Below are positions 1 to 41,659 of a DNA stretch of 41,659 nucleotides, piece after piece. The notes below the pieces were generated by a model, which was given only the letters and a program-made list of their open reading frames with translations, did no database searches and had not been told where the DNA came from. Source of the DNA: Rhodobiaceae bacterium. GTDB lineage: Bacteria > Pseudomonadota > Alphaproteobacteria > Rhizobiales > Tepidamorphaceae. A program made the position numbers and the translations under genes. Position 1 is the first letter of the stretch. Each line of letters begins with the position of its first letter. The stretch is taken from the NCBI GenBank assembly GCA_020441995.1, contig JAGRLC010000050.1, forward strand, positions 1-41,659, written 5' to 3'.

Positions 1-544
1 AGCCGGTGACGCCGAGCAGCACCTGATTGTGCTCCTGCTGGCCGATGCCTTCGACAAGCTCGGCGATGGCGGTCGGCTGGTCGCCCTTGGGCTCGTATTC
101 GGCCTGCAGGTTGAAGGCGATGCCGCCCTCGGTTTTCTCCGGGCGTTCGGGGCGGTGCGGCACCCATTCCGGCGCGTCGTCGGAGACGTAGAACGGCCGC
201 CCGCGCGCCAGCAGCGCCTCTATGTTCTTCTGCGCGGGCAGGGACGCGGAGCCATCGTCGGGAATGCGGCCCTTGCCCTTGGGCTGGGCGGGCGCGGTCG
301 ACGGGTCCATGAGGTCCATTCCCTCGGTGCCGTCGATACGGGGCGCGCGTTCGGGGCGGGCTGCCTTGGATGCAGCGCCTCGGCTCTTGAGAATCTTCTT
401 GCCGATCCCGGAATCGACCCTGGCTTCGGCGGTGAACGCCGCCTGCGGCGCTTCCGACATGCCCGAGGGTTTGCCGTCTTCCATGAACGGCTTCAGCGCG
501 TCCTCGATGGAGGGCAGCTCTTTCTTTTTGGTGGATTTCGCCAT
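1..544 (-). CDS. uvrB: UvrABC excinuclease subunit B, N-terminal part (runs off the window)
   Basis: Translating the minus strand from the ATG at 544 gives 181 residues that end at the window edge. Residues 144-181 match the UvrB N-terminus: [20 protein letters not shown] followed by LLGVTG, the start of the Walker A loop. UvrB is the helicase-like damage-verification subunit of nucleotide excision repair, working with UvrA and UvrC. The first ~140 residues are a Lys/Pro/Ala-rich extension of low complexity that the E. coli protein lacks; rhizobial UvrB proteins are often extended this way, as I recall. The start is chosen because a Lys-rich sequence begins there, but no strong ribosome binding site is visible, so a downstream start is possible. 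No alphaproteobacterial LexA box (GTTC-N7-GTTC) was found upstream. Confidence 0.9.
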
Positions 545-606
545 GGCGCGAATATGGGACGAGTCACCGGGAGAGGGAAGGGGTAAGCGGCGTTCGGTGT
601 AACCGA

Positions 607-631
607 TGAAACGATCCTGTGAATCGTTTCA
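607..631. repeat. Perfect 9-bp inverted repeat between the HNH gene and uvrB
   Basis: Arms TGAAACGAT (607-615) and ATCGTTTCA (623-631) are perfect complements around a 7-base loop. It lies between the 3' end of the HNH gene and the 5' end of uvrB, both on the minus strand. There is no T-tract on either side, so an operator upstream of uvrB is as likely as a transcription terminator. Confidence 0.5.
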
Positions 632-704
632 AGGCGCGAACGCCCGAGGCCATAGCCGAGGGCCGGGGGAAGCTTGCGATTAGTTCTGAGCCAAAAGGCG
701 ACGA

Positions 705-1616
705 TTATTGTTTGAACACGTTCGTGCGATGCCAGCCCAGATATTCGGGATGAGGCCGCAACCGGCTATCTGCCGGTACATTTGCTTTCATATCGTGATT
801 AAGCAAATGAGAGACATCATGATTCAAATGGCGGGAGCGTAAGATTGTAAAATCGTCTTCAATTGATAGGAGGCCGCGGTCGAACATCCAATGTACTGTG
901 CCGGATAGCGCGATCCCATTACGGACCCAATCATTGCCGCCTTTCTCAACGGGGCGAATATGCGCCGCTTCGACCTCTGGACGACCTTGACCATTGATTA
1001 ATCGAAGCCCAGTGAAAGCGCATGTTCGGTCATATGCGATGCGCACATGCTGCTTGAATTTTGCGTCGCGCCATTTTCGTTTCGTCAATTGCTCAATGAT
1101 TGGTCGTTCAAATGGTTGGCCAATCAGGCCAGGTTGAGGTGTGTCGCCAAATCCGCTGCTTTGGGTCACCTCATCATCGGAATTTACGATTTCATCGTAT
1201 CGATCTGGCCATTCGTCGGGTTGCGACAAGCCTGCTTGTACAATTGCTGCAAACTCGGCCTCTTCTAGTTTTCGAACAGCCTGAACTTTGTAGCCATTGT
1301 TAATCGTACCATCAGCTTGGACGAGGCGCCGTTCGAAGCCGCCATTTTCCTTGTACTCAACGGATCTATCGAAATCGATATAGCCGTTCAAATGCGCGTA
1401 ATAATGCTTCGCTGTGGATGGGTCAGGTGAAATATCGGCGACCTTTGCAATACCTGTGTAGAAGCGACCATCCTTATTTTCCACTGGTCCGTAATAGACC
1501 ATCCAATCGCCAACAACGGGTTCCACACGGGACAAATACTGGCGAGGGAAATGGTACCGTTCTCCGGTTACATCGTCGTATCGACTATCCGGCTTGTGAT
1601 AGAAAACGGCTTTCAT
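705..1616 (-). CDS. HNH endonuclease with an N-terminal domain of unknown type
   Basis: This 303-residue protein has a C-terminal HNH nuclease domain at about residues 190-255. Visible features are CAFTG (199-203), His219 in AAHIRPVEKGGND, Asn233 and His242 followed by FDRG, the usual order of HNH_2-type nucleases. Residues 1-125 form a separate beta-rich region with VVGDWMVYYGP and RFYTGIAKVADI, reminiscent of PUA/EVE-like modified-base readers of modification-dependent restriction enzymes; that resemblance is my inference. No methyltransferase gene is adjacent. The gene is clearly richer in A+T than its neighbours and has no obvious ribosome binding site, which fits horizontal acquisition. 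A 6-bp dyad touches the start codon. It could act in defence against modified DNA, or be a solitary homing-type nuclease. Confidence 0.82.
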   Translation of the reverse strand: MKAVFYHKPDSRYDDVTGERYHFPRQYLSRVEPVVGDWMVYYGPVENKDGRFYTGIAKVADISPDPSTAKHYYAHLNGYIDFDRSVEYKENGGFERRLVQADGTINNGYKVQAVRKLEEAEFAAIVQAGLSQPDEWPDRYDEIVNSDDEVTQSSGFGDTPQPGLIGQPFERPIIEQLTKRKWRDAKFKQHVRIAYDRTCAFTGLRLINGQGRPEVEAAHIRPVEKGGNDWVRNGIALSGTVHWMFDRGLLSIEDDFTILRSRHLNHDVSHLLNHDMKANVPADSRLRPHPEYLGWHRTNVFKQ

Positions 1617-1629
1617 AGACGTAGTCTAT
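1615..1629. promoter_or_regulatory. Dyad overlapping the HNH gene start codon
   Basis: ATAGAC-GTA-GTCTAT is a perfect 6-bp dyad with a 3-base centre. It begins within the start codon of the HNH gene and extends upstream. A protein bound here would block translation initiation sequences or early transcription. No gene for a C-type controller is visible nearby, so a regulatory role is inference only. Confidence 0.35.
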
Positions 1630-1687
1630 TGGTTTTGATCGAATTTAGGGAGGGGCATAAGATTACGAAGAAATTCGAAAAACCACC

Positions 1688-1960
1688 CTACTCGGCCACC
1701 TTCATCTTGGTGGCCAACAGGTTGCCGTCTTCCTCTTCGTCATAGGTCAGGGTGACTTCGTCGCCGATGTCCATCGTCGCGGTCGAAATGTCTTCGGCGA
1801 GGAAGAACTCATGGCCGTTTTCCAGCGTCAGCAACCGGGCTTCCATGTCGTAGGCCACGACCTTGCCGGTTTCGGTCTCGGAGGCGAGGGCGCTGACGGT
1901 GGCCAGTGACAGCGCGAGCGCTGAGACGGTGATGAGCTGTTTGATCTTTGGTTGTGTCAT
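1688..1960 (-). CDS. Small secreted DUF1344-type protein
   Basis: The 90-residue product starts with a Sec signal peptide (charged MTQPKIKQ, a hydrophobic core, and a likely cleavage after ALA near residue 26). The mature part contains TGKVVAYDMEARLLTLENG, then a DIGDEVTLTYDEEEDGN segment. This matches the pattern of the DUF1344 family of short periplasmic proteins common in rhizobia, predicted to form a small OB- or SH3-like beta barrel. Function is unknown. GGTAGG lies about 5 bases before the ATG. A related but diverged protein is encoded at 8342-8608. Confidence 0.8.
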   Translation of the reverse strand: MTQPKIKQLITVSALALSLATVSALASETETGKVVAYDMEARLLTLENGHEFFLAEDISTATMDIGDEVTLTYDEEEDGNLLATKMKVAE

Positions 1961-2153
1961 GTCGGCCTACCCGCGGATGTGCCGCTGAACATGGCGGCTT
2001 CCAGCCCTGGTATTAAGTGATAACGCCGTAGCGGGGCGCAATTCAATGGCGGAATCATTCCTGGTTGCCGCGCCCGTGTGCGCTACGAAAATCCGCCCGA
2101 AAAGTTTCGCTTTCCACCTCAAAAAAATGTGCCGGAGATTCATGATTTTTCTG

Positions 2154-2178
2154 GAACGGGATTTCCATGCATCCGTTG
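2154..2178 (+). promoter_or_regulatory. Probable EcfG/RpoE2 general-stress promoter
   Basis: GGAAC at 2154-2158 and CGTT at 2175-2178 are separated by exactly 16 bases. This is the known consensus of alphaproteobacterial EcfG-type sigma factors (GGAAC-N16/17-cGTT). It lies 62 bases before the start codon of the secreted protein at 2241, a plausible leader length. Confidence 0.65.
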
Positions 2179-2240
2179 TCTCCACCCAAGGCGAAGGCAG
2201 TTGCCCAATTCACCCCTTCGCCTTGTGAAAGGAGTTCAAA

Positions 2241-2570
2241 ATGTTGAACCGCACAATGATTTCCGCACTGGCGCTGAGTATGGCGATGGGACTTTCCGGC
2301 GCCGCTTATGCGCTTGATGACGAATCCCCGGTGAAGACGGATCAGGACGTTTCCAACCCGTCGGCTGACGATGCCGGCGCGCAGTTCAAGATGAACGACG
2401 AGTTCGGCAAGCCGCTCGACCGCTCCAAGGTTGGTGAGACGGTGGGGAACAACCAGGTTGTCCGTGATGAGAAGGTCAACAATCCGTCCTCGGACGATAC
2501 GGCGATGAATGAGGATAATGGACTTTACCTGAAGGACACCCGTGACGTCGGCGAACCCACCGTCAACTGA
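2241..2570 (+). CDS. Secreted acidic hypothetical protein with an internal repeat
   Basis: This 109-residue protein follows a strong ribosome binding site (AAAGGAG, 6 bases before the ATG). Residues 1-25 are a signal peptide ending near AAYALDD. The mature part is acidic and carries two related segments, DQDVSNPSADDAG and DEKVNNPSSDDTA, about 45 residues apart, with GETVGNN between them and GEPTVN at the end. I do not recognise a family. No cysteine or transmembrane segment follows the signal, so it is probably periplasmic. An EcfG-type promoter lies upstream and a strong terminator downstream, so it is likely a single-gene unit of the general stress response. Confidence 0.8.
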   Translation: MLNRTMISALALSMAMGLSGAAYALDDESPVKTDQDVSNPSADDAGAQFKMNDEFGKPLDRSKVGETVGNNQVVRDEKVNNPSSDDTAMNEDNGLYLKDTRDVGEPTVN

Positions 2571-2597
2571 CAAGCCGGATGATTCCTCAAAGGTCGG

Positions 2598-2617
2598 CAG
2601 GGCGTTTGTCCGCCCTG
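2598..2617 (+). repeat. Short hairpin ahead of the main terminator
   Basis: CAGGGCG (2598-2604) pairs with CGCCCTG (2611-2617) around a 6-base loop. It precedes the main terminator by 13 bases and may stabilise the 3' end of the transcript. Confidence 0.4.
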
Positions 2618-2630
2618 AACAAGCCGGGAG

Positions 2631-2656
2631 GCCCGCGGCAATCGCCGCGGGCTTTT
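2631..2656 (+). terminator. Rho-independent terminator of the secreted-protein gene
   Basis: A perfect 9-bp GC stem, GCCCGCGGC and GCCGCGGGC, with the tetraloop AATC is followed by TTTT. It lies 60 bases after the stop codon at 2570. Confidence 0.85.
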
Positions 2657-2747
2657 CGCGTGTGCGATCCACCCGGATGGGTTATGGGTGCGGTTCAATG
2701 GTGAAACCGGCTGTGTGCCGCAATTGCCGGGGCAACCCGATTGCCGC

Positions 2748-3473
2748 ATGAAGCATTGGCACGCAATGACCCGACACACGCGCAAATCCCGTCTTTTTGG
2801 CGACCGCCACCATCACCACCCGCGCGTGCGCCTCTTATGGGGCATCGCCGTTGCCGGTTTATGCGGTTTCGTGCTGCTTGCCGCACTGATGCGCAACGAT
2901 CTGCTGACCGCATTCGACAACAGCATTATCCTCGCCCTGCGAAGCGCACCGGACGATCCCATCGGGCCGCCCTGGTTCGAGGCGGCGATGATAGACATCA
3001 CGGCGCTGGGCTCGTTTACGGTGCTGAGCATCGTGTCGGTCATCGTGTTTGCCGCTCTTGTGCTGGAGCGCCACGGGAAGGCGGCCCTTTTCCTGCTTGG
3101 ATCGCTCGTCAGCGGAACGCTTGTGGCCAACGGTGCGAAAGCCATTTTCTCCCGCGCCAGGCCCGATGTCGTCGAGCCCTTCGCATCGACATTCACCTCA
3201 AGCTTTCCGAGCGCGCATGCAACTGTCGGCATGCTCGCCTATCTGGTGCTTGCCGCGGTTGCGATCCGCTTCATTCCGCGCCATGAACTGCGCCGGCTGA
3301 TGATACTGTGCGCCGTCGCGATCGGTTTGCTGATCGGTGTCAGCCGCGTCTATCTGGGCGTGCACTGGCCAAGCGACGTGTTGGCCGGCTGGTCGCTCGG
3401 CGCCGCATGGGCCAGCCTGTGCTGGCTTGCCGCGCATTATCTCGACCGCCAGCGCGGCATCGGTCCGCTGTGA
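2748..3473 (+). CDS. PAP2-family membrane phosphatase
   Basis: This integral membrane phosphatase belongs to the PAP2 (phosphatidic acid phosphatase type 2) family. It has all three catalytic motifs in order: KAIFSRARP (K-X6-RP), SFPSAHA (PSGH variant with Ala) and SRVYLGVHWPSD (SR-X5-H-X3-D). About five hydrophobic segments flank them, as in bacterial PgpB and undecaprenyl-diphosphate phosphatases. The likely substrate is a lipid phosphate such as undecaprenyl diphosphate or phosphatidate, but substrate cannot be read from sequence. The frame stays open upstream to a GTG at 2688, only 32 bases past a strong terminator; I prefer the ATG at 2748, with 2766 as an alternative. None has a clear ribosome binding site. 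A His-rich HHHHP stretch lies near the N-terminus. Confidence 0.88.
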   Translation: MKHWHAMTRHTRKSRLFGDRHHHHPRVRLLWGIAVAGLCGFVLLAALMRNDLLTAFDNSIILALRSAPDDPIGPPWFEAAMIDITALGSFTVLSIVSVIVFAALVLERHGKAALFLLGSLVSGTLVANGAKAIFSRARPDVVEPFASTFTSSFPSAHATVGMLAYLVLAAVAIRFIPRHELRRLMILCAVAIGLLIGVSRVYLGVHWPSDVLAGWSLGAAWASLCWLAAHYLDRQRGIGPL

Positions 3474-3499
3474 CCTGAAATTATTTCTGATGCCCGGGT

Positions 3500-3525
3500 G
3501 AAACTTTCCGCAAACCTGCCCCGTT
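3500..3525 (+). promoter_or_regulatory. Possible EcfG-type promoter, one mismatch
   Basis: GAAAC at 3500-3504 and CGTT at 3522-3525 are separated by 17 bases, one mismatch from the GGAAC consensus. It lies 83 bases before the DUF7282 gene start. This is weaker than the site at 2154. Confidence 0.35.
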
Positions 3526-3608
3526 ACTTCCTGCGCTGGCGCACGAAGACCCCTGGCCGTTCGCCGGTGCACATTCCCCCAAGCCAGGGAAAACAGGGAG
3601 TTCTCCCA

Positions 3609-4025
3609 ATGACCAACATGATCAAAGCCGCGCTTTTCGGAGGCGCGATTGCGCTTTCCGCGACCTCGGCCTTCGCCATGCATCACCTTTCCGTGTCGGC
3701 CGACGACCAGGATGTTTCAGGCGGCAAGGTGACCGCCACCGAGATCAATACAACGCAGGACGGCTGGCTGGTCGTGCACCGCACCGGAGACGACATGAAG
3801 CCCGGCCCGGTCGTTGGTCACGCGTGGATCAAGAACGGCAAGAACGAGAACGTCACCGCCGATCTGACCGAAGAGGTGAAGAGCGGCGAGAAGCTGATGC
3901 TCATGGTTCACGGCGAAGATGGCGGCATGAAAGCGGGTGAGTTTGAATACACGCTCGGCGCCAAGGAAGACGGTCCGATCAAGGAAGATGGCAAGCTGAT
4001 CATGACCGTTATCACGGCCAAGTAA
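3609..4025 (+). CDS. Secreted DUF7282-like protein
   Basis: The 138-residue protein begins at the ATG preceded by CAGGGAG (8 bases upstream); the longer open frame from 3498 lacks a signal at its start and was rejected. Residues 1-23 are a signal peptide ending ATSAFA. The mature part has DDQDVSGGKVTATEINTT, GWLVVHR and PGPVVGHAWIKNGKNENVTA, then KLMLMVHGEDG. The order 'acid/Gln, valine-rich strand, GW-hydrophobic-H, GPVVG, NVTV' matches the DUF7282 fold known mainly from haloarchaeal surface proteins and found in some proteobacteria. It is probably a periplasmic beta-sandwich. Function is unknown. Confidence 0.78.
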   Translation: MTNMIKAALFGGAIALSATSAFAMHHLSVSADDQDVSGGKVTATEINTTQDGWLVVHRTGDDMKPGPVVGHAWIKNGKNENVTADLTEEVKSGEKLMLMVHGEDGGMKAGEFEYTLGAKEDGPIKEDGKLIMTVITAK

Positions 4026-4131
4026 GCCTGTACGTTCGAGTAAGGGGGAGGGCCCGGCGCGCCAGCGGGAGAAGGCATTGCTGTCTTGTCCGCCGGTGCC
4101 GCCGGGCGTCTCTTCCAATTTTTATTGCCTC

Positions 4132-4992
4132 TCAGCCGCCGATGAAGCGGGCGATTTCCTGGCCGTTGCGGTCGTAGAGATAGAGGTGGCGGTTATCGCG
4201 GGCGAAGTAGCGCGATGCCGCGAAGGCGTTGAACAGGACGCGCTCGTAGGTGTCGGTTGCGCCGCCGCAGCGCATCTTCGTGGAAATGACATTCGAGAAG
4301 CGCACGGCGGCACGGCTGGTCTGTTCGACGCTTGTGTCGAAGCTGTTGCAGCCGCCATTGCCGGAGACCTTGCCGCGCCGGTTGATGTTCATGCGGGTTG
4401 CGCGCGAGGCGTTGCCGCCGAGTTCCTCAAGGCGTCCGGCATTGTTGCGCAGAACGCTGAGGCGCCAGTTGCCTGCAAGCTCGAAGCCGTTGTTGCCGCG
4501 CTGGGGCTGCTGCGGCGCGCGGGCGTTGTCCGAGACAATGACGCGCACGAGACGGAAGGTTTCCCACCCCGCCGCACGATCGGAGACGGCGGCCAGCAAC
4601 GAACCATTGCCGACGCCGGCGCGGACATATTTGCCATTCTGCGCCGATCGCAGCGTGAAGGTGCCGCCATTGGTGCGCATGTGGAAGATTTCCCATGAGC
4701 CGACACGGGCGGAAGCCACAGCGAGGAACGCGCCCTGTCCGACGCCCGCGCGCAGATATTTGCCGGATTTCCGATCGCGGAAGGCGACCTGGCTGGACTG
4801 AACGCGCACCATATCGAACCGCAGTGCGGTCTTGGCGGAAGGCTGGTTGGCGGCAAGGTAGCCGCCGGCGGAGGCGACATATTTGCCGCTCTGCACGGAC
4901 TGGAGCGTGTAATATTGAGCCGCATTGGCCGCCGTCGAAGCGGCGAGCGCCGATATGACGACGGCCATGGTTGCGATGAGTTTCCTCAACAT
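4132..4992 (-). CDS. Secreted fascin-like beta-trefoil and META domain fusion protein
   Basis: The 286-residue protein starts at the ATG preceded by GAGGAAGAAG. A signal peptide ends near residue 25 (ANAAQ). Residues 26-152 hold three related repeats with SGKYVASAGG, SGKYLRAGVG and NGKYVRAGVG, the pattern of a fascin/actin-crosslinking-like beta-trefoil, a fold that often binds carbohydrate or protein. After a Gln/Pro linker (158-168), residues 171-284 form a META domain (HslJ-like) with LAGNWRLS, GNGGCNSFD and STKMRCGG, ending GQEIARF. The two cysteines may pair. It is 34 bases downstream of another META gene on the same strand, so they are probably co-transcribed. META proteins are linked to envelope stress and drug tolerance in other bacteria; a specific role here is unknown. 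Confidence 0.82.
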   Translation of the reverse strand: MLRKLIATMAVVISALAASTAANAAQYYTLQSVQSGKYVASAGGYLAANQPSAKTALRFDMVRVQSSQVAFRDRKSGKYLRAGVGQGAFLAVASARVGSWEIFHMRTNGGTFTLRSAQNGKYVRAGVGNGSLLAAVSDRAAGWETFRLVRVIVSDNARAPQQPQRGNNGFELAGNWRLSVLRNNAGRLEELGGNASRATRMNINRRGKVSGNGGCNSFDTSVEQTSRAAVRFSNVISTKMRCGGATDTYERVLFNAFAASRYFARDNRHLYLYDRNGQEIARFIGG

Positions 4993-5026
4993 GGTTCTTC
5001 TTCCTCGTGTTGCCTCGTTGGAAGGG

Positions 5027-5554
5027 TCAGGCCCGCGCGAAGCGGGCGATGGCGTTGCCGCGCGCATCGAGCAGGATCAGTTCGTTGCCGTCCTGGGTGT
5101 AGCCGGCGGCATGCTTGAAGGCCGCGAACAGGCCGCGTTCGGCATCCCATACAGGCCCGAAGCAGGCCTTGCGGGTTGCCAGTACGCCGGTGAAGGCGAT
5201 GTCGTCGCCATCAAGCGTAAGGCTTGTTCCGAAGCGGTTGCAGCCGACGGTTCCCGACAGCTTGCCGTCTTCGCCGATCACGATCTGCGAACGCGCGACC
5301 AACGCGTCGTCGAGCCCGGAAAGCTCGCCGCCGGGGCCGGCCAGATGCGTCAATTGCCAAGTGCCGCCAAGCGGCATGCTATCTGAAGTGCTCGTCACGG
5401 CAGGCCCTTTCTGCTGTTGCGCGTATGCGGCGGGCAGGAGCTGGGAAGCACCATGGGCGGTCATTGCGCCGGTTACGGCATAAGGCGCCATCGCGAAGGC
5501 CGAGCCGAGGCTGGCGCAGCCGAGAACGAGGGCGGTGAACAGTCGTCTTCCCAT
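5027..5554 (-). CDS. Secreted META-domain protein
   Basis: This is a 175-residue secreted protein. The start at 5554 is chosen because GTGGAG lies 8 bases upstream and a signal peptide (MGRRLFTALVLGC, cleavage probably near residue 32 or at AYA 43-45) begins there; an upstream start at 5587 would put 11 extra residues before the signal. The META domain covers about 61-172: LGGTWQLTHL, GTVGCNRFG, TRKACFG, and the closing DARGNAIARF, which closely parallels the end of the downstream trefoil-META protein. It is the first gene of a two-gene unit. The paired cysteines (105, 131) match those of its neighbour, suggesting a conserved disulphide. Confidence 0.82.
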   Translation of the reverse strand: MGRRLFTALVLGCASLGSAFAMAPYAVTGAMTAHGASQLLPAAYAQQQKGPAVTSTSDSMPLGGTWQLTHLAGPGGELSGLDDALVARSQIVIGEDGKLSGTVGCNRFGTSLTLDGDDIAFTGVLATRKACFGPVWDAERGLFAAFKHAAGYTQDGNELILLDARGNAIARFARA

Positions 5555-5721
5555 GTGTTTGTCTCCACGCTTTGCCGCAAGGGGCAATTGAAACCGTCCG
5601 GCGGATAGCCGGGATTAGCGTGAAGAAAACATTTCCGGTCTGAAACGCCCCTGAAGCCGGCGTTCATTTGGGGTTCAGGGAAGAGGCCGGGCGTTGCGGC
5701 TTCTGGCTGGCCGTGCGCCGG

Positions 5722-6609
5722 CTAGGCGTAGGCCCACGCGAACCCGCCGTTCTTTTCACCGGTGATGCGGATGATCGAAGGGTCGGCGAAGTGGGCGGTG
5801 CAGAGCTTCGTCGGCGTGTCCATGATGCGGGAGAATAGGGCGCGGCGGGTTTCGCCGGCCTGTTTGGAATTGTAGTCGGAGAACATACCCATATCGGGAT
5901 AGAGCAGCTGGAGCGGCGAATGGATCATGTCGCCGCCGATGATGGCGTCGGGGTGTTTGGCTCCCAGTTCGACCGAGAAATGGTCGATGGTGTGGCCGGG
6001 CGTCGGGATCAGGCGGACGGTATCTTCGAAAGCGTGATCGCTCGTCACGCACTGGTGGCAGCCGGATGCCACGACCGGCAGCACGGAATCGGTGACCCAC
6101 GGGCAGGTTTCCGGCGACTTCGCCTCGCGCTCGGTCCAGAAATCCAGTTCCTTTTGAGAGAAGATGTAACGCGCATTGGGGAATGCGGGCACCCAGCGGC
6201 CGTTCTCCAGCCGCGTGTTCCAGCCGACGTGATCGACGTGCAGGTGGGTGCACATGACGAAGTCGATATCGGCCATGCCGACGCCCATCGCGGCGAGGTT
6301 CTTCTCCCAGGTGTCGAGCTTCAGCATGTCGAAGAACGGGCGGCCCGGGCGCGGCTTGTCGTTGCCGATGCAGGAATCCACGAGGATCGTTTGGCGCGGC
6401 GTGCGCACCAGATAGCTCTGGAAACACAGGATCACCTTGCCGGTCTCGGGGTGGATGAAATCCGGCTCCAGCCAGTGGCGGTGCTCTTCGTAAATCTCGG
6501 GCGTCAGGCCGGAGAAGAACTCAGTGGCCGGGAAGACATCGGACACCAGTTCGACAATCCGGTCGATGCGTATATCACCGATGATCAGCGGTTCACGGAG
6601 CGTCGCCAT
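5722..6609 (-). CDS. MBL-fold metallo-hydrolase
   Basis: A 295-residue member of the metallo-beta-lactamase superfamily. The zinc-binding motif THLHVDHVGW (H122, H124, D126, H127) is intact, followed by a PGHTIDH motif, GGDMIHSP with the bridging Asp, and a late AHFADPS His. This is the arrangement of lactonase- and glyoxalase-II-like hydrolases. There is no signal peptide, so it is probably cytoplasmic. The ATG at 6609 is chosen over a TTG at 6657; the site before it (GAAAG) is weak. It is divergent from the DUF486 gene. The substrate (for example an acyl-homoserine lactone) cannot be inferred from sequence. Confidence 0.88.
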   Translation of the reverse strand: MATLREPLIIGDIRIDRIVELVSDVFPATEFFSGLTPEIYEEHRHWLEPDFIHPETGKVILCFQSYLVRTPRQTILVDSCIGNDKPRPGRPFFDMLKLDTWEKNLAAMGVGMADIDFVMCTHLHVDHVGWNTRLENGRWVPAFPNARYIFSQKELDFWTEREAKSPETCPWVTDSVLPVVASGCHQCVTSDHAFEDTVRLIPTPGHTIDHFSVELGAKHPDAIIGGDMIHSPLQLLYPDMGMFSDYNSKQAGETRRALFSRIMDTPTKLCTAHFADPSIIRITGEKNGGFAWAYA

Positions 6610-6759
6610 GGTTTGTTGTCTTTCAGGAACGATGTTTCGATTAACATTCGCTGGCAAGCGATAGCCGCGTCAAGAATGAGCGCCTGGTTTGCATGCTTGA
6701 CAGATATGCGGGTGAAGCGCAGGAGCGATTTCGGTTTTCCGTCACGGAGTCTTCAATCC

Positions 6760-7116
6760 ATGCACCCGCCTTTTCCCCTTTGGCCATGGGTCGCGCCGGT
6801 CGTGTTACTCACGTTTTCCAACCTGTTCATGACCATCGCCTGGTACGGCCACCTCAAGTTCAAGAGCACAGCGCTGGCAATCGTCATTGTGGCCAGTTGG
6901 GCCATTGCCTTCTTCGAGTATTGCCTTGCGGTGCCTGCCAACCGGATCGGACATCAGGTCTATTCGGCAGCAGAGCTGAAAACGATGCAGGAGGTGATCA
7001 CGCTGATCGTGTTCGCCGGTTTCTCGGCTTTCTATCTCAAGGAGCCGCTCGGCTGGAACCATCTCGCGGGGTTCGCGCTGATCGCGGGGGGCGCTGCAAT
7101 CATTTTCCGCGCCTGA
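6760..7116 (+). CDS. DUF486 (DMT-superfamily) small membrane protein
   Basis: The 118-residue protein has four hydrophobic segments and the DUF486 signature: FMTIAWYGHLKF near the start, AFFEYCLAVPANRIG in the middle, then QVYSAAELKTMQEVITL and YLKEPLGWNH. DUF486 proteins resemble half-size members of the drug/metabolite transporter superfamily and probably dimerise; no substrate is known. The open frame continues far upstream, antisense to the MBL gene, but conservation begins at this methionine and GGAG lies 11 bases before it. Confidence 0.85.
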   Translation: MHPPFPLWPWVAPVVLLTFSNLFMTIAWYGHLKFKSTALAIVIVASWAIAFFEYCLAVPANRIGHQVYSAAELKTMQEVITLIVFAGFSAFYLKEPLGWNHLAGFALIAGGAAIIFRA

Positions 7117-7154
7117 GCGTGGCGGGGAAATAGCGTTTGTGGCAATCTGCCCGA

Positions 7155-7712
7155 ATGGGGGAGACGGTTTCATATAGCCAGCGGTTCAATCTGCTTGAGC
7201 GGTACCGGACGTATCATCTCGATGAAGACGCTGTCGTCTGGGAGGATGAAGAAGGTGAAGCCGGACGCATGGCCTATGGCGATATCGCCAGGGTGCGGCT
7301 GTCGTCCTGGCCCGACCTTCAGGCGGGCACGGTTTACGCGGTCATCTCGCCGCGGCGCGGCAAGGCGCTGAAGCTCAGCAACCGCTCCTATGTCAGCCCC
7401 GGCAATTTCGACATGCAGCAGGATGCATTCGCTGTGTTTCTGCGGGCGCTGCACCAAAAGCTTGCGGCGCATGGCGAGGATGTCAGTTACAGGCTTGGCG
7501 CAACGGGAGCCGGTTATGCGGCGACAATCTTCTATTGCTGCGCGCTGTTCATCTTCATTGCTGGAACGATTTATGCGGTGCTTGCCGATGCATCGGCGAT
7601 CATGGGCGCGGTTGCTGTCGTGATCATGCTCGGCTTCGTGCCTTGGCTGGGACGGTTCCTGATTGCCGCCAGGCCTGGCACTTATCGGCCCGGCGACCTG
7701 AACCCATCGTGA
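7155..7712 (+). CDS. Membrane protein of unknown function, first of a tandem paralogous pair
   Basis: This 185-residue protein has a soluble N-terminal region (1-115) and two hydrophobic segments near 121-145 and 148-170. The N-terminus VSYSQRFNLLERYRTYHLDEDAVVWEDEEG is closely parallel to the next gene, as are the lines GRMAYGDIARVRL and LKLSNRSYVS. The fold looks like a PH-like or bPH domain in front of membrane helices, which is inference. The ATG at 7155 is chosen over a TTG at 7137. Its stop codon overlaps the next start as GTGA, so the two are translationally coupled. I do not recognise a named family. Confidence 0.75.
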   Translation: MGETVSYSQRFNLLERYRTYHLDEDAVVWEDEEGEAGRMAYGDIARVRLSSWPDLQAGTVYAVISPRRGKALKLSNRSYVSPGNFDMQQDAFAVFLRALHQKLAAHGEDVSYRLGATGAGYAATIFYCCALFIFIAGTIYAVLADASAIMGAVAVVIMLGFVPWLGRFLIAARPGTYRPGDLNPS

Positions 7713-8314
7713 GCGCGCAGGTCTCATACAGCCACCGGTTTCATGTCTACGCACAGCAGCGGATCTACCGGCTGACCGATGATGCGCTCATCTGGGAAGA
7801 CGAGGACGGCGGGTCCGGGCGTCTGGCCTATGCAGACATTACCAGGGTACATCTTGCTTACCGGCCATCGCGGGCACAGCCGGACCGGTTCCTTGCCACC
7901 ATCGCGTCACGTTCGGGCGAACGCGTCCGGATCAGCAATACGAGCTATCGCGGCTTCAACGATTTCATCGTGCAGGACGCTGAGTATTCGAGCTTCCTGA
8001 AGGCGCTGCACGCGCGGCTGTCCGAAGGCGGATACGAGGTGTCGTTTCGCAAGGGGAGCGGGTTCATCGGGTTTTCCCTCAATCTGGTGCTGACGATTGT
8101 CATCACCGGGGGATTGGCCGCGCTGGCCGTCTATATGCTCTGGGGCGGTTACTACGGGCTGGCGGCGGCAAAGCTGCTGATTGTCGCCTGGTATATGCCG
8201 GTGCTGTTCCGGTTCATGAAGCGCTCGGTGCCCGTGCGTTATACGCCTGACGCCATTCCCGATGACGGACTTCCCTGGGCAGGACGTTCCATGGAAGCGA
8301 AGCGGGCGGGATGA
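7709..8314 (+). CDS. Membrane protein of unknown function, second of a tandem paralogous pair
   Basis: The 201-residue protein starts with GTG in the GTGA overlap with the preceding stop codon; the longer open frame upstream is antisense-type readthrough of the paralogue. The N-terminus (VSYSHRFHVYAQQRIYRL, DDALIWEDEDGGSGRLAYAD) aligns along its length with the first copy. Two hydrophobic segments lie near 120-165, followed by a basic RFMKRSVPVRY and a tail. The last five codons and the stop lie within a perfect 13-bp hairpin. The pair probably arose by tandem duplication and may form a heteromeric membrane complex. Function is unknown. Confidence 0.75.
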   Translation: MSAQVSYSHRFHVYAQQRIYRLTDDALIWEDEDGGSGRLAYADITRVHLAYRPSRAQPDRFLATIASRSGERVRISNTSYRGFNDFIVQDAEYSSFLKALHARLSEGGYEVSFRKGSGFIGFSLNLVLTIVITGGLAALAVYMLWGGYYGLAAAKLLIVAWYMPVLFRFMKRSVPVRYTPDAIPDDGLPWAGRSMEAKRAG

Positions 8315-8331
8315 AATACCCGCCCGCTTCG
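8298..8331. terminator. Perfect 13-bp hairpin overlapping the stop codon, between convergent genes
   Basis: CGAAGCGGGCGGG (8298-8310) pairs perfectly with CCCGCCCGCTTCG (8319-8331) around an 8-base loop. The TGA stop of the upstream gene (8312-8314) sits in the loop. It ends 10 bases before the stop of the convergent gene at 8342. No T-tract is present, so termination may be factor-assisted, or it may stabilise both 3' ends. Confidence 0.7.
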
Positions 8332-8341
8332 TTGAGACCAG

Positions 8342-8608
8342 CTATTCCTTGCGGGTAATCGAGGTGATGCGGTCGATGCCGTTGTCGCCGCCCTCATACT
8401 GGATGACGATGACGTCGCCCGGTTTTATGTCTTCGGGCAAGCCGAGATCGGGTGTCACATTGGCAACCTGCGTACGGTCGTTGAATGTCAGGACGCGATT
8501 GACCGGGTCCCAGTTCGTGACTTCCACGACCAGGGTGCCGTCGGCGCGGGCGGCAAGGGTGGAGGCGGCCAGAAGGACGGCTGCTGCAATTGCGGCGCGA
8601 AGCTGCAT
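8342..8608 (-). CDS. Small secreted DUF1344-like protein
   Basis: An 88-residue secreted protein. The start at 8608 is chosen because AAAGGA lies 7 bases upstream and the signal peptide (MQLRAAIAAAVLLAA to ARA) begins there. The mature part is about 65 residues with NWDPVNRVLTFNDRTQVANV, LPEDIKPGDVIVIQYEGG and RITSITRKE. The layout (strand, DxxxRxLTF, GDxVxIxYE, closing strand) parallels the DUF1344 protein at 1688-1960, so it is probably a diverged member. Role unknown. Confidence 0.72.
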   Translation of the reverse strand: MQLRAAIAAAVLLAASTLAARADGTLVVEVTNWDPVNRVLTFNDRTQVANVTPDLGLPEDIKPGDVIVIQYEGGDNGIDRITSITRKE

Positions 8609-8644
8609 GGGGTGATCCTTTCCGCGGATCTGGAGTGTTTGCAA

Positions 8645-8972
8645 AAGAGGTTCGCGGTTTGCAGCGGCCGGTGTTTGTCACCGGCGGCCTGGTCCCTTGG
8701 CCGCGTTTATCCGGTCATGGCCGGAGCTGCGTTTGGGCCGCAGCGGGCGGCGGGTCTTACGCAGTTTTGCGCTTTGGACCGCGTGAATTGCATAGCGCCC
8801 GGAATATGGCCGATTGAAGACTGGCGCGGCACCTCCGGTAGAATTTTCATCTCCTGATTCAGGTATCGCTAACCTTGCGGAAAAACAGACGAATTTCCGG
8901 GAAATGCGTTCAGGGGTTTTCAATGACCCTAGGTCATGCTGCGGCCTCCATTCAAAAATTACGGAACGTCAA
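8645..8972. other. Gene-free region upstream of the cupin-like gene
   Basis: About 330 bases separate two divergently read genes. I find no convincing coding sequence: the short open frames have no ribosome binding sites or family features. The only clear structure is the dyad at 8923-8937. Confidence 0.5.
8923..8937. promoter_or_regulatory. Dyad upstream of the cupin-like gene
   Basis: ATGACC-CTA-GGTCAT is a perfect 6-bp dyad with a 3-base centre, 35 bases before the start codon at 8973. The position fits an operator or activator site; the regulator is unknown. Confidence 0.35.
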
Positions 8973-9956
8973 ATGAAGCGGGATAGCGATATTTCACACG
9001 GCGGCGGGCGCGTTGCGGCACCGGCGCGGATCATGACTGGCTGGAAGCCGGAACACTCCGAGCTCTGGGGGCAGCATCCGGTTTGCATCAACCACGCGTT
9101 GCCCGAAACGGGGCTGTTCAGCGACGATGTGCTGGCCGGGCTGATCGAAAGCTATCCGCGCCAGCACTACGACTTCCTGCATATGGGCGAACAGGGCGTT
9201 CACAAGAAGCTGTGGAGCGAGGGAGAGATTGGCGGCGCGGACGGCAAGACCGTGCTGGATGCAATCAAGCAAGGCCGTCTCTGGCTCAACCTGCGCCGCG
9301 TGCACGAAGTGGATTCCCGCTACGCCGATCTGATGGGGAACATGTTCGCCGAGCTTGAGAAGCTGGTGCCGAACTTCTCCACCTACAAGCACAATTTCGG
9401 CATCTTGGTCTCTTCGCCGAAGGCGCAGGTCTATTACCACGCCGATATCCCCGGTCAGTCGCTGTGGCAGGTGCGCGGCGAGAAGCGGGTCTATGTCTAT
9501 CCCAACTATGCGCCGTTCCTTGCGGAGAAGGACATGGAGCGGGTGATCCTCGGCGAGATCGAGGAGGACATTCCTTACGAGCCGTGGTTCGACGACTACG
9601 CGCAGGTCGTGACGTTGAAGCCCGGCGAGATGCTGAACTGGCCGCTCAATGCGCCGCACCGTGTCGAGAATCTCGATTGCGTCAACGTGTCGGTGACCAC
9701 CGAGCACTGGACCGACGAGATCCGCAACATGTACGCGATCCGCTATGCCAACGGCGTGCTGCGTTCGCGTCTCGGCGTTACGCCGCCGAAGCCGTTCACG
9801 CACGGTCCCGCGTTCTGGGCCAAGGCGGCACTGGCCGCCGGCGTCAAGAAATCCGGCCTGCTGAAGCGCTTCCGCTATGACCGCGAAGTGACCTGGACAC
9901 TCGACCCGAAGGCATCCAGCAAGATGGCGCCGCTGGCGGAGACCTATCACCGGTAA
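8973..9956 (+). CDS. Cupin/JmjC-like protein
   Basis: This 327-residue protein has a cupin-like core. YYHADIPGQSLWQVRGEKRVYVYPN contains a His-X-Asp pair (H156, D158) followed by the GxxxW...GxK strand, and LNWPLNAPHRVEN supplies the distal His229. That is the metal site layout of JmjC/FIH-type 2-oxoglutarate oxygenases. An N-terminal helical region (1-140) and a basic C-terminal tail (LLKRFRYDREVTWTL) flank it. The start at 8973 is favoured over 8814 because the first 53 residues of the longer form are atypical; the ribosome binding site (GGAA) is weak. It is a single-gene unit with its own terminator. A hydroxylase activity is inference. Confidence 0.72.
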   Translation: MKRDSDISHGGGRVAAPARIMTGWKPEHSELWGQHPVCINHALPETGLFSDDVLAGLIESYPRQHYDFLHMGEQGVHKKLWSEGEIGGADGKTVLDAIKQGRLWLNLRRVHEVDSRYADLMGNMFAELEKLVPNFSTYKHNFGILVSSPKAQVYYHADIPGQSLWQVRGEKRVYVYPNYAPFLAEKDMERVILGEIEEDIPYEPWFDDYAQVVTLKPGEMLNWPLNAPHRVENLDCVNVSVTTEHWTDEIRNMYAIRYANGVLRSRLGVTPPKPFTHGPAFWAKAALAAGVKKSGLLKRFRYDREVTWTLDPKASSKMAPLAETYHR

Positions 9957-9984
9957 ATTTCCAGCCAGAGCCGAGACTATCGAG

Positions 9985-10015
9985 CCCCGGCGCAACCGCG
10001 CCGGGGTTTCTTTTT
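9985..10015 (+). terminator. Rho-independent terminator of the cupin-like gene
   Basis: CCCCGGCGC (9985-9993) pairs perfectly with GCGCCGGGG (9998-10006), loop AACC, followed by TTTCTTTTT. It lies 28 bases after the stop codon. Confidence 0.88.
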
Positions 10016-10113
10016 CAGGAGACCGGTTCTTTGTTCAGGCGCTCGCGCTGCCGGCGAGGCGGTGTCCTGTGACTTACGGACGCACGCCCCATGCCGCGCA
10101 GGCAAAACGCGTG

Positions 10114-10208
10114 GCGTTATAGTAATATAGCGCAACCTGAATATCAGCGTTCAGCGGGGTGTGGCCTTCCAGCCCAAAGATGACAAAACGCTGACAGTCC
10201 CTGTCAGC
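10114..10208. promoter_or_regulatory. Two dyads upstream of the phosphatase gene
   Basis: GCTGACAG-TCC-CTGTCAGC (10190-10208) is a perfect 8-bp dyad with a 3-base centre, and a further TGACA precedes it at 10181. GCGTTATA and TATAGCGC (10114-10133) form an imperfect dyad with one mismatch. Both lie within 160 bases of the start at 10274, so they are candidate operator sites. Confidence 0.35.
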
Positions 10209-10273
10209 CGTCCGTCATTGCGGGCCTGCGACAAGCGGTGATAGAAGCCACGGAACAGCAACGACGGTGACAA

Positions 10274-10891
10274 ATGAGAGAACGGCAAGCCTCTTGCAGC
10301 CGGCAGCACACTCAGCGAGATGTTTGCCGTCCTTGGTTCAGGCGTATGCTGGCAATTTTGCTGATTAGTGCTGTATCTGGCGGTATCTACCTTGGATGGC
10401 TGCAGCTTTCCGGTAATTTCCATGAAATCCTGCCGGGAGAGCTCTACCGGTCCGCACAGCCCACACCGTCGCGGATAGAGCGCTATGTGGCTCAATACGG
10501 GATACGCAGCATCATCAACTTGCGCGGCGCGAACCTGAAAGCTGAATGGTATAAAGGGGAAATGAAGGCATCGCAGCGGCTTGGTCTGCGCCATGTCGAC
10601 TTCGGCTTGTCAGCTAAAAAAATGCCGTCCAGCGAACAGGCCCATGAGCTGGTTAAATTGATGAAATCCCTACCCAAACCGATCCTAGTACACTGCAAGG
10701 GAGGATCGGACCGCAGCGGACTGGCTTCAGCGTTGTATCTTGCGGCGGTTGCGGGCCGGGGCGAAGAGGATGCTGAGGGTCAGATTTCATTCCGCTACGG
10801 CCATATCGGCATTCCCTTTTTCTCGGCGACGTTCGCGATGGATGTAGGCTGGGAAAAATATGAATCATGGCTGGGCTTCGGCGATTCATAA
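10274..10891 (+). CDS. Tyrosine/dual-specificity phosphatase-like protein, membrane-anchored
   Basis: The 205-residue protein carries the Cys-phosphatase P-loop VHCKGGSDRSGLA (Cys141, Arg147; C-X5-R) and the usual upstream elements: PGELYRSAQPTPSRIERYV, YGIRSIINLRG and the general-acid region DFGLSAKK. This arrangement matches the dual-specificity phosphatase family common in alphaproteobacteria. A hydrophobic segment at residues 25-45 probably anchors it in the inner membrane with the catalytic domain outside or inside unknown. The ATG at 10274 follows GGTGA; an internal start at 10346 would remove only the basic N-terminus. The substrate may be phosphotyrosine or a phospholipid. Confidence 0.85.
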   Translation: MRERQASCSRQHTQRDVCRPWFRRMLAILLISAVSGGIYLGWLQLSGNFHEILPGELYRSAQPTPSRIERYVAQYGIRSIINLRGANLKAEWYKGEMKASQRLGLRHVDFGLSAKKMPSSEQAHELVKLMKSLPKPILVHCKGGSDRSGLASALYLAAVAGRGEEDAEGQISFRYGHIGIPFFSATFAMDVGWEKYESWLGFGDS

Positions 10892-10899
10892 GGAGATGG

Positions 10900-10919
10900 C
10901 CCGGCGCGTTGGTGCCGGG
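10900..10919. terminator. Hairpin between convergent genes
   Basis: CCCGGC (10900-10905) pairs with GCCGGG (10914-10919), followed by TTTCG. It lies between the stop codons of the phosphatase gene and the convergent porin gene and may serve the plus strand. Confidence 0.55.
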
Positions 10920-10926
10920 TTTCGCA

Positions 10927-12189
10927 TCACCACGTAAACGTTCCTGAAACGCCGAACATGTCGAGATCGGTTTCCATGGAGCCGATCAGCGTGCCCTGTG
11001 TGTTTGTGGCGCTGGGCGTCACGTTGATCGCCGCGTCGTCATAGAACACGTGGGCGTAGAAGGCCGACCACTTGAAGCGGTCGCTGACCTGGCGTTCGTA
11101 GCCGAGGCCAACCATGATGCGGTCGGCATCCGGTGACAGGGTGTTGCCGCCGCCATCGGATACGGCGGTGTCGTACTGGATGCCGAAGCGCCAGGTGTTC
11201 TTCTCGTCAGGCCTGTATTCCGCACCGATCGCGAAAATCCAGCTGTCATCCCAGCTCTGAGGGCGAACATCGCGCGAGACCGGGGAAGGCGGGGCTAGTG
11301 CGATGTCGAAGCCGGTGAAGGTGGAGAAATCCTGCCATTCGATTTCCCCAAGCAGGGTCCAGCCGCTGTGCAGCTTCTGGCGGATGCCGAGCGAGACGAT
11401 CTGCGGCATCGTGAGATCGTATTGCGCACCGTAGGCGACAACGTCACGCAGGCCTGCTGATCCATTGAAGTCATGATCCATCTGCGAGCGGTAGGCGAGG
11501 CCGATGGTTGTGCCATCGTGCGGTTTCCAGATCAGGCCCGCGCTGAAGCCGACCTCGACGTCGTCTCCTTCGAGAAAGCCGGTGTAATCGAAGCCGCCGG
11601 GTCCGATTTCCGTGCGCTCGAACTTGCCGTCGAAATATTCAACCGTCACGCCGCCGCCAACGGCCAGCGTTTCTGTCAGCTGGTAGGCGAGCGAAAGCGT
11701 GCCGGAATAGGTGGTGATATCGGTTTTGGTCAGTTGATAGCGACCCGACCATGTGGGGTCCTCGGCGTCGATCTTGGCGGCAAAGGGGCTATAGAAGGCA
11801 AAGCCGAGCTTGAGCCGCTCGTTGATCGAATAAGATGCATAAACGTTCGGCGCGAAGGCCTCGCCGGCAAGATCGGAAACGCTGTTGGGCGGGAGCGGCT
11901 GGTTAAATGTTGTGTTGGGTGTGGTTGCCGCCGCCGCGTTGAGCGTCAGGTCGGGAATAAAGACCTTGGCGTCGACATAGATTTGATGGCCCTGCAAAGA
12001 CGCGTTTGAGGCCGGGTTGAAGAACAGGCCGGACGGGTCGCCGGTGCCCGCTGTCGCGCCGGCAATCGCGGTGGCGTTGGCGGTGGCAGATTGGTATGGC
12101 GCATAGAAACCGCCGGCAAACGCCGGGCCGGATGCGCACCCAATAACAATTGCGGCAAGTGAAACCTGCCGGAAACCAACCCTTTTCAT
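10927..12189 (-). CDS. OmpP1/FadL-type outer membrane transporter
   Basis: A 420-residue outer membrane beta-barrel. A signal peptide ends near residue 25 (GPAFAGGF), and the mature start GGFYAPYQSATANATAIAGA followed by DPSGLFFNPASNA is the N-terminal hatch motif of FadL proteins. The rest alternates strands with aromatic girdles and ends ...MFGVSGTFTW, with the terminal aromatic residue recognised by the Bam machinery. FadL-type proteins take up long-chain fatty acids or other hydrophobic compounds. The start at 12189 has a GGGGGG stretch 5 bases upstream. It is divergent from the purine permease gene. Confidence 0.9.
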   Translation of the reverse strand: MKRVGFRQVSLAAIVIGCASGPAFAGGFYAPYQSATANATAIAGATAGTGDPSGLFFNPASNASLQGHQIYVDAKVFIPDLTLNAAAATTPNTTFNQPLPPNSVSDLAGEAFAPNVYASYSINERLKLGFAFYSPFAAKIDAEDPTWSGRYQLTKTDITTYSGTLSLAYQLTETLAVGGGVTVEYFDGKFERTEIGPGGFDYTGFLEGDDVEVGFSAGLIWKPHDGTTIGLAYRSQMDHDFNGSAGLRDVVAYGAQYDLTMPQIVSLGIRQKLHSGWTLLGEIEWQDFSTFTGFDIALAPPSPVSRDVRPQSWDDSWIFAIGAEYRPDEKNTWRFGIQYDTAVSDGGGNTLSPDADRIMVGLGYERQVSDRFKWSAFYAHVFYDDAAINVTPSATNTQGTLIGSMETDLDMFGVSGTFTW

Positions 12190-12392
12190 GATGCCCCCCA
12201 AGGCTTTTCACAGCAGCTTAGGAGTGCGCCCACACCAGTTCAATGCCTAATTTACCTCATGGAAGTTGTAGCCTTTTCCTGTGTTGCAGGATTCAGTGGA
12301 AAAGTAGGCACTTATTTTTGCGCCGCAACAAAATGCGGTTAGCCTTGCCCAAGGGGAACGGGCAAATCTGTCCGGCAAAGCTGGGGATGCAG

Positions 12393-13706
12393 ATGAACGA
12401 CAAGCAAAGCGCAAGCGGACTTGATGGCTTTTTCGGTATCAGTGCGGCGGGATCAAGTATCCGCACCGAGGTCATCGCGGGGCTGACCACATTTCTTACG
12501 ATGGCCTATATCGTTTTCGTCAATCCGCAGATCCTGTCGGCGGCTGGAATGCCGCAGGGCGCGGTTTTCGTGGCGACCTGCATTGCCGCCTTCGTCGGCA
12601 CCATGATCATGGCGCTGCTGGCCAACTACCCGATCGCATTGGCGCCGGGCATGGGGCTCAATGCCTTCGTCGCCTTCGGCGTCGTCGGCGGCATGGGATA
12701 CACATGGCAGGAAGCACTGGCCACGGTGTTCGTGTCCGGTGTCATCTTCATCGTCATATCGGCCCTGCCGGTGCGTGAATGGATCATCAACGCCATTCCG
12801 CAGGTGTTGAAGCTGTCGGTCTCGGCGGGCATCGGATTGTTCCTCGGTATTATCGCGCTGGAGAACGCGGGCATCGTCGTCGATCATCCCGCGACGCTGG
12901 TGACGGCCGGCGACCTGACATCGCCCGGACCGATCCTTGCCTTCGTCGGCTTCGCGCTGATCGCAGGCCTCAACTACCTCAAGGTTCCAGGGGCAACGAT
13001 CATCGGTATCCTTGCCGCGACGGTCGCGGGCATGCCCTTTGGCGTCGCCAGCTATGGCGGACTCGTGTCGATGCCGCCCGATCCCTCTCCGACGCTGTTC
13101 GCGCTCGATTTCGGCAAGGTCATGACCGCGAGTTTCTGGACCGTGGCCTTGTCGCTGCTGTTCGTCGACCTGTTCGATACGGCGGGCACGCTCATTGGGG
13201 TCGCGCACAGGGCAGGTCTGCTGGACGAGAACGGCAAGCTGCCGCGCATGCGCCAGGCGCTTCTGGCGGATTCGTCTGCCACCGTCGTCGGCGCGCTGGC
13301 GGGGACATCCAACACCACGAGCTATGTGGAAAGCGCTTCGGGTGTGGCTGCCGGCGGACGTACGGGGCTCGCGTCGGTTGTCACCGCATGCCTGTTTCTG
13401 CTGGCGCTTTTCTTCTCGCCGCTGGCCGGTTCAATCCCGGCCTACGCCACGGCGGCCGCCCTGCTCTACGTCGCGGTTGTGATGGCCCGGGGCCTTGCAG
13501 AGATCGACTGGGACGACATTACCGAAGCGGCGCCCGCCGTGATCGCGGCGATCACCATGCCGCTGACCTATTCGATCGCGACCGGTATCGGACTTGGCTT
13601 CATCACCTATGTTCTGGTCAAGGCGATCGCGGGCAAGTTCTCGGAGCTGACGCCTGCGGTCTGGGGACTGGCAATTATCTTCTGCGTCAAGTTCCTGCTG
13701 GGCTGA
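12393..13706 (+). CDS. AzgA-type (NCS2) purine permease
   Basis: This 437-residue inner membrane transporter has the features of the AzgA subfamily of NCS2 permeases: GLTTFLTMAYIVFVNPQIL, APGMGLNAFVAFG, LFDTAGTLIGVA and GTSNTTSYVESASGVAAGGR. About 12-14 membrane helices are present. The expected substrates are adenine, guanine or hypoxanthine by proton symport. The start at 12393 (or 12387 two codons earlier) follows GGGG; the much longer open frame upstream starts in a region without conservation. Its 3' end overlaps the convergent EamA gene by 20 bases. No purine riboswitch was recognised upstream. Confidence 0.92.
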   Translation: MNDKQSASGLDGFFGISAAGSSIRTEVIAGLTTFLTMAYIVFVNPQILSAAGMPQGAVFVATCIAAFVGTMIMALLANYPIALAPGMGLNAFVAFGVVGGMGYTWQEALATVFVSGVIFIVISALPVREWIINAIPQVLKLSVSAGIGLFLGIIALENAGIVVDHPATLVTAGDLTSPGPILAFVGFALIAGLNYLKVPGATIIGILAATVAGMPFGVASYGGLVSMPPDPSPTLFALDFGKVMTASFWTVALSLLFVDLFDTAGTLIGVAHRAGLLDENGKLPRMRQALLADSSATVVGALAGTSNTTSYVESASGVAAGGRTGLASVVTACLFLLALFFSPLAGSIPAYATAAALLYVAVVMARGLAEIDWDDITEAAPAVIAAITMPLTYSIATGIGLGFITYVLVKAIAGKFSELTPAVWGLAIIFCVKFLLG

Positions 13707-14589
13707 CGGGTTTCCGCCTGGCGAGCGGCGCTAGCTCGACCAGCAGGATCGCGGCAAGGATCATGCCGGCGCCGATGGCGCCGGCGACGCCCAACCGTTC
13801 GCTCAGCAGCCATGCGCCGAACAGGGCGGCGAAGACGCCTTCGCCCGACAGGATGATGGCGGCATCGGCGGCCGGTGTGTCCCGCTGCCCGATCGTTTGC
13901 AGGGTGAAGCCGAGCGCGCCGCCGATCAGGCCCGCATAGAGAATTTCGGGCATGGCCGCCGAGATTGCCCGCCAACCCGGTTGCTCCAGTGCAAAACCGA
14001 GGATGATGCCGCATACGCCGCAAACCGCGAACTGGATGGCGGCGATCTGCAATGGTCTGCGCGAGCGCACGGCGACCAGGCCGATCAGCGTCACATGCAG
14101 TGCCCAGAAGATAGAGCCGCAGATGATCAGCAGGTCGCCCGCGCCAATAGGGTTCAAGCCGCCGCCGCCAAGCAGGAACGTTCCGGCGACCGACATCAGC
14201 GCGGCCGGCCATACGGCGGCGGGCGGCGGTTTGCGGTAAAGCATCCAGACGATGAACGGTACCATGACCACATAAAGACCGGTGAGGAACCCTGCGTTCG
14301 TCACAGTGGTGCTGACGATGCCCCATTGCTGGAAGGCGCAGCCGCAGAAGAATACAAGACCGATCAGCATGGACATGCGCAGGTCGGAGCGTGACATGGG
14401 GACAAGCGCGGTGTTGCGGTTCTCGATGAAACGCATCAGCGGCCATACCGCGGCAGCCGCGATCAGGAAGCGCAGACCGATGAACGTGAACGGACCGATA
14501 TTGTCCATCGCCGTGGACTGGGCGACAAAGCCCAGCCCCCACACGAGGGCGGCAATCAAAAGTATCAGGTCGGCGCGCAATCTGGTCAT
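13687..14589 (-). CDS. EamA-family (DMT) transporter
   Basis: A 300-residue membrane protein with ten predicted helices in two EamA repeats. The first opens LILLIAALVWGLGFVAQSTA and ends near residue 145; the second begins near GDLLIICGSIFWALHVTLIG. Repeat ends carry the typical GLYVVMVPFIVWML and GEGVFAALFGAWLLSERL signatures. DMT exporters move amino acids and other metabolites; the substrate is unknown. It is convergent with the purine permease (20-base overlap) and divergent from the MMPL gene, 87 bases apart. Confidence 0.9.
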   Translation of the reverse strand: MTRLRADLILLIAALVWGLGFVAQSTAMDNIGPFTFIGLRFLIAAAAVWPLMRFIENRNTALVPMSRSDLRMSMLIGLVFFCGCAFQQWGIVSTTVTNAGFLTGLYVVMVPFIVWMLYRKPPPAAVWPAALMSVAGTFLLGGGGLNPIGAGDLLIICGSIFWALHVTLIGLVAVRSRRPLQIAAIQFAVCGVCGIILGFALEQPGWRAISAAMPEILYAGLIGGALGFTLQTIGQRDTPAADAAIILSGEGVFAALFGAWLLSERLGVAGAIGAGMILAAILLVELAPLARRKPVSPAGT

Positions 14590-14676
14590 GTCGGGCGGGC
14601 TTAGCGGCTGGCTCGCAAGGCTTCAAGCAATGATCGCGCAGAGCCAGCATGCGCCAATTGTGCTAGCCTGTTTTTT

Positions 14677-16908
14677 ATGGATGCATCCGTTAAACAAGAA
14701 GCGCCGCAGGGCAATGCGTTGATGCGGTTTCTGGCAGCGCTCGCCGCATGGTCGGTGCGTAATCGCATTGCGGTGTTCGCCGCGTGCGCAATCATCCTCG
14801 TTGCCGGCGCGGCGGGCGCGCTGAAGCTGACCTTCAATCCGGATGCGCGCATCTATTTCTCCAGGGATGCCGCCGAGCGCATTGCTTTCGACGAAATCGT
14901 TGAGCGCTACGGCAGCCGCCGCGATGTCATTGCGATCGTGCAACCCACTGGCGGCGCCGATGCAAGCGGATTGCGCGTTGCCGCGGAAAGCGTTGCCGAT
15001 GCGCTGAAGGGCGTTGCCGGCGTTGCCGATGTCGGTGCGGCGCCTGCGGGGCAAAAAGGCGGCATTGAAATTCATGAAGGCGAGCCGCCGGTCGCGGCGT
15101 TCCCCATTTCCATCACCGCCCTGGGGGCGGATGCCTATGAGGCTGTCTCGGCGATCCAGAGAGCCGGTGACGAGGTGCTCTCCGGGCAGGCTTTCGAACT
15201 GCTGCTGACGGGAGAACCGGCGCAGGAGGCGGCGGCCATGAACGCCATCCGCAACGATCTCGGCTTGTTCGTGCCCATCGAGGTCGTGCTGATCATCGGC
15301 ATTCTGCTGCTGGCGCTGGGCTCGCTCACCGCAACCATATCGCTGCTTTGCGTGCTCGGGGTCGCCACAGCCGCGACCATGGGCGGCTATGGCTGGACGG
15401 GGGCTGCGCTGAACGGCGTGACGAGCGCGGTTCCGTCCTCGCTGCTCGGCTTGTCGGTTGCGACCAGCGTGCACCTGATCCTTGGCTGGCAGCACGGATT
15501 GCGCGACGGCGAGGCCCGGCAGGACGCGCTGATGCATTCGGTGCGGATCAATGCCGTGCCGATCGTGCTGGCGACAGTCACGACGGTGATCTCTTTCGCC
15601 TGCCTCAATCTTGCCGACAGCCCCGCCTTCCATGCGTTCGGAACCCTGGTTGCCATCGGCCTTGTGCTGACACTGCTCTTGTCCTTCACTTTGCTGCCGG
15701 CGCTGATCTCGGTTATCCCGGCCAATCCGGTCAATGCGCGCGCCGGGCTCGAGCGGGCCATGGCGCGGCTTGGCGCGCTGGTCTGCGATCACAAGATTGT
15801 CCTGCTGCTGGCAGGTGTCGTGGTTGCCGGCGTATCTCTCTATGGCACGTCGCAGGTCGTCTTCCGCGACACGTTCAGCGCTTATTTCGACGAGTCTTAT
15901 CCATTCCGGCGGGCAACGCTGATCTATGAGGAACATGTCGGCGGCATCACGCCGGTCGAGTTTTCCGTGCCGCTGGCCGATGGGGAAACATTCGCCAGCC
16001 CGTCCTATGCCGCCGATATCGCAGCGTTCAGGCATTGGGCCGTCATGCAGCCGAAAGTGTCGCGGGTGATTGCCGTGACCGATGTGCTCAAGGCCGGCGG
16101 CGAGGCTTACGGTCTGACGGATGCGCAAGGCGTGCCTGTGGATGCGGGCTCGGCGGCCATGCTTGGCGAGGAAATCGGCAAGCGCGGCGAGGATGCCGGG
16201 TTGCAATATCTTCTCGGGCGCAAGTTCGCCGACGAGCCTGCGGGCGAGGGGGCAACACGGGTCATCGTCATTCTTCAGTCGGCAGCCTCCGATGACATTC
16301 TGTCGTTTGCGGAGGATGCCGAAGACGAGTTGGAACGGCTTGGCGCTGCCCGCGCCACGACCGCAACCGGGATGCCTGTTCTGGCCGCGCATCTGTCGCA
16401 GCGCAACGGCGCATCGATGATCAAGGCCACGCCATTGGCGCTTGCCGCAATCTCGCTGCTGATGGTGCTGGCGTTGGGAAGCTGGCGGCTTGGTCTGGCC
16501 AGCCTCGTCCCAAACCTGATGCCGCTGCTTATGGCTTATGGCGTCTGGGGTCTTGTCATGGGCGATCTGACTTTCGCGGGCACCATGGTCATCGCCATGA
16601 CTTTCGGTATCGTCGTTGACGACACGGTACACATGATGAGCCGCTACCGGCATCTCAGGAAGGCCGGTTTTGCGCCGCGCGCGGCCATGGTGGAGACATT
16701 CCGCACGGTCGGCATCGCGGTTTTCACGACGACCGTTGCGATCGCCAGCGGGTTTTCGGTTTTGTCGCTGTCGGGTTTTGTGGTCAATCGCGATCTCGGC
16801 GCGGTCACCACCATGACACTGCTCAGCGCGCTGGCCGCAACGCTGCTGTTCCTGCCGCCGCTGCTGCTGTTGCTTGACCGGGCCGCGAAAACTTCCGCCG
16901 ACAAATAA
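14677..16908 (+). CDS. MMPL/RND-superfamily transporter
   Basis: This 743-residue protein has the RND architecture halved into two repeats. Helix 1 is at about 25-50, then a periplasmic domain, then a helix bundle (about 190-360) with LLGLSVATSVHLILGWQHG; the second half repeats this and ends with FGIVVDDTVHMMSRYRHL, a typical RND/MMPL helix-4 motif. This fits the hydrophobe or lipid exporters of the MMPL and sterol-sensing-domain type. No membrane fusion protein or outer membrane channel gene is adjacent, so it probably acts alone on lipids. It is followed 103 bases later by a TPR gene on the same strand. Confidence 0.88.
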   Translation: MDASVKQEAPQGNALMRFLAALAAWSVRNRIAVFAACAIILVAGAAGALKLTFNPDARIYFSRDAAERIAFDEIVERYGSRRDVIAIVQPTGGADASGLRVAAESVADALKGVAGVADVGAAPAGQKGGIEIHEGEPPVAAFPISITALGADAYEAVSAIQRAGDEVLSGQAFELLLTGEPAQEAAAMNAIRNDLGLFVPIEVVLIIGILLLALGSLTATISLLCVLGVATAATMGGYGWTGAALNGVTSAVPSSLLGLSVATSVHLILGWQHGLRDGEARQDALMHSVRINAVPIVLATVTTVISFACLNLADSPAFHAFGTLVAIGLVLTLLLSFTLLPALISVIPANPVNARAGLERAMARLGALVCDHKIVLLLAGVVVAGVSLYGTSQVVFRDTFSAYFDESYPFRRATLIYEEHVGGITPVEFSVPLADGETFASPSYAADIAAFRHWAVMQPKVSRVIAVTDVLKAGGEAYGLTDAQGVPVDAGSAAMLGEEIGKRGEDAGLQYLLGRKFADEPAGEGATRVIVILQSAASDDILSFAEDAEDELERLGAARATTATGMPVLAAHLSQRNGASMIKATPLALAAISLLMVLALGSWRLGLASLVPNLMPLLMAYGVWGLVMGDLTFAGTMVIAMTFGIVVDDTVHMMSRYRHLRKAGFAPRAAMVETFRTVGIAVFTTTVAIASGFSVLSLSGFVVNRDLGAVTTMTLLSALAATLLFLPPLLLLLDRAAKTSADK

Positions 16909-17011
16909 TAGCGATTACCTTGTGATCTGCGAGAGGCGTTCTTACGTTCACAATTATACCGCGATCGACGGTTACGAATCCGCTGCATGGCAGCTTTCAG
17001 GGAGATACAGC

Positions 17012-17566
17012 ATGTTTGCACGCGATGAGCGCGCCCGTCCCATCCTGAGCAGGTTGGCTCTCGGCGCGGCCCTTGTGCTGGGCACATCCGCCGCAATGGC
17101 CATGGGTAGCGATTCAACCAGCGAGCCCGCGTGCCCGGCGGGACAGATCAAGGATGCCGACGGCAAGTGCAAGCCGGCGAGCAACAACGCCATCGATCAG
17201 AACGCACGCGTCGAATACGGCCTCGCGCTGGCCAAGGCGGAACGTTACGACGAAGCGATCAGCGTGCTGAAGCCAGCGGTCGAACTGGGCGACAAGCGCG
17301 CGCTCAATTACACCGGCTACAGCTTGCGCAAGTCCGGCCGTGTGGACGAGGGCATCTCGTATTACATGAAGGCGCTGGCCGCCGATCCGAACTATGTGCA
17401 GGCGCGCGAATATCTCGGCGAAGCCTATCTTACGCTTGGCCGCCTCGACCTTGCCGAGGAGCAGTTGAAGGAAATCGAGACGCGCTGCAACGCGACTTGC
17501 GACACCTATATCGACCTGTCGGACCAGATTGAGGACTTCCGCGAGCGCCAGCAGCAGCGCGGCTAA
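17012..17566 (+). CDS. Secreted TPR-repeat protein
   Basis: The 184-residue protein begins after AGGGAG (8 bases upstream of the ATG). A signal peptide covers about residues 1-30 (ending AMAMG). A short cysteine-containing stretch CPAGQIKDADGKCK follows, resembling a small loop that could be disulphide-closed. Residues 65-165 contain at least two TPR units: YGLALAKAERYDEAISVLKP and YYMKALAADPNYVQAREYLG followed by RLDLAEEQL. Two more cysteines (CNATC) are near the C-terminus. It is probably a periplasmic scaffold. It may be co-transcribed with the MMPL gene. Confidence 0.85.
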   Translation: MFARDERARPILSRLALGAALVLGTSAAMAMGSDSTSEPACPAGQIKDADGKCKPASNNAIDQNARVEYGLALAKAERYDEAISVLKPAVELGDKRALNYTGYSLRKSGRVDEGISYYMKALAADPNYVQAREYLGEAYLTLGRLDLAEEQLKEIETRCNATCDTYIDLSDQIEDFRERQQQRG

Positions 17567-17646
17567 CCCTCTGACATATCTGAATTCGGGCGGCGGCTTC
17601 GGGGCACCGGGGCTGCCGTTCCGCATTTATGAGGGCCGGTCCGCCT

Positions 17647-18507
17647 TCAGGCGAAGCGTTTCGCGCCCGCCACGCAAATGACGACGATCATTGCCGAAGC
17701 GATCATGGTCCATGCGATGGGCTCGCCCAGAAGAACAGCTGCCAGCACGAAGCCGAAGAAGGGTTGCAGAAGCTGCAACTGGCCAACGCCGGCAATGCCG
17801 CCGCGCGCAAGCCCGCGATACCAGAAGATGAACCCCACCATCATGCTGAAGACGGAGACATAGGCGAGGCCGATCCAGGCCGGAATGCCAATCCCGTTCC
17901 AGGTCCCGGGCATGGTCGCCACGGCGATGGCCGCAAGGACCGGAAGCGACAGCAGAAGCGCCCATGAGATGACCTGCCAGCCGCCAAGGCGGCGGGAAAG
18001 CGCAGCGCCTTCCGCATATCCCAGGCCGCAGACGATGATCGCCGCGATCATCAGCAGGTCCCCCGTCAGGGTTCCACGCGCGCTGCCGTAAAGCGCGAAG
18101 CCGGCGACGGTCGCGGCGCCCGCGACTGAGAACAGCCAGAAGGCGGTTTTCGGCCGCTCGCCGCCGCGCATCACCCCGAAGATGGCGGTTGCAAGCGGAA
18201 GCAGGCCGATGAACACGATGGAATGCGCAGCGCTGATGTGCTGGAGCGCCAGTGCCGTCAGCAACGGAAAGCCGACGACAACGCCGAGCGCCACCAGCGC
18301 GAGCGATATGAAGTCGCCGCGTTCGGGGCGCTTCTGGCGCAATGCGAACAAAAACAGCGCGCCCAGCAAGGCCGCGATCACCGCTCGTGCGGATGTGAGA
18401 AACAGCGGTGAAAAGTCAGCGACGGCAACCCGCGTCGCCGGCAGAGAACCGCTGAATATGATGACGCCCAAGAGGCCGCTGCCCCAGCCGGAATTCGTTC
18501 GTTCCAT
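17647..18507 (-). CDS. EamA-family (DMT) exporter, divergent from a MocR regulator
   Basis: A 286-residue ten-helix EamA protein, with LLGVIIFSGSLPATRVAVAD at the start and the second repeat beginning around LTGDLLMIAAIIVCGLGYAE. The start at 18507 is chosen because AGGAAAAAG precedes it and conservation starts there; the frame continues upstream antisense to the MocR gene. It is transcribed away from the MocR gene with 126 bases between. EamA exporters divergent from MocR regulators are a recurring pair in proteobacteria, so it is probably controlled by that regulator. The substrate may be an amino acid. Confidence 0.9.
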   Translation of the reverse strand: MERTNSGWGSGLLGVIIFSGSLPATRVAVADFSPLFLTSARAVIAALLGALFLFALRQKRPERGDFISLALVALGVVVGFPLLTALALQHISAAHSIVFIGLLPLATAIFGVMRGGERPKTAFWLFSVAGAATVAGFALYGSARGTLTGDLLMIAAIIVCGLGYAEGAALSRRLGGWQVISWALLLSLPVLAAIAVATMPGTWNGIGIPAWIGLAYVSVFSMMVGFIFWYRGLARGGIAGVGQLQLLQPFFGFVLAAVLLGEPIAWTMIASAMIVVICVAGAKRFA

Positions 18508-18581
18508 ATCTTTTTCCTGGTATTGCCCGGATGTGTGCATAGCGCGCATGGGCTGGATCGGACAGAAACAGTGCGATACAA

Positions 18582-18604
18582 TTATAGTTATCTGTATAGA
18601 TAAA
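18582..18604. promoter_or_regulatory. Operator candidate between the EamA and MocR genes
   Basis: GTTATCTGTATAGATAAC (18587-18604) is a perfect 7-bp dyad around GTAT. The same stretch contains a direct repeat, TTATAGTTAT then GTATAGATAA, start to start 12 bases. MocR regulators are known to bind direct repeats, so this is the likely operator for both divergent genes. It is strikingly AT-rich in a GC-rich region. Confidence 0.6.
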
Positions 18605-18633
18605 CTGACCAGTACAGTAGTTCGCAGGGACGG

Positions 18634-21440
<2,807 letters not shown>

Positions 21441-21449
21441 GGAACAGGT

Positions 21450-23840
21450 CTACCTGAATGCCTCGTCCGGATTGAGGAGCGCGGCCGGGTCGCCGTCTTT
21501 CCAGCCGCGGCGCTCGTAGAGTTCGCCTGCGATATCTAGGCGGATACCACCATCGGAAAGCCCTTCGAGATAGGCTGCCGAAAGGCGGCTTTCGAGGCGG
21601 GGATGGGGAATGCGGAACGGACGGCTCAGCGGTGCGTCGAGGTTCACATCATGGATCACGACATCCGCGCCATAGCCGAGCGCCAGAAGGCCCGCGCCGG
21701 CATCCTGTGCGATCCACAGGTCGCGCGGCTCGCCGTTCGCGGCTGTGGTCAGCGGCGGCGGCGTCAGCGGCGTGAAGCTGTAGCCGCGATCCGCATTGCC
21801 GATGCGAAGCCCGTCCTCGCCCAGCAGGATAAGCTGATCGCCGGGTCCCCAGGCGATTGCGGAAGCCAGTCCGGGCCGCCGCATCTGGTTTTCGATGACG
21901 CCGTCTGCGCCGAAGACCGTCAGCGCGCCGGTGGTCAGCGCGGCAAGACGTCCGTCCGGTGAATAGGCGGCGGACAGAACGTCGCCGTCGAGGCCGCCAT
22001 AGGGCTCGTGCTCGCCGCTTGCTTTCAGAACCCAAATGTTCGCCCGCGAACTGTCATTGACCAATTCGCGGCCATAAACCGCCAACCGCGTACCATCGGC
22101 GGACAACGCGCCGGTGAGGCCGCCGCCACTGGTCCAGAAGCTCTTGCAGTTTACCGGGCTGTCGGAGGCCGCACGCAGGCAGGCCACGAAGGTCTCGCCG
22201 CCTGTGCCGCCGTAAACGCTGATCATGATGAAGGCGACGGCGTTGCCACGGCTCATGTCGTCGACATACAGGAAACCGCCCTGCGAGGTGCCTTCCGCCA
22301 CCTGCGATTCCAGCCGTGCGATGGGGCCACCGCTCAGGCCGCGCTGCGTCATGCGTTCAAGCTGCCGTCTCAGGATCGCGGCTCCGTCGCGCTCGCCGTT
22401 CCAAAGACCGTCTTCCTTCGCGGCGCCGGGAAAGCGCACGATCTCGAAGGGGCGAAGCGGTTCGAGTTCGTTGTGAAGCTGCGTTGCCGTGCGGAAAAAC
22501 GGGGTGCCGTCGCTTGGGCCACAGGCTTCGGTCAGCTTCAGGGCATCCGGTGTAAACGGGCCGTCTTCGCCCACAAGCTCCAGATTGACCCGGGCGCAGG
22601 GCTCGGGGCTGGAGGTCCGGAAGTCTCCGCGTTCGTAGGGCGCATAGACAAGTTCAAGCCCGAGGGAGCATGCGCTGTAGCCCCGTATGTAATGGTTGAT
22701 GACCGTGATCCCCTGCGTGCCGCGATGGATGGCGCAGGGAGTCGCCTTGTTCAGTGCAGGGCCTTCCGTGACGGTTTTTCCCTCGCGGTTGACGCGGCGG
22801 GTGCGCGCGGCATCCGTGATCATCAGGACGTCGTCGCCGATATTGGTCCAGCCGGTTGCGGGAAACAGCGAGCCGGACTTGATCGGCGGCCCATCGGCCT
22901 GGCTGAAATAGAGCTGGCCGTTGAGGATGAACGGCGTGCCGGCATTGTCGCGATAGGTTGCTTCGCCGGCGGTGGCGAGGCCGGCGAGGACCGTCTTCAG
23001 GGCCGTGCTGTACGGTGCGACGTTCAGGAGCGCGCTCGCTGCCGCCGCCGGATCGCCGGCGCGGAGGTTTTCGGCCGCGAGCTGGCGGGTGACTTCGGCG
23101 CGCTGCCGGTTCGCCTCGTTTCGCTGCCAGTAGGCGATGCCCGCCAGACTGACGGCGACGACCAGTGCCGCAAGCGACAGCACCACGGTCATCCGCTGGC
23201 GGCGGATCGCGGCGCGCCGGCTTTCGGCGATGAAGGCCAATTGCAGGGCTGTGATCTGCGGCGCCTCTTTCGGGCGCGCATCACGCCAGCTTTCAGCCGC
23301 CGCGATATCGCCGCCGCGCAGCAGCAGCGTTGCTGACTTGCCGGACGCGTCCCAGCGGCGCGCAAGGCCTGCAAGCCGCGTGTGCTCTCTGATCCAGTCG
23401 ATGTCGGTATTAAGCGCCGACACCATTGTGTCGACGGCGTCCTCGAATGGGTCACGGTCGGTGCAGAAGATGAAATTAAGCCTGGCCAGCAGCGGCGGGA
23501 TATCGCTGCCCTCGACGTCATCGATGACGATGGGCGCGATGCGCTTTTCCAGCTCGTAGGCCAGTTCGACTTCCCAGGCGCAGACCTCCGACTTGGCCGA
23601 ATGCGGGCTGAGCAGGAAGACGATGGTGTCGGCTTCGCGGATCAGTTCCTCGAGCCGGTCGCGCCATTCCTCGGTTGGCAGGATGTCGTCGGTGTCGCGG
23701 AAGACGCCGAAGTTGCGCTCGCTCAGGACCTGCGAGAATCGCTGGGCCTTCTCGCGGTCCTTGCGCGAATAGGAGATGAAGACTTTGGGCTGGTCGGACG
23801 GTTCGCCGTCTTCCTCACGCGTTACATCAGATGCCGTCAA
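21450..23840 (-). CDS. TIR-domain, transmembrane, beta-propeller-like protein
   Basis: This 796-residue protein has a TIR domain at about 19-140: KVFISYSRKDREKAQRF opens it, FRDTDDILPTEEWRDRLEEL is the BB-loop region, and IVFLLSPHSAKSEVCAWEVE holds the probable catalytic Glu90. A linker with WRDARPKEAPQITALQLAFI follows, then one membrane helix at about 218-237, a charged helical stretch (RNEANRQRAEVTRQLAAENL), and about 500 residues of beta-rich sequence. Blades such as LSADGTRLAVYG, AAYSPDGRLAALTTG and GEDGLRIGNAD look like a WD40/PD40 propeller. TIR domains in bacteria often cleave NAD. The start is TTG at 23840, after GGGAG; no ATG or GTG start is in frame before the TIR domain. It is 63 bases downstream of the tautomerase gene. 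Confidence 0.85.
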   Translation of the reverse strand: MTASDVTREEDGEPSDQPKVFISYSRKDREKAQRFSQVLSERNFGVFRDTDDILPTEEWRDRLEELIREADTIVFLLSPHSAKSEVCAWEVELAYELEKRIAPIVIDDVEGSDIPPLLARLNFIFCTDRDPFEDAVDTMVSALNTDIDWIREHTRLAGLARRWDASGKSATLLLRGGDIAAAESWRDARPKEAPQITALQLAFIAESRRAAIRRQRMTVVLSLAALVVAVSLAGIAYWQRNEANRQRAEVTRQLAAENLRAGDPAAAASALLNVAPYSTALKTVLAGLATAGEATYRDNAGTPFILNGQLYFSQADGPPIKSGSLFPATGWTNIGDDVLMITDAARTRRVNREGKTVTEGPALNKATPCAIHRGTQGITVINHYIRGYSACSLGLELVYAPYERGDFRTSSPEPCARVNLELVGEDGPFTPDALKLTEACGPSDGTPFFRTATQLHNELEPLRPFEIVRFPGAAKEDGLWNGERDGAAILRRQLERMTQRGLSGGPIARLESQVAEGTSQGGFLYVDDMSRGNAVAFIMISVYGGTGGETFVACLRAASDSPVNCKSFWTSGGGLTGALSADGTRLAVYGRELVNDSSRANIWVLKASGEHEPYGGLDGDVLSAAYSPDGRLAALTTGALTVFGADGVIENQMRRPGLASAIAWGPGDQLILLGEDGLRIGNADRGYSFTPLTPPPLTTAANGEPRDLWIAQDAGAGLLALGYGADVVIHDVNLDAPLSRPFRIPHPRLESRLSAAYLEGLSDGGIRLDIAGELYERRGWKDGDPAALLNPDEAFR

Positions 23841-23903
23841 ACCGAATCTCGTCTCCCGTGTCCTGATCCCTACGCGGAATGCTAGGAGACGATTGCGGCA
23901 GCC

Positions 23904-24284
23904 TCAAGCATATTGCGCGATGCCGTTGCCCAGTGACCAGTTTTCCTTGGCGACCTCGAAGAGACCGATGAAAACGTCTTCGCGGCGCAGGCCGGGGTTC
24001 TCGCCGAGCAATTCGGCGATCCGCCGGTAGAGCGCCTTCTTTTGATCGTTCGTGCGGGTGTTGTTCGCGGAAATCTGGATGAAGACCAGGTCGTCGGTGC
24101 GGGAAATGCCGAGATAGAGCGGGCTGTAGCGGAAGTTCGATGCCTCATGTTCGCTGATCGTCACGAAATCATTGTCGGCAGGCACGTTGAAGGTTTCGTG
24201 CAAAGCCTGGTGGACGCCGTCGCAGATCGCCTGGCGGTAGCTTTCAGATTTTCCGGCACGCATCGAGATGTGAATGAGCGGCAT
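23904..24284 (-). CDS. Tautomerase-family protein
   Basis: A 126-residue member of the 4-oxalocrotonate tautomerase / MIF superfamily. Met is followed by Pro2, which becomes the catalytic N-terminal proline after processing, in MPLIHISMRAGKSESYRQA. The later part has RTNDQKKALYRRIAELLG and EDVFIGLFEVAKENWSLGNG, which fits the longer, two-module members of the family. It may act on an enol or keto acid. AGGAAAGGAAC precedes the ATG. It is divergent from a LysR regulator around a T-N11-A motif, so it is probably regulated by it. Confidence 0.87.
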   Translation of the reverse strand: MPLIHISMRAGKSESYRQAICDGVHQALHETFNVPADNDFVTISEHEASNFRYSPLYLGISRTDDLVFIQISANNTRTNDQKKALYRRIAELLGENPGLRREDVFIGLFEVAKENWSLGNGIAQYA

Positions 24285-24351
24285 GTTCGGTTCCTTTCCT
24301 GCTCGTATTCTTCCGTGTGGCTAGGAACCTAAGAGTAGTCGTGTTATTTGT

Positions 24352-24372
24352 TTATCCCATGGTTGGAGATAA
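24352..24372. promoter_or_regulatory. LysR-type T-N11-A box
   Basis: TTATC (24352-24356) and GATAA (24368-24372) are separated by exactly 11 bases, a perfect dyad of LysR type. A second GATAAC follows at 24378. It lies between the divergent tautomerase and LysR genes and is 18 bases from the LysR start, so autoregulation is likely. Confidence 0.7.
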
Positions 24373-24390
24373 CAAAGATAACAACTTGAA

Positions 24391-25248
24391 ATGATGGAAC
24401 GTGCGCTCGATCTCGATGCTGTTCGTGCTTTCGTGCATATCGCGGAGCTTGGAAGCTTCACGCGCGCCGCCGAAGCGACGCGCACGACGCAGTCGGCGGT
24501 CAGCCTGAAACTGAAGCGGCTGGAAGACAGGCTGGGGGTGCGGCTTGTCGAGCGCACGCCGCGCTATGTGAAGCTGTCTTCGCGCGGGGCTGCGTTTCTG
24601 GAACATGCCCGCGAATTGCTGGAAGCCCATGATCGTGCCTGCTCCGCATTGAGCGAGGCCCGCCAGCGGCTGACTATCGGCATCAGCGACCATGTCGCGG
24701 GGCCGGAGCTGCCCTCGCTGATCGCACGCATGAACGCGCAGGATCCGCAGCTCGTCATCGAGATCCGTATCGGCTCGTCGGGCGACCTGTTGCAGAGCTT
24801 CGACCGGCGCGAGTTCGATACGGTCATTGTCCGCCAGCATGTAGGACGCGACGATGGCGTGGTGCTGGCGAAAGAGAAATTCGGCTGGTTCGCCGCGCCG
24901 GGTTGGCAGCATCGCGCCAGCGAGCCGCTGCCGGTTGCGACGATGCCCGAACCTTGCGGTATCCGCATTATGGCGGGGCAGATGCTCGATGAGGCGGGCA
25001 TCCCGTGGACGGAGATTTTTGTCGGTGGCGGCGTCACGGCGGTCTCGGCCGCTGTCATGGCCGGCATGGGAGTTGCGGCGCTTGCCCGGCGCATGTTGCC
25101 GCTCGGCGCAGTCGATGTCGGCCCGAAGCTCGGGTTGCCTGATTTGCCGCGCTTGCCGGTGATGCTGCATACGCGGGAGAAGGACAGTCCGCAGCGCGAT
25201 GCGCTGGCAGCCCTTTCGGCGGCGTTCAAGAGTGCCGTGCGGGATTAG
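24391..25248 (+). CDS. LysR-family transcriptional regulator
   Basis: The 285-residue protein has an N-terminal winged helix-turn-helix (about 5-65): LDAVRAFVHIAELGSFTRAA, then TQSAVSLKLKRLEDRLGVRL and TPRYVKLSSRGAAFLEHARE. The effector domain (90-280) has the usual two-lobed pattern. The start is the first of two adjacent ATG codons (24391, 24394); neither has a good ribosome binding site, so expression may be low or leaderless. It is divergent from the tautomerase gene. Its last four bases overlap the end of the convergent cyclodeaminase gene. Confidence 0.9.
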   Translation: MMERALDLDAVRAFVHIAELGSFTRAAEATRTTQSAVSLKLKRLEDRLGVRLVERTPRYVKLSSRGAAFLEHARELLEAHDRACSALSEARQRLTIGISDHVAGPELPSLIARMNAQDPQLVIEIRIGSSGDLLQSFDRREFDTVIVRQHVGRDDGVVLAKEKFGWFAAPGWQHRASEPLPVATMPEPCGIRIMAGQMLDEAGIPWTEIFVGGGVTAVSAAVMAGMGVAALARRMLPLGAVDVGPKLGLPDLPRLPVMLHTREKDSPQRDALAALSAAFKSAVRD

Positions 25249-26204
25249 TCCTCCACCCGCGTCCCCAACCCCTTCTTCATCGCCTGCCCGTATGCCATCG
25301 CGGCGACGGCGAAGTCACCGATGGCAAGTCCTCTGAAGATGAAGCAGGCGGGAGAGGCGGGGTCGAAGCCTGCCGCTACGTCGCCGGCGACCATTTCGGT
25401 CAGGTCGCCCTTGATCAGTGACGGTTCGATCATCTTCTTGGGGCTTGCCGCTTCCTGTTCGCGGTCATCGACGAAGACCTGCCCGAAGGCTTTCATCGTC
25501 TCCGGGAGCCAGGGAATCCCGAGATCGGTAATCGCGGCGAAGGCCCCGGGCTTGAGCCAGCGGGCGTCGAGGAAGGGTTCGATCGAGTAGTCCAGCGTCA
25601 CCGAGGTGACGACGATGTCGGCTCCTTCCAGTGCGTCCTGCGCAGTGCTTGCGGCGTCGGCTTCCAGTCCGCGTTCTTGAGCATAGGCGCAGAGCTTGTC
25701 GATATTGGCCTGACCGCGTCCGAAGGCGCGGATGCGTTTCAGCGGGAAAATTTCCTTGAAAGCATCGAGGTGGCTGCGGGCCTGGACGCCGGTGCCGACG
25801 AAAGCGATTGTCTCTGCTTGCGGATTGCCGAGCCTGCGTGCGGCAACGGCGCTCAAGGCCGCCGTACGCACTGCCGTGACCCAGCCTGCTTCCAGCACCG
25901 CCTTCAGCAATCCTGTTTCGCTGTCGAACAGGGTGATTGCGCCGTTGATGGCGTCGAGCCCGCGTCCTGGGTTGCGCGGGCTGACGGTTACCGCCTTGAC
26001 GCCGGTGATCTGCGGGTCGTCGGAGGCACACAGCGTCGTCATCATGTAGCGTCCGTCGCCGGGCAGCAGGGCGGACTTCGGCGCGGTCCAGACCTCGCCG
26101 CGCTTTTTCGCCAGCAGCGCATCCTCGATGGCGTCCGCGATATCGGCTTGCGGGATACCGAGTCCTTCGAGGGTCTTGTCGGACAGGAAATGAAATCCGC
26201 TCAT
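25245..26204 (-). CDS. Ornithine cyclodeaminase / mu-crystallin family protein
   Basis: A 319-residue NAD(P)-dependent enzyme of the ornithine cyclodeaminase/mu-crystallin family. The Rossmann motif FVGTGVQARSHLDAF (about 135-150) is intact. The N-terminal substrate region has GDGRYMMTTLCASDDPQITGVKAV, and ITDLGIPWLPE follows in the second half. Family members include ornithine cyclodeaminase, alanine dehydrogenase, ketimine reductase and opine-type dehydrogenases, so the exact reaction is open. AAAGG precedes the ATG, at a slightly long distance. It is divergent from the OxlT-type transporter across a 504-base gene-free region. Confidence 0.88.
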   Translation of the reverse strand: MSGFHFLSDKTLEGLGIPQADIADAIEDALLAKKRGEVWTAPKSALLPGDGRYMMTTLCASDDPQITGVKAVTVSPRNPGRGLDAINGAITLFDSETGLLKAVLEAGWVTAVRTAALSAVAARRLGNPQAETIAFVGTGVQARSHLDAFKEIFPLKRIRAFGRGQANIDKLCAYAQERGLEADAASTAQDALEGADIVVTSVTLDYSIEPFLDARWLKPGAFAAITDLGIPWLPETMKAFGQVFVDDREQEAASPKKMIEPSLIKGDLTEMVAGDVAAGFDPASPACFIFRGLAIGDFAVAAMAYGQAMKKGLGTRVED

Positions 26205-26708
26205 ATGTTTGGCCGGCCTTTGTCGGGGGTTCAGGTTGGCTGGCAGCTTAAAGATTCTTTAGCGCTTGTAAAAATCCACTTTTACGGCGTCAAAAACAGG
26301 CGTATATGCGTTTTTATCGGGCGCTGGTCCAAAAGAAACAGCTCGCTGCGTGTTGTCCCCCGCGAAATGGGGATTTGATCTCATTCAGGGTCAAGCGAGC
26401 GTGCCCCGTTCTTTCACAAGCTGTTCCGATAGCCGGCTCAAGCCGGTGCCGATGATGCTTGCCATGCGTGCCGCCGTGCTGTTCGCGCCGGTCGGCACTG
26501 CCGAAGACAAGCCTTCCCCATTCCCGTCCGCTAGCCAGGGTGCCGACACGGACCGAGAGACCCCGTCAATGCCTCCACAGAAGATGCATCGGGCGATCAC
26601 AAGAGCCTTGCCGCTTTTTTAAATTGGCCGGCTGGCGCGGCCGTGTTCGCGCTGCTTTTGCCTCCCCGGACAAAAGAGCCGGCGAGGCCTTTCAGGAAAC
26701 GCTTCAAT
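26205..26708. other. Gene-free region between the cyclodeaminase and OxlT genes
   Basis: About 500 bases hold no convincing gene. Two small open frames (26350-26622 plus, 26391-26600 minus) have no ribosome binding site and no recognisable family. The part at 26250-26330 is AT-rich and holds a 6-bp inverted repeat, GTAAAA (26268-26273) and TTTTAC (26280-26285), and an AAAAAC...GTTTTT pair; these may be operator or promoter elements of the cyclodeaminase gene. A CTTTTTTAAA stretch at 26613 follows without a strong stem. Confidence 0.5.
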
Positions 26709-28043
26709 ATGTCTGCCACTATTCAACCGTCGCCGGTTGCATGGCCAATTGCGCCTGCAAACCGCTGGCTTCAGCTTGCCCTCGGCGTCGTCTGCCTCGT
26801 CGCCGCCGCCAACGCCCAATACGCCTGGACGCTGTTCGTGCCCGAAATCCAGTCCACCTACGGCTGGAGCCGCGCGGCGATTCAGACCGCCTTCACGATC
26901 TTCGTCATCACCCAGACCTGGCTCGCCCCGGTCGAGGGATACTTCATCGACCGTTTCGGTCCTCGCGCCATGGTCTTTCTCGGCGGCGCGCTGACCGGTC
27001 TTGCCTGGGTTATCGATTCCTATGCGACGACGCTGTCGGGATTCTATCTCGGCGCCGTCATCAGCGGCGTCGGTGTCGGCTGCGTCTACTCGACCTGCAT
27101 CAACAACGCGCTGAAGTGGTTCCCGGACCGGCGCGGCCTTGCGGTGGGCCTCACCGCCGGCGGCTATGGCTCGGGCACGATCCTGACGATCATGCCGATC
27201 TCGCACATGATTTCGACAACCGGCTATCAGTCCGCCTTCTTCACCTTCGGCCTGATCCAGGGCGCGGTGATCGTTGCGGCATCGCTGTTCCTGCGCTCGC
27301 CTGCCAAGACGGCGCTGCCGGTGTTCTCGTCCAACCTGGCGCAGAGCCGGCGTGATTACACGCTGGCCGAAGCCCTGCGCACGCCGGTCTTCTGGCTGCT
27401 GATGCTCATGTTCACCATGACCGTCACCGGAGGCCTGATGGCAACCGCGCAGCTCTCCGTCATGGCGACCGATCTCGGCGTCAAGGAAGCCCCGGTAAAC
27501 TTCTACTTCTTCACCATGGCGGCGCTTCCCTTCGCGCTGATGCTCGACCGTCTGATGAACGGCTTCTCGCGTCCGTTCTTCGGATGGATTTCCGACCGGA
27601 TCGGCCGTGAGCGCACCATGACGCTGGCGTTCGGCATCGAAGGTCTCGGCATTCTGGCGCTGGCCCATTTCGGCGGCAATCCGATTGCATTCGTCCTGCT
27701 GAGCGGCGTCGTCTTCCTGGCCTGGGGCGAGGTCTACTCGCTGTTCTCGGCCACGGCGGGTGACACGTTCGGCACCAAGAACATCGGCAAGATCTACGGG
27801 CTTCTCTACTGCTCAAAGGGTATTGCCGCGCTGCTGGTACCCTTCGGCAACGTGCTGATGGAGGCCACCGGTACCTGGGCGACCGTGCTCTACGCCATGG
27901 CCGCGATGGACATTTCGGCAGCCATCCTTGCCATCCTCGTGCTGCGTCCGCTGATCAACCGCCATCACGCGCTCGACGCGGCGAATGCGAACCTTCCCGG
28001 CGCGGTTGCTCCGGTCGCGCATCCGCAGCGCAAGGCCGCATAA
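26709..28043 (+). CDS. oxlT: OxlT-type oxalate/formate MFS antiporter
   Basis: This 444-residue, 12-helix MFS transporter has the OxlT signature: NRWLQLALGVVCLVAAANAQ, YAWTLFVPEIQSTYGWSRAA and TWLAPVEGYFIDRFGPRAMV. A Lys lies in helix 11-like LLYCSKGIAALLVPFGNVL, as in the Lys355 region of OxlT that binds oxalate. OxlT exchanges oxalate for formate. No formyl-CoA transferase or oxalyl-CoA decarboxylase gene is in the window, so the actual substrate may be another dicarboxylate. The start is the ATG after CAGGAAAC; the upstream frame extension is not conserved. A strong terminator follows. Confidence 0.82.
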   Translation: MSATIQPSPVAWPIAPANRWLQLALGVVCLVAAANAQYAWTLFVPEIQSTYGWSRAAIQTAFTIFVITQTWLAPVEGYFIDRFGPRAMVFLGGALTGLAWVIDSYATTLSGFYLGAVISGVGVGCVYSTCINNALKWFPDRRGLAVGLTAGGYGSGTILTIMPISHMISTTGYQSAFFTFGLIQGAVIVAASLFLRSPAKTALPVFSSNLAQSRRDYTLAEALRTPVFWLLMLMFTMTVTGGLMATAQLSVMATDLGVKEAPVNFYFFTMAALPFALMLDRLMNGFSRPFFGWISDRIGRERTMTLAFGIEGLGILALAHFGGNPIAFVLLSGVVFLAWGEVYSLFSATAGDTFGTKNIGKIYGLLYCSKGIAALLVPFGNVLMEATGTWATVLYAMAAMDISAAILAILVLRPLINRHHALDAANANLPGAVAPVAHPQRKAA

Positions 28044-28070
28044 AGAAAAACAGGAAACGCCCAATAACGA

Positions 28071-28105
28071 GCCGGCCGCGGGAAACCGTGGCCGGCTTTG
28101 TTTTT
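28071..28105 (+). terminator. Rho-independent terminator of the OxlT gene
   Basis: AGCCGGCC (28071-28078) pairs perfectly with GGCCGGCT (28090-28097), followed by TTGTTTTT. It lies 27 bases after the stop codon. Confidence 0.82.
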
Positions 28106-28115
28106 CTTGGGTGGC

Positions 28116-28160
28116 GCATCATCGCGGGCGAAAAAGTCTGCAGCTTTTTCGCGATGATGC
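28116..28160. repeat. Long near-palindrome resembling a rhizobial interspersed repeat
   Basis: GCATCATCG and CGATGATGC flank CGAAAAAG and CTTTTTCG, with a 4-base bulge (CGGG) on one side, giving 17 paired bases around TCTGCAG. The CTTTTTCGCGATGATGC half resembles the end of an intergenic repeat I recall from many rhizobial genomes. It lies between convergent genes and could also act as a bidirectional terminator. Confidence 0.6.
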
Positions 28161-28186
28161 ACGGTTAAACCGTCGCCGGTTTTGCT

Positions 28187-29332
28187 TTATTCAGCCGGGC
28201 TTATTTTCAGGATCCGGCCATCGGGACTGTCGGTAAGCAGGTAGAGGTTGCCGTCCGGCCCCTGCTTCACGGCGCGGATGCGCTCGCCAAGCTCTTCGAG
28301 CATGCGTTCCTCGGCCATGATCCTGCCGCCATCTAGCGTCAGGCGTACCAGCAACTGATACTTGAGCGCGCCGAGGAAGACATCGCCCTTCCATCCGGCG
28401 AAGGCGTCGCCGGTATAGAATTCCATGCCCGAAGGCGCGATGGAGGGGTCCCAGTAATAGAGCGGCTGCTCCATGCCCGGTTTCTCGGTGCCTTCGCCGA
28501 TCTTGAAGCCGGAATAGTGGGTGCCGTAGGAAATCACCGGCCAGCCATAGTTCAGGCCCGCTTGCGGCATGTTGATCTCGTCGCCGCCGCGCGCGCCGTG
28601 CTCAACAGTCCAAAGCGCCTTCATCCAGGGATTGAAGGCGGCGCCTTGCGGGTTGCGGTGGCCGATCGACCAGATGAGGTCGTCGCCCTCCTTGCCGACG
28701 AAGGGATTGCCGGCTGGCGCGTTGCCGTCGCGGTCCATGCGCAGGACCGAGCCTGCGTGATCGGATGCGTCTTGCGCGCGTTCACCCTGACCGCGTTCGC
28801 CAACGGTAACCCACATTGTCTTGTCGGGGGCGAAGACGATGCGCGACCCGAAGTGCTGGCCCTTCGAGGTCAGCTTGTTCATGCGAAAGATCGTCTTGCC
28901 GTCTTCAAGACGCGGCGTGCCTTCGGTTATCAGCCTCGCGCGCCACACGGCTGTGCCGGCCTCGCCGCCTTCGACATGGGCGTAGGTGATGAAGACGCGG
29001 GAGGTTTCGGCGAAATCGGGGTCGAGGGCGATGTCGAGCATGCCGCCCTGACCGAAACTTCGGGTGGGCGGGGCGCCTTCCAACGGCGCGCTCAGGCTGC
29101 CGTCTGTTTCAACAAGCCGGATACGGCCGGGCCGCTCGCTGACCAGCACGCGGCCGTCGGACAAGAATGCGAGGCCCCAGGGATGTTCAAGGCCATCGGC
29201 AAATGTCTCGACATTGAGGGTGTGTTTTTCGGTTTCGAAGCGCTGCGCGGATGCCTGTCCGGCTGACATGGCCGCCACGGTTGTGAAAACAGCGGCCGCG
29301 AATGCGGCTGTCAGATGCCTTGAAGATGTCAC
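28187..29332 (-). CDS. PQQ-dependent sugar dehydrogenase-like periplasmic protein
   Basis: A 381-residue secreted six-bladed propeller of the soluble aldose sugar dehydrogenase (Asd/YliI) type. A signal peptide ends near residue 29 (GQASAQ). Motifs in order are GLEHPWGLAFLSDGRVLVSE, GRIRLVETDG, GQGGMLDIALDPDFA, SRIVFAPDKTMWVTVGERG, SIGHRNPQGAAFNP and EHGARGGDEIN, then PSGMEFYTGDAF. These hold the His and Arg residues that bind PQQ in the family. It oxidises sugars using PQQ, with electrons going to the respiratory chain. No PQQ synthesis genes are in the window. Confidence 0.9.
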   Translation of the reverse strand: MTSSRHLTAAFAAAVFTTVAAMSAGQASAQRFETEKHTLNVETFADGLEHPWGLAFLSDGRVLVSERPGRIRLVETDGSLSAPLEGAPPTRSFGQGGMLDIALDPDFAETSRVFITYAHVEGGEAGTAVWRARLITEGTPRLEDGKTIFRMNKLTSKGQHFGSRIVFAPDKTMWVTVGERGQGERAQDASDHAGSVLRMDRDGNAPAGNPFVGKEGDDLIWSIGHRNPQGAAFNPWMKALWTVEHGARGGDEINMPQAGLNYGWPVISYGTHYSGFKIGEGTEKPGMEQPLYYWDPSIAPSGMEFYTGDAFAGWKGDVFLGALKYQLLVRLTLDGGRIMAEERMLEELGERIRAVKQGPDGNLYLLTDSPDGRILKISPAE

Positions 29333-29404
29333 CGGCCCTGCCTTTCTGGATGTGTTTTCCAGACAGCTAGGGCCGGTGCGCGATTTGTACAGAAGGCCGG
29401 ACGC

Positions 29405-29710
29405 TCAGCGGTGCCCGTTCTGGCGCAGGGAACGGCTGGTCTGGCGGACGAAGTCGCGCCACATGATGAAGATGACGGCGAAGACCGCGACCGCAGCGAG
29501 CGTCAGCAGGAGGAATTCGGAGTCGCGGCTGACCGGGAGGTCCAGAGACATGCTGCCGAATGGAGCTGCCTGCGCCTCGAAGGAGATAAGCGCCGCAAAG
29601 GTCACTGCCAGCACGGCTGCCACAAGCCATGCGACGACCGCGCGTCCGATGTTCAATCCCTGTTCGGTTTCGTCGTTCTTGCGAAGTTCGTTGTTGTCTT
29701 GCGTCTGCAT
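29405..29710 (-). CDS. Small membrane protein of unknown function
   Basis: The 101-residue protein has an acidic, polar N-terminus (MQTQDNNELRKNDETEQG), then two hydrophobic segments at about 23-42 and 67-85 joined by a periplasmic or outside loop (APFGSMSLDLPVSRDSEFLL). It ends with a basic tail. No family is recognised. It lies upstream of the sugar dehydrogenase gene on the other side of a 72-base gap and in the same direction, so co-transcription is possible. Confidence 0.7.
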   Translation of the reverse strand: MQTQDNNELRKNDETEQGLNIGRAVVAWLVAAVLAVTFAALISFEAQAAPFGSMSLDLPVSRDSEFLLLTLAAVAVFAVIFIMWRDFVRQTSRSLRQNGHR

Positions 29711-29900
29711 TTTTTGGCCCCGTCCTATGCGTTACGCGTCACTATTTGCATGTGCCGATGTGAACCGGCGATGAACCGGAGATTGGATCGCGATTGAGGC
29801 TCGTGTTCGGGCGAATTGGGGCGCTTCCCTGAATCCTTTGTGATCTTTGTGTGGCGGTGTTTACACCTGTGACGGCGGGAACCCTTGCGTACAGCCATAA

Positions 29901-31160
<1,260 letters not shown>

Positions 31161-31183
31161 AACACGGGGTTAATTTCCAGCCG

Positions 31184-31205
31184 CCGGCAACCATTGCGTT
31201 GCCGG
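31184..31205 (+). terminator. Possible weak terminator after the aminotransferase gene
   Basis: CCGGCAAC (31184-31191) pairs perfectly with GTTGCCGG (31198-31205) around a 6-base loop. It lies 23 bases after the stop codon but has no T-tract, so efficiency is doubtful. Confidence 0.45.
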
Positions 31206-31351
31206 TGCGTTGAAATGGATGGATTTACCGGTCGTTGACCCAGCACAAGCGTAGATGCTTGAAAATCATTCGTGCTATCGCCACGTTTGCAAGCGAGTAT
31301 GGCGATGCTGGCAGAAGCGTTGGCCGGTACATATTAAACGGGAGCGAAATC

Positions 31352-31837
31352 ATGCGAGACACGATGCGCAAACTCATGCTGGCAGGATCGGTTGCGGCGG
31401 CAAGCCTTGCCGGGACCGCTGGTGTTCAGGCCGACGAACGCGTCGAAATTGGTACGCTGACGTGCGAAGTGGCCGGCGGAACCGGCTTTATTTTCGGTTC
31501 GAGCAAGTCGCTCGATTGCGTTTTCGAGCGCGCGGACGGACCTGACGAGCGCTATCGCGGTTCGATCAACAAGTTCGGTATCGATATCGGGACGACGACA
31601 CGCAGCGTGATGATCTGGGGCGTTCTGGCGCCCACCACTGATCTTCCCAACGGTGCGCTGAACGGCACCTATGGCGGCGTTTCCGGCGAAGCGACGGTTG
31701 GCGTCGGTGTCGGCGCGAATGCGCTGATTGGCGGATCGTCGCGCTCGATTGTGCTGCAGCCGATTTCGGTCAGCGGTCAGGAAGGACTGAATATCGCGGT
31801 CGGTGTCGCAGAACTGCGGCTTACTGACACGTACTGA
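31352..31837 (+). CDS. Secreted DUF992 protein
   Basis: A 161-residue secreted protein with signal peptide ending near VQADE (residue 28). The mature part has VEIGTLTCEVAGGTGFIFGS, SLDCVFERADG, YRGSINKFGIDIGTTTRSVM and GVGVGANALIGGSSRSIVLQ, matching the DUF992 family, which is largely confined to Hyphomicrobiales. The two cysteines in the first third are conserved in the family and probably form a disulphide. Function is unknown. GGGAG lies 7 bases before the ATG at 31352; the longer upstream frame has no signal at its start. Confidence 0.88.
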   Translation: MRDTMRKLMLAGSVAAASLAGTAGVQADERVEIGTLTCEVAGGTGFIFGSSKSLDCVFERADGPDERYRGSINKFGIDIGTTTRSVMIWGVLAPTTDLPNGALNGTYGGVSGEATVGVGVGANALIGGSSRSIVLQPISVSGQEGLNIAVGVAELRLTDTY

Positions 31838-31860
31838 TTGCCCGCATATCGCGGAACAAG

Positions 31861-31893
31861 AGGGCGGCAGCTTCAGGGTTGCCGCCCTTTTTT
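31861..31893 (+). terminator. Rho-independent terminator of the DUF992 gene
   Basis: AGGGCGGCA (31861-31869) pairs with TGCCGCCCT (31880-31888) and is followed by a run of T residues. It lies 23 bases after the stop codon. Confidence 0.85.
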
Positions 31894-31968
31894 CATGCCG
31901 ATTTCCGGTGATTTTCGGTTAGTCTTTTCCTGCGGCCATCCAGGCCGTTCAAGGGGAGGACTGAAAAC

Positions 31969-32253
31969 ATGGAATCGATGATCGTAAATATCGTGGTCCA
32001 GGCGATTTCCGGCATGGTCGGCGGCGGGATCGTTGGAACGCTGGTCAAACAGGCAGCGGTTGCGCTCGTGCCGCGCCTGATCGCCGGCGCACTCGGCGGC
32101 ATTGGCGGCGGCATGGCGCTCGGGCCGGTAATCGGGGGCCTGCTGGGCGGCGATGCCGGTGGCATGGCCTCGATATTGGGCGATATCGTTGGCGGCGCGG
32201 CTGGCGGCGGCGTGCTGACGGCAATCGCGGGTGCTGTGCTGGGCAAGAAGTAA
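31969..32253 (+). CDS. Small glycine-rich hydrophobic protein
   Basis: The 94-residue protein is almost entirely hydrophobic and glycine-rich, with spaced GGG and GG motifs (MVGGGIVGTLVKQ, AGALGGIGGGMALG, GLLGGDAGGM, GGGVLTAIAG), the pattern of glycine-zipper helices. There is no cleavable signal; the N-terminus is a membrane helix. AAGGGGAGGA precedes the ATG. I do not recognise a named family with certainty. Glycine zippers pack membrane helices or form oligomers, so an inner membrane oligomer is a reasonable guess. A strong terminator follows. Confidence 0.75.
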   Translation: MESMIVNIVVQAISGMVGGGIVGTLVKQAAVALVPRLIAGALGGIGGGMALGPVIGGLLGGDAGGMASILGDIVGGAAGGGVLTAIAGAVLGKK

Positions 32254-32288
32254 GCCGTATCCCGGCGCGGGATGTGTCCGGTATTTCA

Positions 32289-32326
32289 GGGCAGCGGTAG
32301 CCGTACCGCTGCCCTTTGCTTTTTCT
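32289..32326 (+). terminator. Rho-independent terminator of the glycine-rich protein gene
   Basis: GGGCAGCGGTA (32289-32299) pairs perfectly with TACCGCTGCCC (32304-32314), loop GCCG, followed by TTTGCTTTTT. It lies 36 bases after the stop codon and close to the end of the convergent gene. Confidence 0.88.
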
Positions 32327-32344
32327 GAAACCGCTGAACGCGCG

Positions 32345-32662
32345 TCAGTCGCCGCAAGCGCCCTTGACGCAATGGCCCTCGCAGCAGCTGTGGCCGGCGC
32401 CGCAGGCATTCGCGTCATTGGCGCAAGGATGCCAGGTGCCGTGGGCAAGCTCGATTTCGCGGGGAGGCTCCGCGGTGCGGTCGGCAAGCGGCTGGGTCAC
32501 CGCCGATAGCGATCTTTCCGCGCAGGGCGACAGCTTGGCTGCCGTATCCAGATCCGATGCCATGCTGATGCCGCCCGCGACAGCGGGCGCGGACAGGCTG
32601 ACAAAGCATATGGCAATGCCGGCAATCGCAGGAACGATGAATTTCAGGATGCTGGATTTCAT
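32345..32662 (-). CDS. Secreted cysteine-rich small protein
   Basis: The 105-residue protein starts at the ATG preceded by AAGGGAG; the longer upstream frame has no signal and was rejected. A signal peptide covers about residues 1-30 (ending APAVAGG). The mature part is mostly polar until the C-terminus, where HPCANDANACGAGHSCC and EGHCVKGACGD give six cysteines in about 30 residues, with one more upstream (SPCAERS). The closely spaced CC and C-X3-6-C pattern suggests a disulphide-stabilised knot or a metal site. No family is recognised. It is read convergently to the glycine-rich protein gene. Confidence 0.75.
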   Translation of the reverse strand: MKSSILKFIVPAIAGIAICFVSLSAPAVAGGISMASDLDTAAKLSPCAERSLSAVTQPLADRTAEPPREIELAHGTWHPCANDANACGAGHSCCEGHCVKGACGD

Positions 32663-32938
32663 CTCAAATCTCCCTTCTTTCGGCAAGCGTCCGAAAACGC
32701 TTCCGGCCAAGGCTCGGGGAGAGAGTGAAAATTCTACACCCGATTTTACCTGCTGAACAGCATATTGCGCGATGTCAAACCCGCCTCTTGCCAAGTGGTG
32801 AAATGCTTGGGACCATATTCGTCACATAACGCTCGCGCTTGAAGGCGGGACCGCACCCACTAAACCTGAGCGCGCGTGACAAGAAGGGACAAGCCGGTTC
32901 CGTCGAGGGTCCAAGGACCCCAAGGGGAGGAACTCGGC

Positions 32939-35011
32939 ATGGGATCAGCAAACACCGGCGCTCAAAGCAATGGCGCTCAAGCGGGCCCGCTCGGCGGGCG
33001 GGCCATTGCGATTGTCGGGCCGTATCTCAGCGGCAAGACCACACTTCTTGAAGCGCTTCTGGCGCGCAACGGAACGATTCCGCGCCAAGGCAAGATCAGC
33101 GACAAGAACACCATTGGCGATGCGTCCCCGCAGGCGCGGGCGCATGGCATGAGTGTCGAGGTCAATATCGCCTCAAGCGAGTTTCTTGGCGACACATATA
33201 CATTTTTCGATTGTCCGGGTTCGGTGGAGTACCTGCAGGAAATGCGCGGTGTGCTGCCGGGCGTCGATGCGGCGATTGTCGTTTGCGAACCCGACGAGAA
33301 GAAAATTCCGGCGCTGCAGGCGATCCTCAAGGAGGTTGAGGATGCCGGCGTGCCGCACATGCTTTTCGTGAACAAGATCGACAAGTCGGAAGGCACGCTG
33401 CAGGGCACGCTGGAGCTTATCCAGACGGCCAGCGGCCGGCCGGTCGTCATGCGGCAATTGCCGATCTATGAGAACGATGTTGCGACAGGTTTCATCGACC
33501 TGGCGCTGGAGCGCGCTTTCGTTTACCGCGAGCACGCGCCCAGCGAAGTGGTCAAAATGGGCAAGGACCAGCAGGAGGAGGAGAGCGAGGCGCGCTTTTC
33601 CATGCTGGAGAAGCTCGCCGATTATGACGACAAGCTGATGGAGCAGCTTCTCGAGGACATCGAGCCGCCGCGCGATCTTGTTTTCGACGATCTCGCGCGG
33701 GAACTGCGCGAAGGGCTGATCGTTCCGCTGTTCCTTGGTTCAGCGGAAAACGGCAACGGCATGCTGCGGCTGATGAAGGCGCTGCGGCATGAGGTGCCGG
33801 GCGTTACGGAAACCGCCGCGAGGCTTGGTGCCGCCGATGACGGGAGCACGCGGGCCCAGGTGATGAAGACCATCCATACAAGCCATGGCGGCAAGCTCTC
33901 CGTGGTGCGGTTGCTGTCCGGGAGTATCCATGACGGCGCGATGCTGAAGGATGCGGAGGGCAACGATATAAAGATTTCCGGCCTTCAGAGCGTCTTCGGA
34001 CAGGACACCCATCGCGCGGATGGCGCTCAGGCGGGAGACACGGTCGGGTTCGCCAAGCTCGACAGCGTGAAGACCGGCGATACGCTGAGCGCCGACAGCA
34101 GCGGCAGTCTGGCGCGTATCGAAACACCTTCGCCTGTGCTGAGCCTTTCGGTGGCGGCCAGGGAGCGCAAGGACGAGGTGAAGCTGGCCGCATCTCTCGC
34201 CAAGTTGATCGACGAGGATGCCTCGCTGTCGCTCGATCACAATCAGACCACGGGCGAGATGGTGCTGAGCGGGCAGGGCGACATGCACCTGCGCGTGGCT
34301 CTGGAAAAGCTGATGACCAAATACGGGGTCTCGGCTGACGCGAAGCGTCCGCGTGTCGGTTACTGCGAGACCATCCGCAAGGGAACGACCGTGCGCGGGC
34401 GGCACAAGAAGCAATCCGGCGGACACGGCCAGTTCGGCGATGTGGTGCTCGATATCAAGGCGCTGCCGCGCGGCACGGGCTTTGTGTTCGACAGCACGAT
34501 TACCGGCGGTGTTGTGCCCAAGCAGTACATTCCGTCCGTGGAAGCCGGTATCCGCGAATACCTGAACAAGGGGCCGCTCGGCTTTCCGGTGATCGATGTC
34601 GGCGTGACGCTGACGGATGGCTCGTACCACAGCGTCGATTCCTCCGACATGGCGTTCCGTACAGCCGCCCAGATCGGCATGCGCGAGGGCATGCCGCAAT
34701 GTTCGCCGGTATTGCTGGAACCGATCATGGCGGTGGAGATCCATGTGCCGAGCGAGGCGACGGCGCGTTTGAACCAGATCGTCTCGCAAAGGCGTGGACA
34801 GATCCTCGGCTTCGATGCGCGCCCCGGTTGGGATGGCTGGGACACGGTGAACGTGCATCTGCCGGAAGCCGAGATCGGCGATCTGATTGTCGAATTGCGT
34901 TCGGCCACATCCGGCGTTGGCGGATTCTCGACCCGGTTCGATCACTGGCAGGAACTGACCGGAAAACTGGCGGAGCAAGTGGTCGAGCAGCACGCCGCGG
35001 AAGCTGCCTGA
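32939..35011 (+). CDS. EF-G-like translational GTPase, divergent paralogue
   Basis: The 690-residue protein has the whole EF-G layout: G domain (about 20-280), domain II (SGSIHDGAMLKDAEGN), domains III-V with KQSGGHGQFGDVVLDI and YHSVDSSDMAFRTAAQ. The G1 loop is GPYLSGKT (27-34) instead of the canonical AHIDAGKT, the switch I GIT stretch is replaced by HGMSVEVNIASSEF, and G3 is DCPGSVEY rather than DTPGHVDF. NKID (145-148) is intact. This is a known EF-G-like subfamily in alphaproteobacteria rather than the main FusA. GGGGAGGA precedes the ATG at 32939. Its role may be in ribosome rescue or stress. Confidence 0.88.
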   Translation: MGSANTGAQSNGAQAGPLGGRAIAIVGPYLSGKTTLLEALLARNGTIPRQGKISDKNTIGDASPQARAHGMSVEVNIASSEFLGDTYTFFDCPGSVEYLQEMRGVLPGVDAAIVVCEPDEKKIPALQAILKEVEDAGVPHMLFVNKIDKSEGTLQGTLELIQTASGRPVVMRQLPIYENDVATGFIDLALERAFVYREHAPSEVVKMGKDQQEEESEARFSMLEKLADYDDKLMEQLLEDIEPPRDLVFDDLARELREGLIVPLFLGSAENGNGMLRLMKALRHEVPGVTETAARLGAADDGSTRAQVMKTIHTSHGGKLSVVRLLSGSIHDGAMLKDAEGNDIKISGLQSVFGQDTHRADGAQAGDTVGFAKLDSVKTGDTLSADSSGSLARIETPSPVLSLSVAARERKDEVKLAASLAKLIDEDASLSLDHNQTTGEMVLSGQGDMHLRVALEKLMTKYGVSADAKRPRVGYCETIRKGTTVRGRHKKQSGGHGQFGDVVLDIKALPRGTGFVFDSTITGGVVPKQYIPSVEAGIREYLNKGPLGFPVIDVGVTLTDGSYHSVDSSDMAFRTAAQIGMREGMPQCSPVLLEPIMAVEIHVPSEATARLNQIVSQRRGQILGFDARPGWDGWDTVNVHLPEAEIGDLIVELRSATSGVGGFSTRFDHWQELTGKLAEQVVEQHAAEAA

Positions 35012-35044
35012 GCGGGTAAGCTGACTTGGCTATCAACTCCGGCT

Positions 35045-35069
35045 CGCGGGGCTGTGATTTGGCCCCGCG
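35045..35069 (+). terminator. GC hairpin after the EF-G-like gene
   Basis: CGCGGGGC (35045-35052) pairs perfectly with GCCCCGCG (35062-35069) around a 9-base loop, 34 bases after the stop codon. No T-tract follows, so it is a weak terminator candidate. Confidence 0.45.
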
Positions 35070-35153
35070 GCCCCGGCCCTCTACTTATTGTCTTGAGAAC
35101 ACAAGCCGTGCGGGTTTTCCGCGCGGTTCCTTGATGATTTAGCGGAGGCCGAC

Positions 35154-36152
35154 ATGCTTATTCGCAACAAACGCTCCTGGGAACTGCCGGAGCGGATCGC
35201 GACATCGGAAAGCGTTTTTCTCAACCGGCGCGCCTTGCTTGCCGGCGGCGCCGGGCTGGTGGCATCCGCCGCAATGGCGCCGCATGCGCAGGCTTTCTCG
35301 CTGTTTGGCGAGAGCAAGGTTTATGGTGCGCCGGAAGACGATCCGAGCACCAAGCTCTATCCCTTCAAACGCAACGAGGCGTACAAGCTCGACCGCGACC
35401 TCACGCCGGAAGGCTTCAACTTCACCTACAATAACTACTATGAGTTCGGCTCGTCGAAGAACATCGCGGAAGCCGCTCAGGCGCTGAAGATCAGGCCGTG
35501 GACGGTGAAGTTCGATGGCATGGTCGAAGAAGAGCGCGAAGTCGATGTCGATACGCTGCTTTCCGCCATGCCGCTTGAAGAGCGCCTCTACAGGCACCGT
35601 TGCGTCGAAGCCTGGTCGATGACGATACCCTGGTGCGGCTTCCCGCTGGCTGCGCTGATCGACTACGCCAAGCCTCTGTCGAGCGCGAAATACGTGCGCA
35701 TGGAAACCTTCATGAATCCCGCTGTCGCGCCGGGGCAGAAGACCGGCTCGTTCGGCTATCCCTGGCCATATGTGGAAGGACTGACGATCGAGGAGGCAAC
35801 CAACGATCTGGCCTTCATCGCCACTGGCGCCTATGGCAAGCCGCTGCCCAAACAGATGGGGTCGCCGCTCAGGCTGGCGACGCCATGGAAGTATGGCTTC
35901 AAGTCGATCAAGGGCATCGTGAAGTTCACCTTCACCAACGAGCGCCCGGTCAGCTTCTGGGAAGAGATCAACGCACGCGAGTACGGCTTCTGGGCCAACG
36001 TGAATCCAAAGGTGCCGCATCCGCGCTGGAGCCAGGCAGAAGAACGGGTGCTTGGTACGCGCGACACGGTGCCGACGCAGCTCTTCAACGGTTACGGCGA
36101 GCAGGTGGCAAGCCTCTATCCGGATACGGACGAACGCACATACTTCATGTGA
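35154..36152 (+). CDS. msrP: Protein-methionine-sulfoxide reductase catalytic subunit MsrP
   Basis: This 332-residue periplasmic molybdoenzyme has a Tat signal (NRRALLAGGAG, Arg25-Arg26) ending near AQAFS. The sulfite-oxidase fold region has RHRCVEAWSMTIPWCGFPL with the Mo-ligand Cys150, and VAPGQKTGSFGYPWPYVEGL and GSPLRLATPWKYGFKSIKGI follow, all typical of MsrP/YedY. It repairs oxidised methionines in envelope proteins, taking electrons from the membrane haem protein MsrQ. GGAGG precedes the ATG. No msrQ follows: downstream lie a repeat, a terminator and the convergent lsrB gene. Confidence 0.93.
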   Translation: MLIRNKRSWELPERIATSESVFLNRRALLAGGAGLVASAAMAPHAQAFSLFGESKVYGAPEDDPSTKLYPFKRNEAYKLDRDLTPEGFNFTYNNYYEFGSSKNIAEAAQALKIRPWTVKFDGMVEEEREVDVDTLLSAMPLEERLYRHRCVEAWSMTIPWCGFPLAALIDYAKPLSSAKYVRMETFMNPAVAPGQKTGSFGYPWPYVEGLTIEEATNDLAFIATGAYGKPLPKQMGSPLRLATPWKYGFKSIKGIVKFTFTNERPVSFWEEINAREYGFWANVNPKVPHPRWSQAEERVLGTRDTVPTQLFNGYGEQVASLYPDTDERTYFM

Positions 36153-36164
36153 GCTGGTCAGAGC

Positions 36165-36250
36165 CGCGTCGGAAAACCGGTTCCCGTTTCGCGTGAAAAC
36201 GCATTCACCGAATCGGTTTTGCGCTCAACGTCTAAAACTGCTTTGAAAAG
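36165..36250. repeat. Remnant of a rhizobial interspersed repeat
   Basis: The stretch has GGAAAACCGGTTCCCGTTTC followed by GCGTGAAAACGC, then ACCGAATCGGTTTTGCGC. It resembles repeats I recall from Rhizobium/Sinorhizobium intergenic DNA, in degraded form. It begins 13 bases after the msrP stop codon and is AT-richer than coding DNA. Its family assignment is from memory. Confidence 0.55.
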
Positions 36251-36256
36251 AAAAGA

Positions 36257-36282
36257 GGCCGGATCCGAAGATCCGGCCTTTT
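36257..36282. terminator. Bidirectional rho-independent terminator
   Basis: GGCCGGATC (36257-36265) pairs perfectly with GATCCGGCC (36270-36278), loop CGAA, followed by TTTT; the opposite side carries AAAAGA, so it can act on both strands. It serves msrP and possibly lsrB. Confidence 0.88.
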
Positions 36283-36510
36283 AAGTTTTTTGCTCAGCCA
36301 GCACAGGGAGCGCCGGCGAGCTATTCCAGAGGGGAACAGCTGACTACACGGGAGCGCGAGGGAGGAGGAACGCGCTTCGTGCCTACAGCTAAGGCTTCAT
36401 ATGCTCCCTCAATGACCATGTTGCAATACAACAAGCCGCATGGTGCCCATGCAATAGGCGCATATCTTGTGCGGTGCACAAAAACATGGCGCAAAACGCT
36501 GCGTTTCTAC
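36283..36510. other. Gene-free region downstream of lsrB
   Basis: No credible gene was found. A dyad TTGTGC-GGT-GCACAA lies at 36467-36481 and a shorter one, GCATGG-TGC-CCATGC, at 36438-36452. Both are downstream of lsrB on its strand, so they are not obvious promoter elements for it. Confidence 0.4.
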
Positions 36511-37401
36511 TCAGAATGACCATCCGCGCGCTTTTGACAGCAGAAAGTCCCTGAACACGTTGACGCGGGCGGATTCGCGCAATTCGGCCGGATAAACGAA
36601 ATAGGTGTCGAATGCGGGCAGATCGGCGTCAGGGAGGACGCGAACCAGGTTTGAAGCCGAATCAACGACGTAATCGGGCAGGATGGCGATGCCCAACCCA
36701 TGCTCTACCGCACGCTTGAGGCCGTGCACGTTGTTGACCGTGAAGAACGGTTTGCGCGGATTTGAATCGGTGCGCCCGGTGGTGACCAGCCAGTTGATGT
36801 CACGCAGGTAGGCTGGTGTCGGCTGGCCGAACGTGATGACGCGATGCTCGTCGAGATCCTCGATGGATTTAGGTGTGCCGTGACGTCGGGTGTAGTCCGG
36901 CGAGGCGTAAGCGTGGAAGTGGACCGTGAACAGCCTGCGCTGGATCAGATCCGGCTGGGTCGGTTGGCGCAGACGCAGCGCGATGTCAGCCTCGCGCATC
37001 GACAGGTCCAGTTCCTCGTCGCGCAGCAGCAAGGACAGGCTGATGTCGGGATAGAGTTCCAGGAATTCCTTCAGGCGCGGCGTCAGCCAGCTTGAGCCCA
37101 GGCCAACGGTTGTGGTGACGCGCAGTTCGCCGCTGGGCTTTTCGCGCGAATCCGTCAGCCTTGTGCGTGTCGCTTCAAGCTCTGTGAAGATGCGCTGAGC
37201 ACTGCGGTACAGCATCTCGCCCTGCTCGGTCAGGATCAGGCCGCGCGCATGGCGATGAAACAGAGGTACGCCAAGATCCTCCTCCAGCCCGCCGACCTGG
37301 CGGCTGACGGCCGACTGGCTAAGGCCCAGCGTTTCACCCGCATGGGTAAAGCTGCCAGCGCCAGCTGCCGCGTGAAACACGCGAAGCTTGTCCCAATCCA
37401 T
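36511..37401 (-). CDS. lsrB: LysR-family regulator LsrB/VtlR
   Basis: The 296-residue protein matches the LsrB (Sinorhizobium) / VtlR (Agrobacterium, Brucella) regulator: MDWDKLRVFHAAAGAGSFTH, LSQSAVSRQVGGLEEDLGVP, RHARGLILTEQGEMLYRSAQ, and RVTTTVGLGSSWLTPRLKEF. Its place next to trxB is the expected one. VtlR/LsrB controls small-RNA genes and symbiosis or virulence functions and redox defence in relatives; that is family knowledge. It lies 95 bases after the trxB stop on the same strand, so it may share the trxB transcript. Confidence 0.92.
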   Translation of the reverse strand: MDWDKLRVFHAAAGAGSFTHAGETLGLSQSAVSRQVGGLEEDLGVPLFHRHARGLILTEQGEMLYRSAQRIFTELEATRTRLTDSREKPSGELRVTTTVGLGSSWLTPRLKEFLELYPDISLSLLLRDEELDLSMREADIALRLRQPTQPDLIQRRLFTVHFHAYASPDYTRRHGTPKSIEDLDEHRVITFGQPTPAYLRDINWLVTTGRTDSNPRKPFFTVNNVHGLKRAVEHGLGIAILPDYVVDSASNLVRVLPDADLPAFDTYFVYPAELRESARVNVFRDFLLSKARGWSF

Positions 37402-37496
37402 ATTTTTCTCCCCCCGGACGCTGCTTTTGTGCCGTTACCGTGCGGCCCCCTCTCGCCGCCGGTCAGCCCGTTTACGCAGTCCGGAAAACAAAATGC

Positions 37497-38471
37497 CTAT
37501 TCGGCAGCTTCGCGGATGCCGCCGGCGGCAAGCCAGCGTTCCGCCTCCAGTGCCGCCATGCAACCCATGCCGGCGGCGGTGACTGCCTGGCGGTAGATAT
37601 CGTCGGTCACGTCGCCCGCGGCGAAAATGCCGGCGATGCTTGTGGCGGTGGAATCCGGCGCGGTGACAAGATAGCCGCCCGGTTTCATCTCCAGCTTGTC
37701 CTTGAAAAGCTCCGTTGCCGGCGCATGGCCGATGGCGATGAACACGCCGTCCGCCGCGATCTCGCGGGTCTCGCCGGTCTTGACGTTCTTCACCCGTGCA
37801 CCCGTGACGCCGCGCGGATTGTCGCCGCCGAGGATTTCCTCGACCGTCGTATCCCAGACCACTTCGATTTTCTCGTGCGCGAAGAGGCGGTTCTGCAGGA
37901 TGCGTTCGGCGCGGAACGCGTCGCGGCGATGGATCACGGTGACCTTGGAGGCGAAATTGGTCAGGAACAGCGCCTCTTCCACGGCGGTGTTGCCGCCGCC
38001 GACGACGATGACTTCCTTGCCGCGGTAGAAGAAGCCGTCGCAGGTGGCGCAGGCGGAGACGCCGAACCCCTGGAAGGTCTGTTCGGACGGCAGGCCAAGC
38101 CATTTGGCCTGCGCGCCTGTCGCAATGATGACGGCATCGGCAATGTATTTCGTGCCGCTGTCGCCGGTCAGCACGAAGGGCCGGCGGTTCACGTCCACAT
38201 CGGTGATCAGGTCGGTGATGATCTGTGTGCCGACGTGCTTTGCCTGCGCTTCCATCTGCTCCATCAGCCAGGGGCCCTGGATGACGTCGGCGAAGCCGGG
38301 ATAGTTCTCCACCTCGGTGGTGATGGTGAGCTGGCCGCCGGGCTGCAACCCTTGAATCAGCACGGGTTCCAGCATGGCGCGCGAAGCATAGATCGCAGCG
38401 GTATAGCCGGCAGGACCTGAGCCGATGATGGCAACGCGGGTGGTGATCGTCTTTGAAGTATCGGAAGGCAT
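37497..38471 (-). CDS. trxB: Thioredoxin reductase
   Basis: The 324-residue flavoenzyme has GSGPAGYTAAIYASRA (FAD site, about 17), the redox-active disulphide ACATCDGFF (Cys141, Cys144), the NADPH site VVGGGNTAVEEALFL, and the closing GIFAAGDVTDDIYRQAVTAA. It reduces thioredoxin with NADPH. The start at 38471 is chosen because GGAAAC precedes it and conservation begins there; the upstream extension to 38576 is not conserved. It is divergent from an Lrp/AsnC regulator across 288 bases and upstream of lsrB, the usual rhizobial arrangement. Confidence 0.95.
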   Translation of the reverse strand: MPSDTSKTITTRVAIIGSGPAGYTAAIYASRAMLEPVLIQGLQPGGQLTITTEVENYPGFADVIQGPWLMEQMEAQAKHVGTQIITDLITDVDVNRRPFVLTGDSGTKYIADAVIIATGAQAKWLGLPSEQTFQGFGVSACATCDGFFYRGKEVIVVGGGNTAVEEALFLTNFASKVTVIHRRDAFRAERILQNRLFAHEKIEVVWDTTVEEILGGDNPRGVTGARVKNVKTGETREIAADGVFIAIGHAPATELFKDKLEMKPGGYLVTAPDSTATSIAGIFAAGDVTDDIYRQAVTAAGMGCMAALEAERWLAAGGIREAAE

Positions 38472-38759
38472 CGCATTGTTTCCGGAAATAATAATTGCAC
38501 CGGATAAATCGCGCGCCAGCCTTGCTGACGCACGGAACTCAACCGGAGAATCGGCGCAGCCATGCGCCCGACGCATAACATTAGGGGGCGTGCACGGCCT
38601 GTTTCAAGGTACGCAGCCGCACAATGGTGAAAAATGAGGAGAAATTGCCACACTAACGCGTGTCGGGCACGCATTTGTGCAGTCGATACGCACGATAGAA
38701 TCGGTAACAATATGCTAGAGTGGTGAAACAAACCGCCGGAACCGCGAAAGGATCGTTCG

Positions 38760-39230
38760 ATGCGTGGCAGGCTGGACGCAATAGACTGGAAGATCCTGCG
38801 CGAGTTGCAGGACGACGGGCGGATGACCAATGTGGAGCTTGCCCGCCGGGTCGGAATCTCCGCGCCGCCGTGTCTGAGGCGCGTTCGCGCGCTGGAGGAG
38901 GCGGGAATTATCACCGGCTACCGCGCCCTGCTGGACGCCAAGAGTTTGGGGCAGGATGTCATGGCCTTCGCCATGGTCGGCCTGACCAGCCAGGCGGAGG
39001 CCGATCTCGCCGCCTTCACCAAGCGCGTGGAGGCATGGCCGGTTGTGCGCGAGAGCTACATGCTGTCGGGGGAAGTGGACTTCCTGTTGAAATGCGTCGC
39101 GCCTGACCTCGGCACGTTCCAGAGCTTCGTGATCGACGAGCTAACGGCGGCCTCGAACGTCGACAGCGTCCGCACCACGCTGATCATCCGCCAGAACAAG
39201 AACGCACCGCTGGTTCCGATCGCGGTGTGA
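38760..39230 (+). CDS. Lrp/AsnC-family transcriptional regulator
   Basis: A 156-residue Lrp/AsnC regulator. The N-terminal helix-turn-helix is LDAIDWKILRELQDDGRMTN followed by VGISAPPCLRRVRALEEAG; the C-terminal RAM domain carries SGEVDFLLKCVAPDL and SVRTTLIIRQNKNAPLVPI. Such regulators respond to amino acids and form octamers. GAAAGGATC precedes the ATG. It is divergent from trxB, a conserved rhizobial pair, and may control trxB. Downstream is an FkbM methyltransferase gene. Confidence 0.92.
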   Translation: MRGRLDAIDWKILRELQDDGRMTNVELARRVGISAPPCLRRVRALEEAGIITGYRALLDAKSLGQDVMAFAMVGLTSQAEADLAAFTKRVEAWPVVRESYMLSGEVDFLLKCVAPDLGTFQSFVIDELTAASNVDSVRTTLIIRQNKNAPLVPIAV

Positions 39231-39306
39231 GTGTCCGGTTCACTTGAGCTTGTAAAATGGTACTAGGCTTATGGACACAAGTTCATGATCGTTGTCTGGA
39301 GGGCGA

Positions 39307-40116
39307 ATGAAGCTCAAGAACATTCCTTATCTGCTCGGGTGGCCGCGTCCGAAGCCCAAGCGTTACCCTCCGGCGACAATGGAAGTCCTGATCGATGGCA
39401 AGCCGCTTGATTTCGCCTACTGGACCCATCCGGCGGAGAACAGAAGGTCGCCGACCCAGGGCGAGATCGACGAGCTGAGGAAGCTGATCCGGCCTGGTGA
39501 TATCTGTGTCGATATTGGAGCAAAGACCGGAGACACTTCCGTGCCCCTGGCCTTGGCTGCCGGGCCCGAAGGCGCCTGTGTGGCGGTAGACCCCAACCCG
39601 TTTCCGTTCCCTGTGCTCGAGCTGAATGCCCGCCATGTCGAAGGACGCGGGCATATCATTCCGGTTCAGGCGGCGATCGCGACCGAGAACGGGACCATGA
39701 CTTTCCGCTATTCGGATGCCGACTACTGCAACGGTGGGCTTTTTCCGAACATCAGCACCTTGAATCACGGGCATGTTTTCCCGCTTGAGGTCAGTGCGCG
39801 GCGGCTTGACAGTCTTCTTGAGGAATATCCCGGTTATCTGGAGCGTCTGCGTTACATCAAGATCGACGCTGAAGGCTACGACTTCGAGATTCTCAAGGCG
39901 ATCAAGGGGCTTATCGAGGAGCGCAGGCCGTTCATACGCACGGAGATTTTCCGGCGGTTGCCGGACGAAGCCCGTATCGGGGTTTTCGAATTTTTCTCCG
40001 AGCTTGGCTACCGGACCTGGCGGATAGAAACCCTGGCAAACCTGCGTGGGCAAGAACTCGATCGCGATGAGATGCTCAAGAAGAAAAGCTTCGATCTGTT
40101 CGCCGAGCCCGTCTGA
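39307..40116 (+). CDS. FkbM-family methyltransferase
   Basis: A 269-residue methyltransferase. The AdoMet fold begins with GDICVDIGAKTGDTSVPLAL (motif I), then ACVAVDPNPFPFPVLELN, and ends with the FkbM marks RYIKIDAEGYDFEILKAIKG and RRPFIRTEIFRR. These are typical of FkbM O-methyltransferases that modify sugars or secondary products. TGGAGG precedes the ATG at 39307. It lies between the Lrp and greA genes; in rhizobia I recall greA and lrp as near neighbours, so this gene is probably a local insertion. The substrate is unknown. Confidence 0.88.
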   Translation: MKLKNIPYLLGWPRPKPKRYPPATMEVLIDGKPLDFAYWTHPAENRRSPTQGEIDELRKLIRPGDICVDIGAKTGDTSVPLALAAGPEGACVAVDPNPFPFPVLELNARHVEGRGHIIPVQAAIATENGTMTFRYSDADYCNGGLFPNISTLNHGHVFPLEVSARRLDSLLEEYPGYLERLRYIKIDAEGYDFEILKAIKGLIEERRPFIRTEIFRRLPDEARIGVFEFFSELGYRTWRIETLANLRGQELDRDEMLKKKSFDLFAEPV

Positions 40117-40131
40117 TTCACGGGCATCGGC

Positions 40132-40605
40132 CTACTTGAAAGCGACCTTATCGATCTCGTAGGCGCGGGTGCCGCCGGGGGCGGCGACATCGACGGAATC
40201 GCCCTTGCTCTTGCCGATCAGGGCGCGGGCGATGGGCGAGGAGATCGAGATCTTGCCGGAGCGCACGTCGGCCTCCATGTCGCCGACGATCTGGTAGACC
40301 TTCTTTTCCTCTGTGTCCTCGTCGATCAGCGTCACGGTGGCGCCGAACTTGATTTCGTCGCCGGAAAGCTTCGACACGTCGATGATATCGGCGCGGCCGA
40401 TCTGCTCTTCCAGTTCGGCAATGCGGGCCTCGTTCATGCCCTGCTGTTCCTTGGCGGCATGATATTCGGCGTTTTCAGACAGGTCGCCATGGGCGCGCGC
40501 TTCGGCAATCGCCTGAATGATGGACGGGCGATCGGTCTGTTTCCTGCGGCGCAGTTCCTCTTCGATCGCGGCATAACCTGCTGCGGTCATCGGAATCTTT
40601 TCCAT
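40132..40605 (-). CDS. greA: Transcription elongation factor GreA
   Basis: This 157-residue protein has the full GreA length and layout: an N-terminal coiled coil ([20 protein letters not shown], then [20 protein letters not shown], with the acidic tip residues DLSENAEY) and a C-terminal FKBP-like domain with [20 protein letters not shown] and [18 protein letters not shown]. GreA rescues backtracked RNA polymerase by stimulating transcript cleavage. It is transcribed in the same direction as carB, 142 bases downstream of it. Confidence 0.96.
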
Positions 40606-40679
40606 GCGGCCTTTCCTCCGGGCGGGAACCCCGCCTCACATACGCATTGGTGTCGCAAAACACACAAGGTTGTCACAAA

Positions 40680-40743
40680 ATCCTTTCCGCCAGCGTGATC
40701 GGCGTTTTCGCGCCGGTCAAGCCAACATTTCCGCGGAAAGGAT
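40680..40743 (-). terminator. Long-range stem after carB
   Basis: ATCCTTTCCGC (40680-40690) and GCGGAAAGGAT (40733-40743) are perfect 11-base complements, 42 bases apart, and a small GGCG/CGCC hairpin lies between. On the carB strand the stem ends GGATTTT, so a terminator or attenuator after carB is possible. TTTCCGCGGAAA (40728-40739) within it is itself a perfect palindrome. Confidence 0.45.
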
Positions 40744-40747
40744 GATT

Positions 40748-41659
<912 letters not shown>

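Follow-up and report, generated by a model that had tools for sequence, protein, structure and literature searches.

A candidate EVE-HNH endonuclease gene upstream of uvrB in a Rhodobiaceae bacterium

The locus and its base composition

The window (the whole stretch of DNA that was analysed, 41,659 nucleotides from a Rhodobiaceae bacterium) carries close to one end a gene that we designate as encoding an EVE-HNH endonuclease, 160 bp upstream of the uvrB start and on the same strand (Table 1). The earlier sequence-only reading had placed this open reading frame correctly. It is a minus-strand frame of 303 codons beginning with ATG. It had also described the gene as richer in AT than its neighbours, which holds both for overall composition (GC 0.491 against 0.620 in the rest of the window) and for third codon positions (GC3 0.477 against 0.693-0.856 in ten nearby coding stretches). 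The gene is thus compositionally foreign to its surroundings, and the same trend is seen in the family, where GC lies more than 5 points below that of the flanks in 53 of 79 loci. The inverted repeat located between the gene and uvrB was found as a single copy in a search of the bacterium's own genome. Elsewhere in the window, two neighbouring, overlapping minus-strand frames (4132-5067 and 5027-5587) each contain a META domain, the former with additional weaker lectin-like matches.

Table 1. Features of the locus and of related loci that include a methylase gene (L numbers denote loci of relatives)
Feature	Position	Strand	Basis or remark
EVE-HNH endonuclease gene, 303 aa plus stop	705-1616	-	ATG start; ORF call, alignment, model
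Predicted EVE (PUA-superfamily) domain, residues 1-130	1227-1616	-	Predicted structure, fold search, conservation
Linker, residues 131-178	1083-1226	-	Mostly low model confidence
HNH nuclease domain, residues 179-303	708-1082	-	Pfam, profile and fold searches
HNH_2 motif, residues 199-253	858-1022	-	Pfam, alignment
Catalytic-motif codons H219, N233, H242	960-962, 918-920, 891-893	-	Within HNH_2
uvrB, N-terminal part, cut by contig end	2-544	-	Downstream, same strand as EVE-HNH gene
Inverted repeat GAAACGAT-N7-ATCGTTTC	608-630	.	Between EVE-HNH gene and uvrB
EVE-HNH relative plus C5 methylase, some plus Vsr	L043:2636-4739; L151:4748-7097; L152:4890-7165; L153:4036-6438

Nuclease half and predicted reader half

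The C-terminal half of the protein matches the Pfam family HNH_2 with an E-value of 2.5e-10, and the same family is present in all 63 members of an alignment in which the window protein is joined by 62 of the 80 loci kept from our genome search. His219, Asn233 and His242, which the sequence-only reading had picked out as the residues of an HNH nuclease, are invariant across these 63 sequences; they correspond to the catalytic His, the structural Asn and the metal-binding residue (His or Asp) that characterise the HNH domain of VcaM4I-type enzymes. The HNH half is also what carries the matches of the family profile to proteins of known structure, VcaM4I (1.7e-9) and TagI (1.9e-7).

To the N-terminal half the sequence-only reading had ascribed a beta-rich domain, and such a domain is seen in the AlphaFold2 model computed from the 63-row alignment (mean pLDDT 89.1, pTM 0.83), where residues 1-130 reach pLDDT values of 93-98 in ten-residue blocks. 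A Foldseek search with the model ranked VcaM4I first (3.9e-10), followed by TagI and then by EVE proteins. Superposition of residues 1-130 using VIA-align gave a Z-score of 12.9 with the EVE protein PH1033 (rmsd 2.7 over 123 residues), and scores of 12.4, 11.1 and 10.3 with MJECL36, PSPTO5229 and human THYN1 in complex with 5mC DNA, respectively, while ASCH (9.9) and YTH domains (at most 9.5) scored below the EVE structures. The fold comparison that had been proposed for this region thus led to an EVE fold, and the N-terminus did not match a non-nucleic-acid family, an outcome that would have spoken against the proposal. Searches by sequence gave fainter signals. Pfam returned no match in the N-terminal half of the window protein, and a weak EVE match in four of the 63 members (best E-value 0.036). 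Alignment of the family profile by hhalign to 13 canonical EVE proteins of relatives yielded a probability of 5% and an E-value of 0.0076, with plausible segments that are co-linear, though weak, and an EVE entry appeared at an E-value of 0.6 in the profile search against the PDB. Because sequence support is thin, the assignment of the N-terminal half to the EVE domains of the PUA superfamily rests on the predicted fold.

Aromatic side chains are frequent among the conserved N-terminal residues (Y13, D15, Y21, F23, P24, Y27, Y41, Y53, F82, E95, G108 and R115). VcaM4I is reported to read 5mC and 5hmC by means of E15, P24, W82 and Y130 together with the wedge residue Q128 (PMC7897488). In a comparison by residue number, D15, P24 and F82 are conserved in our family and counterparts of the stacking residue Y130 and of Q128 were not identified. 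The agreement of D15 and P24 with the VcaM4I pocket in number is suggestive only. The layout put forward in the sequence-only reading, a reader of modified bases of the PUA, EVE or SRA kind joined to an HNH nuclease, is supported by the predicted EVE fold, the HNH domain and the lack of a methylase partner in the window.

Distribution, transfer and neighbouring genes

Across 84,980 species genomes, relatives are encoded in 256 candidate stretches, of which 80 were kept. A further 124 plasmid records match, 42 of them over at least 80% of the query, and the plasmid-borne relatives are annotated merely as 'HNH endonuclease' or 'restriction endonuclease'; a pattern-based scan of viral contigs gave no relative. 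Within a sample of 397 genomes of the order, 96 match and 59 contain a full-length copy (rows counted by hand). The nuclease is patchy, being matched in 18 of 101 relatives. Trees of the nuclease and of UvrB were built from 19 of the 30 uvrB-linked loci (eight were missed by the UvrB-core motif; short ones and the window were omitted). The nuclease of Hoeflea halophila joins that of Ahrensia (100/99), whereas its UvrB joins that of Hoeflea marina (100/99). Monophyly of the Hoeflea nucleases, a group named after the trees had been seen, is rejected with a p-AU of 2.9e-8. The EVE-HNH gene hence moves horizontally, and yet in both Hoeflea species its copy is found ahead of uvrB.

This position recurs throughout the window's clade, which we define by an identity of about 53% or more to the window protein. 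Of the 36 informative loci, 29 have the gene ahead of uvrB on the same strand, with no called gene in between in 22 of them and intervening genes in the other seven. It lies elsewhere in seven loci (L010, L011, L013, L027, L031, L032 and L034), and in four more (L005, L015, L026 and L035) the contig ends too early. Outside the clade, a Henriciella locus (L060) has uvrB 1.6 kb downstream of the nuclease gene. The recurrence of the position in the clade despite gene transfer is, to the extent that our literature search returned nothing on this site, new, which is no proof of absence in print. Among relatives of the bacterium, uvrB is near-universal (58 of 61 matched), and none of the 20 whose site was fetched has a copy of the nuclease there. 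In one of these, G001 of the same family, a C5 methylase with a helix-turn-helix, a Vsr and an EcoRII-C nuclease lie directly upstream of uvrB (L131:6139-9006; PF00145 8e-80, Vsr 3.4e-33, EcoRII-C 5.3e-61), and in another, G026, a divergent C5 methylase gene (4e-60) sits beside uvrB. That the site is a place where restriction genes settle is a thin conclusion, drawn from two of 20 relatives. As a separate observation, an inverted repeat CTGNCA-N-TGNCAG, often CTGACACC..TGTCAG, was found upstream of uvrB in 16 of the 26 nuclease-bearing loci and in eight of 20 relatives that lack the nuclease, and is absent from the window. Its distance from the UvrB core is about 500-930 bp in most cases and 254 bp in L004, always on the upstream side (further examples are L007, L025, L033, L133, L134 and L144), and in Stappia and Labrenzia loci the stop codon of the nuclease just precedes it.

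The sequence-only reading had stated that the gene has no methyltransferase partner. This agrees with the window, where frames of at least 180 codons contain no methylase motif of the DPPY, NPPY, SPPY or PCQ type, and with the bacterium's own genome, where no C5 methylase (PF00145) was found in an assembly that is 75% complete and may be missing one. The fetched flanks of the window's clade are likewise free of C5 methylases. Homologues always adjoining a methyltransferase, which would have counted against that reading, were not found, though C5 methylases do neighbour the nuclease gene in a minority of divergent relatives. Such a gene is close by in three of the 80 kept loci (L040, L042 and L043) and near further full-length relatives (L090/L155, L091/L153, and L151 and L152, both of which were chosen because a methylase lay near), and in L092/L154 it is 5.6 kb from the nuclease gene. 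Five of the methylase-linked loci also contain a Vsr, and several hold additional restriction-like genes, as judged by reading their frames. In a quick tree of 96 rows, from which fragments and duplicate loci were left out, a branch with support 99 parts the methylase-linked from the uvrB-linked rows, and the 62-row group that includes the window protein contains no methylase-linked row. None of the conserved N-terminal residues separates methylase-linked from solitary members.

Genomes with a full-length relative encode a C5 methylase about as often as others, namely in 27 of 59 cases against 171 of the remaining 338, as counted by eye with two 397-genome samples taken as identical; in the window's clade the figure is two of nine genomes with a full-length copy, too few to tell. 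Genome-wide conflict with C5 methylases, used as a test for 5mC, thus gave no sign of avoidance by carriers; this similar frequency and the methylase-linked relatives argue against a general cutter of 5mC DNA. Since a minority of relatives adjoin C5 methylases, dependence on 5mC is not established, and the candidate targets are 5hmC, 5mC within a particular context, or a different base. In one genome (G257:C1:250714-251641, L169) a nuclease of the same clade appears broken into two pieces, one of them with a stop. This genome carries four C5-methylase matches, and the case, the only one of its kind, would be consistent with nuclease and methylase being in conflict.

Neighbouring genes were taken from a simple ORF caller, some of whose calls may be wrong, and 205 of 298 frames were scanned, near-copies, short frames and uvrB being mostly omitted. 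Among 105 neighbours, most of them from the more distant relatives, the PADLOC matches listed include mads, AriA, a type III nuclease, BrxB, GajB, PtuA and DRT, with one or two members each. For 100 neighbours of nearer relatives, all 25 families listed are C5-methylase models with three members each, which, judging by the frames scanned, are the methylases of L040, L042 and L043.

Interpretation and relation to known enzymes

Taken together, the protein is probably a type IV-like restriction endonuclease of the EVE-HNH kind, solitary, independent of NTPs and dependent on base modification. What argues for this is the predicted EVE fold, an HNH domain of the TagI and VcaM4I type, the domain order of VcaM4I and the invariant catalytic residues, along with the lack of a methylase in the window and of any C5-methylase hit in the genome, the atypical composition, the patchy distribution, the conflict between the trees, the defence genes in the neighbourhood of distant relatives and the restriction system that G001 has in this position. 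We count against it the weak EVE signal in the sequences, the methylase-linked relatives, the similar frequency of C5 methylases in carriers and other genomes, and the incompleteness of the bacterium's own assembly. In such an enzyme, the EVE domain would scan duplex DNA and flip out a base that carries a modification; modified cytosines, 5hmC or 5mC for example, are the most likely targets. The base would enter an aromatic pocket that may include, among other conserved residues, D15, F23-P24 and F82. Its capture would license cutting close by through the HNH domains attached to the reader, which probably act as a dimer and in which H219 is the putative general base. Phages or foreign DNA containing such bases would thereby be restricted. 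The gene would serve defence and, while moving horizontally, is found in the window's clade mostly at a variable site just upstream of uvrB.

The relatives beside C5 methylases, five of them with a Vsr as well, raise the alternative that the protein is the restriction half of a past or present type II system, in which the EVE-like domain would recognise a specific sequence or an unmodified target while the C5 methylase protects the host; solitary members would then have shed the methylase or be rendered harmless by other means. The shared N-terminal residues of methylase-linked and solitary members are in line with this, but the flanks of the window's clade are without a methylase, an active nuclease of type II would kill the bacterium itself, in whose genome no C5 methylase was found, several of the methylase loci hold other restriction-like genes, and two of them had been selected for the methylase; we regard this alternative as unlikely. 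Quite unlikely in our estimation is a family that straddles the boundary between types II and IV, in which some relatives would be restriction-modification nucleases working with a C5 methylase and Vsr, their EVE domain reading a sequence or an unmodified base, and the solitary uvrB-site clade would be a branch that turned to modification-dependent restriction, unless the change ran the other way, while the conserved N-terminal residues stayed the same.

The position of the gene, for its part, could point to a nuclease of DNA repair or surveillance that acts with UvrB and whose reader sees a damaged or deaminated base, as the linkage in the clade and in the Henriciella locus would suggest. Against this, uvrB is near-universal and the nuclease patchy, other genes intervene in seven loci and seven copies lie elsewhere, G001 has a restriction system at the same spot, and the composition is foreign. 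Given the transfer, the patchiness and the intervening genes, we rate UvrB as a functional partner low, and this reading is very unlikely. The NCBIfam model PT-DNA_restrict (NF045808), finally, matches the protein with an E-value of 1.2e-23, as a phosphorothioate-dependent enzyme of the SBD-HNH kind would, but the match is confined to residues 178-302, its 83.7 bits are less than half of the curated cut-off of 180, and the N-terminal half has the predicted EVE fold instead, so that such an enzyme is extremely improbable.

The type IV-like reading would give a fold and a probable function to a family whose members on plasmids bear only general endonuclease annotations, and would add a distant branch to the EVE readers. 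The uvrB-upstream site is a place to seek further defence genes in the order, and whether EVE domains can work within classical restriction-modification systems could be tested concretely on the methylase-linked relatives.

The sequence-only reading had considered the combination of reader and HNH nuclease as possibly a new pairing. This does not stand, as the EVE-HNH architecture is already in print, crystallised as VcaM4I (PMC7897488) and covered in a survey of EVE domains (PMC7641849). VcaM4I (PDB 6yex), the best structural match of the window protein, is similarly solitary, has the EVE domain followed by the HNH domain and is of almost the same length (309 aa against 303 aa); it differs in its third HNH residue, D250 in place of H242, and its EVE half has no sequence match to ours. 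Canonical EVE proteins (UPF0310/PH1033, PSPTO5229, THYN1) share the fold of residues 1-130 with Z-scores of 10-13 and the weak co-linear profile match but, unlike the window protein, are stand-alone and highly conserved; the bacterium's own genome also encodes one of them. TagI (PDB 6ghs), whose HNH domain is similar (Z 14.2 across 112 residues by VIA-align), has an SRA domain as its reader in place of EVE. PcaRCII is reported to be a solitary methylation-dependent nuclease that conflicts with a resident methylase and whose HNH half has been likened to those of VcaM4I and TagI, while its N-terminus was likened to a helical bundle rather than to an EVE domain (PMC8989522). The window protein is thus an enzyme of a known kind on a distinct branch, and what is unusual about this branch is its recurrent site upstream of uvrB despite transfer, together with its methylase-linked relatives.

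Follow-up and report, generated by a model that had tools for sequence, protein, structure and literature searches.

A single gene in the window, by which we mean the whole 41,659-nucleotide stretch analysed here (contig JAGRLC010000050.1 of a Rhodobiaceae bacterium), encodes a 796-residue protein in which an N-terminal TIR domain is followed by a conserved linker, one transmembrane (TM) helix and a C-terminal half of predicted propeller-type fold. On balance, this protein is probably a self-contained, single-pass outside-in receptor in which the sensor would bring about clustering of TIR domains and cleavage of NAD+, likely in defence. In the proposed mechanism, the TIR domain would reside in the cytosol, the helix would cross the inner membrane once, and a disulfide-bonded propeller would occupy the periplasm. 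The propeller, or proteins held by it, would bind a periplasmic or envelope signal, which would pass along a continuous linker–TM–stalk helix and bring TIR domains together. The assembled TIRs would then cleave NAD+ through Glu90, resulting in NAD+ depletion or the production of a signal molecule. Characterised bacterial TIRs mostly act in defence, and we therefore regard defence against phage or other envelope attack as the likeliest purpose, a role that by analogy is plausible but unproven.

The gene occupies positions 21450..23840 on the minus strand. It starts with TTG, as the sequence-only reading had proposed, and runs through all 796 codons without internal stops; a GGGAG motif lies upstream, 12 bases from the start. 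Its GC3 of 0.79 and its codon-position GC resemble those of the neighbouring genes, indicating that the open reading frame is a real resident gene of the source genome, a draft that is 75% complete. A search for a sigma-70-like promoter found none, a result that is uninformative.

The TIR domain (residues 20–139; 23424..23783, minus strand) matched Pfam TIR_2 (PF13676) with an E-value of 7.6e-24, scoring 85 bits against a gathering cut-off of 28. The putative catalytic residue, Glu90 (codon 23571..23573, minus strand), is glutamate in 24 of 24 aligned sequences, a set that includes the window protein itself, and is retained in all relatives, down to 35% identity. S23, Y24, D28, W59, D71, S78, S84, K99 and P103 are likewise invariant. 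Glutamate at the catalytic position, which had been noticed from the sequence, is thus a conserved feature, kept in every homologue aligned. Structural comparison of the model TIR using VIA identified the SPARTA TIR (8i87; Z 19.8, rmsd 1.7 over 128 residues) and the SARM1 TIR (9mw2; Z 17.9), both of which are NADases. The best solved-structure matches of the TIR profile were the TIRs of Toll-like receptors (TLR15/2, TLR6 and TLR2; E 5e-12 to 4e-9), and a phmmer search of the PDB with the single protein sequence returned no match at E 0.01. Glu90 shares an alignment column with the glutamate of the TLR2 'WCKYE' motif, and we know of no NADase activity in Toll-like receptor TIRs. Because these receptors keep the same residue, its presence is no proof of enzyme activity. 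The 'intact active site' of the earlier reading is necessary but insufficient for NADase function, and the glutamate, taken alone, is a weak criterion.

Between the TIR domain and the membrane lies a linker (residues 146–214; 23199..23405, minus strand; WIREHTRL..LLRG..AE.W..) that is common to relatives with differing C-termini. The TM helix (residues 215–239; 23124..23198, minus strand) is immediately preceded by RRAAIRRQR. Hydropathy analysis revealed one segment above the usual threshold, with a peak at residues 217–235 and a Kyte–Doolittle (KD) mean of 2.48, and the rest of the protein never exceeds 1.6. AlphaFold2, whose pLDDT is mostly 84–97 over the TIR, linker and TM helix, predicted one long helix at residues 198–260 that includes the TM segment, with further helices at 264–274 and 279–287. 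The stalk (residues 240–287; 22980..23123, minus strand) is accordingly modelled as a continuation of the TM helix followed by short helices. Hydropathy and the model thus agree on exactly one TM helix between the effector and sensor parts, as originally suggested, rather than several.

The C-terminal half is predicted to form a beta-propeller with an insertion (residues 303–777; 21510..22934, minus strand). Beta strands were modelled at residues 303–381 and 536–777, separated by a partly helical, low-confidence segment (residues 383–535; 22236..22694, minus strand) with pLDDT mostly below 50. The full-length model, built from 26 sequences, has a mean pLDDT of 69 and medium confidence in its C-terminal part; the C-terminus folded alone gave a worse result (pLDDT 50), and C-terminal conclusions were drawn from the full-length model. 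The top Foldseek matches were WD40 and NHL propellers, led by WDR12 (E 5e-8). TIRs and propellers occupied the VIA list for the full model, the Brat NHL propeller aligning with Z 15.6 and an rmsd of 3.7 over 207 residues. Pfam contained no accepted family C-terminal to TIR_2 and no WD40 or NHL match in the C-terminal half, WD40 being absent even at E-values up to 1. The propeller-like C-terminus proposed earlier is hence borne out by structure prediction and structure comparison, and the assignment is a prediction of fold with no sequence-family match behind it. This half also carries six cysteines (369, 391, 415, 440, 554 and 565; 22146..22736, minus strand), three of which (391, 415 and 440) fall within the insertion.

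The C-terminus very probably lies outside the inner membrane, since three indirect lines, namely charge asymmetry, conserved paired cysteines and a natural fusion to a Peptidase_M23 domain, agree; the same evidence supports the receptor-like, outside-in layout of the sequence-only reading. Across 27 family proteins, the 18 residues before the TM helix carry a mean net charge of +4.0 and those after it −0.2, with the charge before the helix equal to or greater than that after it in 27 of 27 (Wilcoxon p 8e-6), although these proteins are related rather than independent, which inflates both this statistic and the cysteine-parity count given below. In the window protein itself the flanks are +4 on the N-terminal side versus +2 on the C-terminal side, a weak bias when considered alone. 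All six post-TM cysteines are matched in one homologue (L035) and in another of only 28% identity (L049), in which the counterpart of C440 lies a few residues away; a third (L034), whose sequence ends after C369, retains that cysteine. Among propeller-type proteins having any C-terminal cysteines, 17 of 19 have an even number, a parity inflated by their relatedness. A further TIR-TM-propeller protein (L107, 1406-4330) contains 18 post-TM cysteines, mostly in close pairs (321/329, 494/503, 548/556, 706/716, 760/768 and 812/825). An RCL-(about 16)-PP.WC tail is conserved in L021, L022, L023, L026, L037 and L089; it often holds the sole two C-terminal cysteines of WD40 relatives, and from its sequence it looks like a conserved disulfide. 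The C-termini of the TPR and caspase versions, domains that are usually cytosolic, are cysteine-poor and offer no help for topology, which may differ within the family.

The fusion occurs in WP_174012738.1 of Agrobacterium tumefaciens CG920, which has the architecture TIR-linker-TM-WD40-Peptidase_M23 (M23 E 4.5e-21) and is 34% identical to the window protein over the TIR and linker. Its gene (L113:3959-6892; NZ_CP116698.1) resides on the conjugative plasmid pAtCG920, with an IS701 transposase on one side and an ATP-binding protein on the other. Peptidase_M23 is a domain of the peptidoglycan-hydrolase type that belongs outside the cytosol, and the protein is in effect a naturally occurring reporter of the family's topology. 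By eye, its metal-binding histidines look degenerate, and the domain is probably a binder rather than an enzyme. A more distant TIR match on Kovacikia minuta plasmid pB (L115:2793-5942) combines three TIRs with the extracytoplasmic sensor CHASE2 and is possibly another type of TIR receptor.

The TIR, linker and helix (residues 14–255) form a shared module onto which varying C-termini are placed. At E 1e-20 the module was found in 17 of 397 genomes of the order, one of which has at least six copies. WD40 propellers follow it in L021, L023-L025 and L037, TPRs in L018, L019, L028, L077, L082 and L085, and caspase-like C14 domains in L027 and L030. The last two genes (L027:4296-5996 and L030:5598-7265) place two death-type enzymes on one chain. 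One genome (G043) carries seven TIR-module genes with differing C-termini, a local expansion. The source genome contains two further module genes (C104 and C71), both continuing into TPRs, and also encodes TIR-nSTAND1-Sel1 (C124, L032:3133-6402) and TIR-nSTAND1-WD40 (C49, L033:6193-10413) proteins. Of 398 genomes searched across the phylum, 8 contained matches to a linker–TM profile. Some of the matches are nSTAND1 proteins, and nSTAND1 proteins with WD40 or TPR domains bear a related linker and hydrophobic helix. No relatives were found among viral contigs and phages. The window-type C-terminus itself was found in only four genes from three draft genomes, the others being L034/L051, L035/L050 and L049, from two other drafts. 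A C-terminal profile, whose conservation is too low for a pattern scan, recovered the window protein only among the 397 genomes of the order, with the same outcome in the class; among relatives of a Filomicrobium MAG, it recovered only the copies in that genome and a single marginal match. A constant effector module paired with a variable sensor is consistent with how receptors evolve, and this family of swappable-sensor TIR proteins is widespread and apparently unstudied. The addition of transmembrane regions to TIR proteins is noted in a review (PMC9153377), and metacaspases with TM architectures running from inside to outside are documented in a survey of caspases (PMC3501461); in the open-access literature, with subscription papers outside the scope of the search, no study of TIR-TM-propeller proteins was found.

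Metabolic genes flank the TIR gene on both sides. The tautomerase gene does lie 63 bases upstream, as the sequence-only reading observed in hinting at co-transcription; the functional link is unsupported. It forms a divergent pair with a LysR gene (window positions 23904-25248), and the two genes are adjacent in five relatives (L118, L120, L122, L123 and L125; LysR 32–81% identical), none of which has a TIR match within 1.5 kb on either side of the pair. At E 1e-15, this tautomerase is absent from the other close relatives that carry the TIR module. A tautomerase–TIR operon was consequently rejected as a functional link, and by gene order the tautomerase appears to belong with its LysR regulator. 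The search for defence genes near homologues, anticipated in that reading, likewise revealed no defence island: among 92 open reading frames flanking relatives, the families listed included no recurrent partner, no listed Pfam family occurring in more than two, and the PADLOC matches listed were single ones only. The TIR gene therefore seems to act alone, as a stand-alone unit. One of the 92 was matched by PADLOC models for phospholipase effectors, and the product of a gene adjoining a TIR-receptor homologue (L035:5352-6611) resembles by eye a phospholipase of the patatin-like type, which is also represented among CBASS effectors. Elsewhere in the window (32876-35011, plus strand), an EF-G-like protein (NF009379, 711 residues from a GTG start) may be a second, divergent EF-G.

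Three other readings were weighed against the outside-in NADase receptor. An unlikely one keeps the layout and makes the TIR a docking domain without enzymatic activity, recruiting further TIR proteins in the manner of Toll-like receptors. The Toll-like receptor matches of the TIR profile, with their shared glutamate, are in its favour, as is the presence in the source genome of further TIR proteins, including two of the TIR-nSTAND1 type; the nearest folds are nevertheless the NADase TIRs of SPARTA and SARM1, Glu90 is invariant down to 35% identity, and no recurrent partner gene is linked. Less probable still is a TIR merely anchored by a helix that does not span the membrane, with a cytosolic propeller sensing an internal signal. 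Cytosolic conflict proteins commonly end in WD40, TPR or caspase domains, the WD40 and TPR parts of STAND proteins are believed to sense internal signals, and nSTAND1 proteins share the related linker and helix. The strong hydrophobic helix, the positive-inside bias, the conserved paired cysteines and the natural M23 and CHASE2 fusions all argue against a cytosolic propeller.

It is very improbable that the protein has a regulatory or metabolic role, rather than a defensive one, tied to the tautomerase and the nearby amino-acid genes. Such a role would suit the housekeeping surroundings, possible read-through from the tautomerase gene, and a PADLOC scan of window proteins that detected no other defence genes. 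The conservation of the LysR–tautomerase pair without a TIR, the lack of the tautomerase in close TIR-module relatives and the occurrence of the module in unrelated neighbourhoods speak against it.

Extending the outside-in receptor to the family, we tentatively suggest, at slightly less than an even chance, that bacteria possess a large family of outside-in TIR receptors, in which a single cytosolic TIR-linker-TM cassette has been joined by recombination to a wide range of periplasmic sensors (propellers with disulfides, propellers tipped with M23 and perhaps also TPRs), a functional counterpart of Toll-like receptors that would read envelope attack and answer by NAD+ cleavage. To our knowledge, the characterised bacterial TIR systems (Thoeris, CBASS, SPARTA and TIR-STAND) all sense in the cytosol. 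A membrane-wired TIR, if real, would let the cell respond at adsorption or envelope damage, and bacteria would have a Toll-like-receptor-like layout. TM-bearing TIR proteins are already known and the window protein's own C-terminus is rare; the interchangeable sensors, the M23-tipped plasmid version and the single-gene format make the idea directly testable.

Among known systems, the TIR resembles Thoeris ThsB and type III ThcB4, through weak matches to NF058526 (E 6e-11; 41.8 bits against a cut-off of 220) and PADLOC ThsB1/ThsB (E 1.5e-9). The window protein differs from these in its TM helix and propeller, and no ThsA/ThcA-type partner was detected among the window proteins scanned. Bacterial TIR-STAND proteins (Avs-like, TIR-nSTAND1-WD40/Sel1) share the N-terminal TIR and C-terminal repeats as a sensor and employ an NTPase switch, whereas the window protein would couple directly through the membrane: Pfam identified no STAND NTPase between its TIR and C-terminus, which are joined by a linker of about 70 residues. 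Toll-like receptors likewise combine a cytosolic TIR, one TM helix and a repeat-built ectodomain. Their order of LRR ectodomain, TM and then TIR is not that of the window protein, whose TIR is N-terminal, whose C-terminus is propeller-like and which lacks a signal peptide; we do not claim a common origin of the whole architecture. The closest parallel in working plan is PknD, a receptor Ser/Thr kinase of Mycobacterium tuberculosis with a cytosolic kinase, a single TM helix and an extracellular beta-propeller, activated by dimerisation (PMC3601408). PknD has a kinase in place of the TIR and a six-bladed, symmetric propeller, and no sequence relation is claimed; what the two would share is a cytosolic enzyme joined by a single TM helix to an outer beta-propeller sensor. 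In the alphaproteobacterial TIR-TM-WD40 proteins (for example L037 of Roseibium aggregatum and WP_174012738.1 of A. tumefaciens), the WD40 is matched by sequence, whereas the window propeller has no such match and a 150-residue insertion; they have the same TIR-linker-TM module, at 34–65% identity, and a propeller C-terminus.
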